Source: Arctopsyche grandis
Lineage: Eukaryota > Arthropoda > Insecta > Trichoptera > Hydropsychidae
Assembly (NCBI RefSeq): GCF_051622035.1
Contig: NC_135367.1
Span: 10,452,501 to 10,516,500, forward strand
Length of the DNA: 64,000 nt
Direction: 5' to 3'
The translations under genes and the position numbers were made by a program. Positions 1 to 64,000 of the stretch are shown one piece after another; the stretch's first letter is position 1, and each line of letters opens with the position of its first letter. Under the pieces are notes generated by a model. The model had not been told where the DNA came from, did not search any database, and saw only the letters and a program-made list of their open reading frames with translations.

Positions 1-403
1 TATCTGCGACGTGTCGCGATGAAAACTTTGATCAGATTTAAAATCTAAGCGAACGTTGACTCGTAGAGTCGTATATCCAACCTCAGTATTGAACTGTTTT
101 TTTCGAAGCTTAGAACCCATTAGGTAAAGCCTCAAGATCTTCTATAGATGTGGTACTTATGTACGTGCTTGTGAAAAATTTGCAATATCTCAGAACAAAA
201 ATCCGATGATATCTCGTTACACACTCTTTTATCCTTAAGTCTTTTGTGCGTTGTCAAAATGGGTCCGTCAGAAATGACGGGTTGCTATTGTACACGTGAT
301 ATGTACAAAGTATCTACTTACTGTTGTCATACACAAATAGATCCATTTTGCTGTGAAGAAAATATTTTTTTGTACAAACTCCCATATGTATTATATTATC
401 ACT

Positions 404-712
404 AGTGATGTGCCCGTTGATTTCAACGGGTGGTTTCGGAATGGAATTGATACACGAAATAGATTAAAGTTATATGCTATATCTATGTAATATATAATTT
501 CGAAAGAGACTTTGTAAGTATGCAAGTATGTATGTAAGGTTTGGGTGGTAGAATCCGTGATGTTAAATTTAGTAAAAAAATAAATGAATATTCAAATAAA
601 TTTAAATAAAATAAAACCATCCAAATTTAATAAAATGTTTGGTATTAGATTAACCATGCTTAATCGGTTTATATTACAAATACCAAGCGAAGCCGGGTAA
701 AACCACTAGTGT
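404..712 (+). mobile_element. Short Helitron-like repeat
   Basis: The piece ends in GCCGGGTAAAACCACTAGT, the CTAGT-type end expected of a Helitron, and begins near TCACTAGTGATG. Parts recur in reverse orientation at 1859-2485 and 48959-49147, including a shared stretch about AATTTCGAAAGAGACTTTG. It codes for nothing. The Helitron assignment rests on the end motif and the absence of a clear target duplication; an old non-LTR tail is the alternative. Confidence 0.45.
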
Positions 713-927
713 TATATATAAATATAATGTAAGGTAGTTTGCAGGCGCGCGCATGTATTAATAGAAAAAGTTGAATGCGCGCGTTACACACTCGTCAATC
801 CAACCCGTTCACCCGTTCGAAATGATGAATGAACGTGTGTGTGTGTGTCTTCGTGGATGTGCGTATATGTGTACGCTTCCGCGCAGCGCATTTTAAGTCC
901 CCATACTTATCCACGCGTTCGTTTTTT

Positions 928-1190
928 TACATACCTCTTTTATACTTCACTTACGATTACAATTCAGGAAAAAATTTGCCTCTTATCCGATCGTTTTCAT
1001 ACTTTGCCATATTGCTCATTTTGGTCATCAATATATGTAAGTAAATGTATTCTCCGCCATTACGATGGAGAAAAAAAATCGTTTTAGACGCGTTTAAAAT
1101 TTGAATTTCTGAAAAGTGCCTGACGTTTATCCAGTTTTTAGTTTTAAACATAGATGGCGGTAGTAAAATAAATTTATTGGTATTTTTATT
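928..1190 (+). repeat. Dispersed repeat, copy 1
   Basis: This block matches 56218-56483 in reverse orientation. Shared landmarks are TTACGATTACAATTCAGGAA, TTATCCGATCGTTTTCATAC and ATAGATGGCGGTAGTAAA. There is no coding capacity and no obvious terminal repeat. The family is not recognised. Confidence 0.7.
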
Positions 1191-1299
1191 CAAAATAATA
1201 ATTTTATATACAAATTATAGAAGAGGTATGTATTTTAATTATTATATATGTTTTTATATACATCGTGTCTGTGTGTCTGTGTATTTTTTTTCATAGAAC

Positions 1300-1830
1300 A
1301 CAAAAACTTGCTTTTACAGATTACTCCAAAGCGACGAGTGCATTTAAACCGATACAATGACCAAAATTGTCGATTACGAACAAAAATTACATGGATTTAT
1401 TCGCGCTCGGTCTTTATTGGAAAAACCGTCTTGTCTGAGTCCGTGGGAAAAGTTTCCGCCAATAATGGCCGAACGTTAATCGTCGTGGCGAAACTTAGCA
1501 CTCTCACCGGGGTTGGGGCGCGCACGACCATTGGAGCCCAACCCAAAAATGAAATATAGAGTCGGGGAAAGTTCGAGCGGAAAAGTCCATTTATAATCCG
1601 TCTCTGGGCGCGTGTAACTTCGTAAAACAATACGGGCCGGCAAATTTTCAGGGCCGGCAGGTTGGGGGCTTTTAATTAATTAATTTGTCCCGTTAATTTG
1701 CCCGTTAAAATTCAATAACGCTTGCGTAGGTAGCGTCGTCAATTCCGTTAAATTGCCACGTGCCGAATACGCATCACGCCACTGCCGACGATGATACTGC
1801 GACGTAACCATCAACGGTGCTCAAACTATG
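1300..1830. other. Less AT-rich non-coding block, possible conserved element
   Basis: This 0.5 kb stretch is richer in G+C than its surroundings. It has no dispersed match that I could see in the window and carries a TTAATTAATTAATT core beside GGGCCGGCAGG. Open frames here are short and lack splice context, so I do not call a gene. The composition resembles conserved non-coding enhancers of insect genomes; this is inference only. Confidence 0.3.
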
Positions 1831-1858
1831 AGATGGGGTCAAAATTGCAACATATAAA

Positions 1859-2485
1859 GCACTAGTTGTTTTACCCGGCTTCGCTCAGTATTTGTAATAT
1901 AAACAGCATAAACATTGCGAATCTTATAGTAAATATTCATTTGTTTTTTTATTAAATTTATTTGCATCGAAAAAAATATAATATTCAACCAATTGAATTG
2001 TCATCATAGAAACTTTGTTTTGTTTACGAAGTTCCCAACCAAAGATACTGTTACGGAGGGGTGGGTGGAGGTTCCAAGTAAAAGGTCAAAGTCGCGTCAC
2101 AGCATTTATTGGTGATTAAGGAGATACACGCACTGGCAGTGCTCCGTCCAGAATGTCTTGATATTCTCTAAGTACCTCCTTATAAAGGACAGGTCACTCA
2201 GAGCATCTTCGACGTCCGGTTACTTCCCCATTGTTTAGTCACGTACTCGGATGTGCAGTCCCACGCTTTGGCGTTGTCAGTTCTAAGAACTCCACGGGAA
2301 TGCGACCGAGTTCCGCTATCGCCTAAGTGTTTATCATTGTTTAGCCGACTTGCACTTAAGCCTGGAGATAATCCTCGAAACCAATTATAACGGTGGCTCC
2401 TTTTAGCATACGCTACAGTACTTACATACTTACATACATTGTACATACAAAGTCTCTTTCGAAATTATATATTAGATATAAGCAA
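1859..2485 (-). mobile_element. Helitron-like repeat split by an LTR
   Basis: On the minus strand this copy shows the same parts as 404-712: the CACTAGT/CCCGGCTTCG end at 1859-1885 and the AAGTCTCTTTCGAAATTAT block at 2448-2466. Between the two lies an unrelated LTR-like sequence (2049-2417), so this copy is older than that insertion. Confidence 0.45.
2049..2417 (-). mobile_element. Solo LTR, copy 1
   Basis: Read on the minus strand it starts TGTAGC and ends GTAACA and has an AATAAA signal followed by TGCTGTGAC. It aligns over its whole length with 49551-49967 on the plus strand. No internal retroelement genes flank it, so it is a solo LTR. A clean target duplication could not be seen. Confidence 0.6.
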
Positions 2486-3612
2486 CATGGTAGCGTGATT
2501 ATTTACCTAAAGAAATGTCGTGGGTTCAAATTCTGATCAGAGGCGAAAAAAAAATTAAATTTTCTCCATGATTTCAAGTACGTCTATCCCTGCTGGAAAA
2601 TTCTGAATGGTTATTAAGGGCCAAAACACACTGAATGGTATGGGAAGTCACATACATATGTACATATATACCAGGAACGGGCCTTCCTGGCCAATTACAA
2701 ACAATGCAGCATTTTTACGAACCTTACGTTAGACTTGATTGTGTGTAGCTAGCAATAGAGTAATCTTTTACTACTACAAGTACAAGTATATAAATTTAAA
2801 GAGCTTGTGTGTATTCAACGATATGCTTTTAAAATCTAATATACATATATATTTAAGGAGCTCATCTTGAAACGACTTCGAAAGCATACGTTTTGAATAC
2901 GAATTGCCTGCGGCTCAATTTTATAATTTACATTATATAAAAGTAGCCCAGCAAGTAATCCAATCTTCTACTAAACGCTACTTATTGTAATGTAGCCATT
3001 TTAAAAATAAAATCCAGTATTATTTCCATTTCAATATAAAAAACCTACATCAAATCTTTTATAAAAATTTAAAATATTTTTATACAAAATGTAATTTTTA
3101 AAGCTATTTTGAATATTGAGCTCATATCAATAACCACCTCCCTTCTTCTACTACTACTTTTTGGCAATTTTATTTTGACAACTGAGCCTTGTGGTAATAT
3201 TTCTTTTTGATTTTATCGCATGTAAGCTGGAAAGCGACTCGGCATCCCCTATATTCTTTTATGCTTACATATACCATAATTGATTTAAGGGTTTGGAAAC
3301 GTGAGCTTTATGGAAATAAAAATGAAAAAAGCCAATTTTTCATATTCAATGCAAGATAAATTGTTTCCCATATTTCTATACATCACATAGACGCTGTACT
3401 ACAATAAACGTTATCTCAATCTGACAAAAATTGAACTATTCCAATTTTTCTCTGACAAGCCCATAATATTTACAAAATAAACCATGGACGAAAACATGTC
3501 AGTTTGTTGGACAATCTAATTTAATTTAATTTGACATCAATCGTAGCTCAACTCTAGAACGTAGAAGGAATCTGACCCAACACTTCTTATTATTCCTTCT
3601 ATGACCTAACTA
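2486..3612. other. Gene-free AT-rich stretch
   Basis: No coding exon is recognisable. A tRNA-like B box (GGGTTCAAATTC) lies near 2521, and 2664-2720 is a minus-strand copy of the CCAGGAAGGC...GCCTTCCTGG hairpin that ends the SINEs further right. The rest shows nothing I can name. Confidence 0.5.
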
Positions 3613-3957
3613 AGGTTTATTCATACTATCCAGCAGTTCAAGGCTACAGCACAGCACAGAAGCTCACGTAAACGAAAGTTTATATGCATACTATCCGAAA
3701 CGTTTCCGAAAATATTCATATGTGTATGCGCACTTTCTACTATGATATTTCCACAGTAGCCAAAGAAAAGTTTTGCTTGATACGTTACGATGACATATAC
3801 TGATAAATAGATTTTGTCAGCTACTGCTTTTACTTGCTGTTACGTCTACGTCACGTTATTCATGAATGTGTCCATAGAAAATATACCAAAGAATACTTAT
3901 ACGTATTGCTGGTTACATTCATTTGCCGGTACGTGGTGTGCTAGTATGAATAGACCT
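3613..3957. mobile_element. Tourist-like MITE
   Basis: The ends are inverted (AGGTTTATTCATACTATCC at the left, CTAGTATGAATAGACCT at the right) and a CTA triplet flanks both sides (3610-3612, 3958-3960), as expected for a PIF/Harbinger-type 3-bp duplication. The inside matches the family seen at 13227-13607, 39878-39986 and 60978-61196, including ACCAAAGAATAC. It is diverged and non-coding. Confidence 0.6.
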
Positions 3958-3979
3958 CTAATCACTCAAGACTATTTTC

Positions 3980-4570
3980 CAGGGTTGTGGAGTCGGATCA
4001 AAATGTACCGACTTTGTTTTATGATTCGACTCCAATTTGAACGAATTTAGTAAGATTGACTTTTCTTGCCAACGTATAAAATTGTTAGTTACAAAAATAA
4101 TAGGGATTTTCAAAATATAAAAAAAAGGAATTAAAAAAATCACACGTAACCCAATTTATTGAATTATTGATCATTAAATAGGTATAACTATAATGTAAAT
4201 ACATTCATAGTGTATGTGTATGAATTTCATACATAAAAAATAAATGAGAGTAAAAATCAGAATAAAAAGAAGGATGAGAATATGAGGATGAGAATACATG
4301 CAATTACAACGATTTTATTTTATATTATTTATAATATGATTTTTATATATCGGTTATTAAATTTAAATTTACTAATGGATTTACTTAAATAAAAAAGGAG
4401 ACTCTAGTTGTCACATACCGTAATACCATTAATTAAAGAAAATAATAGCTAATATAAAACTTTTAGAAAGGAATCGGAGTCGGTTGATTTTTTACAACTC
4501 CGACTCCAACTCCTACTCCGCTTGAAATGCTCCAACTTCACGACTCCGACTCTGACTAAACACAGCCCTG
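3980..4570. mobile_element. hAT-type non-autonomous element
   Basis: It starts CAGGGTTGTGGAGTCGGA and ends GACTAAACACAGCCCTG, with the GACTCCGACTC theme inverted at both ends. CAGGG...CCCTG termini are typical of hAT elements. The octamer CTATTTTC directly flanks both sides (3972-3979 and 4571-4578), the 8-bp duplication of that superfamily. The interior is AT-rich and non-coding. Confidence 0.75.
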
Positions 4571-5565
4571 CTATTTTCGCAACCAATCATTTTATTTCGG
4601 TATTATTAAATTATTTCGGCTTCCTTGTTACGTCGGGTAATTTATATCATATTAAAGAAATAAACACAATTGTGCCACGTATTTCAGCCACAGATTATTC
4701 GATTAATATTTATATTATTTATAGTAAACATCATTCGATGGTTTGACAGGCTAATTTATTGAATTAACTCTGAAGCGATTGGAAAGACTGAATTAAATTA
4801 TACTAAAGAGCTTTATCGGCGATAAAACAGGCGAGTCTTCTCAAACGGTAGAGATAAAACGATTAATAACAACCCACGTATTCCAGTAGAGCGGAATAAA
4901 AATATTCTAAAGTTAAAAAAATAAATGTTTCGTATTTATGGTGGGATTGTTTAAATGCGTCTATATGAACGATAGTATGTACATACATACATGAGTATGA
5001 TAGAAGAAAATTTCCAAAAGTTAAGCAAACTGCTGTGCGGTTATTTCTCGGACAGGTGCACTCTACTGTCGCTTTGGACTACCATTCTCTACATTTCTCT
5101 CGCTTGTAAGAATTGAATTGGTTTCGTACGAACACAACTTATACATAGAATGCCTTACACAAGCACGTATACTAGTGTAAGTAGGTATGCGTTTCAGTTT
5201 TCTATTGTACGTGCACGTTTTGTTATTCGAACGGAGGCAATTGTTGCTGTGGAAAATCTTTACGCTACTCGAGCTTTTCATTCGCAATTTTTTATTGCGT
5301 ATTTTTTTTCCTTCTTTTCGCTTTTCGATATTAGCACATTTCTCATTATCGTACGTGCGCCCAGCCGCAAGTGAATATTCATTGTTGCCATTTCAGAACA
5401 ACTCAATTCTGCAAATGGTTCTGTACAACGGACGTCAATCAACGAGACTTCCCGATGTCGAGAAGTGTTTTGCGTTCTCAAATTGGCAAATTTGATTTAA
5501 CCGTGTCATGACTTTTGCTTACTCGCAGATAATATTTTCACTTCATCTACATACATACATATACA
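4571..5565. other. Gene-free stretch
   Basis: I see only short frames without splice context, and short TACATACATACATG runs near 4979. No repeat family seen elsewhere in the window is recognisable here. Confidence 0.5.
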
Positions 5566-6012
5566 TATAGCCAGCAGCATAGCTCGGACGTTAAGCTTCT
5601 GCTTACCGTCAAGAAGGTGCCGGGTTCTATCCCTGAATGAAAATGAATTTTTCAGAGTATGCTGTTGGTCAGACCTGGATTTGTGACTCCAGGTTGATCG
5701 TTTCCTATCAGAGTTTGCCAATTTTCTCTGATTTCATTGTTGAAACGGTTCCCGGAAAAAAAAATTGGCTAAAAATCCTTCCTACCTACTATGTCACCAC
5801 TATTTGAAATTTGATGGATGTACAATAAAAATTTATGTACAATTCATAGATGTCTCGTTAATTTGCGAGTTTTTTCAGTGTCTCGCAATTCAACGACTTA
5901 TAATAAAAAAAAAATGCTGCATTTGTATTTGTAATTGGCCAGGAAGGCGCATTGGGATTTACCTGTAAGGCCTTCCTGGTATATATGTAAAATAAAATAA
6001 AATAAATAAAAT
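5566..6012 (+). mobile_element. tRNA-derived SINE, copy 1
   Basis: The head is tRNA-like (AGCCAGCAGCATAGCTC with a B-box-like GGGTTCTATCCC). The body holds GACTCCAGGTTGATCGTTTC and GAGTTTGCCAATTTT; the 3' part is a hairpin (CCAGGAAGGC...GCCTTCCTGG, 5939-5980) followed by an AAATAAAAT tail. Its near copy is at 6807-7225. Such elements are transcribed by RNA polymerase III and mobilised by a LINE. Confidence 0.8.
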
Positions 6013-6153
6013 AAATATAGACGAAGTATAACAGATGAATTAATGTAATTTTGAGAAGATCTTAACTCGAGATTTACGTCCTAGGTACATACATATATTC
6101 TAATAGTTACTACTCCAGTTGTCATTATTTAGAATATTATACACTTACTTTTT

Positions 6154-6281
6154 CTTGTAAGTTAGTAAGTGATTTCCGATTTTATTAGATCCGTCACAAC
6201 AATCAAGATAAATAAATCTTGTATGTTAGTAAGTGATTTCCGATTTTATTAGATCCGTCACAACAATCAAGATAAATAAAT
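6154..6281. repeat. Two tandem 64-bp units
   Basis: The unit beginning CTTGTAAGTTAGTAAGTGAT at 6154 is repeated almost exactly from 6218 (CTTGTATGTTAGTAAGTGAT). Both units end in AAGATAAATAAAT. This is a recent local duplication with no coding content. Confidence 0.9.
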
Positions 6282-6806
6282 TGACAAACTCTAGCAGAAG
6301 ACGGTCAATCCGGATTTAATAACCATCTAGATCTTGCTAGCAGCAATAGATGTAGTTGTAATCATCTATCGACCAATATTTGAACCCACGACATACATAT
6401 CTACTGATAAGAACCCGCTTAATATTCTGAACATACATATGTATGCCATCCATAAATAGCCACAGTGTAGTGAACTGGTAGAGCTATTGCATACCAGTAG
6501 AGAGGTCATGGGTTCAAGTCATCAAAAAACACAGATAGACCTCCTGTTTAGAATTTTCAGATTTTTCTAGCTTAATTATTGTGAACGATCCAATAAATCG
6601 GTATCCTTACCTCAGTTTCTCGCAAATTTATGTTATTATCATCTCGAATTTGTTGAATCTTATAAAATACTACCTATGTACATAATGTATTTCATGCAAA
6701 TTTGCTATGTATCAAATTTTTTTTTGGTTGTTCATAGATGACTCTATTTTATTTGTAAATTATTATTACTTATTTACAAAAATAATTGAACCAGCTTGGT
6801 CATTAG

Positions 6807-7225
6807 CCAGCAGCATAGCTTCTGCCTAGCACCGACAGGCGCCGGGTTCGATCCCATGAGCTAAAAGATTTTATTCCGAATATATTCTGTAGTGCTGCTG
6901 TTCAGACTTGGATATTTGTGACTCCAGGTCGATCGTTTCCTATCAGAGTTTGCCAATTTTTCTGATTTCATTGTTGAAACGGTTCCCGATTAAATTGGCC
7001 AAATACCTTCCTAACTACTTGTCACCACTATTTGAGTATGACTAATGTACAATAAATTTATGTCCAATTCACAGATGTCTCCTTAATTACTAGTTTTGAG
7101 TGTCTCGTAATTCATTTTTAATTGTGTAATAAAAATGCTGCATTGTTTGTAATTGGCCAGGAAAGCGCATTGGGGTTTACCTGTAAGGCCTTCTTGGTAT
7201 ATATGTGAAAAATAAAAAAAAATGT
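6807..7225 (+). mobile_element. tRNA-derived SINE, copy 2
   Basis: It has the same order as copy 1: head AGCCAGCAGCATAGC, B-box-like GGGTTCGATCCC, body with GATCGTTTCCTATCAGAG, then the GGCCAGGAAAGC...AAGGCCTTCTTGG hairpin and an A-rich tail. It is full length. Confidence 0.8.
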
Positions 7226-8430
7226 ATAAAACAATCTTGTAATAATAATGTGGTTATGATTATTTGGACGGCTTCAATTTTATCAAGAATGATCAAAACG
7301 AACGCATCCCGGACTCCACTACTTTGGAAAAATGGGTCATTGTATTTGTATTATACATATTATACATAAATATTTTCTCATACAGTAGAAACTATTAATA
7401 TGCTATGTCACGAAACTTTCCGTATTCTTTCACGGACAAACCTCTCACACTTCGAAGATAAAATTTGCATTTTATGCCAACACAAAAGATACATATAACA
7501 AGAGTGTACGTACACGTTCTTAAACGACCTGAAACACACGTATGGATTTCGTCCATTCGTTCAACTACGAAAGTAACTGTAAAAATCGCTCATTTTTACC
7601 GCCTTTTAAAATGTATTGCCGCAACAAGGCATTTCCTGAATGAAATCATACTTATTTATTTTCCTTCAGAAACGTACGAACGGGAAATCGTAAAACAAAA
7701 CAGTTCACGAATCGTGAGCAGACTTCGCTAACGACTGCAGGAGACAGATTGCACGACGCCATTTTTGCATATGGCCACCGCGCAGATAGAATTTCCACTC
7801 TGCCGATTCTCCCCACACATGTGTAGGATATATATTCCTAGTTTCTTCATGTTTTTTTTTTCATTTTTATTATTATTCGGATAATAAAAGGCGGGCAGGG
7901 TACATACGGTCGTCGTTCTTTTTTAGCCTTTTGGCCCGTTCGAACGTAACGACCGAACACGTCCGCACTTTACGCCACTATCGTACACTACTTCAATCCA
8001 AACACGTGTATATAATGCATACATACATGTATATATGTACGTGGTGTACTTTGTATATATGTGCGTACCTATCTTGAAATTTTATGTCTTTGTTGTAAGG
8101 TCGAAAAGTCGCGTGTCGTCGTTCCGTACGTGAGCGCAATTTAACGAGTTTGATGGCAGCGGAATCGCTCGGGAATTGTGAAGTTTGACGTTTTTAAATT
8201 TTTTTTAGAATCCTTTCGTTTTCATTTTGATAGTTTGCGTTCGTAGAACACGTAAACTAAGCTATGGAGATGCGGGGGGAAGTTTCATTCGTGACTGACG
8301 TGTATAGAGATTGAACTTATTTTATCAAATAAATCATTTTTGTGTCTTGAGATCTAGCGTGTTTGTCAGTTGCTCTGGTACCATTCGTTAAACCAATCTT
8401 AATCATTTCGATACGGCAACTTAAATCAAA
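7226..8430. other. Gene-free stretch with a less AT-rich core
   Basis: No coding exon is supported. The part 7690-8210 is less AT-rich and holds several CpG-containing words (CGACGCC, CCGTTCGAACGTAACGACCG), which could mark a promoter or a non-coding first exon of the PLC-epsilon gene. Nothing in the sequence proves this. Confidence 0.3.
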
Positions 8431-8818
8431 TAACCAGCAGCTTGGACTAGTGTTAAGCATACATGCTTTCGTACATAGTGGTCACGGGTTCCAGTCCCAC
8501 TGGTTGCTGCTGGCCAGACCTTAGTTTTTGACTCCAGGTCGATCGTTTCCTATCAAATTTTGCCAATTTATCTGATTTCATTACTGTAGCGGTTTCTCCA
8601 CCAAATTAGCCAAAACCATCCTAACCACTGTCACCACTATTTGAACATGATTTCAAAAATGTATTATCTATGACAGATATCCCGCTAATTTTCAAATATA
8701 TAGTATTTGTATTATGTTTATATGTATGTATGTCTGATCACAGTGACGCGTTAGAGTATTATGTAATATCATTGTGGCATAATATGTAAATAAATAAATA
8801 AATAAAAATAATAATAAA
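8431..8818 (+). mobile_element. tRNA-derived SINE, copy 3
   Basis: The head AACCAGCAGCTTGGACTAGT is followed by a B-box-like GGGTTCCAGTCCC and by the family body (GACTCCAGGTCGATCGTTTC). The 3' part differs from copies 1 and 2 and ends in an AAATAAATAAATAAA tail. The A-box-like part is better preserved here and at 10483 than in copies 1-2. Confidence 0.75.
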
Positions 8819-9133
8819 TAAATCTTGTTGGGGATCGTCCTCTTCGTCTGTTATCCTCAACGCTTCCCAGAACGAGCAATTTTTTCAGTCTTGGTCTCGC
8901 TTCACGATGTGTCCAAAGAACTGGAGGATACTGAAGACTATAGAAGATTGATTGGTTAAAAATATGGCAAATTTTCGCTGGTATGTAATCTATAAGCCCA
9001 AACTTATTGATAGTTTTCAAGATGGAATATCTAAATCAAAATGTGCTTGTATGAAATGCAAGCATCATGGTAAATCAAATACATGTAAAGCAAAGCTGGT
9101 GTATATGTACATGTAAAGTAAAGTAATCCAAGC

Positions 9134-9300
9134 TGGTCAGACTTGGAGCACAAATATCCAAGTCTGACCAGCAGCATTTAAGATTCTACTCAGAATAAAT
9201 TCAGCTCGCGGAATTGAACTAGTATCTTTGATACTGAGCACCTCTCGGTGCTTAGTATCAAAACGTAACCACCTAGCCACACTGCTGGCTATAATGGAGT
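9134..9300 (-). mobile_element. SINE fragment, minus strand
   Basis: On the minus strand the head reads AGCCAGCAGTGTGGCTAGGT, followed by a degenerate B box and GCTGCTGGTCAGACTTGG. It holds a short internal hairpin (AAGCACCGAGAGGTGCTCAG) not present in the other copies. Truncated at the 3' end. Confidence 0.6.
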
Positions 9301-9419
9301 GGCCAGGTCAGGGCTGCTATTGGGAAAACGGTTGTCAAAAATAAAAACGAGCTGTGGGGTATCGACAGGGCTGGAGGACTTTGACGAGTCGTAATATGGA
9401 AATTAGAAGACAGGAAAGT

Positions 9420-9900
9420 CACAACCTACAGACACGATGAAAGCGACCGGAAAGAAGAATAAGACAATCGGTTAAATGCGTTCAAGAGAGTACGGACCGT
9501 CTCAGTGCCAATTAAATGTCTCTTACGTGCACTCGCAGTGAAATATTGAATACCATCCCAATGGAGTTTTAATTGCGTTAATCTCCGCTACATCGATGTC
9601 TGATATTCCATATGTGTATTATTATATAGGTATGTAATGTCGAGTGTTAAAATCGATCCAGCGACAACAAAGAAACGTTGCTGAATTAATCCTCGCGAGA
9701 GTTGAAGTTTAATTAATGGCACTATGTAAATTATCACTTACACGTGGAATTATGGAAACAGAGAATGCGACGCATTAAACAATTAAGTCGGTAATTTACG
9801 GCTACGTGCGGGCTTATAATTTGCGGTGCTTTTTAATTGTCGTGAATACCCGGAATTCAGCCGGGAATACCTGAAACGATTATATGTAATTCTGCAATCG
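9420..9900. other. Less AT-rich non-coding block, possible conserved element
   Basis: This block lacks dispersed-repeat character and contains several homeodomain-type cores (TTAATTAATGG, GAATTAATCC, CAATTAAATG, TTTTAATTG) in moderately G+C-rich sequence. No open frame has splice context. It may be an enhancer of PLC-epsilon or of a gene left of the window. Confidence 0.3.
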
Positions 9901-10482
9901 ATCGGCTTTTTTCATATTCAAACCTTTTCAACTGTATAAATAAATGTACATGTAATTTCGTACTAGTAAGCAAACAGTATTAAAATTACATTGTGGGTTA
10001 GCTCTGTTACGATGAACTATTGAATATTCGAATCTGAAGGATTAATAAACTAGATGTGTAGATTAGCTATAACTTGGTGGTAGGGAGTGTACGTACATAC
10101 ATAGTGTACATATGTATGTACTAGCTTCATACAATACAAGTGTTTATATTGTTATGTAGAGATTGGCTGATTGATGCTTGTTTACCACTGGTTTACTAAA
10201 CTGAATACGTATACTTATGTATAATAATGAAGCTCTATAACTTTGAGAGGGCTAAATCGATTTTAGTATTGTTTTATTTTCAATTCAATTGTTTTTTTAC
10301 TTTTTTTTGCGAACGACTAAATCAATTTTAATACCCCTCACAACGATTTTGAAGGACCTTCAAAGACAGATTCGTTGAACTTTTCAATAATAAATTTGAT
10401 TTTGATTAGCAAAAATTGAATAAATGATCAATCTGAAGAAAAACACTTTAATTTAAAAGCGATATTGTGCTATTAATCATGT

Positions 10483-10735
10483 TAACCAGCAGCGTGGTCT
10501 AGTGGTGAGTGTTGTATTCTTTCGTGCAAGGTGTCACGGGTTCGATTCCCACTAGAGTCTCGTTATTGGCCAGACCTTGGTTTGACGATGGTTTCTTATC
10601 AGATTTTTCCAATTTTTCTGATTTTCATTGAAACAGTTCCTGTAAAATTGGCTCAATAGGATTATTGAAAACTGATTTTAAAAAATCGGCAAATCCATTA
10701 GCAATTTTTATAATAAAATAAAGAGTATTGTGGCT
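10483..10735 (+). mobile_element. tRNA-derived SINE, copy 4
   Basis: The head AACCAGCAGCGTGGTCTAGT continues to an A-box-like GTCTAGTGGTGAG and an intact-looking B box (GGGTTCGATTCCC). The body (GGCCAGACCTTGG, TTTCCAATTTTTCTGATTTTC) is shortened and ends in ATAAAATAAAG. Confidence 0.75.
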
Positions 10736-11293
10736 AGAGTGGCTAGGGTGACCATACATCCCGTTTTGGCCGGGACAGTCCCGTCTGATCCGTAAAATTA
10801 TTTAATTTGTCCCAATTCGTCAGTCTTCTGATGCACATAAGATTTTTTTTTATAATATTTCGATATCGTTTTTACTTCCATATTTTTCTCAAAAACAAAT
10901 ATTAGTATATAAATATATTGTATTTACATACAATATATCCAATTTAAAGTAGCATTTAAGTACATATATTGTTACATCATTAATTTTACATATTTTAATA
11001 ACTGTAAAATACAATAATATTTTTATTCAATCAATATTACAGATCGCTCCAATGCGACGAGTATACTATACAGATCAAGAAACACACCAAATTATATATT
11101 AATACATAATTCGAAATTATACATGACATCTATGGTCAAACATTTAAAAGTGCATTGCAAACATCGTATACAATACGATCAACAAATATTTATACAATAA
11201 TCATCCACAGAGACATGGACTATGGAGATAAACCCGGCGAACCTTGAGATATAACATAATAACTTAAGATTTTGCGAGAGAAATGGTTAGGGA

Positions 11294-11465
11294 AAGCCAA
11301 TTTTGCAGGAATCGTTTCAATGAAAATCAGAAAAATTGGCAAACTCTGATAGGAAACGACCGACTTGTTCACAAACCAAGGTCTAGCCAGCAGCAACCAG
11401 TGTGACTCAAACTCATAGCCACACTTACATACTATAGCAAAATACCAAACCATGCTGCTGGTTTA
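11294..11465 (-). mobile_element. SINE fragment, minus strand
   Basis: The minus strand reads AACCAGCAGCATGGTTTGGT, a decayed B box and then the body words TCGGTCGTTTCCTATCAGAG and TTTGCCAATTTTTCTG. The 3' hairpin is missing. Confidence 0.7.
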
Positions 11466-12063
11466 AAATATTTTATTTATTATATTGTTTCATTTTCTTC
11501 TTTTGAAGAAATTCTTTACAAAAGAATAAATAAAAATTAAAGAAATCAAAATTTCCTTTTTAATAATAATAAGAGAATACCTTTTTGGAAAATTTTTAGA
11601 ATAATTTATTTTGAGATAATTTTTTTGTGGAATACGGTCACCATAATTATGGCAAACCTGTCTGAAAAATATGTTGACACGAAAACAATTTGTTTTTATA
11701 TATGGAACACGCTTTGCAAAATCCTTGACCTAATTTTACTAAAAACATTTCGCACCATATGTACGTAACGTGGAATTCATGTTTGTGTATTCGTATACAT
11801 ATACATATGTAGATATTACACATTCTAAATACATCCATGTTTTGACTTAAACGTGGACAAGATAGTAAATATAGTTCTATGATAAATAACTATAGTACAA
11901 ATTTGATTCGATATAGATTATTCGCGTCAACTTGAGCTTTATAGCCTATATACATATGTAGCTATTGGTTACAAAATAAATACACTCAGAAGTCAAATTC
12001 AACTGTTTAGATACTTGCTGCTTGTTATAGATAAAACTGACTTTATTAAATTTTTGTTTTCAG

Positions 12064-15000
12064 ATCCAACAAACTGAAGTCGTTCTGGTTCAACGTGTCA
12101 GATGAGCCTGTGCCGACTTTGGACTTCCTCTCGGCAGCTTTACTATCAGCTGAATACGAAAGAGCTTTGGCCCGTGCTCTCGCCATGCCCGATTGTAGAG
12201 TCGTTCCTTTTTTCGGGGCCTTCCTTAGAGAACTTAGGTAAATATTATAATATACTATAGAACGAATGTTTGTAATAAATCGGACGTATTCAAAGCACTG
12301 TAAAATTTTCAATGCAAACAAATCGTTCGTTTCAGAGAAATACTCGCTTCATCGCCTGTTATATTAACCAATCAAATGAGATCGCCCAGGGATAGCAATA
12401 GAGATCCAAGAACAACACACAGAGAATCGATTAGTAAAGAAACATCCAGCAAAAGGTTTTTATTTTCATACATAATTTGCAGATTTTTCGTTTGGATTGA
12501 ATAATTTATTTAATCTTGCTTGAATAATGCTCGTTAAATGTGTGTAAAGGTCCGTAATTACTTGTTAAATATGGGGAACAATGTAAACGTTCATTTTATA
12601 AAATAAATGTGCATTAAAAAAAGCAATTTAAAAAAAAATTTTGTACATAAAAAGTTTCTGTATATTACAAAAAAAATGTGTGCATTTCTAAATGACGGAT
12701 TCAGATGGCATTAGAAACTTTATTTTGATCATCGAAAAAAATCAGACGTAAAAATCGAAAGCGAAGTAAAAAGAGGATAGTAATTAAAAAGCGGATGTTT
12801 GCTACTTAAATGGATATTACAATGACCAAAATACGAACCGACAACGACCAACGCTTCTCTCTACTGGATTCCTTTTTTTTTACTCTTCGGCTTGTGACCT
12901 TCGACACCTATGACCTTGGCTTCGACTCTACGACCTGGCATCATCATTCATGTTCATACGTAATACGTATACAAAAGTAAACACTTTTGACAGTTGACTG
13001 CAACGTTACCACTTTTTGTATCTATACTAATGCCAAAATCTATTTTTTCGAATGATCGTTTCATATTTTTTAATAGTCACTTTATAATGCCAAATTTTAT
13101 ATTATATTTCATTCGATGCACAATACAAGATTGTTTAATTTAATGCAAAATTTTAATGCACTAACATTTTTTTTAAGATACAAAGTTTTTAGTACAAAGC
13201 AACACAGAATTGCACGGAAAAGACTAGTTCTGTTCATACTATACAGCACCGCTCGTTTTCGGCATGTTCATGCTTGTTTTGAACGAGTACATGGCAAAAT
13301 TATTTTACATTTACATTACAGAGTGGAGCAATATTTTCACAATATGAAGTTTCTGAAAATATTTATATGCACATAGCAACACTTTCGTTTCTACGGGTGC
13401 TCTCGCCACTATGTCGTTAAGTCGATTCTGTACTGTACTGTTGTATATATATTATGGATATGTTGTGTCGGTTGCTACTGTTTTAGTTACATTTTAGTTC
13501 ACATTACGGAACATATGAATGTGTCCATATAGATTGTACTATAGTATTTTTCGTACCGCTGTTAACGTGCAATTGCCGAATTGAACTGTGCTGGTATAAA
13601 CGAACCTTAATACGTACATATGTATGTTTTCTTAAATGCTTTTTTTTTAGTAAATAAATACATAATTAAAACTCGAGTGCTTCCTTCCCTATTATTTCCC
13701 GGAATTAATTATTTTTAATGGTGCTTTTATTTGCAGGGGATCGATGAGTAAAAGCGGTGGTAGACGAGACTCCTTCAAAAGATCAAAAAGTCCTCATAGT
13801 AGTTCACGGAATAGTCCAAGGAGTCAATCCATAAAAAAAGATGGCTCTGATTCTTACAGCGAAGTGCCAGAAGATTTATCCAAATCGTCAGAGAAACAGT
13901 CAAGCTTTAGTGGAAGAGGTTCTAAAGCGAATTCGCTAAAGAAAGACATACGATCTTACATAGACGGAAAGAAGGAATGCGCCTCGCCACCTTTAGAGAC
14001 CCACAGTTGTTCCAGCACACCTAAAAGCAGTTCGATCAAAAGTGATCCGAGAATGCACTTCGCTGAAAGTCAAGAGTCTGTAATCATATCTACTTCTAAA
14101 GCTGACAGCGCCTTTGCTGAAAGCCATTCCAGCTCGACGATCTCGCGGGGACTATCTCGCACTACCCAAGAGACCAGATTGGATGAGACTAGAAACACCA
14201 GCCACACTAGTGGAGTTTCTTCCAAAGACGCAACTAGTAGAGAATCCAGAGTGCCTTCGCTTGAAAGTCAAGGCTCCTTCATCAGCTCATCCCCATCTAA
14301 GAGTGACGGGGCGCGAAAGGACACTGTTGATAGTCAAACTGGGTCTTTTGCATCAAAAGACTCGGCTAGGTGGGATTCCAGACTATCTTCCCTAGAGAGT
14401 CAAGGATCTTTTACTGCCTCGTCCTTATCTTCCAAAACCGACGAAGCTTCAGCTGAGGTTGGATCATCGGCCGAAAGTCAACCTGGACATAGTGAAAAGT
14501 CTACAATGGACAGTCCAAGTTCTTGCTGCACGGTTAAGAAAGATGCTTCCACTTCAGCGGCTGATAGCCAAGCCCACTCCAGCTCATCCAGGAGTGATTC
14601 GCTAAAAAGAAGATTGCACGGGATTTCATCAGATAATCCACAAGGAAGTAGCCATATCGCTGCTGGCAGTTTGGCTACATCTCCTCAGCCTTGTAGGCAA
14701 GTGGTAAGAGGTTTGTGTAGCCTTTCTATTGACTGTTAATCTATTTATTCAATATCCCAAGCAAAGGTAACACACTTCCCTCGAACTCATAACATTTTTA
14801 ATTTTGACTCAATGCAATATTTCCATTGTCATTTTCAGTACATTGCCTCTTTTGAAGGATGTGAATCTTCAGGCACTTGGAGAACAGTAGGTCCAGAAGG
14901 GATGCTCAATTTAGAGAAAGTGTATAGAACTCAAGCGGTCATGGATCACATAGCTTCGTTTCATCAACATCACCACACCATTTCCAGACAGCACAGCACA

Positions 15001-18000
15001 GCAGGATTCGGAGACTATTTAAGGTACCATTTGAAACATCTTATTTTGTAAACTTAATATTTAGACTAGTTTTAAGAGAATTCTGTATTTATTTTAGGAA
15101 TACTTACGCCAGTATAACCCAACCAGTTTTTGCAATAAGTCGCGATCACGACGAAGCCAAGGAACATAGAGGAATGAAAGACTTCAACAATCAAATCTCA
15201 TACGCAATAGAAGATAATGAAAATTTGTACGAAGTGGAAGCAGCTCCTCAATATAATCCAGTACAACCATTATCGCAAGATCACAGTATTTCTATGTTTC
15301 CCATCAAGAAAAAAGATCATCACATTCTTCAAGTGAGTAATATTTTTTTTGGTACATGTGGTAACTATTTTTTTTTGTATTTGAATCTTTAAATTTCGTA
15401 GATAATGCATCATGGTTGTTGTGGAGTATTGTGTGAAAGTGACTATGCTGGTAGCAGCAGACACACATTAGCTTATCTGAAGATGGAAAGATCCTGTTCT
15501 CTTTTGGCATGGTGTAAGCCTCCTTGGAGACAACCCAAAAATACTACTGGATCAGGTAAAACCTCTATTATTTCTAGCTGTAATTAAATAATAATTCAAA
15601 CTCTTTAATATTCCTTATTAATGCGTAAAGGTGATTCATTAGACTCCAGTACTAACGAAGTGAGCTTGACTTGCAATCCAGAAGATTTAGTTCCCTTGAA
15701 ATATACCTCTAATTTAGTGTACGAAGCTGATACTGGAATAGTAGCAGAAGAAGGGTAACTTAAACCTCGATTTACTTTTTATTCCAACAATTATTTATAA
15801 TATTATTTATTAATTGAAATACTTATAGATATTTAGATTTGAATACAGTAAAAGATATAATGGTCGGTGGACGGCATTTAGAAGTAAAAGAAGTCCAAGA
15901 ATTAGTATCAGCTGCGAAACGATACGGTCTAGAAATACAAGGAAATGATGATCTCAATATTATTACAATAGTTCATGGCAATAATCTTAGCGATAATAGA
16001 ATAGTATATTTGATGATGCCCACCCAATCTTTTAGGTTTGGTTTTGTTTCTATATTCCATGTTATAATGTTATGTATATACTTATAATACTTACAATAGT
16101 TGGATTTTCTAAATTTAATTTTGATTTTAGAGTTTGGTGGATAGGACTACATATGGCTGTCAAAGGACTCATGCTACAAGCGAGGTTGACAGATAGAAGT
16201 TTAGCTTGGTTAAGAAATAGATACGTTAAACTGTTTTTTGAAGATGGTTGTTGTTGTGAACCATTAGCTGCCGATGCAATCAGAGTGAGTTGAATTTCTT
16301 AATCTACAGATGGTTATATTTGTTTTAAATAATAAACTCTTTATATTTTTAGGCTTTTGGAGGACGTGACTGGTCTTTAGCTGGACTGGTTGGGCCCGGG
16401 CCCAACGCTCCAAGAGGAGGATCTGATGGTGAAAACTCAATGGCAGCTTCTCTGAAAAATGCTTCATACATAAAATTCAAGGTAAATTAAACTATTAGTG
16501 TTTATATGTTTTTTGAGGGAAGTATTCTATGCTGAATTTTGTTTTAGAAGAATAAATCCACATCTGAATTGAAAACTTGTTCGCCTAGAATGTCATCAGC
16601 TGGACACTCTTCTGGAGCTAGAAGTGAAGATGAATCTCATCACGGTTCACCTGCCAAACATAGGTGCTTCTTTGATTTAACTTTGTATATATTTTTTATT
16701 GATGCATATGTTTATTGATAAATTAAAACTTCTAGAAGTTCCTATTCTGCCAGTAGTGTACTTTTGTATAAACAACCCCAAAATCGTCATAGTTCCTTAA
16801 CGACAGCAGCTATGTCTTCTCCTTCTAATGCAAGAAGTAAATTTGAAGCTGGAAGGTAAGATCCTTCGCTTTGCGTACACGATATATATGCAGGTATTTC
16901 TAATCGATGCTTTTAAATCATTTCAGTTTGAAACGACTAGAATCTAGTGAAAGATTGTGGCAAAGTATGAAGCACCTCAGATCTTGCTCCATCGGTTACG
17001 ATACTCAATTAGACTTTAAGGACTTCGTTAACCTTTTCAAATCCTTTAGGTAAGTTTCATATGTAATTAATATAATAATATATTGTTCCTAAACATTGTA
17101 TTTTCATAAACTACTTGTTAAATTATAGTATTTTGATGAGAAAGGACTTACGCGACTTGTTCGATCAATTAGCTATGGCTCGATATGGAAAGCAGTCATT
17201 GTGTCCTGAAAAAAGCCATAGCAGTCCTGAATTGTTTAGAATGAGGGGTTTACTAAAAGGAGGTCAGTAATAACTTATGATATTAGCTTTTTTACTTCAA
17301 TTTCATACTAATTTTGAGAATTATGCTAAATTATCATCAGGACTTTTGACGAGGAATGGATCATTGGATTTGAATTCAAACGCAGACAAATCTGAACAAA
17401 AGAAAGTATTCGATCACATAGCAGCCACTAGCATTCTCGAAAACTGTGTAGGACTGTTGAAACGTGGAGAAGACCAGGTAGTTACAATGGCAACTTTGAG
17501 AAAATTCTGTGAAACGAGACAAATGGAGCATAAAACTGATGAAGATCTCAAAATGATTGTACAGGTAGAGTTAAAAACATACATGTGTAATAAAAATCAT
17601 TGCTGATATTTTCAAATAATAAAAATAATCAATTACAGAGACATGAACCAGATCCAGCTCTCAGACTAGAAAACTGTCTCTCGTTTGAAGGATTCGCTCG
17701 TTTCATAATGGATAAAGACAATTATGCATTTATACCGGAAAAATCAAGGCTCAACAGTGATCCTAGGTAAGAATCTAAATATTTCCTATACTTTGTGGCT
17801 TGATATAACATTTGATACAACTCTGATTTTAATTAGGTCAATCATGACAAATCTACACAAAGGACACCAAAACATACTTAGCTCGTCATCTAATCAATAT
17901 GTGAAAAATCAAGGCATGGATGGTCCATTGAGTCAATACTACATTGCTTCAAGTCACAATACTTATCTAACAGGTCACCAGTTGAAAGGAGAATCTTCAG

Positions 18001-21000
18001 TTGAACTTTATAGTCAAGTTAGTATGAGTTGAAAACCATCGATGTCTTAAGTACACATAAGTATTGCTTCTAATTATCTAATCTGCATAGGTTTTGTTAA
18101 CTGGTTGTCGATGCGTTGAGCTGGATTGTTGGGATGGTGAAGATGGAAGTCCCGTAATCTACCATGGCCATACTCTGACTACTAAAATACCGTTTAGACG
18201 TGTTGTCGAAGCTATTGCTAGAACTGCTTTCGTAACTTCTCCTTATCCACTACTTCTTAGTATAGAAAACCATTGCAGTTTGCCGCAGCAAATCGTTATG
18301 GCTAATACATTCCAAGTATTGAGCATTCCTTATTTTTATTCATTACTCTTTAAATGCATTTTTTTATGCAATAAATTAAAATTTCAGGCTGTTTTTGGAG
18401 AAAAATTGGTGACCCAGTTTCTTTTCGACACCGATTTTTTGGAAGAACCTCGTCTTCCCACGCCCGAGCAGCTTAAATATCGTGTCCTTATTAAAAATAA
18501 GAAGTTGGGACCTAACGAAGGTAGCCCTCATCACAGTCAGACTTCTGGTCCTCAAACTTCATCTTCGAGGTATTATATTATAAAACCATCAGTTTCGGTA
18601 CTGTTGCAAATAATAATTGATGAATATTTTTAGATCTCAACCTAATGGTGCTAGAGCATCAGTTGATACAGCAGCTTCACGTACCAGCACCACATTGTCA
18701 GCACAAAGTGGTTGTTCTTCGGTTGTCGAGTATTTTTCAGATGAAGACTACGACGATGATGACGATGAGCTCGATGGTATGTTAAAATAATTAAAGTTTA
18801 TATTGATACAACTTTTCGTTTTGATTCGATTGCTTTAAACTTTAGAAAAAGAACTCCACAATATTTTGAAAAGCATGGAAGATAGAACTGAAAAATATCC
18901 AGAGTTTCGTAAGACAGAATCTGATGGGGATGCTTCAGGGTCGAAACAAGCAGTTACAACGACATTAGCACAGAGGAAAAGAAGTAACCAAATTGCTAGG
19001 GAATTGAGTGATATCGTCACTTATGTTCAGGTAAATGCGTTTAAAGTATGTATAAAGTATACTTTATGTACGTGCGAGTTTAACAATGAGGTGTTTATAG
19101 GCTATAAAATTTCGAGGACTCAATCCTAGTTTAGGCCCTTTACCTTCAGGGCATTCTTTGATCAAACCCAATCTTCACCATCCAGCCACTAGTTTCGACT
19201 CTGCTGAAAGCACAGACAGCAACACACTTCAGGTATTTTGATCGGATTTTTATAAAACACAAAATGATAGTAAATTATAAGGTGCTCAACGTATTTATGC
19301 ATTGTTTAGATTGGTCGCAGATGTGGTGTGCGTAACATAAGACATCCGTGCTACCAATGCTGCACACTTGGAGAACCACTAGCTAAAAAAGTGTGTCGCA
19401 AACATCCTCTGGCAGTTTTAGCTCACACCCAAATGCAACTCATGCGCACTTATCCAGCTGGGTATTTATTCATATAATATATGTAGCTCTTACTCAAATT
19501 CAATCTGGAGCTCGTACTCTAGGACATCGATTGATTTTTGTTTTCAGTTTGAGAATAGATTCTTCAAATCTCGATCCAGTTTTGTTTTGGTCTTGCGGTA
19601 TCCAAATGGCCGCTTTGAACTATCAAACTGAGGATGCAGCGATGGCTTTGAACGCTGCCATGTTCGAGCAGAACGGTTGTCTGGGATACGTGAGGAAGCC
19701 CAGCATTATGTGGGATCCTAACCATATAATGTACAGAAGGTACTGATTTTTTTGAGCTTGATTGTTTTGAATTGTTTATATGGTGTTTAAAATATTCCTG
19801 GTTTTATAGATTCAATCCGTTGGAGAAGGAATTTGAAGGAATTCATAGTTGGAGGCTAACTCTTAGTATTGTTTCTGGTCAGTATGTAGCTGGACACGAT
19901 GGCTTCGGTGGTGGTCCAGTTCACGATCCACTTGTAGAGATAGAAGTTAGTGGAGTGCCTGTGGATTGTTGCAAGAGGAAAACTATAATCATTAAAAAGA
20001 ATTCTCTGAATCCCATATGGAATGAGACATTTAGTTTCAGAGTAAGCAATAATGTTAATTATCTATATGCATTTTTTAATATAACATTTGGTACATTTTC
20101 ATCCTTCTTTTTAGATCCAATTCTTAGATTTGGCATTTTTGAGATTTTCAGTGTATGATACTGATACCAACATGATCTTATCACAACGTGTGATTCCTTT
20201 AAAATGTTTACGACCTGGTTATAGACATGTTCGTTTGAGGTACTTATATTAATTTCAACTAACTGTTTGTATGATATGGTTCAAATAATCATTCAACAAT
20301 ATATAATACAGATCAGCAACAAACAAACCATTGAGCATGGCTTCACTTTTCATCTTCTCTCGTGCAGAACAAGAAGGTCTGGGCTCGAATAGGAGACCAG
20401 CTCATTTCTTAACAGTTCATGGAGTTACGCATACAGAGCCGTATACGATATTGAAAGTCACTGAAGATACGACAGTAGATGAGGTATATATTTAAATTAT
20501 TTTTATTTTAATTACAATTGGCTATTTTGATATTAAATTTAAAACGAACTTTTAGGTGGTTGCCAGGTGTATGAGACTATCGGGGATGGTGTCAACTTGC
20601 GGCCACGCAGTTCTTGTGGATGCTGGTGCTTCTGGAGGGCCTCGAGTTTTGGCCCCTAATGAAAAACCTTTAAGTGCCAATAAACTCATGTTGAAAAGAC
20701 TGGGTGATGATCCAACTAGTAGAGCTTGGTTGACGACTGTAAGCAAAGGTCCTGCTAAGGATGAGCAAGAGCAGAATCATTTGACAGGTGAAGAGCAGAT
20801 GGAAGACCACGGTAGTGGATTTTTGGTTTGCGTTCATGACGTGTCTCCAGATATTCCTTATGCAATTTTGAAAGTACCAGCACAAGCTACAGCCGGTCAG
20901 GTTCTGAAGCAAGCTTTGTCGAAAGGAAGAAGCTCTGCTGATCCAGATAAGTAAGCGATTTGCTTAAAAACTATATTTAAATTAATACGAGTATTAATAC

Positions 21001-21894
21001 TAAAATAATAGGCTTTAATTTATTTTATAGGTTTGTATTAGAAGAGCATTTAGATTGGGGTACGAGAGGTGCTGGAACTCGAAGGACTATAGCAGATGAT
21101 GAAGAGCTCTATACTGTTCAAGTAAGATACAGATTTTTTTCGAGTATGCTGATTGATGAAATGAGTACTTGAGAAATTGCTTGATGTTATTGATTTATTT
21201 TAAGGCCAACTGGAAAACAATTGGAAGATTTGTCATAAAAGAAAAATCTAATTGTACACAGGGAGTTGCTAAGCATCGCTTAGCTATTGCTAAGATTGGG
21301 AGGGGTTTCAGTCTTACAAAAGGTGTTCTTTCCAGTCAGTATAATTTTCACATTCCAACTAAATATATTTATTTTCATTTCTTTTTTGAAATAAATGCCA
21401 AAAATTATACTTCAGGTGGTACTACATCGAATTCAAACAAAAAACCCATCCATGCAGCTCACAGTGATCCTACTTCATCGGCCAAGTATGAAACTTTTTT
21501 CTCTTGTCTTTTTTGTTGCAATAATTCATTATCATTTTTGATACAATATTTATTTTCAGGAGACGTGTGTCTGCAATGGGGAGCATGTTTGGAAAATTTG
21601 GAGGAAAAAGAGAAGTAATTCCCACTTTTGAAATTGAAGTAATACATTTGTGTACAATAACTTTTACTTATGATTAAAATATAACTTTAGGTTCATTCAG
21701 AAGGCGAATACTTCAGTGGAGACGAAGATTATATGACTCCATCGTTTCTATCAGAACCGGAGCGTAGCCGTAGACCTTCAGGAATTGGTGGTGCTGGACC
21801 CTCTGGACCAAGAGCTGCTGAAGATCTTCTTGTAGCGGCTGTCACACGTTTAAGGAGAGCGTCCATTAGAAAATTACGACAGTGGAAATCATGA
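12064..21894 (+). CDS. PLCE1: Phospholipase C epsilon, 5' partial
   Basis: Cleaves PIP2 to diacylglycerol and IP3 under control of Ras-type GTPases. Exons: 12064-12237, 12336-12455, 13737-14703, 14839-15023, 15098-15332, 15402-15555, 15631-15754, 15829-16035, 16131-16284, 16353-16481, 16548-16663, 16736-16855, 16927-17049, 17129-17262, 17341-17564, 17639-17766, 17837-18017, 18091-18315, 18388-18569, 18634-18776, 18846-19030, 19101-19232, 19310-19461, 19548-19739, 19810-20041, 20115-20239, 20312-20483, 20556-20950, 21031-21121, 21205-21322, 21416-21485, 21560-21614, 21691-21894 (about 2048 residues). Order: end of a RasGEF domain ([12 protein letters not shown]), a Ser-rich exon with two LESQGSF repeats, PH/EF-hand-like parts, catalytic X, acidic linker, Y, C2 and two Ras-association domains. 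In X the catalytic motifs [14 protein letters not shown] and YHGHT are present, so it should be active. The start lies left of the window. Two RA domains after C2 separate it from other PLC classes. Confidence 0.95.
13227..13607. mobile_element. Diverged Tourist-like MITE in PLCE1 intron
   Basis: The left end GTTCTGTTCATACTATACAG and right end GGTATAAACGAACCT are inverted relatives of the 60978-61196 element, and GTGTCCATATAGATTGTACT also recurs there. It sits in the 1.3 kb intron before the Ser-rich exon. Old and non-coding. Confidence 0.5.
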
Positions 21895-23812
21895 GTTTGG
21901 CATTTCCTGGCCGAGAGTAATTTATTTTTTTTTAATTCTAAAACGTATCACTTTATTATTATATTTTTTTTTTATTTTTAATTTTGAAATTATATATTTA
22001 GGTTACCAGGGCTTGAATTCCGGTCTTTGGACTTGGGAGGCCCGCTTCAGAGATGGTACTCAACGGTCAGATAGGGACGATGGTAATGAATCTAAAAAGA
22101 TTCCATCCACCGAAATGATAGACTCCTTGTGGGAGTTTTTGAGGAGTGGTACAAATCCAAAAGAAGAAAATGAAACGGCTGCTGAAGTTGTGAACGTCGA
22201 CGAATCGAAAACAACTGATAGATATGATGAAATTCTAATAGATCTCGAAGATTGCAGTGAAAATGTCAATAATGAAAATGTCGGCGAGTATAGCTTAAAT
22301 TCCAATAAAAGTGCTAGTAAATTCGCCAAGGACTTTCTTAAAATTCTTCACGAAACTGTAAATTTAAAATATGTGAAGACTGAGGATAACAGCAATTTGA
22401 TCAACACAGAAAATAGCGATGTTGTTCCAGATATTGAACAAAATCAAGAACAAAATGAAGATTTGAAACATGAAAATAGTAAAATATTTGAAAATAAATT
22501 GTTAAACATGTTTGACTTTCTACTTGATATAGCTAAAGCTCCAAAATCAGACGTACTATCGAGGGTGCGTAGAAAAAGTAGTTGTTTTTGGTCCGAAAAA
22601 AGTCCTTCAGAAATGGACAGCAGAGAGGAAACGATGGATATGTCAATTAAAGAGGAAGAAAGTGAACTACCCATGACAAGTGACGATAATATGGAAACGT
22701 ACATTGAATTTTTATCAAATCCAGAATGTAGTCCTAAGATTGAACTGCAAAACAAGATGGAAGCGATGAAAAGTCCAAACGTAAAAATTCAAAGGAAATC
22801 CTTCAGAAAGAAATCCGCTGATGGTGAAGATAAAATGTCACTTTTAGAATACATGTTCAGTAGTGGAGGAGAAAGAAAGAAATCTGATGGAAGCACCAGT
22901 AAAATGTCTAAAAACAAATGCCTCAGTTTGGAAGAGAGCATAGCCAGCTCGACAAGTAAAACTAAAGATCAACCAACCGATAGCGACAACGGGGGATCGA
23001 TCGTAGATTTAGTTCTCAGTAGTGAAAATAGAGTTTGTTCAATTTTGAAGAACTTCTCACAAGACTCGTCCGAGATTGGTTTTATAGATGAGAGTCCGGA
23101 ATTGCTCAAGAGCAAGGAAAACCTCGTCGATTTCATTCTAAAATGCATGGATAACTTCGACAGCGCCAACGAAAGCATGTCGAGAAAAAACAGCAGGCGC
23201 AAAGAAGACAGCGACTCCAAGAACAATATGCTAGTGGAATCAAGAATAGCCATGGCCAAACCAGAAGACTTCGATTTGAGCCCTGAAAAGGAAACTGCTA
23301 GAGGTATAGAATGTGCAAGGCTGACGCGAATATTCAAAGATATGGGTACCAGTTGCGACATACCAGACTCTGCTGGCACCAGTTCGCTTAATTCGAGACT
23401 ATCGCCTGGCGAAGATGGCGAGTCTGGATCTTGGATCAGACCAGATCAACTTGCCGAGTTGCGTAAGTGTGCCGAAGTAATATTCAAAGAAGTCAACAGA
23501 GATTTGATCAAAATTGCAGGAGCAAGCGTGGATCTTTGCGAAAAGAGCACCACACACGAGGCAAAAGTCGATGAACGTTCGATTAAACCATGTGATGATT
23601 CCGAGCAAGCCAAATCAGTACCCAAGATTGAAAAGGTGTCCGTAGCTTTGGAGACCAGCTTTGACTACGACCCATCCCAATACGACTTTGACTCGCCTAA
23701 CGAGAATGTGCACACAGTTGTTCAAGTAGAAAACGTTCACAATTACTTCTACAAAGTAGAGTTGGAGATGATTAAAGAAAGTTTTGAAGTAGACGATGGA
23801 GACTCTCCGTAG
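21895..23812 (+). CDS. In-frame C-terminal extension after the PLCE1 stop codon
   Basis: After the TGA at 21892-21894 the PLCE1 frame continues for 22 bases to a possible donor (GAGA|GTAATT, exon end 21916). An 85-bp T-rich intron ends TTTAG at 22001, and the next exon (22002-23812) is in exactly the right phase. It is open for about 600 codons to the TAG at 23810-23812. There is no ATG-led start of its own near the front, and only 107 bp separate the TGA from this exon. The protein is acidic, Ser/Lys-rich and probably disordered, with short hydrophobic segments (SLWEFL, SLLEYMF, LVDFIL). No domain is recognised. It could be made by TGA readthrough, by alternative splicing round the TGA, or be a separate gene; an assembly error at the TGA is also possible. 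Confidence 0.7.
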
Positions 23813-25108
23813 AATCGATATCTTCCATTAATTAGCTCAGCGCACATACATATGTATGCCTGTGTTGTACCCAATGAATGTTACAACACAAGTATTAAGG
23901 TGCGTACGTTGCACTCGCATAATCTAAATCGAAATAGATATTTATATTATAATTATAATTTTTAAATACATAGATATCTGAAATATTGCTATTTATATAG
24001 ATTTCAAGATTTATTTTATATATTTGCTCAAATTTTCTTAAATATACATACATACATACATACATATAAAAACCATACGATTGATTGAACATTAAGTGTC
24101 TTTCAAGTGTTCAAATTAAATACATACATACATATGCTTTGAATTTGCATGCTAATTAAAAGAAATTGTATTCTATAATATAAAAATCAAGATTTTAAAC
24201 AATTTTCAAGAACTTCCTCATAATTATTATATTATATGTATATCCAAAATCATATATTTATAAAAAAATCTCAAATATAACATAATCTGTACAAAATCTA
24301 GTTATTTCATATCAAAAGTTATCAAACGTACATATATATTTCATAGTTGATAAAAATTGTATAGAACAATTTCATTATTCAATTATTTTAATTGAAAATA
24401 AGTTATTATATAATTATTTAAATTATAACACAGTCAAACTTCTTTCTAACAAAAATCATTCTACTCTACATACATATGTATATTTACATACAGTTTATTT
24501 TTATCTTAACACATACACATGTACATATGTAGTTACAGCCGGGTTTGACTGTATGCCAATGTTTATGCCAAATCCTCATTCATTGCATGTACCCATCCAT
24601 CGACCATTACAATAATTACGTTGACTGAAACACACATAGTATTACATACATACATATGTTATCACGCTCATTGTATCATTATTATTATCGTTATTTGTAC
24701 TGACTGTGCAATTTTACTAATGAATGAGGATTTGCCGTCGCGTTTTCCTTCCCTATGAAATTATATTATATTATTCACTGTGATTATTAAGTAGATAAAC
24801 AAAAAAAAACATACCTACATATATACATACATATTTATAAAACAACTACGAAATAGTTAAGTTAATTAATTTTCGATTTTCAAAGTGATCAACATTGTCT
24901 ATAAAATATGTATTATAAATTTTATGTATAGTGGGACCAAGGATGTTGACGGGACATGAAAGAAAAATCAGAAACATGTTTTATATAACTAGTATATTTA
25001 AACAAAATTTATTTTATTGTGTTGATAAATAAATATTTATTATTATTCAAAAACTCTTTTATTGCTACACAAATACATATAACATACTTAAATACATCGA
25101 AATTGTAT
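23813..25108. other. 3' region between convergent PLCE1 and IFT88
   Basis: The two genes point at each other here. The stretch is very AT-rich, with ACATACATACATACATACAT runs at about 24046 and many TACATATGTA palindromes. It probably holds both 3' untranslated regions. No further coding exon or transposon is recognisable. Confidence 0.6.
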
Positions 25109-28100
25109 TCAATCTGGTGGTAGCGGCAATTCATCTTCTTCTTCGTTAACTTTCTTTGCTGAACTTGTGCTCTAAATGTAAAAACATATTCACTATTATA
25201 ATATATGTATGTACCTATATGATATAACATTTCACAATAAAACTGAAAACTCTACTTACCATCCTTTTCAAAGAATGATTAGAAGCCGCAGACTGTGGTG
25301 GAGGTGAAGCCTAATTTACAATTAACAAATAAACAAATATACAACAAAAATACATGAACGAAGTACATACATATATCTAAATATAATCATACAAAAATTA
25401 AATCTCATGGAATAAATATTAATAAGTTCTTACATATGCAGCGTTAGAGCTGGAAAAACCTTGCCATTGATTTGACACACGATTCAATGGTTGACTCAAT
25501 TTGTTAACTAAAAATATATATTATATTAAAAAGTAACATATACAAATTTATATACATATACATATGTATATATATATATCATAAATCATATGGAACATAC
25601 CACTAGCAGCAGTTCCCGGAGGAGAGAAACTACCCCTCGAAGATCCACCACTACCGATAGTCATAGGTGACCCTGCATTACAATGCATTATTTAAAAATA
25701 TCATCTAAATATAAATAAAAAAAACCAAACACAATAGCTAAACAACAACCTGAACTATGATTTGAAACATTGTGCTGTCGCTGAACTCTCTGTAACTCAG
25801 CTGCCCATTTTTCCGTTTCTCGTAAGCCTTGATCTCCACATAATTTCACTATCAACTTCAAACCTACAATTTTTCAATACCATCAGACACTTCTCTATCG
25901 ATAGAAACAAACCAATATACACGTCAATTACATTCTAAATTGTCGGGAAACCTCTCTCTCAGCTTCTTATAAGAGGTGAGTGCTTCTTGATACCGACCAG
26001 CCGCTCTCAGACAAGCGCCTTCTTCCAATCCCCATTCCACCTGTGACACAAATCGACAAATAAAATAACTCAAATAGATCAAATAAATTCATTGAAGGAT
26101 ATTTACGTGTCCAGGAGAGAGCATAGCAGCTCTTCTATAGTACTGAATAGCTCCGCTCGGATCACCAGACGAGCGAGCATGCGAACCCAACCAACCTAAT
26201 ATTTCTGGACTTCCAGGAAACACAGCATCAGCCTGTAAAAATGTTAATTCGATCAATACCTTTGGATACAAATACCATTTTTTCAAAATTGGGAATAGAG
26301 TGACGCACGTCCAAATAGCACTGTTGAGCCATTGTGATATCTCCGGACTCCTCGTACATGCGAGCCATTTCAATCAGGATGCTAGGATCGCTCGGCATTT
26401 CTGCTAATACTTGATGGTACCTTTAATATTTATATATATAGACAATTATTACCCCTTTCAAACATATCCCAATGGGAATACAAATGATCCAAATAACAAA
26501 AAATTTGAGCCTACTTTCTAGATGTTTAGAAACATAACTTGAATTATGATGAAAATCCTTATACAAACCGAAAAGAATAATGAAAAATAGAAACCAATGA
26601 GCAGCAGAATCCATCTGTCCAGCAGCTCGTGCACACGCAGCTAGACGTACCCGCGCACATGCATCAGATGGAACAGCACGCAAAGCACGCTCGTAGCACG
26701 AAGCAGCTTCAGCACGCTCACCCAACTTTTCACAAGCTAAACCTACAATAAAAAAGAATAAGCACACCGCTATCCCTGATTTAAAAAACCAACAAGATAT
26801 TAAATATATATGGATACCAAGATTATAAACAGGATCCCGAGCCGACGGAGCAATAGCAGTAGCTTCCCGCAGCAAAGATCGTGCTCCACGCCAACGTTGA
26901 CCGCGACCTTCACACAAAGCACGGGTTACCAAAGCAGCAGCATCAGGCCCACCAGCTCCTCCAGAACACGCCAACTCTGACAACTCTCCGGCCGAAGTCA
27001 TATCACCCTCCTATAAATTAAATTAACTTCAAAATTGAACCCCAAAGCTTGAAACATTTGTTAGAACCATAGATATAGAATACCATAGATACGCCCTTAC
27101 GCTCTAAGCCGATCACCCTGTTGGACCATGCACAAACAAAGAAGTGCATGGTCCAACTCTCAGTAGCTAGTTAACTTCCAAGTAGGAAGGTTGATTGACA
27201 TTTTTCGAAAATGCCGACGTGTTCAGTGAAATTGTGTTACAATTACTCAAGAAAACATAAAAAGGCGGATGGCATCACATATCATATGTAAGAATTAATA
27301 TATAATGTCTTCAATTATAGTAGTATTTTAACATATAATGAAATATCGGCGCGATGTATGTAGTTTTGTATGCAGTGATAGAACAGCCGTCGATAACCTC
27401 TGCCACAGATGTCTCTAAATGCGGTCTCCGTGACGGGCCGGAATGTGAAATTACCGAAAATGCAAATATCGGAAGGCAAAGATCGAAATCTCACTTAATT
27501 TGTACTCACGTACATACTCACTTAATTTGCGCGAACAGGATACAACAGGAACAATAGGAATAGGCTTTTCCTCCCGTATTCTGCGCGCGCACATTTATAC
27601 GGGAGGAAAAGCCTGTTCCTCTTGTTCCTGTTGTATCCTGCTCGCGCAAATTAAGTGAGTATGTACCGTTTACCATGCACCATTTTTTTTTTGATCTTTC
27701 GACTTAAGATCTTTCGATTTTCGATCTTTGCCTTCCGATATTTGCGTTTTCGGTAATTTCACATTCCGGCCCGTGAGGTAGACCCCTCTAAATGCATTAC
27801 GTTTAAATACATTACGTTAAATACATATACATTAAGTTTAAAACTACAAACAATGAACTAAATATTAAAGTGTCAGCTTTAAAAATGATCGTTGTGGAAG
27901 TTACTAGTATTTAAATATTGTAATAGTTAATGATGATTTTGTGGCGGCTCGCTTATATGACATGGTCGAGTTTGGTTGCCTTCCTGCGAGTGGGGACCAA
28001 CCCGGCTGGGTTCGGAGAGCCGCTACTCACTCTGTCTTCAGCTGTCATATAATAAACACGTGCATTAACATGCCAGTCGTCTCATTCGTTCATCCTCCAT

Positions 28101-31100
28101 ACTGGTGACCCCCGACATCGAGTCACGCAGCCTCGATCAATTTCAACATGCCGCTCATCCCTGCCTCGCCGCGCCCCCATCGCCATCAACACAGCACGCC
28201 GCGGCCCGCGGGTGACAATAAACGAGCAGACACGGCTACCTACCTACCTACCTACCTACCGACGTCCAGCCACAACGTCGATGACAGGTGCTTAAAAAAA
28301 TGGGGGAGCGAATGAGACGACGATCTTGACAGCTGGATGTGGAGTCATGCGCGATCCACTACACATAGAACGGTCATCCAGCACCACAAGACATACACCA
28401 CCTCAGCATCATCATCATCATCATCATCAAGGCCCCGTCCGTCCCCACGAGCGTCGTCACGCCGAGACGGGCGGTAGCGCTACAACACCTCCACGAGCCA
28501 CAACGACTCACAGTCCAGCTCGGAGTATCATCAACCACATCGATGCCCCTGCCGCCCCCGCCGCCCCACCAACCAACATCAGCCTCGGAAGAGCGGCGCC
28601 GCCGCAGCATCGCATCGCATCGGCGCGACCATCGGACCAGCCACCGTCCTGCTCGCGACGTCACCGCCCTCGAATCTACCGACCATTCAGGGCGGTACAC
28701 CTATGTACACAGCGGATGACCCACGTCAACAATTTTTTTTCTCCCACGTAATAATTTTTTCTCTTTGTGTAACAATAATTTTTTTCTTTTGTAAAATTTG
28801 TTTCTTTGTAATTTTGGTATCGCTGATGCTGGGGGGGAGTGATGTGGCGGCTCGCTTATATGACATGGTCGAGTTTGGTTGCCTTCCTGCGAGTGGGGAC
28901 CAACCCGGCTGGGTTCGGAGAGCCGCTACTCACTCTGTCTTCAGCTGTCATATAATAAACACGTGCATTAACATGCCAGTCGTCTCATTCGTTCATCCTC
29001 CATAGTTTTATTATAGTAACATACATTTGTAGTTTAATATAGTATGTATAGCTAAATATTTTTTTCTTGATATGGCTTTATTAGTTTGATTTACTGTCAC
29101 GCGGAGTGTCCAATAAAATAAAGTTATAAATAAAATAAAACTTCAGTGCATGTACATAAACTGGTTGCTGACCACTGCCGACCGCTGCGTCGACCTTTTT
29201 TTTTACCACTTCCCCGCTAGTTAAACCCCCCGCACCCCTCAGTTACTGGCGACAAGATCTCCAACGAAATTAGTGTGTAAAGGTATATCTATGTATATTC
29301 TATATCTATGGTTAGAAAACTTTCAATACTAACCACCAGTGCGATGAAAGCAAGATTGGAATGTGCGATCGCTCGCAAAGCACGATCCGGTCGAGCTGCC
29401 AAACGACGAAGAGCTGCACGTGCTGCTGCAGCACGACCAGCACGCAAAGCAGCACGAGCTCCAGCAGCTTCCAAAGTACCAGCTAGCAAAGCACAAGGAG
29501 ACCCTCTCAATGCTTCCGCACACCATTCTACACTGTTATTCAAAGCGGATATCAATGTTTATGCGTTAATTAAATTAGTATTATCATACTTAAACATACC
29601 CATTTGGATCATTGATTGATATAGCGTGTGCTGCTCTTAAAACGCATCGGGCAGCATTAGCACGTTCTCTCTGAACCCACATGCTCAATCTATCAGCACG
29701 AATTACATCGGCGAATACCATTGCATCAGTATCACCTTCCTAGTACGAAAAAAAAACCATCGAATGACAAGATCACATATGGAATAAAAATAATTGCTCC
29801 TTTATACTTACTTCAGGTGTGGCAAACTTTTCTTCAAACTCTTCATCCATTTCTACTTCTATCAGCGATTGAAAAGCTGCCTTTGCACCCTCCATATCAG
29901 AAAGAGCAACTTGACACAATACCAAATGTAAGCCTTAAAAATGAAATACGTGCTTACATAATACGATTAATTATATGATTCTAATCCCACCATACTAACA
30001 ACATATACACAAAACCATACCAGTTTTAAAATCAGGTCCTTCATGCATCATATGCTGAAAATTAGTTACCGCATCTCTAAATTTACCCATCCTCACTAGC
30101 AACAATCCAATGTTGTGCATTATTTTCAACCTATAGAAATCATAAAATGAAAATAAAATATCCGCATGGCTAAATGTATCAAAGTTAGTAACATTAATAT
30201 TACTTCAAATCTTTTTCCGTCGATGGAGTTCTATCTAATGCCATTCTGAAGAGCTTGAGAGCTCTCCGATGTTCACCGTGAGCAAAATGAATATTTGCTG
30301 CGTTCAATCGTGGACAAGCAGCAGCACGTCCTGGCAATAATCCAGCTCCACCAGCAGCTCCACTGCCTCCAGCGCCACTTCCTCGAGTCAAAGCAGCCAA
30401 AGCTTGCAAAGCCTCTCCTCCGAGTCCTGCTTTCTCATACGCACAGGACAAATTTAGCACAACCTGAAAATACCGATGTAAATAAAATGACTTTGTAGCA
30501 TTAATCAAACAGATAAAAAAGCATGCTTACAGAAAATGTTATATCTAAATTGTGAGAGTCGCTTATTCCCGCTTGATCTTGTAACCGTATCAATTGCCTT
30601 TCAAGGTTCGACGCTTCCTGAGCTTTAGATAAAGACTGAAATACGAAAATAGATATTTAAATCCGTATAAATCGAAATATAATACAAAGCTAGTTTGGAT
30701 ATACTTTCGCCGGGTCGTATTTAGAAGTGGAACTGGCAGTAGCATCAGGATCTGCCGGAATTCTAAGAGCACTCGATTCCTCCACCAATATCATTATTTT
30801 ATTTTCCATTTGCCTCACATTCTCATCAATGCTAAAAACATACATAGTGTATAATTGGACATACATAAGACTCAATTTAAATTAAACATTACTCACGAGT
30901 CCTCTTTTGGCTGCTGTAACGGTGGTGCTGCAATTTTGCCCTGAGGTGAGGAACTAAATCCGGCAGCTCTGACTGCAGTCATGGGTCTAGGAGCATTTCC
31001 AGGAGCCCCAGTACCTAATCGACCAGTTACAGCACGGCCTGTTCCCAACATACCCGTTGCTAAACGAACTACTCCACCAGTCTGCCGAAATGCCTTAAAT

Positions 31101-31355
31101 TTAAATACATTATTTCATTGACACTCTTTAAATAAATCATATGCTTGCATCGAATTGTTGGATTCGAGATTTTACCCCTGTTCCCATTCTACTTGCTCCT
31201 CTCTTTCCGATTGCCGTAGTACGCAACGTCTCTTGTAATACTTCATCCTGTTCCAGCATTCTTGAATCCAAAGCAGCTGGAATATCATCAAATCCAGCAT
31301 AAATGTCGTCATCGTCGTTTATTTTAGATCCTGTTGCTTTCGCTATATAAACCAT
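25109..31355 (-). CDS. IFT88: Intraflagellar transport protein 88, complete
   Basis: TPR protein of the IFT-B complex, needed to build cilia; in insects mainly in sensory neurons and sperm (fly NompB). Exons in gene order: 31355-31149, 31093-30897, 30831-30705, 30635-30531, 30463-30204, 30130-30021, 29933-29812, 29739-29600, 29532-29334, 27010-26818, 26742-26595, 26420-26309, 26232-26107, 26040-25932, 25863-25750, 25672-25601, 25507-25434, 25310-25260, 25171-25109; 842 residues, close to the vertebrate length. The N-terminus has the family's acidic DDDDIYAGFDDIP and PMTAVRAAGF signatures; tandem TPR helices fill the middle (for example GKFRDAVTNFQHM, ERAEAASCYERALRAVP, YQEALTSYKKLRERFP); the tail is Ser/Pro-rich and ends EEDELPLPPD. 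Intron 1 (31094-31148) needs a GC donor. Intron 9 is 2.3 kb because of transposon insertions. No stop or frameshift breaks it. Confidence 0.95.
27120..27157. repeat. Perfect 14-bp hairpin in IFT88 intron
   Basis: GTTGGACCATGCAC and its exact reverse complement are separated by a 10-base loop. It lies just 5' of the THAP exon relic. Too short for a microRNA precursor; perhaps a remnant of the same transposon. Confidence 0.6.
27211..27287 (+). pseudogene. THAP-domain first exon, relic
   Basis: An ATG at 27211 opens MPTCSVKLCYN and continues to GITYH, which fits the start of a THAP zinc finger (Met-Pro, two Cys four residues apart, Asn, then a GI-[ST]-[YF]-H strand). A donor-like AT|GTAAGA follows at 27288, giving an exon end typical of THAP genes; read on, TAA stops it at once. 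No continuation is visible downstream before the foldback element at 27422. It lies antisense inside an IFT88 intron. Source could be a P-element-like transposase or a THAP gene copy. Confidence 0.5.
27422..27785. mobile_element. Foldback MITE with 9-bp target duplication, copy 1
   Basis: Long inverted arms run nearly to the centre: outer CGGTCT...CGGGCCGGAATGTGAAATT and inner GGATACAACAGGAACA, closed round a CGTATTCTGCGCGCGCACAT loop. CTCTAAATG flanks both ends (27413-27421, 27786-27794). A second copy is at 37712-38076. Nine-base duplications and long arms point to Mutator-like (MULE) mobilisation. Non-coding. Confidence 0.8.
27940..29004 (+). mobile_element. Miniature LTR retrotransposon (TRIM)
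   Basis: Two 162-bp direct repeats (27940-28101 and 28843-29004) are identical base for base by eye, so the insertion is young. The LTR holds an AATAAA signal. A primer-binding-site-like TGGTGACCCCCGACA starts two bases after the left LTR, and a G-rich polypurine tract (GGGGGGGAG) ends just before the right one. The 740-bp interior contains ACCT tetranucleotides and a His-codon run but no gag or pol, so movement must depend on another element. Orientation is opposite to IFT88, whose intron 9 it occupies. Confidence 0.85.
29005..29333. other. Rest of IFT88 intron 9
   Basis: AT-rich, with a C-rich patch (AACCCCCCGCACCCCTCAG) near 29224. No feature is recognised. Confidence 0.4.
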
Positions 31356-31686
31356 TTTGTTTATATCAATAAAGAATATATTTATTCCTCAAAATATTAT
31401 ATAACTACTCTTATTCTCTTATATTGTATTAAAATTACTAAGCCGATTGTTAAACTTGACACATTCAATGTCAAAACCTATTGTGTACTAAAAAGGTTAC
31501 TATGGTTTCAGAGCTACTGTCATGAAATAGCAAGATTCAATAAAGCTGTCCAAGATTAAGTATAATCCTATCATAATATTAATATTTTTTAATGTATGTA
31601 GTTTGTGTATTAAAAACAAAAATATAAGGCTTATAAATATTTATTTTTATTTAGTAAAACTTGACATTATATGATGCATATTTAAT

Positions 31687-32698
31687 TTATGCTTGAATAA
31701 CAGGTCTGCTAGTGCGACCTTCGAGTCCTTCATTTGTCGCTGCAAATCCAGTGCCTCCACGGTTCAGAGGAATGAGATCATCTTCCGTCAATTGCTCGCC
31801 AGTCAAAGGATGTTTCCAATCTTTCTTTATGAGTTTTTCGCAACATTCACTCGTAATAACATCTCCCGTCGACTTTAATACAACGCACGCCACTGAATTA
31901 CTCAAAATATCATGAGTGACTGGACACATATACCTGTAAACACACGAAGTAAATACACAAGAGATCAACGTAAAATAAGTACTCGAAAGATTAAACGTAC
32001 CTGTTTTCTTTGGCTATTAATGATTTCTTATCATCTGGATCGTTCACAAGAGTCCATTTAACTTCAATCAAATCTTTCATTTTCAAAGTTTTTCCGGTAA
32101 TAGGACAAAGCACTTTTGATTCCGGTTTGTTCATTTTAGTCAATTTGGCATCTGGAAGTTGGGACGGCACCCAGAAGCTTGGTAATTCCTTGTTTTTACC
32201 CGCAGCCATATTTGAGACCGATTTTTGAGATGCCTCGCCACCATTCGATTTGACAGAAGTGCTAGCAATATTCTTTTCCCCGTCGAAAAATTTCTTGAGT
32301 TGTGACTTTTTGACAGCTGCCTCCAATTCGGCAATCTCATCCTCGCCTTTCCTCTTTTGACGTTCATACTCTTTCAACTGTCGGCTGTATTCATTCTTCT
32401 TCGATATGATGTATTGCAGAATCGCTTCTTTATCAAACAAATATCCTTCTTTGGTTATTACTGGATTCCGGCAGGGTTGTAATGTCAAATTGCAGCAATC
32501 GAATCCCTTCAATTGGAAAGCATCGTTTAATTTAAATACACGATTTAAGTTTTAAATTACTGGGGTGTTTTTTACCTTAACAGAGTCCTTTCCAACACGT
32601 TGACTGTACGTTCCGTAACCTGAAGCAGCAGCATCCTTCTTTTTTTCATGGTAAGTGTATACGGCACCTGCTGTACAGTTTCGAGCGTGACGTGTCAT
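31687..32698 (-). CDS. NOSIP: Nitric oxide synthase-interacting protein, complete
   Basis: NOSIP-family E3 ubiquitin ligase with a divided U-box, also found with late spliceosomes in other animals; the nitric oxide synthase link is from mammals. Exons 32698-32576, 32506-32001, 31933-31687 give 291 residues (about 301 in human). The N-terminus MTRHARNCTAGAVYTYHEK and CNLTLQPCRNPV (first half U-box) are typical; then a Lys/Glu-rich helix, a basic middle with PSFWVPSQLPDA, and the second U-box half VLCPITGKTLKMKDL...YMCPVTHDIL. The gene is upstream of IFT88 on the same strand; its stop lies 332 bp from the IFT88 start codon, leaving little room for the IFT88 promoter. Confidence 0.96.
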
Positions 32699-33110
32699 AT
32701 CTATAATGAGCGAAGTTCATAAATTCAACAAGAATTATTACTATTCAATTACCATTAATCGTCTTTCATTTATATTGCATGCAAATAATTTAGCAAGAGA
32801 CGATATAACATATGAAATGTAGTACAAATCTTCGATATTTATGGAAACATACTTTAGATGATCTTGTTAAGAACGGAAAACACAGATGCAAACAAGACGA
32901 GGCTCAAACAGCTGTCAGTGTCAAATGCGTATGTACTACACATGAAACGTAAATTACTCAAACACGACCATGCCTAAAAAATAATTGTATCCTTAGAAAT
33001 GTTTCGCAGATTATTCCGTAGAAAGCTATCTCGCACACGTCACTAAAACCTAACATCTGGCACCCGAAATTTCTATCCATTGAGTTCTACCCAAGTGAAT
33101 TTTCATACTG
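32699..33110. other. Upstream region of NOSIP
   Basis: Probably holds the NOSIP promoter. From about 33037 the sequence (ACATCTGGCACCCGAAA) matches 49520-49540 and belongs to the Tigger-like element on the right. Confidence 0.5.
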
Positions 33111-33268
33111 ACGATAACTCGAGTGACAGATATTCTGTATTCGCGATTTTCATGACAACAATATTTTCCTGTGTAATAGGATTATTCGTCACATTGCGGT
33201 GGTCACAAAGACAATTTTTGCCATGAAAATCGCGAATACACAATATTTGGCACTCAAGTTCTCGTTAG
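33111..33268. repeat. Inverted repeat at the front of a Tigger-like element
   Basis: Arms 33111-33154 and 33222-33267 share GTATTCGCGATTTTCATG and the GAGTGNCA word in inverted order, with a 67-bp spacer. One arm recurs at 49974-50025. Probably a MITE or terminal repeat of the neighbouring element. Confidence 0.65.
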
Positions 33269-33920
33269 TATGATGGACTTTTATCAAATCTATAATGCAA
33301 ATGAAACAAGCCTGTACTGGAAGTGTTTACTGACAAAAACGCTGGTTTCAATGAGAGAAAAGTCCACTCCTGGACATAAATCGTCCAAAGAAAGGATTAT
33401 TGTCATGTATTGCGGAAACGCATCAGGAATTCATGAAATTAAACTTTCGATGATTGAGAAAGATAAGAAAACTCGATCTTTTAATGGAACTGAAATGAAA
33501 ATTCTTCCCGTCGATTATTATAGTCAGAAAGGGGCATGGGTGGACAGGGAGGTTTTTGAAGATTGGTTCAAAAATAAATGGTTTCCAGAGGTGCAAGATT
33601 TTAAAAAAAAATAGCGGATTGCTATAGAAAGCAGTATTGTTAATAGATAATTCTCCTTCTCATCCAAGCGAAAGCATATTGAAAACAAACGATGGACTTA
33701 TGGTTACAAAACTTTTGCACCCTAATGTGACATCATTAATGAAACGTCTTTATCGTCAGTCTTCTGAAAACTCTTGTTGAGCAAGATGACAACCTGATCA
33801 ATTTCTGGAAAAAAATGACGATATTGGATGCTATACACGGAATAACACAATCTTGGTCAAAAGTAAAGCCAGTAACACTTGTTCGATCATGGGGAAATAT
33901 TTTTAGGGGATGGAACGAAT

Positions 33921-34051
33921 GGCGCAGTCCACACACACGATATCTACTACCGATATTTCCATATCCAGTTCCCATATTGCAACCTGTGGTTGCTATTTAG
34001 AAACTGGACATGGAAATATCGGTAGTAGATATCGTGTGTGTGGACGGCGCC
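33921..34051. repeat. Hairpin with 50-bp arms
   Basis: Arms 33921-33970 and 34002-34051 are inverted copies with two mismatches in 50 bases, sharing CGATATCTACTACCGATATT, round a 31-base loop. The right arm abuts the solo LTR, so the arms may be an end of that element duplicated in inverted order. Confidence 0.85.
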
Positions 34052-34194
34052 AATGAGACGACTGGCTTGTTAATGCACGTGTTTATTACGACGGCCGAAG
34101 ACGAAGTGATAGTAGCAACTCTGAACGCGGCCGAGTTGGACCAACTCGCAGGAAAGTGACGGAATTCGACCATGTCATATAGTGAGCCGCCACA
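34051..34194 (-). mobile_element. Solo LTR related to the TRIM
   Basis: The minus strand begins TGTGGCGGCTCACTATATGA and contains AATAAACACGTGCATTAACA, matching the 162-bp LTRs of 27940-29004 but clearly diverged. It lies inside the broken Tigger transposase. Confidence 0.75.
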
Positions 34195-34312
34195 GATTCT
34201 TCCTCACATGGAAGAGAATGAAGCAAGTGATATATCTGAAATATGTGGATTATTGGATAATTTAAAATGTTTTGAAAACATCGAAGAGTGGCTTATAGAA
34301 CAGGTGGTCGAG

Positions 34313-35269
34313 TGAAAGGTTTCGACCGTTTCCCGGCCTATGGAAATTCAGTTGAGTTTGAAAGAGGATCGTTTATTTGCGTTCAATTGGTACAATGGTT
34401 ATTGTATGTACGAAGAGGTTTCTTCGGAGATGTGATCTAGTTGAACTCTAGAGGCTCACTCTGCCGGTGGAGGTTGCTGCGTTGCTTTATATATGGAAGT
34501 TCTAAGCGTGCGTGTGCAAAAGATCTCTTTGTTCTCCAGGGCACGTGTTCTCAGGGCGAGAGTTTTATAGCTTTGGGGTCAAAGCCAGGACGATGTCCGT
34601 AAGAGAATGGGGTCATACGCTTCCTTTGTTTCCAAGACACGTGTATAGAAACACGTGTCGACCTTTTGACGAGGCGAGCGTGTGCCATGCGTTAATGACT
34701 TTCCTGGATATGTGTCGCAGTGACCTGATGAGATCATTTCAGTTGTACTATATGCCTACAGGCTCAATCATGATTTAAGTCATAAAATGGTAATAAAATC
34801 AAAATTGTTATCAATAAAAAATAAACAAAGAAAATTATATTTCCATCTTTCCCTTTTTATAAAACACAATAAAGCTGGCAATTAGCTCTGGCCCGTTAAA
34901 AAATAGCACTAAACAACGTGTTTATATATTTAATGAGTTTTTAACTCTTATATTTTTCGGGTGGAAAAAAATGTATAGAACCAATTATTCCAATAGCGTA
35001 TACCTGTTATCCAATTATGTTACGACCATACTCAGTAGACATTTAACTTTAAGGTTAGAATTTCTCTGTAATACTACTTCTTATATGCATTCATTTGTCA
35101 TATTCTAATACTAAAATAATGTAAGTAAACCTTTATTTTTCGGATATATCGAATATATTCATAACCAAGCTACGGAATCATATTCTCTACATTTTAGTAA
35201 TTCAATCGTAACTTGCACATAATGCTCATAAAGCCGAGTAAATTATATAAATATGAAATATAAATCCAC
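34313..35269. other. Gene-free stretch before the Harbinger element
   Basis: 34313-34790 is less AT-rich with CACGTGT words (GACACGTGTATAGAAACACGTGTCGA is palindromic) and may be an unrecognised repeat. 34791-35269 is AT-rich with nothing to name. Confidence 0.4.
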
Positions 35270-35454
35270 TTAGGGCGGTTTCAGACTAGCGTTTTATACG
35301 CGCGTATAAGCTCGTTTTTTGAAGTGCGTGTATGTACGAGCGTTGTCGCGCTTATAAGCTCGTACAAGCACGAAAAGCGAGAGGCCCCGAGCGACCACCC
35401 GTGAAATTGACAACTTCACATTGCAGTGGATACACATATTTAGTTCGTTTCACA

Positions 35455-37570
35455 ATGTCATATACTATTGAACGTCTTATTATTGAAATTGAATCACGTC
35501 CAGCAATATGGGATAGTAGGACCAAGGAATATTCTAATAGAATAATAAAACGAAATGCTTGGGAGGAATTATGTGCAGCACTGAAACCCAACTTTGAAGA
35601 GATGACAAGTGCAGAAAAATGTCTCACAGGTATGTTGATTGATGATTTAACATTGCTTGAATCTATATTTTTTATCATCACATGAGTTAAAACCATTACT
35701 GTTTACTGTTAAATTATTTTATGTGTAATGCAAGAAATAAATGTTATTTTATATTTAATCTTATGCATATTTTGATTGCCGTGGAAGTGCTCCTGCATCA
35801 CTCACAAAGTAGTCAGTAAAATTGTCGCCAATATCATATGCCGTTTTTTTTCTTGTGCTTGGTAATAAGTTACCTTCAGTATCTTGAGTGTCATTTGTTG
35901 TCGTTGAAATAGAATTATTCTCTCTTTGACGAACAAAATTATGTAGAACACAACAAGATTTTACAATATCTTCGCAGAAATCAATTGACACATTTAGTGG
36001 TCGGTGGAGGATCCGCCATGTATTATCCAGAATTCCAAATGCACATTCGATATGGCGCCGGGCTCTAGAAAGTCTGTAATTGTAAATTCTTTGTTTTGGT
36101 GACAAATTGTTGCCACTATATGGTCTTTACACATTTTCTTCCAACCCAAAAGCCTCATCGCCAATAAAAGTGAACGGTAATGGTTCGCCTGAACTATGTA
36201 AGGGTCTGGCTTTAGGAATATTTAATGACTTTTCATTAATCATTTTATATAGTGTACTCTTTTTGTATATTTGCGAATCTGCACTCTTTCGTAAAAACCC
36301 ACGTCAATGAAAATAAAATTAAAATCTGAATCACAAACTGCTAATAGCACAAGAGAAAAATAATGCTTATAATTATAGTAAAGTGAGCCACTGTGCGCCG
36401 GCTGAACTACTTCTATATGTTTGCCATCGATAGCACCTAGAAGATTAGGAAAGTTTGCGGCATTGTTGAAGTCTTTCGCAATTTTCAACCATTCTTCTTC
36501 TGATGATGGCGGCATGCATATAAATTTCAAAGAATTCAATATTGTCAAACAAGTTTCCCGCACAATGCTTGATTATTGTAGAAATCCCACATTTGTATGA
36601 ATAATGCAGCTCGGTAAATGTGCATCCCGATGCTAGAAACCGGCAACAATTTATTTTGTTATTTTTAATTTGTACATTTATTTAATTACCTGTTTCAGGC
36701 ACTACTATTCAGAAAAAATGGAAAAGCATTAGAGATGCATTTTCACGAGAACTGAAGAAGAATAATTCAAAAAGCGGGTCTGGAACCAAAATCTCAAAGC
36801 CTTACGCCTATTTCAACAATCTGTTATTTTTGAAGCCGCTGTATGAAACAAAACCAAAAGAACAAGATAATACAGACGGCAACGAAATTTTAAACATTGA
36901 GGATGATATTAACGATGACCATATTAATGCTTCTGATATTTATGTTCAGACAACTAAGCCTAGCACGTCAGGAAAAAGAAAATACGAAGAACATTTGTTT
37001 AAAATCTTAGCAGATAGTGTTTTAAATAAAAGAAGAAATATGGAAACAGGTGACAATGATCCTGACAAACAATTTTTGCTATCGTTACTGCCCGATTTAA
37101 AAAATATGGATCAGAGCACAAAATTTGATGTTAAATTTGATATAATGAGTGTTATGAAGAGATATAAAGATTTCAACAAGCCATATTCAGAATACGGATA
37201 TCGGACAGGCGCTACTACTCAGTATTCATCTTCGCCATCAAACGCAAGCCCCCCATCCGTTTCGTCTTCTCCATCGCCATCTACTTCCAACATTCATACA
37301 AATTTGACCGAATACCAATCCCCGTATTCAAATTCGCCATCAAACGCAAGCCCCCCACCCGTTTCGTCTACTCCATCGCCATCCACTTCCAACATTGATA
37401 AAAATGTTAGAGAATACCAATCCCCGTATTCAAATTCGCCATCAAACGCAAGCCCCCCATCCGTTTCGTCTACTCCACCGCCATCTACTTCCAACATTCA
37501 TACAAATTTTAGAGAACACCAATCCCCGGAGTGTGGTGAAGAAATTTATCGAGATTTGTTTAAAAACTGA
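35455..37570 (+). CDS. MADF-BESS protein of the Harbinger element
   Basis: Exons 35455-35629 and 36699-37570 join in frame to 348 residues. The first exon and the start of the second form a MADF DNA-binding domain (IERLIIEIESRPAIWD, WEELCAAL, IQKKWKSIRDAFSRELKK); a BESS-like helix follows (DKQFLLSLLPDLKNM, about residue 200). The tail holds three 34-residue Ser/Pro repeats. Harbinger partner proteins bind the element ends and carry the transposase to the nucleus. No stop or frameshift is seen, unlike the transposase. Confidence 0.8.
37224..37540 (+). repeat. Three 102-bp coding repeats
   Basis: Units starting TCGCCATCAAACGCAAGCCC at 37232, 37334 and 37436 keep the frame of the MADF protein (34 residues each: SPSNASPP...STSNI...). 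They are very similar, so the expansion is recent. Confidence 0.9.
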
Positions 37571-37711
37571 AAATGTTAATTTTGTGGAAATAAATTTGGT
37601 ATACGTAAACATTTGACTTTTACTACTAACCTTATTGTGATCACGAGCCTCTCCTCACCACATATGCTTTTTCTTAACAGAGTGTCCTTATGCTCTAACC
37701 CTGATTTTAAT

Positions 37712-38076
37712 GGGTCTATATGACTTGAAAGAATGTTAAATTACAGAAAACGCAAATATCGGAAGGAAAAGATCGAAAATCGAAAGATCTTAAGTCGAAA
37801 GATCAAAAAAAAAATGGTGCACGGTAAACGGTACATACTCACTCAATTTGCGCGAGCAGGATACAACAGGAACAAGAGGAACATGCTTTTCCTCCCGTAT
37901 TCTGCGCGCGCACATTAACACGGGAGGAAAAGCATGTTCCTCTTGTTCCTGTTGTATCCTGCTCGCGCAAATTAAATGAGTATGTACCGTTTACCATGCA
38001 CCATTTTTTTTTTGATCTTTGCATTCTGATATTTGCGTTTTCTGTAATTTAACATTCTGTCAAATCACGGAGACCG
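37712..38076. mobile_element. Foldback MITE with 9-bp target duplication, copy 2
   Basis: It has the same architecture as 27422-27785, with nearly perfect arms (GGATACAACAGGAACAAGAG inverted) round CGTATTCTGCGCGCGCACAT. GATTTTAAT flanks both ends (37703-37711, 38077-38085). It cuts the Harbinger transposase, so it is younger than that element. Confidence 0.85.
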
Positions 38077-38682
38077 GATTTTAATATATGTATTTAACAA
38101 TACATCAAAAGTGCTCAAAGACATTCTGAAGTAATTTTTGAATCGTTTAGAATCACTTCGCAGTTCTGGGTAAAGTGTATTAAACTGACCGGTTGACAGT
38201 CTTGATGCAACTATCGGTGACACCCAGCATCTTTTTCGTCTTCTTCGATGGCGAATAAGTAACGCAAATAGCAATGTTTCTTCGTCGGAATCCATGTTGA
38301 TGCTAACTCACTACTGGAACACGCTGGAATAAGCCCTTGTAAGCGAGTCCGGTTTATTGAAATGTGCCGAAACGACATAATACGCGCAGAAAAATACGCT
38401 AGTCTGAAACCGCCCTTACTTATATTAATAGTTTGACAGCTTATTTACAAAAAAAAAATCTAATTCTCTCCATCTTTCATTTGACAATCGAAACACTTTC
38501 ATTTGTAATAACGCTTAATACTTTAGTATTACAAAAACCATTTAGTCGATTAGTGAAAAGATTCATTTTTATAAAATGATGTTTGATAAATATAGCATAA
38601 AACTATCTAGATTATTTTCAATATTTTTTTAACCAAATTGTACATTTTATTTCAGCATATATATATGTATATCTGCCCAAGA

Positions 38683-42528
<3,846 letters not shown>

Positions 42529-43760
42529 TTATGCATTATAATGGTTGACGTTTATTTAAAAACAAATTAACTCGTGCATATTATTTTATAGGGAGTATTG
42601 AATGCTTACTATAAACGTCTGGTTTCTGATTATTTAGTGAAAGTAAAATTGCACCTGTTGATTGTTTATAATAATTTTATTCATTATATTATTTAGCTGG
42701 TGCAAATTTACAATTTCTAAACTACTCACAATTGTTTGTATGTATGTACATAAATAGTATGTCGAATGTTGTATAATATATCATTGAAAATATATTTGTG
42801 ATTTTATTTATTTGTTGAAATATATTATTACATTGAATATATTAGTATTTGCATACATATGATCTATAATCTATATCATTTGGTGCTGAAAACATTAAAA
42901 TATGATTTTGGTGCGTACTTATATATGTATTATGAACAGACTACGGATAGTCATTAAGGCAATCGCAAATAACAATACACGTTCCAACAGCGCTGAAAGC
43001 AAGGACGCGGGAAAAAAAAGGATTTTCTAAGAAGTTAACAATAGCCAAAACGCCCTCCAAAGGCATTTTGCCCTAATGAGTATTCATCTATTATTCATGA
43101 TGTTCATTTCATTTGCATACAAGTTTACTTTTGTTATATATTTTTTAGGTTAGGTTGTGTATTCTACACAAAATTTTAAGTTTGTATGAACAGGTAGCTC
43201 GTTTAAATATAAACTTGCTTAATAGAACCAACCTACATGGTTAATACTTTTAGAAATGCAACTTGTGTTTCTCAAAACTATACAATATAACAAAAAAAAA
43301 AAAAACTTATAAAATCCAGTAGTACATGTAGACAATTATTGTAACATGCTATTACTTATTTTTTTATTTAATAAAAATATATTCAAACTGAATTTGTTTT
43401 TATTTTTCATAGCTAATTTCAAGTTTCATAAAAATGCTACAAATTAAGTATTTTCATACATTATTCAATATATGTATAATACACATACATATGTAGGATT
43501 TTGAGCTCTTTTTTTCCTATTATGCTGTACATTATCATAAGAATAATTATGTATAATACTATAATTACTAACAAAAATAAAATAAATTGTAAAATAGGAA
43601 ATGATCAGTAGATCAGTAGCTTTTAAAATAGATATAAGATCCGTTGTGAACATAATTTTGTAATAATAAAAAGCATTTAAAAATCAAATAATACACATAC
43701 TTTTAAAAATAAATATGATTGGGCTACCTGATAATACACAAATGTCAAAAGATGTTTAGT
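42529..43760. other. Region between convergent ACAD9 and Ir25a
   Basis: AT-rich and without coding exons. 43495-43686 (CCTATTATGCTG, AATGATCAGTAGATCAGTAG, AATAATAAAAAGCATTT) recurs at 58770-58955, with a shorter tail copy at 59240-59285; probably a dispersed repeat ending in AATAATAAAAAG. Confidence 0.6.
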
Positions 43761-46700
43761 TTATGGATTCCATGCTATTTTCGGTTCGACGTTTATGTAT
43801 GAAACTCTTGGCTTTGATTTTCCGATGACGGGTTTGAATGCGTCGCCGATTGTTATGTTTCGCTTGGTCAAATCTCCTCGTTGTGATCTTTTAGTCCTTT
43901 TGAAGCCTGACACCTTATCTTGTGGCTTCGCCTTGATTGGAGTGCTAATGTCAGTTTTAATTTTTCTATCCTTTCGCTTGTAGTAAATTATTTCCCAAAC
44001 TAGCGTAACCATGGCGAGTGCTAACCCAAATAGTGTAGCGATAAATACTCCGCCTGAAACATTGCAATATTTTCTTAAAATCATTGTCTTAGGTGTTGAC
44101 TATGTTTAGGTGTCGACTTTGCAACTTACCTAAACTTTGTAAAGAGATTCCTTCGGATTCATCGTCATCAGGGCAGACTCCTTTAACTGAATTGTTCCAA
44201 TACTTTGCTTTTAAGTCTTCGAAAAACCTTTCGTTTTGAAGTTGTAAAATGACTTTTGCTAAATCTTCTTGAAGTCTAGAGCCTTGCTGCACAGCGACAG
44301 CGTACGGACGTTCTCCGAATACCTCGCCTATTTCGGTTATGTTACAATTTTTGCTTGTTTCATATCTGCAATCATCAATAGTATATTGAAAATGTAATCA
44401 TTCCGTATTTTTGTTATAATCTTTCCATACTTGATTACTGATGAGTCGTGGATAAATGCAAAGTCAGCATCAATATGATCGTTCACTTTTTGAAAACCTT
44501 CATCGGATGTTTTGACAGGCTGTGAAGAGTTGATAGCGAGCAAAATATGACCATATTGTTCCTTGATTGGATAATCCCAAACTTGGTAAATTGTTTCTTC
44601 TGAACTACTATTCAATGTTATCTCTTTCCATACCCTAACATAATTTCAAATATATTATCGAATACTGAATTACAGTAATCACTTTATTACAGTCTAGAAA
44701 AATTACCACTAACACGAAAACCATGTGAAATGCAAAGGAGGTATGTAAAAAAGACGGGTTTGGTGCAAACGATCGAAAAGGGCCAGACAGATTGAACCAT
44801 AGATTAACTGGACGGCTGCTTTAAACGCAATTCTCGACTTCACGAATGATAGATTGCACATCAGATGACGAGTAACCTTTCGATGTGCACAGATGCAATT
44901 ATTAAAATTGAGTTGGATCTTTCTGGCTAGTTTAATAAGGCAAAATTCGGAACTAAAGTATCAGAAGCACATAACGTATACAGGGTATGTATGTCGGGAC
45001 TTCGGGTAGATTTCGCTTAGTGTAAGTGCGAGCAGTGCGCACGCATAAGGTACACGTGTCGTTAATCTGTGGTTCAGTCTGTCAGGCGCTTTTCGATCGT
45101 TTGCACCAAACCCCAAAAATTCTATTCAATTTTGATAAAAACCTGTATAGAGTGTCTTCAGCATGTTTCATATTGATGAAATACATATGAATGATGGAAT
45201 CTTTCACAACAGTATAATTTATTCTGGATTGTCTGGCTAGCTGATCCAACGAAGATACAGGTGTCTAAACAAGTAGATTTAAATTTGAAATATTGCTTAT
45301 GTGAATGGGTCGATAGGTCAAAAATACTAACTTGCATTCGTTCAACTGTTAAAAATGCAGCCAAGTTAGCAGTGAACGTAGCCAACATCAAAACAACGAA
45401 TAGCCAATAAGCAGCCACTAAAGTCCTGCCCGATAAGGATTTAGGAGCTTCACCACCACCTTGCGGGGTGAATGAGGTCAAAGCAAACCAGAATGACTCT
45501 TTCAAAGTGAACTCCCTGAATATTTTCAGTTAATAACATTTTATTCATTGCATAACTTCAATTAATATCTATCAAATCCAAACCTGCATGGATAAGAATA
45601 TGCCTTCTTATTATTTCTAGCACTATATGGCGAGTATTTGTCGAGTAATGATAACAAAACGGCTGTTAGAGTCAAAGCTGCGACTATGCTTAGCCAAACT
45701 TCCAAACGCAGTACAGTCATAAATTTGAATAGAGACGTTTTCGGAACAGGTTTTCTAATCACTGCAATTTTAAAAGCGTTACATTTTAGCTCTGATTCAA
45801 GTTCAAATGAAAAAAATGTACCCCACCTATAGATATCCCAGTTTCTTCAAAATATGGTGCTACAAAGTCTATAACTTCCTCTCGTTCGGATGTCATTATA
45901 GTGGAAGCTACTGCCATGTCAGTCTCCTAATTCATTCGTTGTAAAAAGTTAATACATATTCACTAATCTCATACACCGGACACCGAGAAATGTTCTATTT
46001 ACTCACACCTCGTACCAAATCTCCGATGATGCCAGTCCATGTGCCGTTTGGTGTTTTTCTACCAAATGTGCCGAAAGCAGGTGTGATTATTTCGTAATCA
46101 AAATCCATTACCTGACAGAGAATTCTTACGTTTAAATTCACAAGTTATAGTTTATGTAATTACATATACATATATAGGGGTTTGGTGCAGACGATCGACA
46201 AGCGCCAGACAGACTGAACCACAGATTAACTGGATGGCTGCTTTAAACGCAATTCTCGACCTCACGAATGATAGATTGCACATCAGATGACGAGTAACCT
46301 TTCGATGTGCACAGATGCAATTATTAAAATTGAGTTGGATCTTTCTGGCGAGTTTAATAAGGCAAAATTCGGAACTTAAGTATCAGAAGCACAGAACGTA
46401 TACAGGGTAAGTATGTCGGGACTTCAGGTAGATTTCGCTTAGTGTAAGTGCGAGCAGTGCGCACGCATAAGGTACACGTGTCGTTAATCTGTGGTTCAGT
46501 CTATCTGGCGCTTGTCGATCGTTTGCACCGCATCGATATATAGGTATACTAATTATTTACCTCGGACATTCTCTTAATGAAGTCGATGCAAAATCCTTCA
46601 TATATAGGCTGTCCTTTAGCCGTCTTCATAGGCAATCCTGTATTTGGATCCAATTTTGGATACGACCAAGGTATTGCCTTAATGGAATATACCCTTTAAG

Positions 46701-48357
46701 TTAGTTTTGTTCTTTTTATTGTGTGTATATGAATGATTTTAATACTGACCGGAGTAGTGCCTATTCTGAAAAACTTTCTGATTGGCTTCAAACGAACTCC
46801 AAAGCTCATATAAAAGGGTTCATTCATTTTACATTTCGCTACTACTTCAAGTTTATTCTTATCTCCAATTTGTACATTGTAACTCCCTCGTAGAAATATT
46901 CCCTTTCTGTTCGAATTTAATATGTAAATTTTTATTTCACAATTCTCACTATCTAATAAACAATATGTGCGCAATTTAATCAAATTTACCTCTCTTGATT
47001 AAAATAAAATACTCCATTCTCTGTGTCCACATACTTTTGCATTGTTTCATGAAACTTTTCTTTTATGAAAGTGTTAGTATAATTTTCAATGGCAGAAGTT
47101 TCAACACTACAATCTACCTTGATTGGAATATATGGTTGATTTTTATTTGTCTCTATTAATACATTCATGAATAGCTCCATTGTTTTACTGACTAAAGCTG
47201 GTTGTATCTATAATCAAAATAACGAAAAAAGTTATATATTGTAACCGAAAATTGAATATAAAAATGCTCAATGTTCAAAAATCAACATGAAAATCGTTTT
47301 CCAAAGAGCAATCTTCTTCCATATCGTTCAATCGACAACCACTGGATCGAATTAAATTCATTAAAGTCGTTGAAGATTCCAAAATCGATGTATCCAATCT
47401 CTCCGAGTTTAAATCGGCGACACACAAAATCCACCTATCTGACTGTACCACCAAATCTTTCCTCTTCGCCTGTAATTTTTTTATGTTTAAAAAAGGGTTC
47501 TAAAACTTAAAACAACAATTCCTGAGTCATTTACCAGTTTATAAGTATCTTGAACAAAATTAGTATTTCCGATTATAACGAAATGACCCGGCGTTGGTCT
47601 TAAATTTCTCATATTAACCGCTTCTTGTTCTGTTAATCCGCTGTTTACTAGTATTCTTAACGAGGATCTTCCTATAATATTGTATAGAACTTGGTCCATA
47701 TCTGAAATTAATTTCTTTGCAGATGTAAATTGAAAATTTATTCGCATGTAAATTTGTTTGAAAAAATGCTGACCCATTTGATTTTGAAAAATTAAAACAA
47801 CGTCAGAAGCATTCCTAGCTCTTAGCAGATCTAAAATTGGTTGTAACATTAAAATCGTCGTTCCAGTCTGAGACCTGGCATGAGGAATAGACCATTGCTC
47901 TGCGAGATCACTCGCTGGTTCCCATTCGGCCCAAGTCAAATCCAATAGCATAGATACTCCTTTAGAAACCGCATCACATACTAAATAATATGAAAATTAG
48001 TATGAAAACTTACATGAATCTTTTCCAAATTTTAAAACATCCTGTTACTCGTACATATTTACTTACACTTGCTATAACTATCATCGGTATTAGTTCGATT
48101 CAAGGCAACAAGCTCTTCAGATAAATCCACATTTGAATACTTAGCACGAGCATCTCGAAGAGCGTCCGAAAACCAACCAGCTGCTTCCGGTTGATCGGCT
48201 TCCGTCAATAAAACTACACAATACATAATTAATTACATACTAATAATGGCTTATATATTTCTACCATATTCAAAATATCATACTCACCTATTCTCAAGCT
48301 TGTTTTTGCGTAAATCAATCTTAAAATTATAACCATTAAACACAGTTCATATTTCAT
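43761..48357 (-). CDS. Ir25a: Ionotropic receptor 25a, complete
   Basis: Broad co-receptor of the variant ionotropic glutamate receptors; needed for smell, humidity and temperature sensing in dendritic cilia. Exons: 48357-48288, 48213-48067, 47980-47535, 47469-47287, 47207-46990, 46906-46750, 46677-46561, 46111-46007, 45926-45827, 45761-45584, 45515-45332, 45264-45143, 44634-44431, 44365-44130, 44053-43761; 919 residues. Order: signal peptide (MKYELCLMVIILRLIYA), long amino-terminal domain (kept only in IR25a/IR8a types), ligand-binding S1 (FRIGTTP...AIPWSYP), M1 (VWLSIVAALTLTAVLLSLL), pore and M3 (ATFTANLAAFLTVERM), S2 (RQSRINYTVV, FAFIHDS, RPYAVAVQQGS), M4 (GGVFIATLFGLALAMVTL) and a basic tail. 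The FTANLAAFLTVERMQ block and tail favour IR25a over IR8a or IR93a. Two introns hold copies of one MITE. Confidence 0.92.
44756..45113. mobile_element. MITE family G, copy A (Ir25a intron)
   Basis: Inverted ends GGGTTTGGTGCAAACGATCG and CGATCGTTTGCACCAAACCC extend through the GACAGACTGAACCACAGATTA-like region for about 50 bp. The interior (ATGATAGATTGCACATCAGA, AAGTGCGAGCAGTGCGCACG) is shared with copies B and C. No target duplication is clear for this copy. Confidence 0.85.
46178..46535. mobile_element. MITE family G, copy B (Ir25a intron)
   Basis: Full-length relative of copy A in the same orientation. It ends GCACCGCATCG and is flanked by ATATATAG on both sides (46170-46177, 46536-46543), an 8-bp duplication suggesting a hAT or MULE partner. 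Confidence 0.85.
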
Positions 48358-48958
48358 TATGCTTTTATTGTTCCGAAACACGGCCTATAAATCGGTCAAG
48401 TCAGTTGTCAAGTTTGTATCGAAGTGAAACTTCAAAGCTCGCCATTTGACCTTATTAAAGTATTATACATATGTACATCATAGAAACGTATCAAAAAATA
48501 AACAGAACCAGTGATTTCAAGAGAAATTATTTTCCAGTGGTGTACCTACGATGTAAATTTATGATTTTTATTTTTGAATAGTTTCATTTCTTCGCCGTTA
48601 TAGAGATTTTTATTGGAAACTTCTTATACTTGATAATCAAATAACAAATAGAAATATTCAAACCAATGAATATTTCGATTTGTGGTGAATTTTTACATTC
48701 ATATACTATAATAATTCCATTACTGAATAAAATTATTTTATACACTTTTAGAAATTACTCCAAATGGACGCTTGTGAAATACTGATATGAATCAGTAATG
48801 GCAATTTGTAATAATTCACGTAATATACCGACAGTACAGCAAATTAGGATTAGAACTCTATACTTAATAGATTGATGATCTACCTATATAATATTTTATT
48901 CATTTTGAAATTTTACAAATGCATTATACCTTTCAGTTGTACATAATTATTTGTTTAT
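48358..48958. other. Upstream region of Ir25a
   Basis: Expected promoter side of the gene. AT-rich; no repeat, exon or recognisable motif. Confidence 0.4.
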
Positions 48959-49147
48959 CACTAGTGGTTTCACCCGGCTTCGATCGGTATTTGTAATATA
49001 AACCGCTTAAACATGGCTAATCTAATAGTAAACGTTTTATTCAATTTATTTGAATATTTATTGTTTTTCTTATTAAATTTAACGTCACGGATTCTAGCAT
49101 CCAAACCTTACATACATAAAAAGTCTCCTTCGAAATTATATGTTAGA
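48959..49147 (-). mobile_element. Helitron-like repeat, copy 3
   Basis: Starts CACTAGTGGTTTCACCCGGC and contains ATTTGTAATATAAACCGCTT and TCCTTCGAAATTATATGTTAG, which match 404-712 in reverse. The far end is missing. Confidence 0.45.
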
Positions 49148-49179
49148 TATTTTTATTCTTATAATATTAGATCTATTAT

Positions 49180-49440
49180 ACCAGCAGAATATACTAGTGG
49201 TTAGCATATGCTTTAAACAGGGTGGTCACGGGTTCAAATCCCATTGGTTTCTGCTGGCCAGACCTTGAATTTGTGACTCTAGGTCGATCGTTTCCTATCA
49301 GAGTTTGCCAATTTATCTGATTTTCATTTAAACGGTTCCAACAAACTGGCAACCTTACCCATTTTCTCGCAAATCTCGAGTTGTCAGCAATCTTGAATTT
49401 CGCTGAATTGTATAAAATGATAATTAATGTATCTGTGAAT
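49180..49440 (+). mobile_element. tRNA-derived SINE, copy 5
   Basis: Head CCAGCAGAATATACTAGTGG, B-box-like GGGTTCAAATCCC, then GACTCTAGGTCGATCGTTTC and GAGTTTGCCAATTTATCTG. The 3' hairpin module is absent. Confidence 0.75.
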
Positions 49441-49444
49441 GTTA

Positions 49445-50095
49445 ATTGTTATGTATTTACGGTTCGGTGATTATTGCCCACAAAGCGCTCGCCCAAAAGT
49501 CACTGAAATCTCTATAACGGAACATCTGGCAGCCGAAAAGTCCATCATATTGTAGCATATACTAAAAAGAGCCGCCGGCTAAGTGCAATCGAATTAGGGC
49601 GAAGCGCATCCCTGACACTGTGACCGTTATAATTAGTTTCAAGGATTACTAAGTGCATGTAGGCTAAACAATGGCCACCGAGTTGGCCGTTGGTCCCTTG
49701 GTCCCTTCTCAGAAGTGACTGATACCGTGGTACCGTGGGACTGAATGTCGTGGGAATACATATCCGAGTACGTGACCATAACAATAGGTAAATAAACCGG
49801 ACGTGGAAGATGCCTCGAGTGACCTATCCGTTATAAGGCGGTACTTAAGCGGTATCAAGACATTCTGGACGGAGCACTGCCAGTGCGTGTATCTCCTTAA
49901 TCATCAATAAATGCTGTGACACGACTTTGGCCTTTTACTTGGATCCTCCACCCACCTCTACGTAACAGTATTAACGAGAACTCGAGTGCCAACTACATAT
50001 TCCGTATTCGCAATTTTCATGGCAAAAATTGTCTTTTGGGTGATCCAATTACCGTATTTACTTTGTATAGTACTTTTATCAAATGTACAATGTTT
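49445..50095 (+). mobile_element. Tigger-like MITE split by an LTR
   Basis: 49495-49550 (GAACATCTGGCAGCCGAAAAG) and 49968-50040 (AACGAGAACTCGAGTGCCAA, CGCAATTTTCATGGCAAAAA) both match the front of the Tigger region at 33037-33267. The solo LTR 49551-49967 separates them. Confidence 0.6.
49551..49967 (+). mobile_element. Solo LTR, copy 2
   Basis: Begins TGTAGC and ends GTAACA; carries AATAAATGCTGTGACACGAC. It aligns with 2049-2417 reversed but is about 48 bp longer because of extra sequence in its first half. Confidence 0.6.
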
Positions 50096-50165
50096 CTGGC
50101 CAGGAAGGCGCATTGAGGTTACCTGTTAGGCCTTCCTGGTATTGATTAAAAATAAATAAAGAAAT
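50096..50165 (+). mobile_element. Isolated 3' hairpin module of the SINEs
   Basis: GGCCAGGAAGGCGCATTGAG and AGGCCTTCCTGG form the hairpin found at the end of SINE copies 1 and 2, followed by an AAATAAATAAAG tail. It has no tRNA-like head, so it may come from the partner LINE. Confidence 0.6.
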
Positions 50166-51476
50166 AAAAATATTAATATTATATTTGAATTAATCGCAAA
50201 AAAATATTTTCTTAAAAAAATGATAAAAATACGGTACACTGTGTATAGTCTTCTAGATATTTATGAATCGCATGAGAACTTGGACATATGTGAACGACAT
50301 GAAAACCTCCGTTCAACTAATAAAATATTCCCGATGAAATAACCATTTGAAATTATGTACATTGTTTGATTATGTCAAATATACGAGTGGGTGTATGTAA
50401 TTACGTTTACTTTGTAGTCTTCACTTTTCTTTAATATTTTATATGTTTACTTAAGAATACTTTACTGTTTGTATTTCTATGAATCAACTATATTTTTAGC
50501 TTTTTAATTTATGATATGAAAATTAATAGTAAAAATAAAATATTTTATTATTCGAAAGATATAGTATATTTAAAAATATATAAGTATCGGAGAACTTATG
50601 TTTGTATATTTTTAGGTATTCTTGTCCTAGATATGAAAATTGGGGGCTTATGAATAAAACAATGATTTGAGCTCAGCTTTTATTATAAATTTATACAAAT
50701 TACATACAAGACAAAACGGTTTTAACTATTGATTGAAATACGTGCAAAGGATTTTATTTAAAATTGCACAAAACAAATATACAATGTATTTCTTTATAAG
50801 ATTAAATTAAAAATAAATATGGAAAAGCATAACTTTCAATCAACATCAATACAAACATTTCCATGCTGAAATATTTTATACAAAAGCAATTTTTATCTGG
50901 TGTGTTTTAAAAATCAAAAAAAAATTGTCTCGAATTTATACACATCTTTCTGAACAAATTTATATTTTGACTTATGTAATGCTGCGCAAATATAAATTAA
51001 GAAGCCCCTACACACTTTCTATTATTAAAACAATTTAAAAGAAGAGAAGAAAAAAATTGTCTCAAAGAAAACTTTTGCATGAACACTAATTAGTTGTATT
51101 AAAAATAAAGCAACTTGTATAAAGTCAAATCAAAAAGCTTTGAAATCAAAAATCAAATTTATTATTCTAAAGCTTAATTGTTATAAATAATTAATTCAAA
51201 TAAATATGTACATACATCGATAGTTTCCCTTTATATAGTAATGAAAAATTTACTTCAGACGAAATTCCTGAGTAATATTTTCAATAGAAAAAAAGATTGT
51301 TACACATATGGCACCTAAAGGTTTGAACAAAATTTTTACTATTGATTATCGGGTAAACTATGCTTGAATTTCACAACAAACAACTTGTTTCAACTGCAAA
51401 TCCCACACAAAAAATATACGTGTAAAAAAAGGCAGTGATGGACGGAAATTACTCGTGCAAAGCATTTTTAATATGT
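50166..51476. other. AT-rich stretch, likely 3' UTR of the coiled-coil gene
   Basis: It lies just beyond the stop of the minus-strand gene. No exon, repeat family or RNA gene is recognisable. Confidence 0.4.
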
Positions 51477-54400
51477 TCAATTCTTTCTTCTCTTCTGGTC
51501 GAACTGTTTGATTCTAACAGGCACCGTGACTGCAGGCAGATATACTTCTACCGGGCTCACGGATCTCTTTTTCCTTCCCTTCTTCGTGCCACCGCTCGAT
51601 TTGCCATCATTCGAGCTGGTGGCACAAGTCGTCCCGGACTCTGACTCTTTGATTTCACAGTCCTCGGTCTTCGCATCATCCTTTGTCGCCTTTGAACTAT
51701 GCCCGTCTTTGCCGTCATCTGTCAATCTGGATCGGTCACGGCCTCGATACCTTGTGAACACTCCAAATATTTTTATGCCGTGAAAACTCGAGTGAGAAAT
51801 TAATGTGTCAGTTTTATAGGACACTGCAGTTATTGCAGTTTTTCTCCAACCATTGTATTATCAATCTTATTTTTGGATACTCATTAAATCAAACTAAAAC
51901 TTCTATGAATTGTTCAAATGAAATTACTTTAGAATTAGAGGGAGTTACATTTTAGATAATGTTCGGAAAATTCAAATAGGAACTTTGGGAGGTTTCAGTC
52001 TTATGATTTCATCCTAATCAATAATATTAACAGCTTATTCAAATACGTATAATAGCCTCCAGGTAAAATTTGCCAAACATTATGAAAACTTTTCTAAAAA
52101 TTGTAATAAAGGAACACATGGTTCAACGAATAAAATTAAACTTATTTCAAGAAATAAGGTTATTATATCAATTCATACTGGAATACTTCCAAATCGAACA
52201 TTCTAAACATGCCTATTACAAGTTCAACAATTCTCAGGCAGAAATGAATAATCATTAAAAGAAAATATCAAAATATTGTCTAAAACTGCATTCTCTGTTA
52301 ATATTTATAACGCATTAGGAATACCAAAGCTTATATAACACAATGCAATTCAGTGTATTATGTACTGGTTTTTAGATGCATCACAATTGACGTTCCATAA
52401 AAACATTCCGTTTATAAAATTGGTTTGTTTTATGATCCCATTAAGGACCTATTTGTGTATATGTATATTAATGTGGTCACGAATGGACTAAATTATCCTC
52501 ATCGATTTGTACAACAAACAGCAACATGCTTTGTTACTTTAGCTTTTATGAGAAATGTGTGTACATAAATTATTTATACCAATTATAGGACAGTTTTGAA
52601 CTGATGAACATTGAAACAAATTAAAATAATTGAATATATTAAATGTATTATACAGTTTTTTTATATATATATAATATTAACATTATTTAAAGCTATGCTT
52701 ATAATAATACAGTTTTATTTATGAAATAAATACAAATATATTAAAAAATGACAAATTGAAATTTACAAATTGATTTTAGATGGGGTGTGTATATGCGAGT
52801 GTACTCTGATATTATATTATATATTTTATATAAAAAATTACAAATTGTATATTTATTAAAATAGAATTGTGATTTTGATCGTATTTGCTAATTTGTATGG
52901 AAAGCTTAGTTAACGCACACATATAATAAATGTTGTTTAATTTTGGAAAAATTTTACAGACATTATTTACAAAGTAAAAACTATTCACAAAATAGCCGTC
53001 GGTTTTCTTGGAATAGTCATATCATATTTATATTAAATTCGAGACAAAACGAGGAAAGGGGTGGGCTAGGGTCTTGGAGGCCACACACAATTCTTCACCG
53101 GAGCACGGAAATGCTTCTAAATAACAGATGCCTACAGATCTTTTGTATTATTTTCTACTTACTGGCACGTGAAGCTGTCGAACTTCTTCTTTTATTTATA
53201 TTGTTTATCGAATCAAAAGTGTGTTGGGGTTAGGTGGCTGGGGTGGGTGTCGATGAAGATGTCGGATATTGATGTTGATATGAAGACATTCCTACAGCTT
53301 CCACTTTTTCTGCTGTTGGTACGGGCTGCAGCCGAAACATCGAAAACATATAGCGGATTTCACGATGCCCAAATTTATAGATAAGCAATTTATATATTAT
53401 AAAAAAAAGAAGTGTTGTTAATTGTGTACATTAGTGTGATGATGATGGATGTCGTCGCTATGGTGAGAATTCTTGCGTGCTCGCAGACTAATAAAGTATT
53501 GATTTTCATATGACAGTAAGGCATTCAGTTTATATCAGAGAGATGTAATAAGAATAGAGGGGCCCTTACGAATAAATAATTGTTGTCAATTTTACGCAGT
53601 ACGTCTCTATAAATACGCTACATCGCACGGAATACAATCGGATCAATTTACTTATAAAAATGTATCCCATGATGTTTATTGTGTGTTTTTGAATGTATTG
53701 TGCAATTTTTACCGATGCTTGCCCATCTTGCGAGTAATATAAACAAACAGAGAAGTTTTTATCGGACATACGTCGAGCACCAAGCGTCAAATACGACTGA
53801 TGCTAAAATTATTTAGATTGTCACTTGACAACAAAAGAACACTTAAAGCCACTTCTATTAATATTACATTTCTCTGGTTTATATTACATGTATTATGGTT
53901 TATGAAATTGAATAATTATACTGATAGTAAATGAAAAAAGAGTACTTTTATGTGCCTACTTAAAACAACTACTGCCATTTCATATTTATTTATTTTATTA
54001 TAACATAGAAAGAACATTCAAAAATAAAAAGAAAAAATCAAATATGCATATATTATATTATACAAGTGACTATTTATTTAATGGTATGATAAAGAAATCG
54101 TTATTTCAAAACAAATTAATATTACATTATAATTTTTCTTTTATTTTCAGAATGGTCTTTGTATAAAAATTTACAATTTGGTCGATTTAACACAATTTTT
54201 AGTTATTAATGACAATTTTATGGGTTTGGTGCAAACGATCGACAAGCACCAGACAGACTGAACAACAAATTAACTGGATGGCTGCTTTAAACGCAATTCT
54301 CGACTTCACGAATGATAGATTGCACATTAGATGACGAGTAACCTTTCGATGTGCACAGATGCAATTATTAAAATGGTAATTATTAAAATTGAGTTGGATT

Positions 54401-57400
54401 TTTCTGGCGAGTTTAATAAGGCAAAATTCGGAACTAAAGTATCAGAAGCACAGAACGTATACAGGGTAGGTATTTCGGGACTTCGGGTAGATTTCGCTTA
54501 GTGTAAGTGCGAGCAGTGCGCACGCATAAGATACACGTGTCGTCAATTTGTGGTTCAGTCTATCTGGCGCTTGTCGATCGTTTGCACCGCATCGCAATTT
54601 TATATGTATAATGAAATAAATTATATATTTCTATAATTTTCAGTATTGAATTTATTATTATTACCAACAATATTTTAATATGAGTAGTTTTAAACCATTT
54701 AGGTGCCATAAACATGATAATGTCAGCAAAGTTCACTTCTAGAATTACTTCAAATAAATGTAAAGCTATATTAAAAAAAATGTTAGGCAAATTGTAAAAA
54801 GCTAGACACCTAAAAGGTCAACGTTGGTGTTTCAAATATTACAAATAATAAAAAACGCTTGTCAAATGGCGATATAGATAAACATTATATATGTATGTAT
54901 TAAAGTTAATTCAAAGTGTGATTAAAAAAATTCACAACCTCTCATACAAATGAGAAATGTAAGCGTGTCGGCCATTTGTTATTCCATTAACATTTTTAAG
55001 CCATTTTTTCTGTATAATAATCGTGGGTTAATAATAAGCATTATTAATTAAATTTAACAATAATATATTGTTCAATACATTTATCAAACCACTATGTTTA
55101 AACATAGTGGAAAGATAAAAATGTACTGTACAGTATTAATTACTGTTATTCTTTCTTTGTATTTATCTTATATTAGCTCTCTAATGGTTGATTTAACAAT
55201 ATATTCAAATCTTTCAATATTTTGTCAAAGTATTACACAGTTAAATACGTTAAAAATTCACAATATACAATTAAAACAGCCATCGAGATAAATGTAACAT
55301 ATTTTGTATGGAATGTATCCTACCGGGAAAGTGCGTCTAATTGTCTTCTGAGAGCTGCAGACTTGGCTTTTTCATCTTGCAAAGCTTTTCTCAACTGGGC
55401 CGCCTCTCCGGGAGCTTGCTGCCATCTCGATCTCATATCCTCGAAACTTCAATTGACACATGTTATTTTGTCAAATTCAAATTTGATTTTTATTAATATG
55501 TGTAAAAACCACTTACAGATTAGTGAGGCAGGCACACTTCTTGGTGAGGTGGTCTATGGTCTCTCTGGCTTCTCGCTGCGCTACCTCCGACTGACGGGTC
55601 ACCTCGGAACGTATGGCCATCTCGCGGGCTTCACTCGCTGTCTGAAGTTCACTGTATGTTTCAAATTTCACAAATTTCCAAATTGCCAATTGTCCAACGC
55701 GTTGTTAAAATTTTGATTTAATCCAACCGGCAGTAGACGGCGAGCGGCCCATTGGGTAGGAAAGGAAAATAAATGGGACTATTGTAATAATAGATTTATA
55801 AATATCATCTTCGTTTTAAATCTATTCGAATAATATGTTAAATATATATATACTTTATAACACATAAGAATACAATAAATCAAGACAAGCACTATATATG
55901 TAAATCTAATAGTTATAGTTTAAAAATTATAGGTAACAAACCTCTTATCAAATAACACATTTGTTGCAACTTTCTCTATATACGAGCATTGTATAATATA
56001 ATGTAAATATATATGTATTCTTATTTTGAATTTTATCAGTCTTAACCAATTTTATTACTAGATTTAAATATTATATTATAAGAATACAATTTCAAGTAAT
56101 TAACTAATAAATTCATTAGGTGTATGTACATTGGTTATTATGAAAGTAAAATTATCATTTTGGCAGATCGATAAATAGTCAAAATATGAGTATGTATGTA
56201 GATAGAAATTATTATTTTGAATAAAAACACCAATATTTTTTTTTACTACCGCCATCTATGTATAAAATTAATGACTACCAACTGTCACCGACATTAAAAA
56301 TCTTCGGACCTGAAATGCTTCTTATACGATATTTTATCTCTACCGTAATGGCGGAGGCTCCATTTACTTATATTGATGACCAAAATGAGCAATATGGCAA
56401 AGTATGAAAACGATCGGATAAGAGGCAAACTTTTTCCTGAATTGTAATCGTAAGTGAAACGTAAAGGAGGTATGTAAAAAAAGTTTCCATCATTTCCTAT
56501 AACCATTTTCCAATGATCAGGCAATTTTTTGATACCATTTTTATTGTCTGGTTATTTTTCGATCCACCAAAATGATTTATTACACTTGCATAATATACGG
56601 CACATATATATGTACGTAAATATGTATATACTGTACAAATTCCATTATTAAGAATTGGCATTATCATAATCATGATGCAAAATTCTACATTCTAAAATTT
56701 AAATTTAAAAAGAAATTATGTATTGATAAATAAAGATTTAATTATTTAATATAATGGAAAATTTATGTTTGTGTAACAATTATTTATATTTATTATTAAA
56801 TTCAATTGTAAATATCAAAAATATATTTAAAAATTTTCAGTCTTCTAAAAAGTCAAAATGTTTTCATCAACATACTGATGACGATTTCTATTGACATATG
56901 TACATATTATATGAAAACGCATGTACTTTTCTGTTAACACTTCGTATATTGAGAAAGCAAAAATGCAAATATTATAAAGCAGTATTGACATTGAGTGAAT
57001 TAAGAATGTATATTTGAAGTAATATAATGACGGAAGCGTGTTGATAAATGTAAAGCGATGTGTGAGTGGTGAATAAGCGAATGCAAGTACATAATGCGAT
57101 GAAATATCGCTGAAACGTATATGGGATAGAACTTTTTAAGGTATGAAAAGCAACATAAGCAGGGCCAATGTCAGTAGCAGGGCTGGGGCACTCGCTCCAC
57201 TCGCCGCCATGGTCAAAACTCCCAACCCACCGATCCCAGTCGCCCACGGATAGCTGTGTCCAACAAAAACATCACAATTCAATACCAAAATCCTACAATC
57301 ACGAGTGTCGATCTTGAATTACTGGTCATCATGATCATAAACAATATTATTTACATGCCGTACACTCCGCTCTCATTGACATGCCCATTGCTTTCGATTA

Positions 57401-60400
57401 TCATTATTAATTAGCTTCATAGATATGAACTATATGGTGATGCAGATGATGTTAAATGATGCACTATTGATAATGTTTCAAATCGCTGTATGAATAAATG
57501 AGTGATGTGAATATATATGAGATGCATGAAAATGATATTTAAACAATGTGCTATTGAAAGTTTAAAAGACTTTCATTGCATTTTGTTAGAATGAACTTAA
57601 ACAATAGATTTATGATAGATGAAGATAGATGTTTTAACCTGAGTCTCTTCTCAGCGATGGTTTTAGCCTCGTTGGCCTTTCGAGCTTCGTGTCTCAACGA
57701 TCCGAGATCAGTCTCTTGTGTGGCCAATTCACTTTTTAATTCTGAAAATTTTTATATGTAAATAAATTGTTTGAAATAAAATTAAGCAATTAATATTTAA
57801 CAATAACCTAACAGACCTTCTATGTCTTGCATTAGTTGTTTATCTCGCTTTTCTCTTTCTTCTTCACTTTCTAGATTACATTCGGCCTTCATTCTTTCTA
57901 GACATTGCTCCTTATCCGAAGTGAAGATATCCCATTGTCTTTCTGCAAAAAATGTATTAGTTTTATTTTTTTTCAATAATTACTAATTTAATACAGTACA
58001 ACCGTCTTAAAAATAGTATACCCATATCAGACTTATGTTTCTCTCTTAATTTTGTTGTAGTTTCTGTGTGATCAGATTTCAATTGTCCTCTGACGAGCTC
58101 CAAGGTGGTTCTAGCCGATACTGCCTGCGTACTGAGAGCCGTTTCCAGGTCCTTTATTTTCTTTTCCATCTCATCGTTTAACCGCTCTAACACATTTATC
58201 AAATATTACATTAAACGAAACATCCATAAAATTAAAATTTTACATTGCCACTTTCAAATCCCCACTAACCCGTTTCTTTAGCGTGCTTCTCCTCTAAGTC
58301 TTCAATAGCCTCAGCATATTTTATGTCAGTCTTATCTAATGCCCGACGCATTTCCATCAATTCCCAGTCAGCTCTAGATTTTTCCCTCTGCAAATTCTCT
58401 TCGAATTGCGCTTCCTTTTTGGCAAGTTGCGCTTTGAGAATCTCAAGCTGCAAACAATTTTCAAGATAAATACAATTATTTTATATAACTGCTGTGAATT
58501 TATACAATACAAATATTTTGAATACCCTATAATAATATTCCGTTAGTCACAGACATTACTAACAAACTAACCAGTAGATTCTATGACAGAATCACTAATA
58601 ACCATACTAACACACCTGTGAAGTCTCGGTGATTACAACAAAATGTCTATACCCTTCAGGTTACACAGATTACCTAAACACAATCTGCTTTAGATCGTCG
58701 ACTTTAGAGAGTCTTTAGTTAACATTATGTATAATATGTACTATGAGCATTTATACGAATTGTAAATAGGTTTTTGAGCTATTTTTCCTATTATGCTGCA
58801 CATAAACATTTGAATAATATAATACCATAATTACTAACAAAAATTAAATAAAATTGTAAAATATAAAATGATCAGTAGATCAGCAGCTATTAAAATATAT
58901 ATAAGATGCATTATGAACATAATTTCGTAATAATAAAAAGCATTTAAAAAAAAATATGCGAGAGAGAGGAGGAATTTAGTACGCGCCGCGCTCAACGGTC
59001 AGTGTGAGAGTGATATCCGCCTTGGAATGACGGCTCTGCTTCAGCCGTTATGTTTTTCATTTCTTGCACTTATTTTATATTATTCGACATGATAAAATAT
59101 TTTTTATAGCCAATTGCAATAATTAACCTGGCAGATTTTGCATTATTTTAACTTAAATCACACATTTTTAACTGGACGCTGAGCGTCCAGCACAGTGGCT
59201 AGCTGATTTTTTTTTGGCACAGTAAAACAAGTGTTAAAATACGTGTTGTGAACATAATTTAATAATAATAAAAAGTATTTGAAAGTCAAAAAAAGCATAC
59301 CCTATCATATGCTTCCCTAATTTTCTCTTCATGCTGCCGACACGTCTCCGACTGTTCTTTGAATCTCCTTTCTTCTTCTTCCCTAGCTGTCCTCTCTTTC
59401 CACTCACTCTCTAAACGGGATTCCTGCTCTTGTAACCTAGCAAGAAGTCTATTTTCCTTTTCTTCCAATTCCTAAAACAGATTTTGTAACATTGTATTTG
59501 ACGCTTTCACTGTCGATTAACATTTTCTTTATAAACGGACATTGACTTACTTTAGCATGTTGCGCTTTGGCAGCACCTAGTGCATTCTTTTCTCTGTCGA
59601 GCAATGTCCTAAGACGTGACGCTTCACTTTCAGCTTGAGCAGCATGTGACGCTCGCTCTGCAGCCAGCCGAAGAGCTCTTTGTTGCTCACGAGCTGCTTG
59701 TCTCAGTTGGGTCACTTCAGTTTGCAATGCGCTTAACTCCGCCAACTAAATTAGTAAACATAATTTATGACATTTATATCCGAATACATGTGTAAAATTC
59801 CTGTGAATTAAAGGATCTCACTTCAGTTAGGTGCTTATCGGCTTGAGCGCATCGTTCATCGGCTTGCCGTTGCACGTCTCTGAGTCGTTGTTCAGCTAGT
59901 GCTCCCTTTTCACGTGTAGCTTGCTGCACTTCCCTGAGCTTCCATTCACAATCGGCAAGAAGCAATTCTTCACGTTCAGCACCCTGAGATCTCAATCGCT
60001 CGAATTCCATTTTCCACCATTCCTCGCGCGACTGTCGTTCTTCTGCAGATTGCTGTAATGTCTGAAAGCGTACAAGAGGTCGTTTCAAACTACTCTTATT
60101 CAATTTTTCCAGATCTTTAACAAAAAAAAAATAACTCACTTCTTCTACCAACTTCCGCTCTTCATCTCTCTCCTCTTTGAGAATTTTGTATTTCTGTTTC
60201 AACTTTTCATTCTCTGGCAGTAATTTATCCAAATGCTCCTGTAGCCGAGCTGCTTGTTCGGTCAACTCGACCACCTTTCTTTCGACGGACTTTACTTCTT
60301 CTACAATTCACAATAAAGTTAAAGTAAACAAATAAAATATTCACGATATTCTTTGAATTTTTCGGTTTACCTGTTTTCGCTTCCATTTGTTCTAGAAGTT

Positions 60401-62693
60401 GTGAATTTCTGCATCTCGTGGCGGTCAAATCGGCTTCCACGTGCCATAACTTTTGTCGAACGAGTTCAGCCTCTTTTCTCGCGCTGCATACTTCGGTTTG
60501 TACTCCTGAGAATTAAAAATGTGACATTAGCATTCCCGAAATATAAAACATATTAATAAATTTCGACCTTGAATGTATTCAAAATAAATCAAGATTTCTT
60601 GCGGGCATCCTAATAGCTCAATATTATGCACACTAATATTTTCCAGGCTTACAGCCAACTTGTTATTAAGATATAGTGGGTTTTAAAGTAATAGCATTTA
60701 AAGTAATAGTAATAGCATAGCTAGTACCCTAAGATTGTACGATAATTAAAAAAAAAATATATTTACATAAATTATTGGTACTCCTGGTTTTTGAAATTCC
60801 TACCCTATTCATCTAGGAATTCACATGTACCTATTCATCTAGGAATATACCAAACTTAAGCTTTAAGCTACGCTGTACATATGTATATCAAATATTATAG
60901 TTAAGTTTTAAGCTACATATGTATTATTCCTGTTATGCTATTAATATAAATAAAATGTATCCCCTTTTTTACAATTAAGGTCTGTTCATACCTATCCAGC
61001 ACGACCCGTATCCTGCAGGTGTCCTGCAAGTGCGGATAGTATTCTTTGGTACATTATATGGACGTATTCATACTCCATTCGCGCATGCGCATTTACGCAT
61101 TCATGCGCGTCCATATAGAATGTACTAAATAATACTGTCCGTACTTGCAGGATACTTGCAGGATTCGGGTCGTGCTGGATAGGTATGAACAGACCTTTAT
61201 AGGCTATTTTTAAATAAAATTCAAACACATTATGTCAGTTTATTTGTTCATTATCTATGAGCAGGATGACCCGTTTGGCGCTAGATAGAGTCTGTCATAC
61301 TTACGTACATAGCTTGACCAACACCTCGTAATCATTAAACTACACGATCCCGTGAGATTCTCACGAGAATTATTGTTATAATTTAATTTGAGCACAGGTG
61401 CACGGCATTAAATTTTAAATTTCCGACGTAAAATAAATAAAACATATTTATAGTGCCGTTGTCGTTTAAGTCGAATGTTTATGAAAAAAGAAGCTCTTTC
61501 ATCGGGAAGAGCTCATTGCGACATTCAGTTAAATACGATTCAGAGGTCACGGCTCACGTCCCATAACTGACTAATTGCTCCCAAACTATATCCAGCAACT
61601 GGCAAGGTTAACGCGCCTTGCCAACTCGTAATATTAAAAAAAAAAATCAACTTTCCCCCTCAAATGTACGTCACTGATTACCAGTTTGATGTAATTTGAC
61701 GACGTGTTATATGTCAAAACTTGTGTTTTCGCATAATGTCAAATTTGAAACTTCAATTTTTCACAGCCAAAGAAAATGGCAGAAGTAGGTCGAGTTTGAC
61801 TCTTTTACGACCAACTCCACCTGTCAACTTCTGAAACACGGTGATTGGTATAATATACCAATCGTCGTGCTTCAGAAGGTATTATCGAAGATCAATCTTT
61901 GTTGAAAGCTAATATCAAAAATAATCTAAAATGCATCAAAGTGTTTCATTTGAAGATATCGTCATCTTATTGTACTTTGAAATGAGCTAGAAAAATTTCA
62001 AAGCAACTGTTGAAAATTTTCAGCAAGCGTCAAACGTCACTTATACGCATATGTGCATATGTATGTATTATAGTTGAACGTAAAACCACAAAATACGACC
62101 ACTGCAAAATAATAAAAAGTCTCTTCACATTTATCGTTTTCTATGTAAATGTATGTAAACTAGATAAATTTGTATTAGTTAATCGCATCTATAATAAATA
62201 CATGTTTTAGTTTATTGTCTCTCCGTTATCCGTTAACGACTTGCTCTTAATCTGCCGTTGGCGTTAATTAATTATAGCTTCTAGGTCGACGGTTCTATTT
62301 CGTTCTATGACAATACGCTGTGTTGACTGCGCGAATTTTGACAACCTCTGTTCAAACTGATTTAAAATTAAAACATGCGTTATATTCACAATGTGCTGTT
62401 CAACATCTTAATCATTTTGTAACAAAACACAACAGCTGAATTTTACAAATTTTTATTACTTAAGCAAATAAATAAAAACCAATATGATAAAATCACCTTT
62501 AAGCATACAAATCTCTACGTATAAGAATTTTAAAATTAAATAAACAGCTTATTTTTAAGAAAAATGCTTCGATGCCAAGCAATGCCATAAGCCTTTAATA
62601 AATAATTAATAGATAAAAAAAAACTTACTGTGCAAAGCTGCTGCTCGTTCTTGTAATTCAGAAAATCGATTATCTTGACCCACCAGACCTCTC
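51477..62693 (-). CDS. Long coiled-coil protein, 5' partial, unidentified
   Basis: I do not recognise the family. Exons in gene order: 62693-62629, 60505-60371, 60300-60140, 60061-59822, 59745-59551, 59471-59301, 58447-58270, 58186-58022, 57942-57817, 57741-57639, 55651-55517, 55446-55324, 51750-51477; all joins keep the frame (689 residues visible). The first exon enters in mid-codon, so the start lies beyond the window or in exons I cannot see. From the second exon to 55324 it is an almost unbroken heptad-rich helix full of Glu, Lys, Arg, Gln (for example ELTEQAARLQEHLDKLLPEN, LRTLLDREKNALGAAKAQ). The last exon, reached over a 3.6 kb intron, is basic and Ser-rich (KKGRKKRSVSP) and is less certain. 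Such proteins are often centrosomal, ciliary or Golgi scaffolds; nothing here decides. Confidence 0.8.
54222..54594. mobile_element. MITE family G, copy C
   Basis: Begins GGGTTTGGTGCAAACGATCG and ends GCACCGCATCG; CAATTTTAT flanks both sides (54213-54221, 54595-54603). A short internal duplication (AATTATTAAAATGGTAATTA) distinguishes it. It lies in the last intron of the coiled-coil gene. Confidence 0.85.
56218..56483 (-). repeat. Dispersed repeat, copy 2
   Basis: Reverse-orientation match to 928-1190, from TACTACCGCCATCTATGTAT to GTTTCACTTACGATTACAAT. It lies in an intron of the coiled-coil gene. Confidence 0.7.
57136..57253 (-). CDS. Possible alternative last exon with membrane anchor
   Basis: Acceptor GGACACAG precedes 57253. 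In the phase left by the coiled-coil exon ending at 57639, it reads SYPWATGIGG and then APALLLTLALLMLLFIP before a TAA at 57136-57138. That is a hydrophobic segment right at the C-terminus, as in tail-anchored proteins or a GPI signal. Joined to the coiled-coil exons it would give an isoform of about 551 visible residues. Another gene's last exon is the alternative. Confidence 0.45.
58770..58955 (+). repeat. Dispersed repeat shared with 43495-43686
   Basis: Matches through TTCCTATTATGCTG, AAATGATCAGTAGATCAG and AATAATAAAAAGCATTT. The rest of this intron (58448-59300) holds a less AT-rich patch at 58975-59050 (ACGCGCCGCGCTCAACGG) of unknown nature and a tail fragment of the same repeat at 59240-59285. 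Confidence 0.65.
60978..61196. mobile_element. Tourist-like palindromic MITE
   Basis: Its two halves are inverted: AGGTCTGTTCATACCTATCC, CAGCACGACCCG and TGCAAGT at the left return reversed at the right. TTA flanks both ends (60975-60977, 61197-61199). It is the best-kept member of the family also seen at 3613, 13227 and 39878. Confidence 0.85.
61828..61878. repeat. Short imperfect palindrome
   Basis: CTTCTGAA...GATTGGTAT and ATACCAATC...TTCAGAAG pair in 21 of 24 positions with a 3-base loop. It lies in a 2.1 kb intron (60506-62628), which also has a less AT-rich patch at 61440-61660 of possible regulatory character. The loop is too short for a microRNA precursor. Confidence 0.6.
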
Positions 62694-64000
62694 CTGCAAT
62701 TAAAAAGTTAATGCAAAGAATATGAATAATAAATTTAGATTGAATTAGATATCACATACCTTAATCATTTTTTTTAAAAACTACCTATTATATACTTCAT
62801 TTAATTTAATAAGACACTATGAAGAAAAATGTTCTTATGTCATTGGACCGAAAATTTCACCCAATCTACGTATGTATGTATGTATGTAAAATGGAACATA
62901 GATAAAACACGACTATTAAAACGTATAATAAAAAAAAGATAACGAAAAATATATATGTGATCAGTGGAGATTACATTTCTTTCACTGTCCTGAGTAGCAG
63001 TCGAAGTCAGAAAATGTATCTACTGAAGTGTTTTGAACGGTGACTACACAACTGAGAGCATGACAAAAGATCATAAGTAAGGACCGGCCGACAAGATGCT
63101 CAACGGTTAACCATTGTCAATTTCTATTGTCAACCATTTTTTTTTGCTCTCCTGCTTTCTCGGACAATGGAGAGGTCTATTGTTATTTTATGGTGGCAAC
63201 TCGACCGCCGATCTCTAATCATAAGTATTTTCTTTGTATTACATACTATTTCAAACTTTTTGCAAGTTGTGTTTAGTGATATATACATAAGTTCACATGT
63301 CTCTGTGCGAACTTGTCGCTGTGTTCAGTTGTCAAGCCTTCAATAGTCGTGTGTTCTCTTGTCATGCGTTCAGCTATTATGGGACCGTTTTGAATTGTGT
63401 ACTGTGTTCATAAGAAATATTGGCCAATGACATGAAGATCTATTGTTCCTTCGCAAATAAAATTGAGTATACTGATTGATTCACATTTCACGTTTTTTAC
63501 GACTCACTCGCCGTAGTTTTGAAAAAAGAGAGCGTGGGTACGTTTATACCAATGCTACTATTTTGAGCTCCATTGAGAACGCAAGAAATCCAAATGCAAT
63601 AACAAACACGACATTATTTTTAAACTTAGCACGTGCTATCCCACTTGCTGCGTGTCTTCGGAAAAATTAATGTTTCATTGAAAAGATAAAAGACAAATTT
63701 CCACGGAAACAAAGACAGCAAAACTTCCACAGAGCCAAACATTTAAATTGCTAACGAATCGTCTGCGTTCTTCCACTTCTGGATATGAATAAGAAGCTTT
63801 GCACCTTTGTCTCCAAAAATAAATTTTCGACTAGAGGTCCTGTTTTTCGAATTCTTCCTCGATTTATCTTGGCAACTGACTAGAATGTATATTCTTTATT
63901 ATACATTTTTATTTTCTTAGAATGAAATATTGGTACAACGTGACTACGCTTATTTTCATCGGAATTGTTTGAAAAAATATGACTAATACACGTTGACAGA
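62694..64000. other. Intron or upstream region of the coiled-coil gene
   Basis: A good donor-like AAG|GTATGTG is on the minus strand near 62761, but no convincing exon precedes it. The rest shows no exon, repeat family or RNA gene. Confidence 0.4.

Follow-up and report, generated by a model that had tools for sequence, protein, structure and literature searches.

A single TGA ends the PLC-epsilon (PLCE1) gene at this locus, and beyond it, across one short intron, the frame stays open for a long stretch, which raises the question of whether this tail reaches the enzyme and by what route. A sequence-only reading of the locus had proposed a short form of the enzyme and a long form, made by readthrough or by splicing, with an acidic, Ser-rich tail that could control where the enzyme is located. 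We analysed the gene within a window of 64,000 nucleotides (G000:C13:10452501-10516500; assembly total, 475.7 Mb). Stop-codon readthrough is a known phenomenon in insects, and the PLC-epsilon tail would most likely be a new long case of it, perhaps with a splice-built stimulator. We give this reading about an even chance, because splicing that bypasses the stop and a nonsense allele or assembly error remain as other explanations.

The plus-strand gene with its end near 21900 was identified as PLC-epsilon from its PI-PLC-X and RA2 matches. The PI-PLC-X domain was located at 18091-18633 (Pfam E = 7.2e-38), and the RA2 domain aligned with the PLC-epsilon structures 2byf, 2c5l, 9ax5 and 9b13 (PDB, RA2 6.5e-10). 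An X domain together with a C-terminal RA domain marks a protein as PLC-epsilon, and both are held in common with animal PLC-epsilon (PLCE1). The chain of 9ax5 ends 21 residues past the aligned part, whereas in the protein here more exons follow up to the TGA, beyond which comes the 602-codon tail. Exons were modelled with a self-trained gene finder, which was trained on the window and on 200 kb from its neighbourhood, with 21500-24000 left out, and cannot cross stops. Its PLC-epsilon parse from 12064 on contained 32 exons, with the membership of the first exons and the 5' end provisional. Towards the N terminus of the PLCE1 model, a Ser-rich exon of 967 bp (13737-14703) had no Pfam match. Open frames around PLCE1 in the window matched MADF/BESS, NOSIP, TPR, DDE transposase and ligand-gated channel, among which BESS points to an insect. 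A DDE_1 transposase fragment was found at 33180-33614, and the open frame at 36686-37570, of MADF/BESS type, has SPSNASPPSVSS-like repeats in tandem.

The arrangement described by the sequence-only reading was reproduced at each step from the stop to the tail (Table 1). The frame that enters the last short-form exon at 21691 closed at the TGA, ran on past it for seven codons to the donor AGA/GTAATT, with the GT at 21917-21918, and was taken up in matching phase at 22002, where the junction codon AGT and 602 further codons are open to 23812. The codons in frame after the single TGA, put at about 610, were counted as 610, and the spacing between the TGA and 22002 again came to 107 bp. The exon at 21691-21916 had a single match in the whole genome. 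Genomic frame 2 was open across the intron as well (stop to stop, 21854-23812), and in RNA that keeps the intron the PLCE1 frame closed 28 codons past the TGA. The bases following the UGA are GUUUGG, with no C directly after the stop and no CUA. The 22 nt between the TGA and the donor have 55% G+C; at least as much was seen in 16% of 1054 windows from PLCE1 exons, in 6% of 2841 intron windows and in 2.5% of windows in 23813-25000.

Table 1 Coordinates of the features of the PLC-epsilon locus, counted from the first base of the window
Feature	Position	Strand	Basis
Modelled PLC-epsilon exons preceding the last one of the short form	12064..21614	+	Self-trained gene finder parse, Pfam, PDB
Exon closing the RA2 domain, ends in phase 1, donor AAG/GTGTTC	21205..21322	+	Gene finder, PDB, donor score 5.8 bits
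Exon with the short-form C-terminus and the first post-stop codons	21691..21916	+	Frame, gene finder, one genome match
Short-form stop TGA, next base G (UGA-G)	21892..21894	+	Sequence
Seven codons past the TGA (VWHFLAE) plus the first base of AGT	21895..21916	+	Translation, gene finder
85-nt intron, AGA/GTAATT ... ATTTAG/GTT, 9% G+C	21917..22001	+	Sequence, splice-site scores
Tail exon, junction codon plus 602 codons, TAG at 23810-23812	22002..23812	+	Open frame, coding score
Predicted hairpin, 5' arm, part 1	21907..21916	+	Predicted fold, spliced mRNA
Predicted hairpin, 5' arm, part 2, joined by the splice	22002..22008	+	Predicted fold, spliced mRNA
Predicted hairpin, 3' arm	22054..22070	+	Predicted fold, spliced mRNA
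Tail motif copy LWEFL	22127..22141	+	Motif search
Tail motif copy MFDFL	22508..22522	+	Motif search
Tail motif copy YIEFL	22700..22714	+	Motif search
Tail motif copy LLEYM	22841..22855	+	Motif search
Tail motif copy IVDLV	23000..23014	+	Motif search
Tail motif copy LVDFI	23123..23137	+	Motif search

Whether the tail is protein-coding was judged by simulation, coding score and motif content. Sequences of 64 kb were simulated in two sets of 50, and their longest chance open frames were 206 codons (tail composition) and 202 codons (window composition), compared with 602 in the tail; the chance of phase agreement alone is 1 in 3. Six stop-free frames of at least 350 codons occurred in 264 kb of this genome, among which the tail frame was second longest. 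Coding log-odds in frame were +8.2 nats for 22002-22115 and +132 nats for 22116-23809, and under the same gene-finder model the other two forward frames and the three antisense frames were negative. When the tail was divided into blocks of about 150 nt, 11 of the 12 were positive in frame, with -0.6 for the block at 22452-22601. The 54-nt intron that the parse placed within the tail (22479-22532) is taken as an artefact of this weak block. For the 22 nt after the TGA the log-odds were only +0.7, with +2.0 in another frame there (single-species model). Together with the motif described below, the simulations and the scores of the tail exon indicate that the in-frame region past the stop has protein-coding character.

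Database comparisons of the tail gave two sub-cut-off Pfam matches (E 0.033 and 0.18) and no match in PDB. Two matches up to E = 1 were obtained in the Rfam scan of 19000-25200, both far below the gathering score and neither useful. No relatives of the tail were found in the prokaryote and viral contig collections, nor any of the exon at 20556-20954 in viral contigs. In its own genome, the one match of the tail outside the gene itself was a broken, roughly 200-bp copy. This duplicated piece (window 23438-23633) lies about 209 kb upstream at G000:C13:10266980-10267815, with 92-93% identity. Some 640 bp inserted within it divide it in two, its surroundings are repeat-rich, and one half contains a stop. 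It differs at 13 positions, 3 of them silent, and is too short for measuring selection.

In composition the tail is 20.6% D+E, 13.3% K+R and 13.3% S, with a net of -44. A motif of the form hydrophobic-hydrophobic-[DE]-[FYL]-hydrophobic recurs in it, with six matches against 0.25 expected, a number reached in 0 of 5000 shuffles. This short motif alone stands out, because among longer internal repeats the best 20-residue self-match (36) equalled the best of 10 shuffles. The five residues directly past the TGA, VWHFL (21895-21909), resemble the motif, with H in place of D/E. The six tail copies were made into a 5-residue profile, on which VWHFL scored 7.7 and the copies themselves, when left out, 2.7-9.4. 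Scores of 7.7 or more were rare elsewhere, with a single case in 2034 PLCE1 windows and frequencies of 0.09% in windows of the shuffled tail and 0.18% in 21073 flanking windows free of stops. An 8-residue profile gave 0 of 2031 PLCE1 windows, 0.18% of shuffled-tail and 0.38% of flanking windows, and with wider profiles (one repeat out of register, TGA penalised) 1.2-3.9% of PLCE1 windows matched the score of the segment. Counting four possible places in the segment, the chance of such a likeness is roughly 0.4-0.7%. We treat VWHFL as a lead rather than as proof, because the likeness was spotted by eye ahead of scoring. If it is real, the tail protein would start at the TGA, ahead of the splice, which bypass splicing would not explain.

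The splice sites around the stop were compared with the donors and acceptors of 89 introns inferred from 264 kb of the same genome, in which the donor median was 6.5 bits. The acceptor at 22002 outscored 53% of the 89 inferred acceptors, and 85 nt is a usual intron size (63 of 89 introns measured 60-100 nt). Donor 21917 was weak (4.1 bits, 10th percentile); donors without both -1G and +5G numbered 6 of 89, and the preceding PLCE1 intron opens with a near-identical donor, GAA/GTAATT. A second acceptor, 22010, lies 8 nt from 22002, and joining donor 21917 to it would shift the frame.

Splicing from 21916 to 22002 also changed the predicted structure of the RNA. In the spliced mRNA a hairpin was predicted to begin 12 nt past the TGA (+16, with the stop as +1 to +3). 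Fourteen of the 15 examined pairs had probabilities of 0.945-0.999 and one of 0.507, and the structure includes a 10-nt internal loop. Its energy of -32.2 kcal/mol was the lowest in the 7950-nt spliced model, of which 7870 windows of 80 nt were folded; the best energy at the same site in unspliced RNA was -5.1 kcal/mol, and folding of the unspliced sequence gave nothing notable (z -0.84). With acceptor 22010 instead of 22002 the local structure reached -26.5 kcal/mol. The controls for this hairpin, whose window was noticed after the fact as the best of 12 first tried, were mixed overall. When synonymous codons were resampled, 4 of 2000 sequences were equally stable (1 of 97 when G+C was matched); when they were permuted in place, 107 of 2000 were. 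After G+C correction the hairpin ranked 16th of 7870 windows, those 16 lying at four places including its own. Dinucleotide shuffles gave z -2.3 (11 of 500 as stable), and 8 of 263 windows were equally extreme. None of 21 predicted gene ends was as stable (best -27.2), where these ends were folded as unspliced genomic sequence, were mostly AT-rich and included the tail's own stop. In one predicted fold, GGAAAT (21884-21889) and ATTTCC (21902-21907) could pair with the TGA in the loop; this pairing was missing from the fold predicted with more upstream sequence.

Readthrough is not the only way to join the tail to the enzyme. Alternative splicing could attach the tail exon to PLCE1 by a route that leaves out the TGA, an explanation that we regard as unlikely and yet as the likeliest of the alternatives. 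Its routes would be 21322 to 22002 (a three-exon skip of 351 nt in frame), 21791 or 21848 (phase 1) to 22002, and 21614 to 22010 (phase 0), and each of these joins is in frame. Because such in-frame joins exist in the sequence, we do not claim membership in the readthrough class; the tail looks, and would work, like readthrough. Donor 21323 scored 5.8 bits (30th percentile), donor 21791 scored slightly above 21917, and the gene finder, barred from crossing the stop, joined donor 21848 to 22002. In the criteria they give for such cases, Jungreis et al. 2016 generally regard a second ORF with an exon break as a splice variant if the part before the break scores non-coding, and thus lean towards bypass splicing (PMC5100048); here the pre-break part scored +0.7 in a single-species model, which decides neither way. 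Against this explanation, donors 21848 and 21791 score just 2.4 and 4.5 bits versus the median of 6.5 and would need introns of 154 and 211 nt, and VWHFL past the TGA and the junction-spanning hairpin would be left as coincidences. These two features favour readthrough over bypass splicing on present sequence evidence, neither of them amounting to proof. Less probable again is a private nonsense allele, or an error of the assembly, at the TGA; the population would then have a sense codon there and PLC-epsilon would be one long protein. This would account equally well for the phase, the coding signal and VWHFL, and one assembly is the basis of the analysis; it predicts neither a stop-proximal hairpin nor TGA specifically. 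Substitution errors are also rare in modern long-read assemblies, which counts against an error. As to nonsense alleles, the estimate used by Jungreis et al. 2016 is 17 recent nonsense changes in D. melanogaster versus 333 listed readthrough candidates (PMC5100048).

The sequence-only reading had further argued that a separate gene is hard to fit and that the exon has no ATG-led start at its front, and both arguments held. Past the TGA the frame meets its first ATG at 22115, which lies 113 nt inside the exon; it has G at -3 (ACCGAAATGA) and opens 565 codons, from which the tail could be made by reinitiation on a two-cistron mRNA or by a separate gene under a promoter of its own. This ATG is preceded by three others that are out of frame (22053, 22080 and 22086), two of which have both a purine at -3 and a G at +4, and the sequence from 22002 to 22115 is already coding-like in frame ahead of the ATG. 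A good acceptor opens the exon, and no AATAAA or ATTAAA was found between the TGA and the exon (21895-22001). Because of the late in-frame ATG behind three others, the acceptor, the intron features and the missing poly(A) signal, a separate or reinitiated gene is very unlikely. Other kinds of recoding, namely selenocysteine insertion, A-to-I editing of UGA to UGG or a frameshift into genomic frame 2 (open from 21854), are the least probable of all. Frame 2 runs to 23812 without splicing, which would suit a frameshift, but the intron is strongly non-coding in that frame (-18.7 nats). No SECIS was among the two Rfam matches (up to E = 1) in 19000-25200, and the protein is not assigned to the selenoproteins. 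ADAR disfavours a G 5' of the edited A, which counts against editing of the UGA.

Stop-codon readthrough is retained as the best explanation, and from the anatomy, the coding signal, the repeated motif and the predicted hairpin observed here it would work as follows. PLC-epsilon mRNA would usually be spliced from 21916 to 22002, and most ribosomes would end at the TGA, giving a short enzyme with a basic C-terminus. Some ribosomes would insert an amino acid at the UGA via a near-cognate tRNA, continue through the codons beyond it and add an acidic, Ser-rich, probably disordered tail with seven short hydrophobic motifs (VWHFL included), most likely serving as a multivalent docking tail. The hairpin, with its 5' arm assembled by the splice, would be the probable stimulator. 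Of the two forms proposed by the sequence-only reading, a short enzyme and a long one with an acidic, Ser-rich tail remain the best reading; neither route to the long form is proven, as the in-frame skip from 21322 to 22002, a route that the sequence-only reading did not name, would also work. It is also conceivable, if doubtful, from the predicted folds that splicing acts as a switch: removal of the 85-nt intron would build the hairpin and frame the tail, and intron retention or use of 22010 would change the frame and remove or weaken the structure.

Published work bears on readthrough in both directions. UGA is described as the leakiest stop, and stem-loops shortly past the stop raise readthrough in flies depending on their stability and position (PMC13170385). 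The readthrough classes that have been named include UGA-G followed by a 3' pseudoknot, and two mammalian candidates with 3' structures are reported to show little readthrough (PMC4132726). RNA structures were predicted for 9-10% of mosquito and fly readthrough candidates versus <1% of other transcripts (PMC5100048), and a structure of this kind is not a requirement for readthrough. Fly extensions are given as 4 to over 1000 residues long, and towards the long end of this range many have a disordered character (PMC4528330). The G after the TGA, in place of the readthrough-enriched C, and the lack of CUA count against readthrough as far as the published enrichment goes, and so do weak donor 21917 and the gene finder's preference for 21848. 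Among papers outside subscription journals, searched in these wordings, a single one, a review, contained both stop codon readthrough and PLCE1, and none combined translational readthrough with phospholipase C, insect and C-terminal extension.

Among known systems, kelch and headcase of Drosophila resemble PLC-epsilon here in that one stop precedes a long region open in the same frame. Their readthrough was demonstrated in vivo (PMC13170385), whereas the PLC-epsilon tail is known from sequence alone, and only the latter is noted with an intron 22 nt past the stop. Similar to PLC-epsilon, dfr/vvl has a stem-loop just past the stop, and dfr readthrough depends on stem stability and position (PMC13170385). 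The dfr stem spans +9 to +59 and is conserved and mutation-tested (PMC13170385), whereas that of PLC-epsilon is predicted, starts from +16 and is split over two exons. Shifting the dfr stem 3-9 nt away lowered readthrough (PMC13170385), and the PLC-epsilon stem starts farther from the stop. With its internal loop, the PLC-epsilon hairpin also fails the structure filter described in PMC13170385, which allows no bulge over 2 nt.

PLC-epsilon is reported as absent from D. melanogaster (PMC5829494) and as enriched in honeybee mushroom bodies (PMC4924639). If the readthrough reading is true, a mushroom-body-enriched phospholipase would exist in two forms, with a 610-residue tail set at the ribosome, and a long readthrough extension would be found in a gene missing from the main readthrough model, D. 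melanogaster. The locus would also offer a direct test case for a splice-assembled, stop-proximal hairpin gating readthrough. If the splicing switch were true as well, splice choice would set the share of PLC-epsilon that carries the tail, and splicing would be coupled to recoding in one element.
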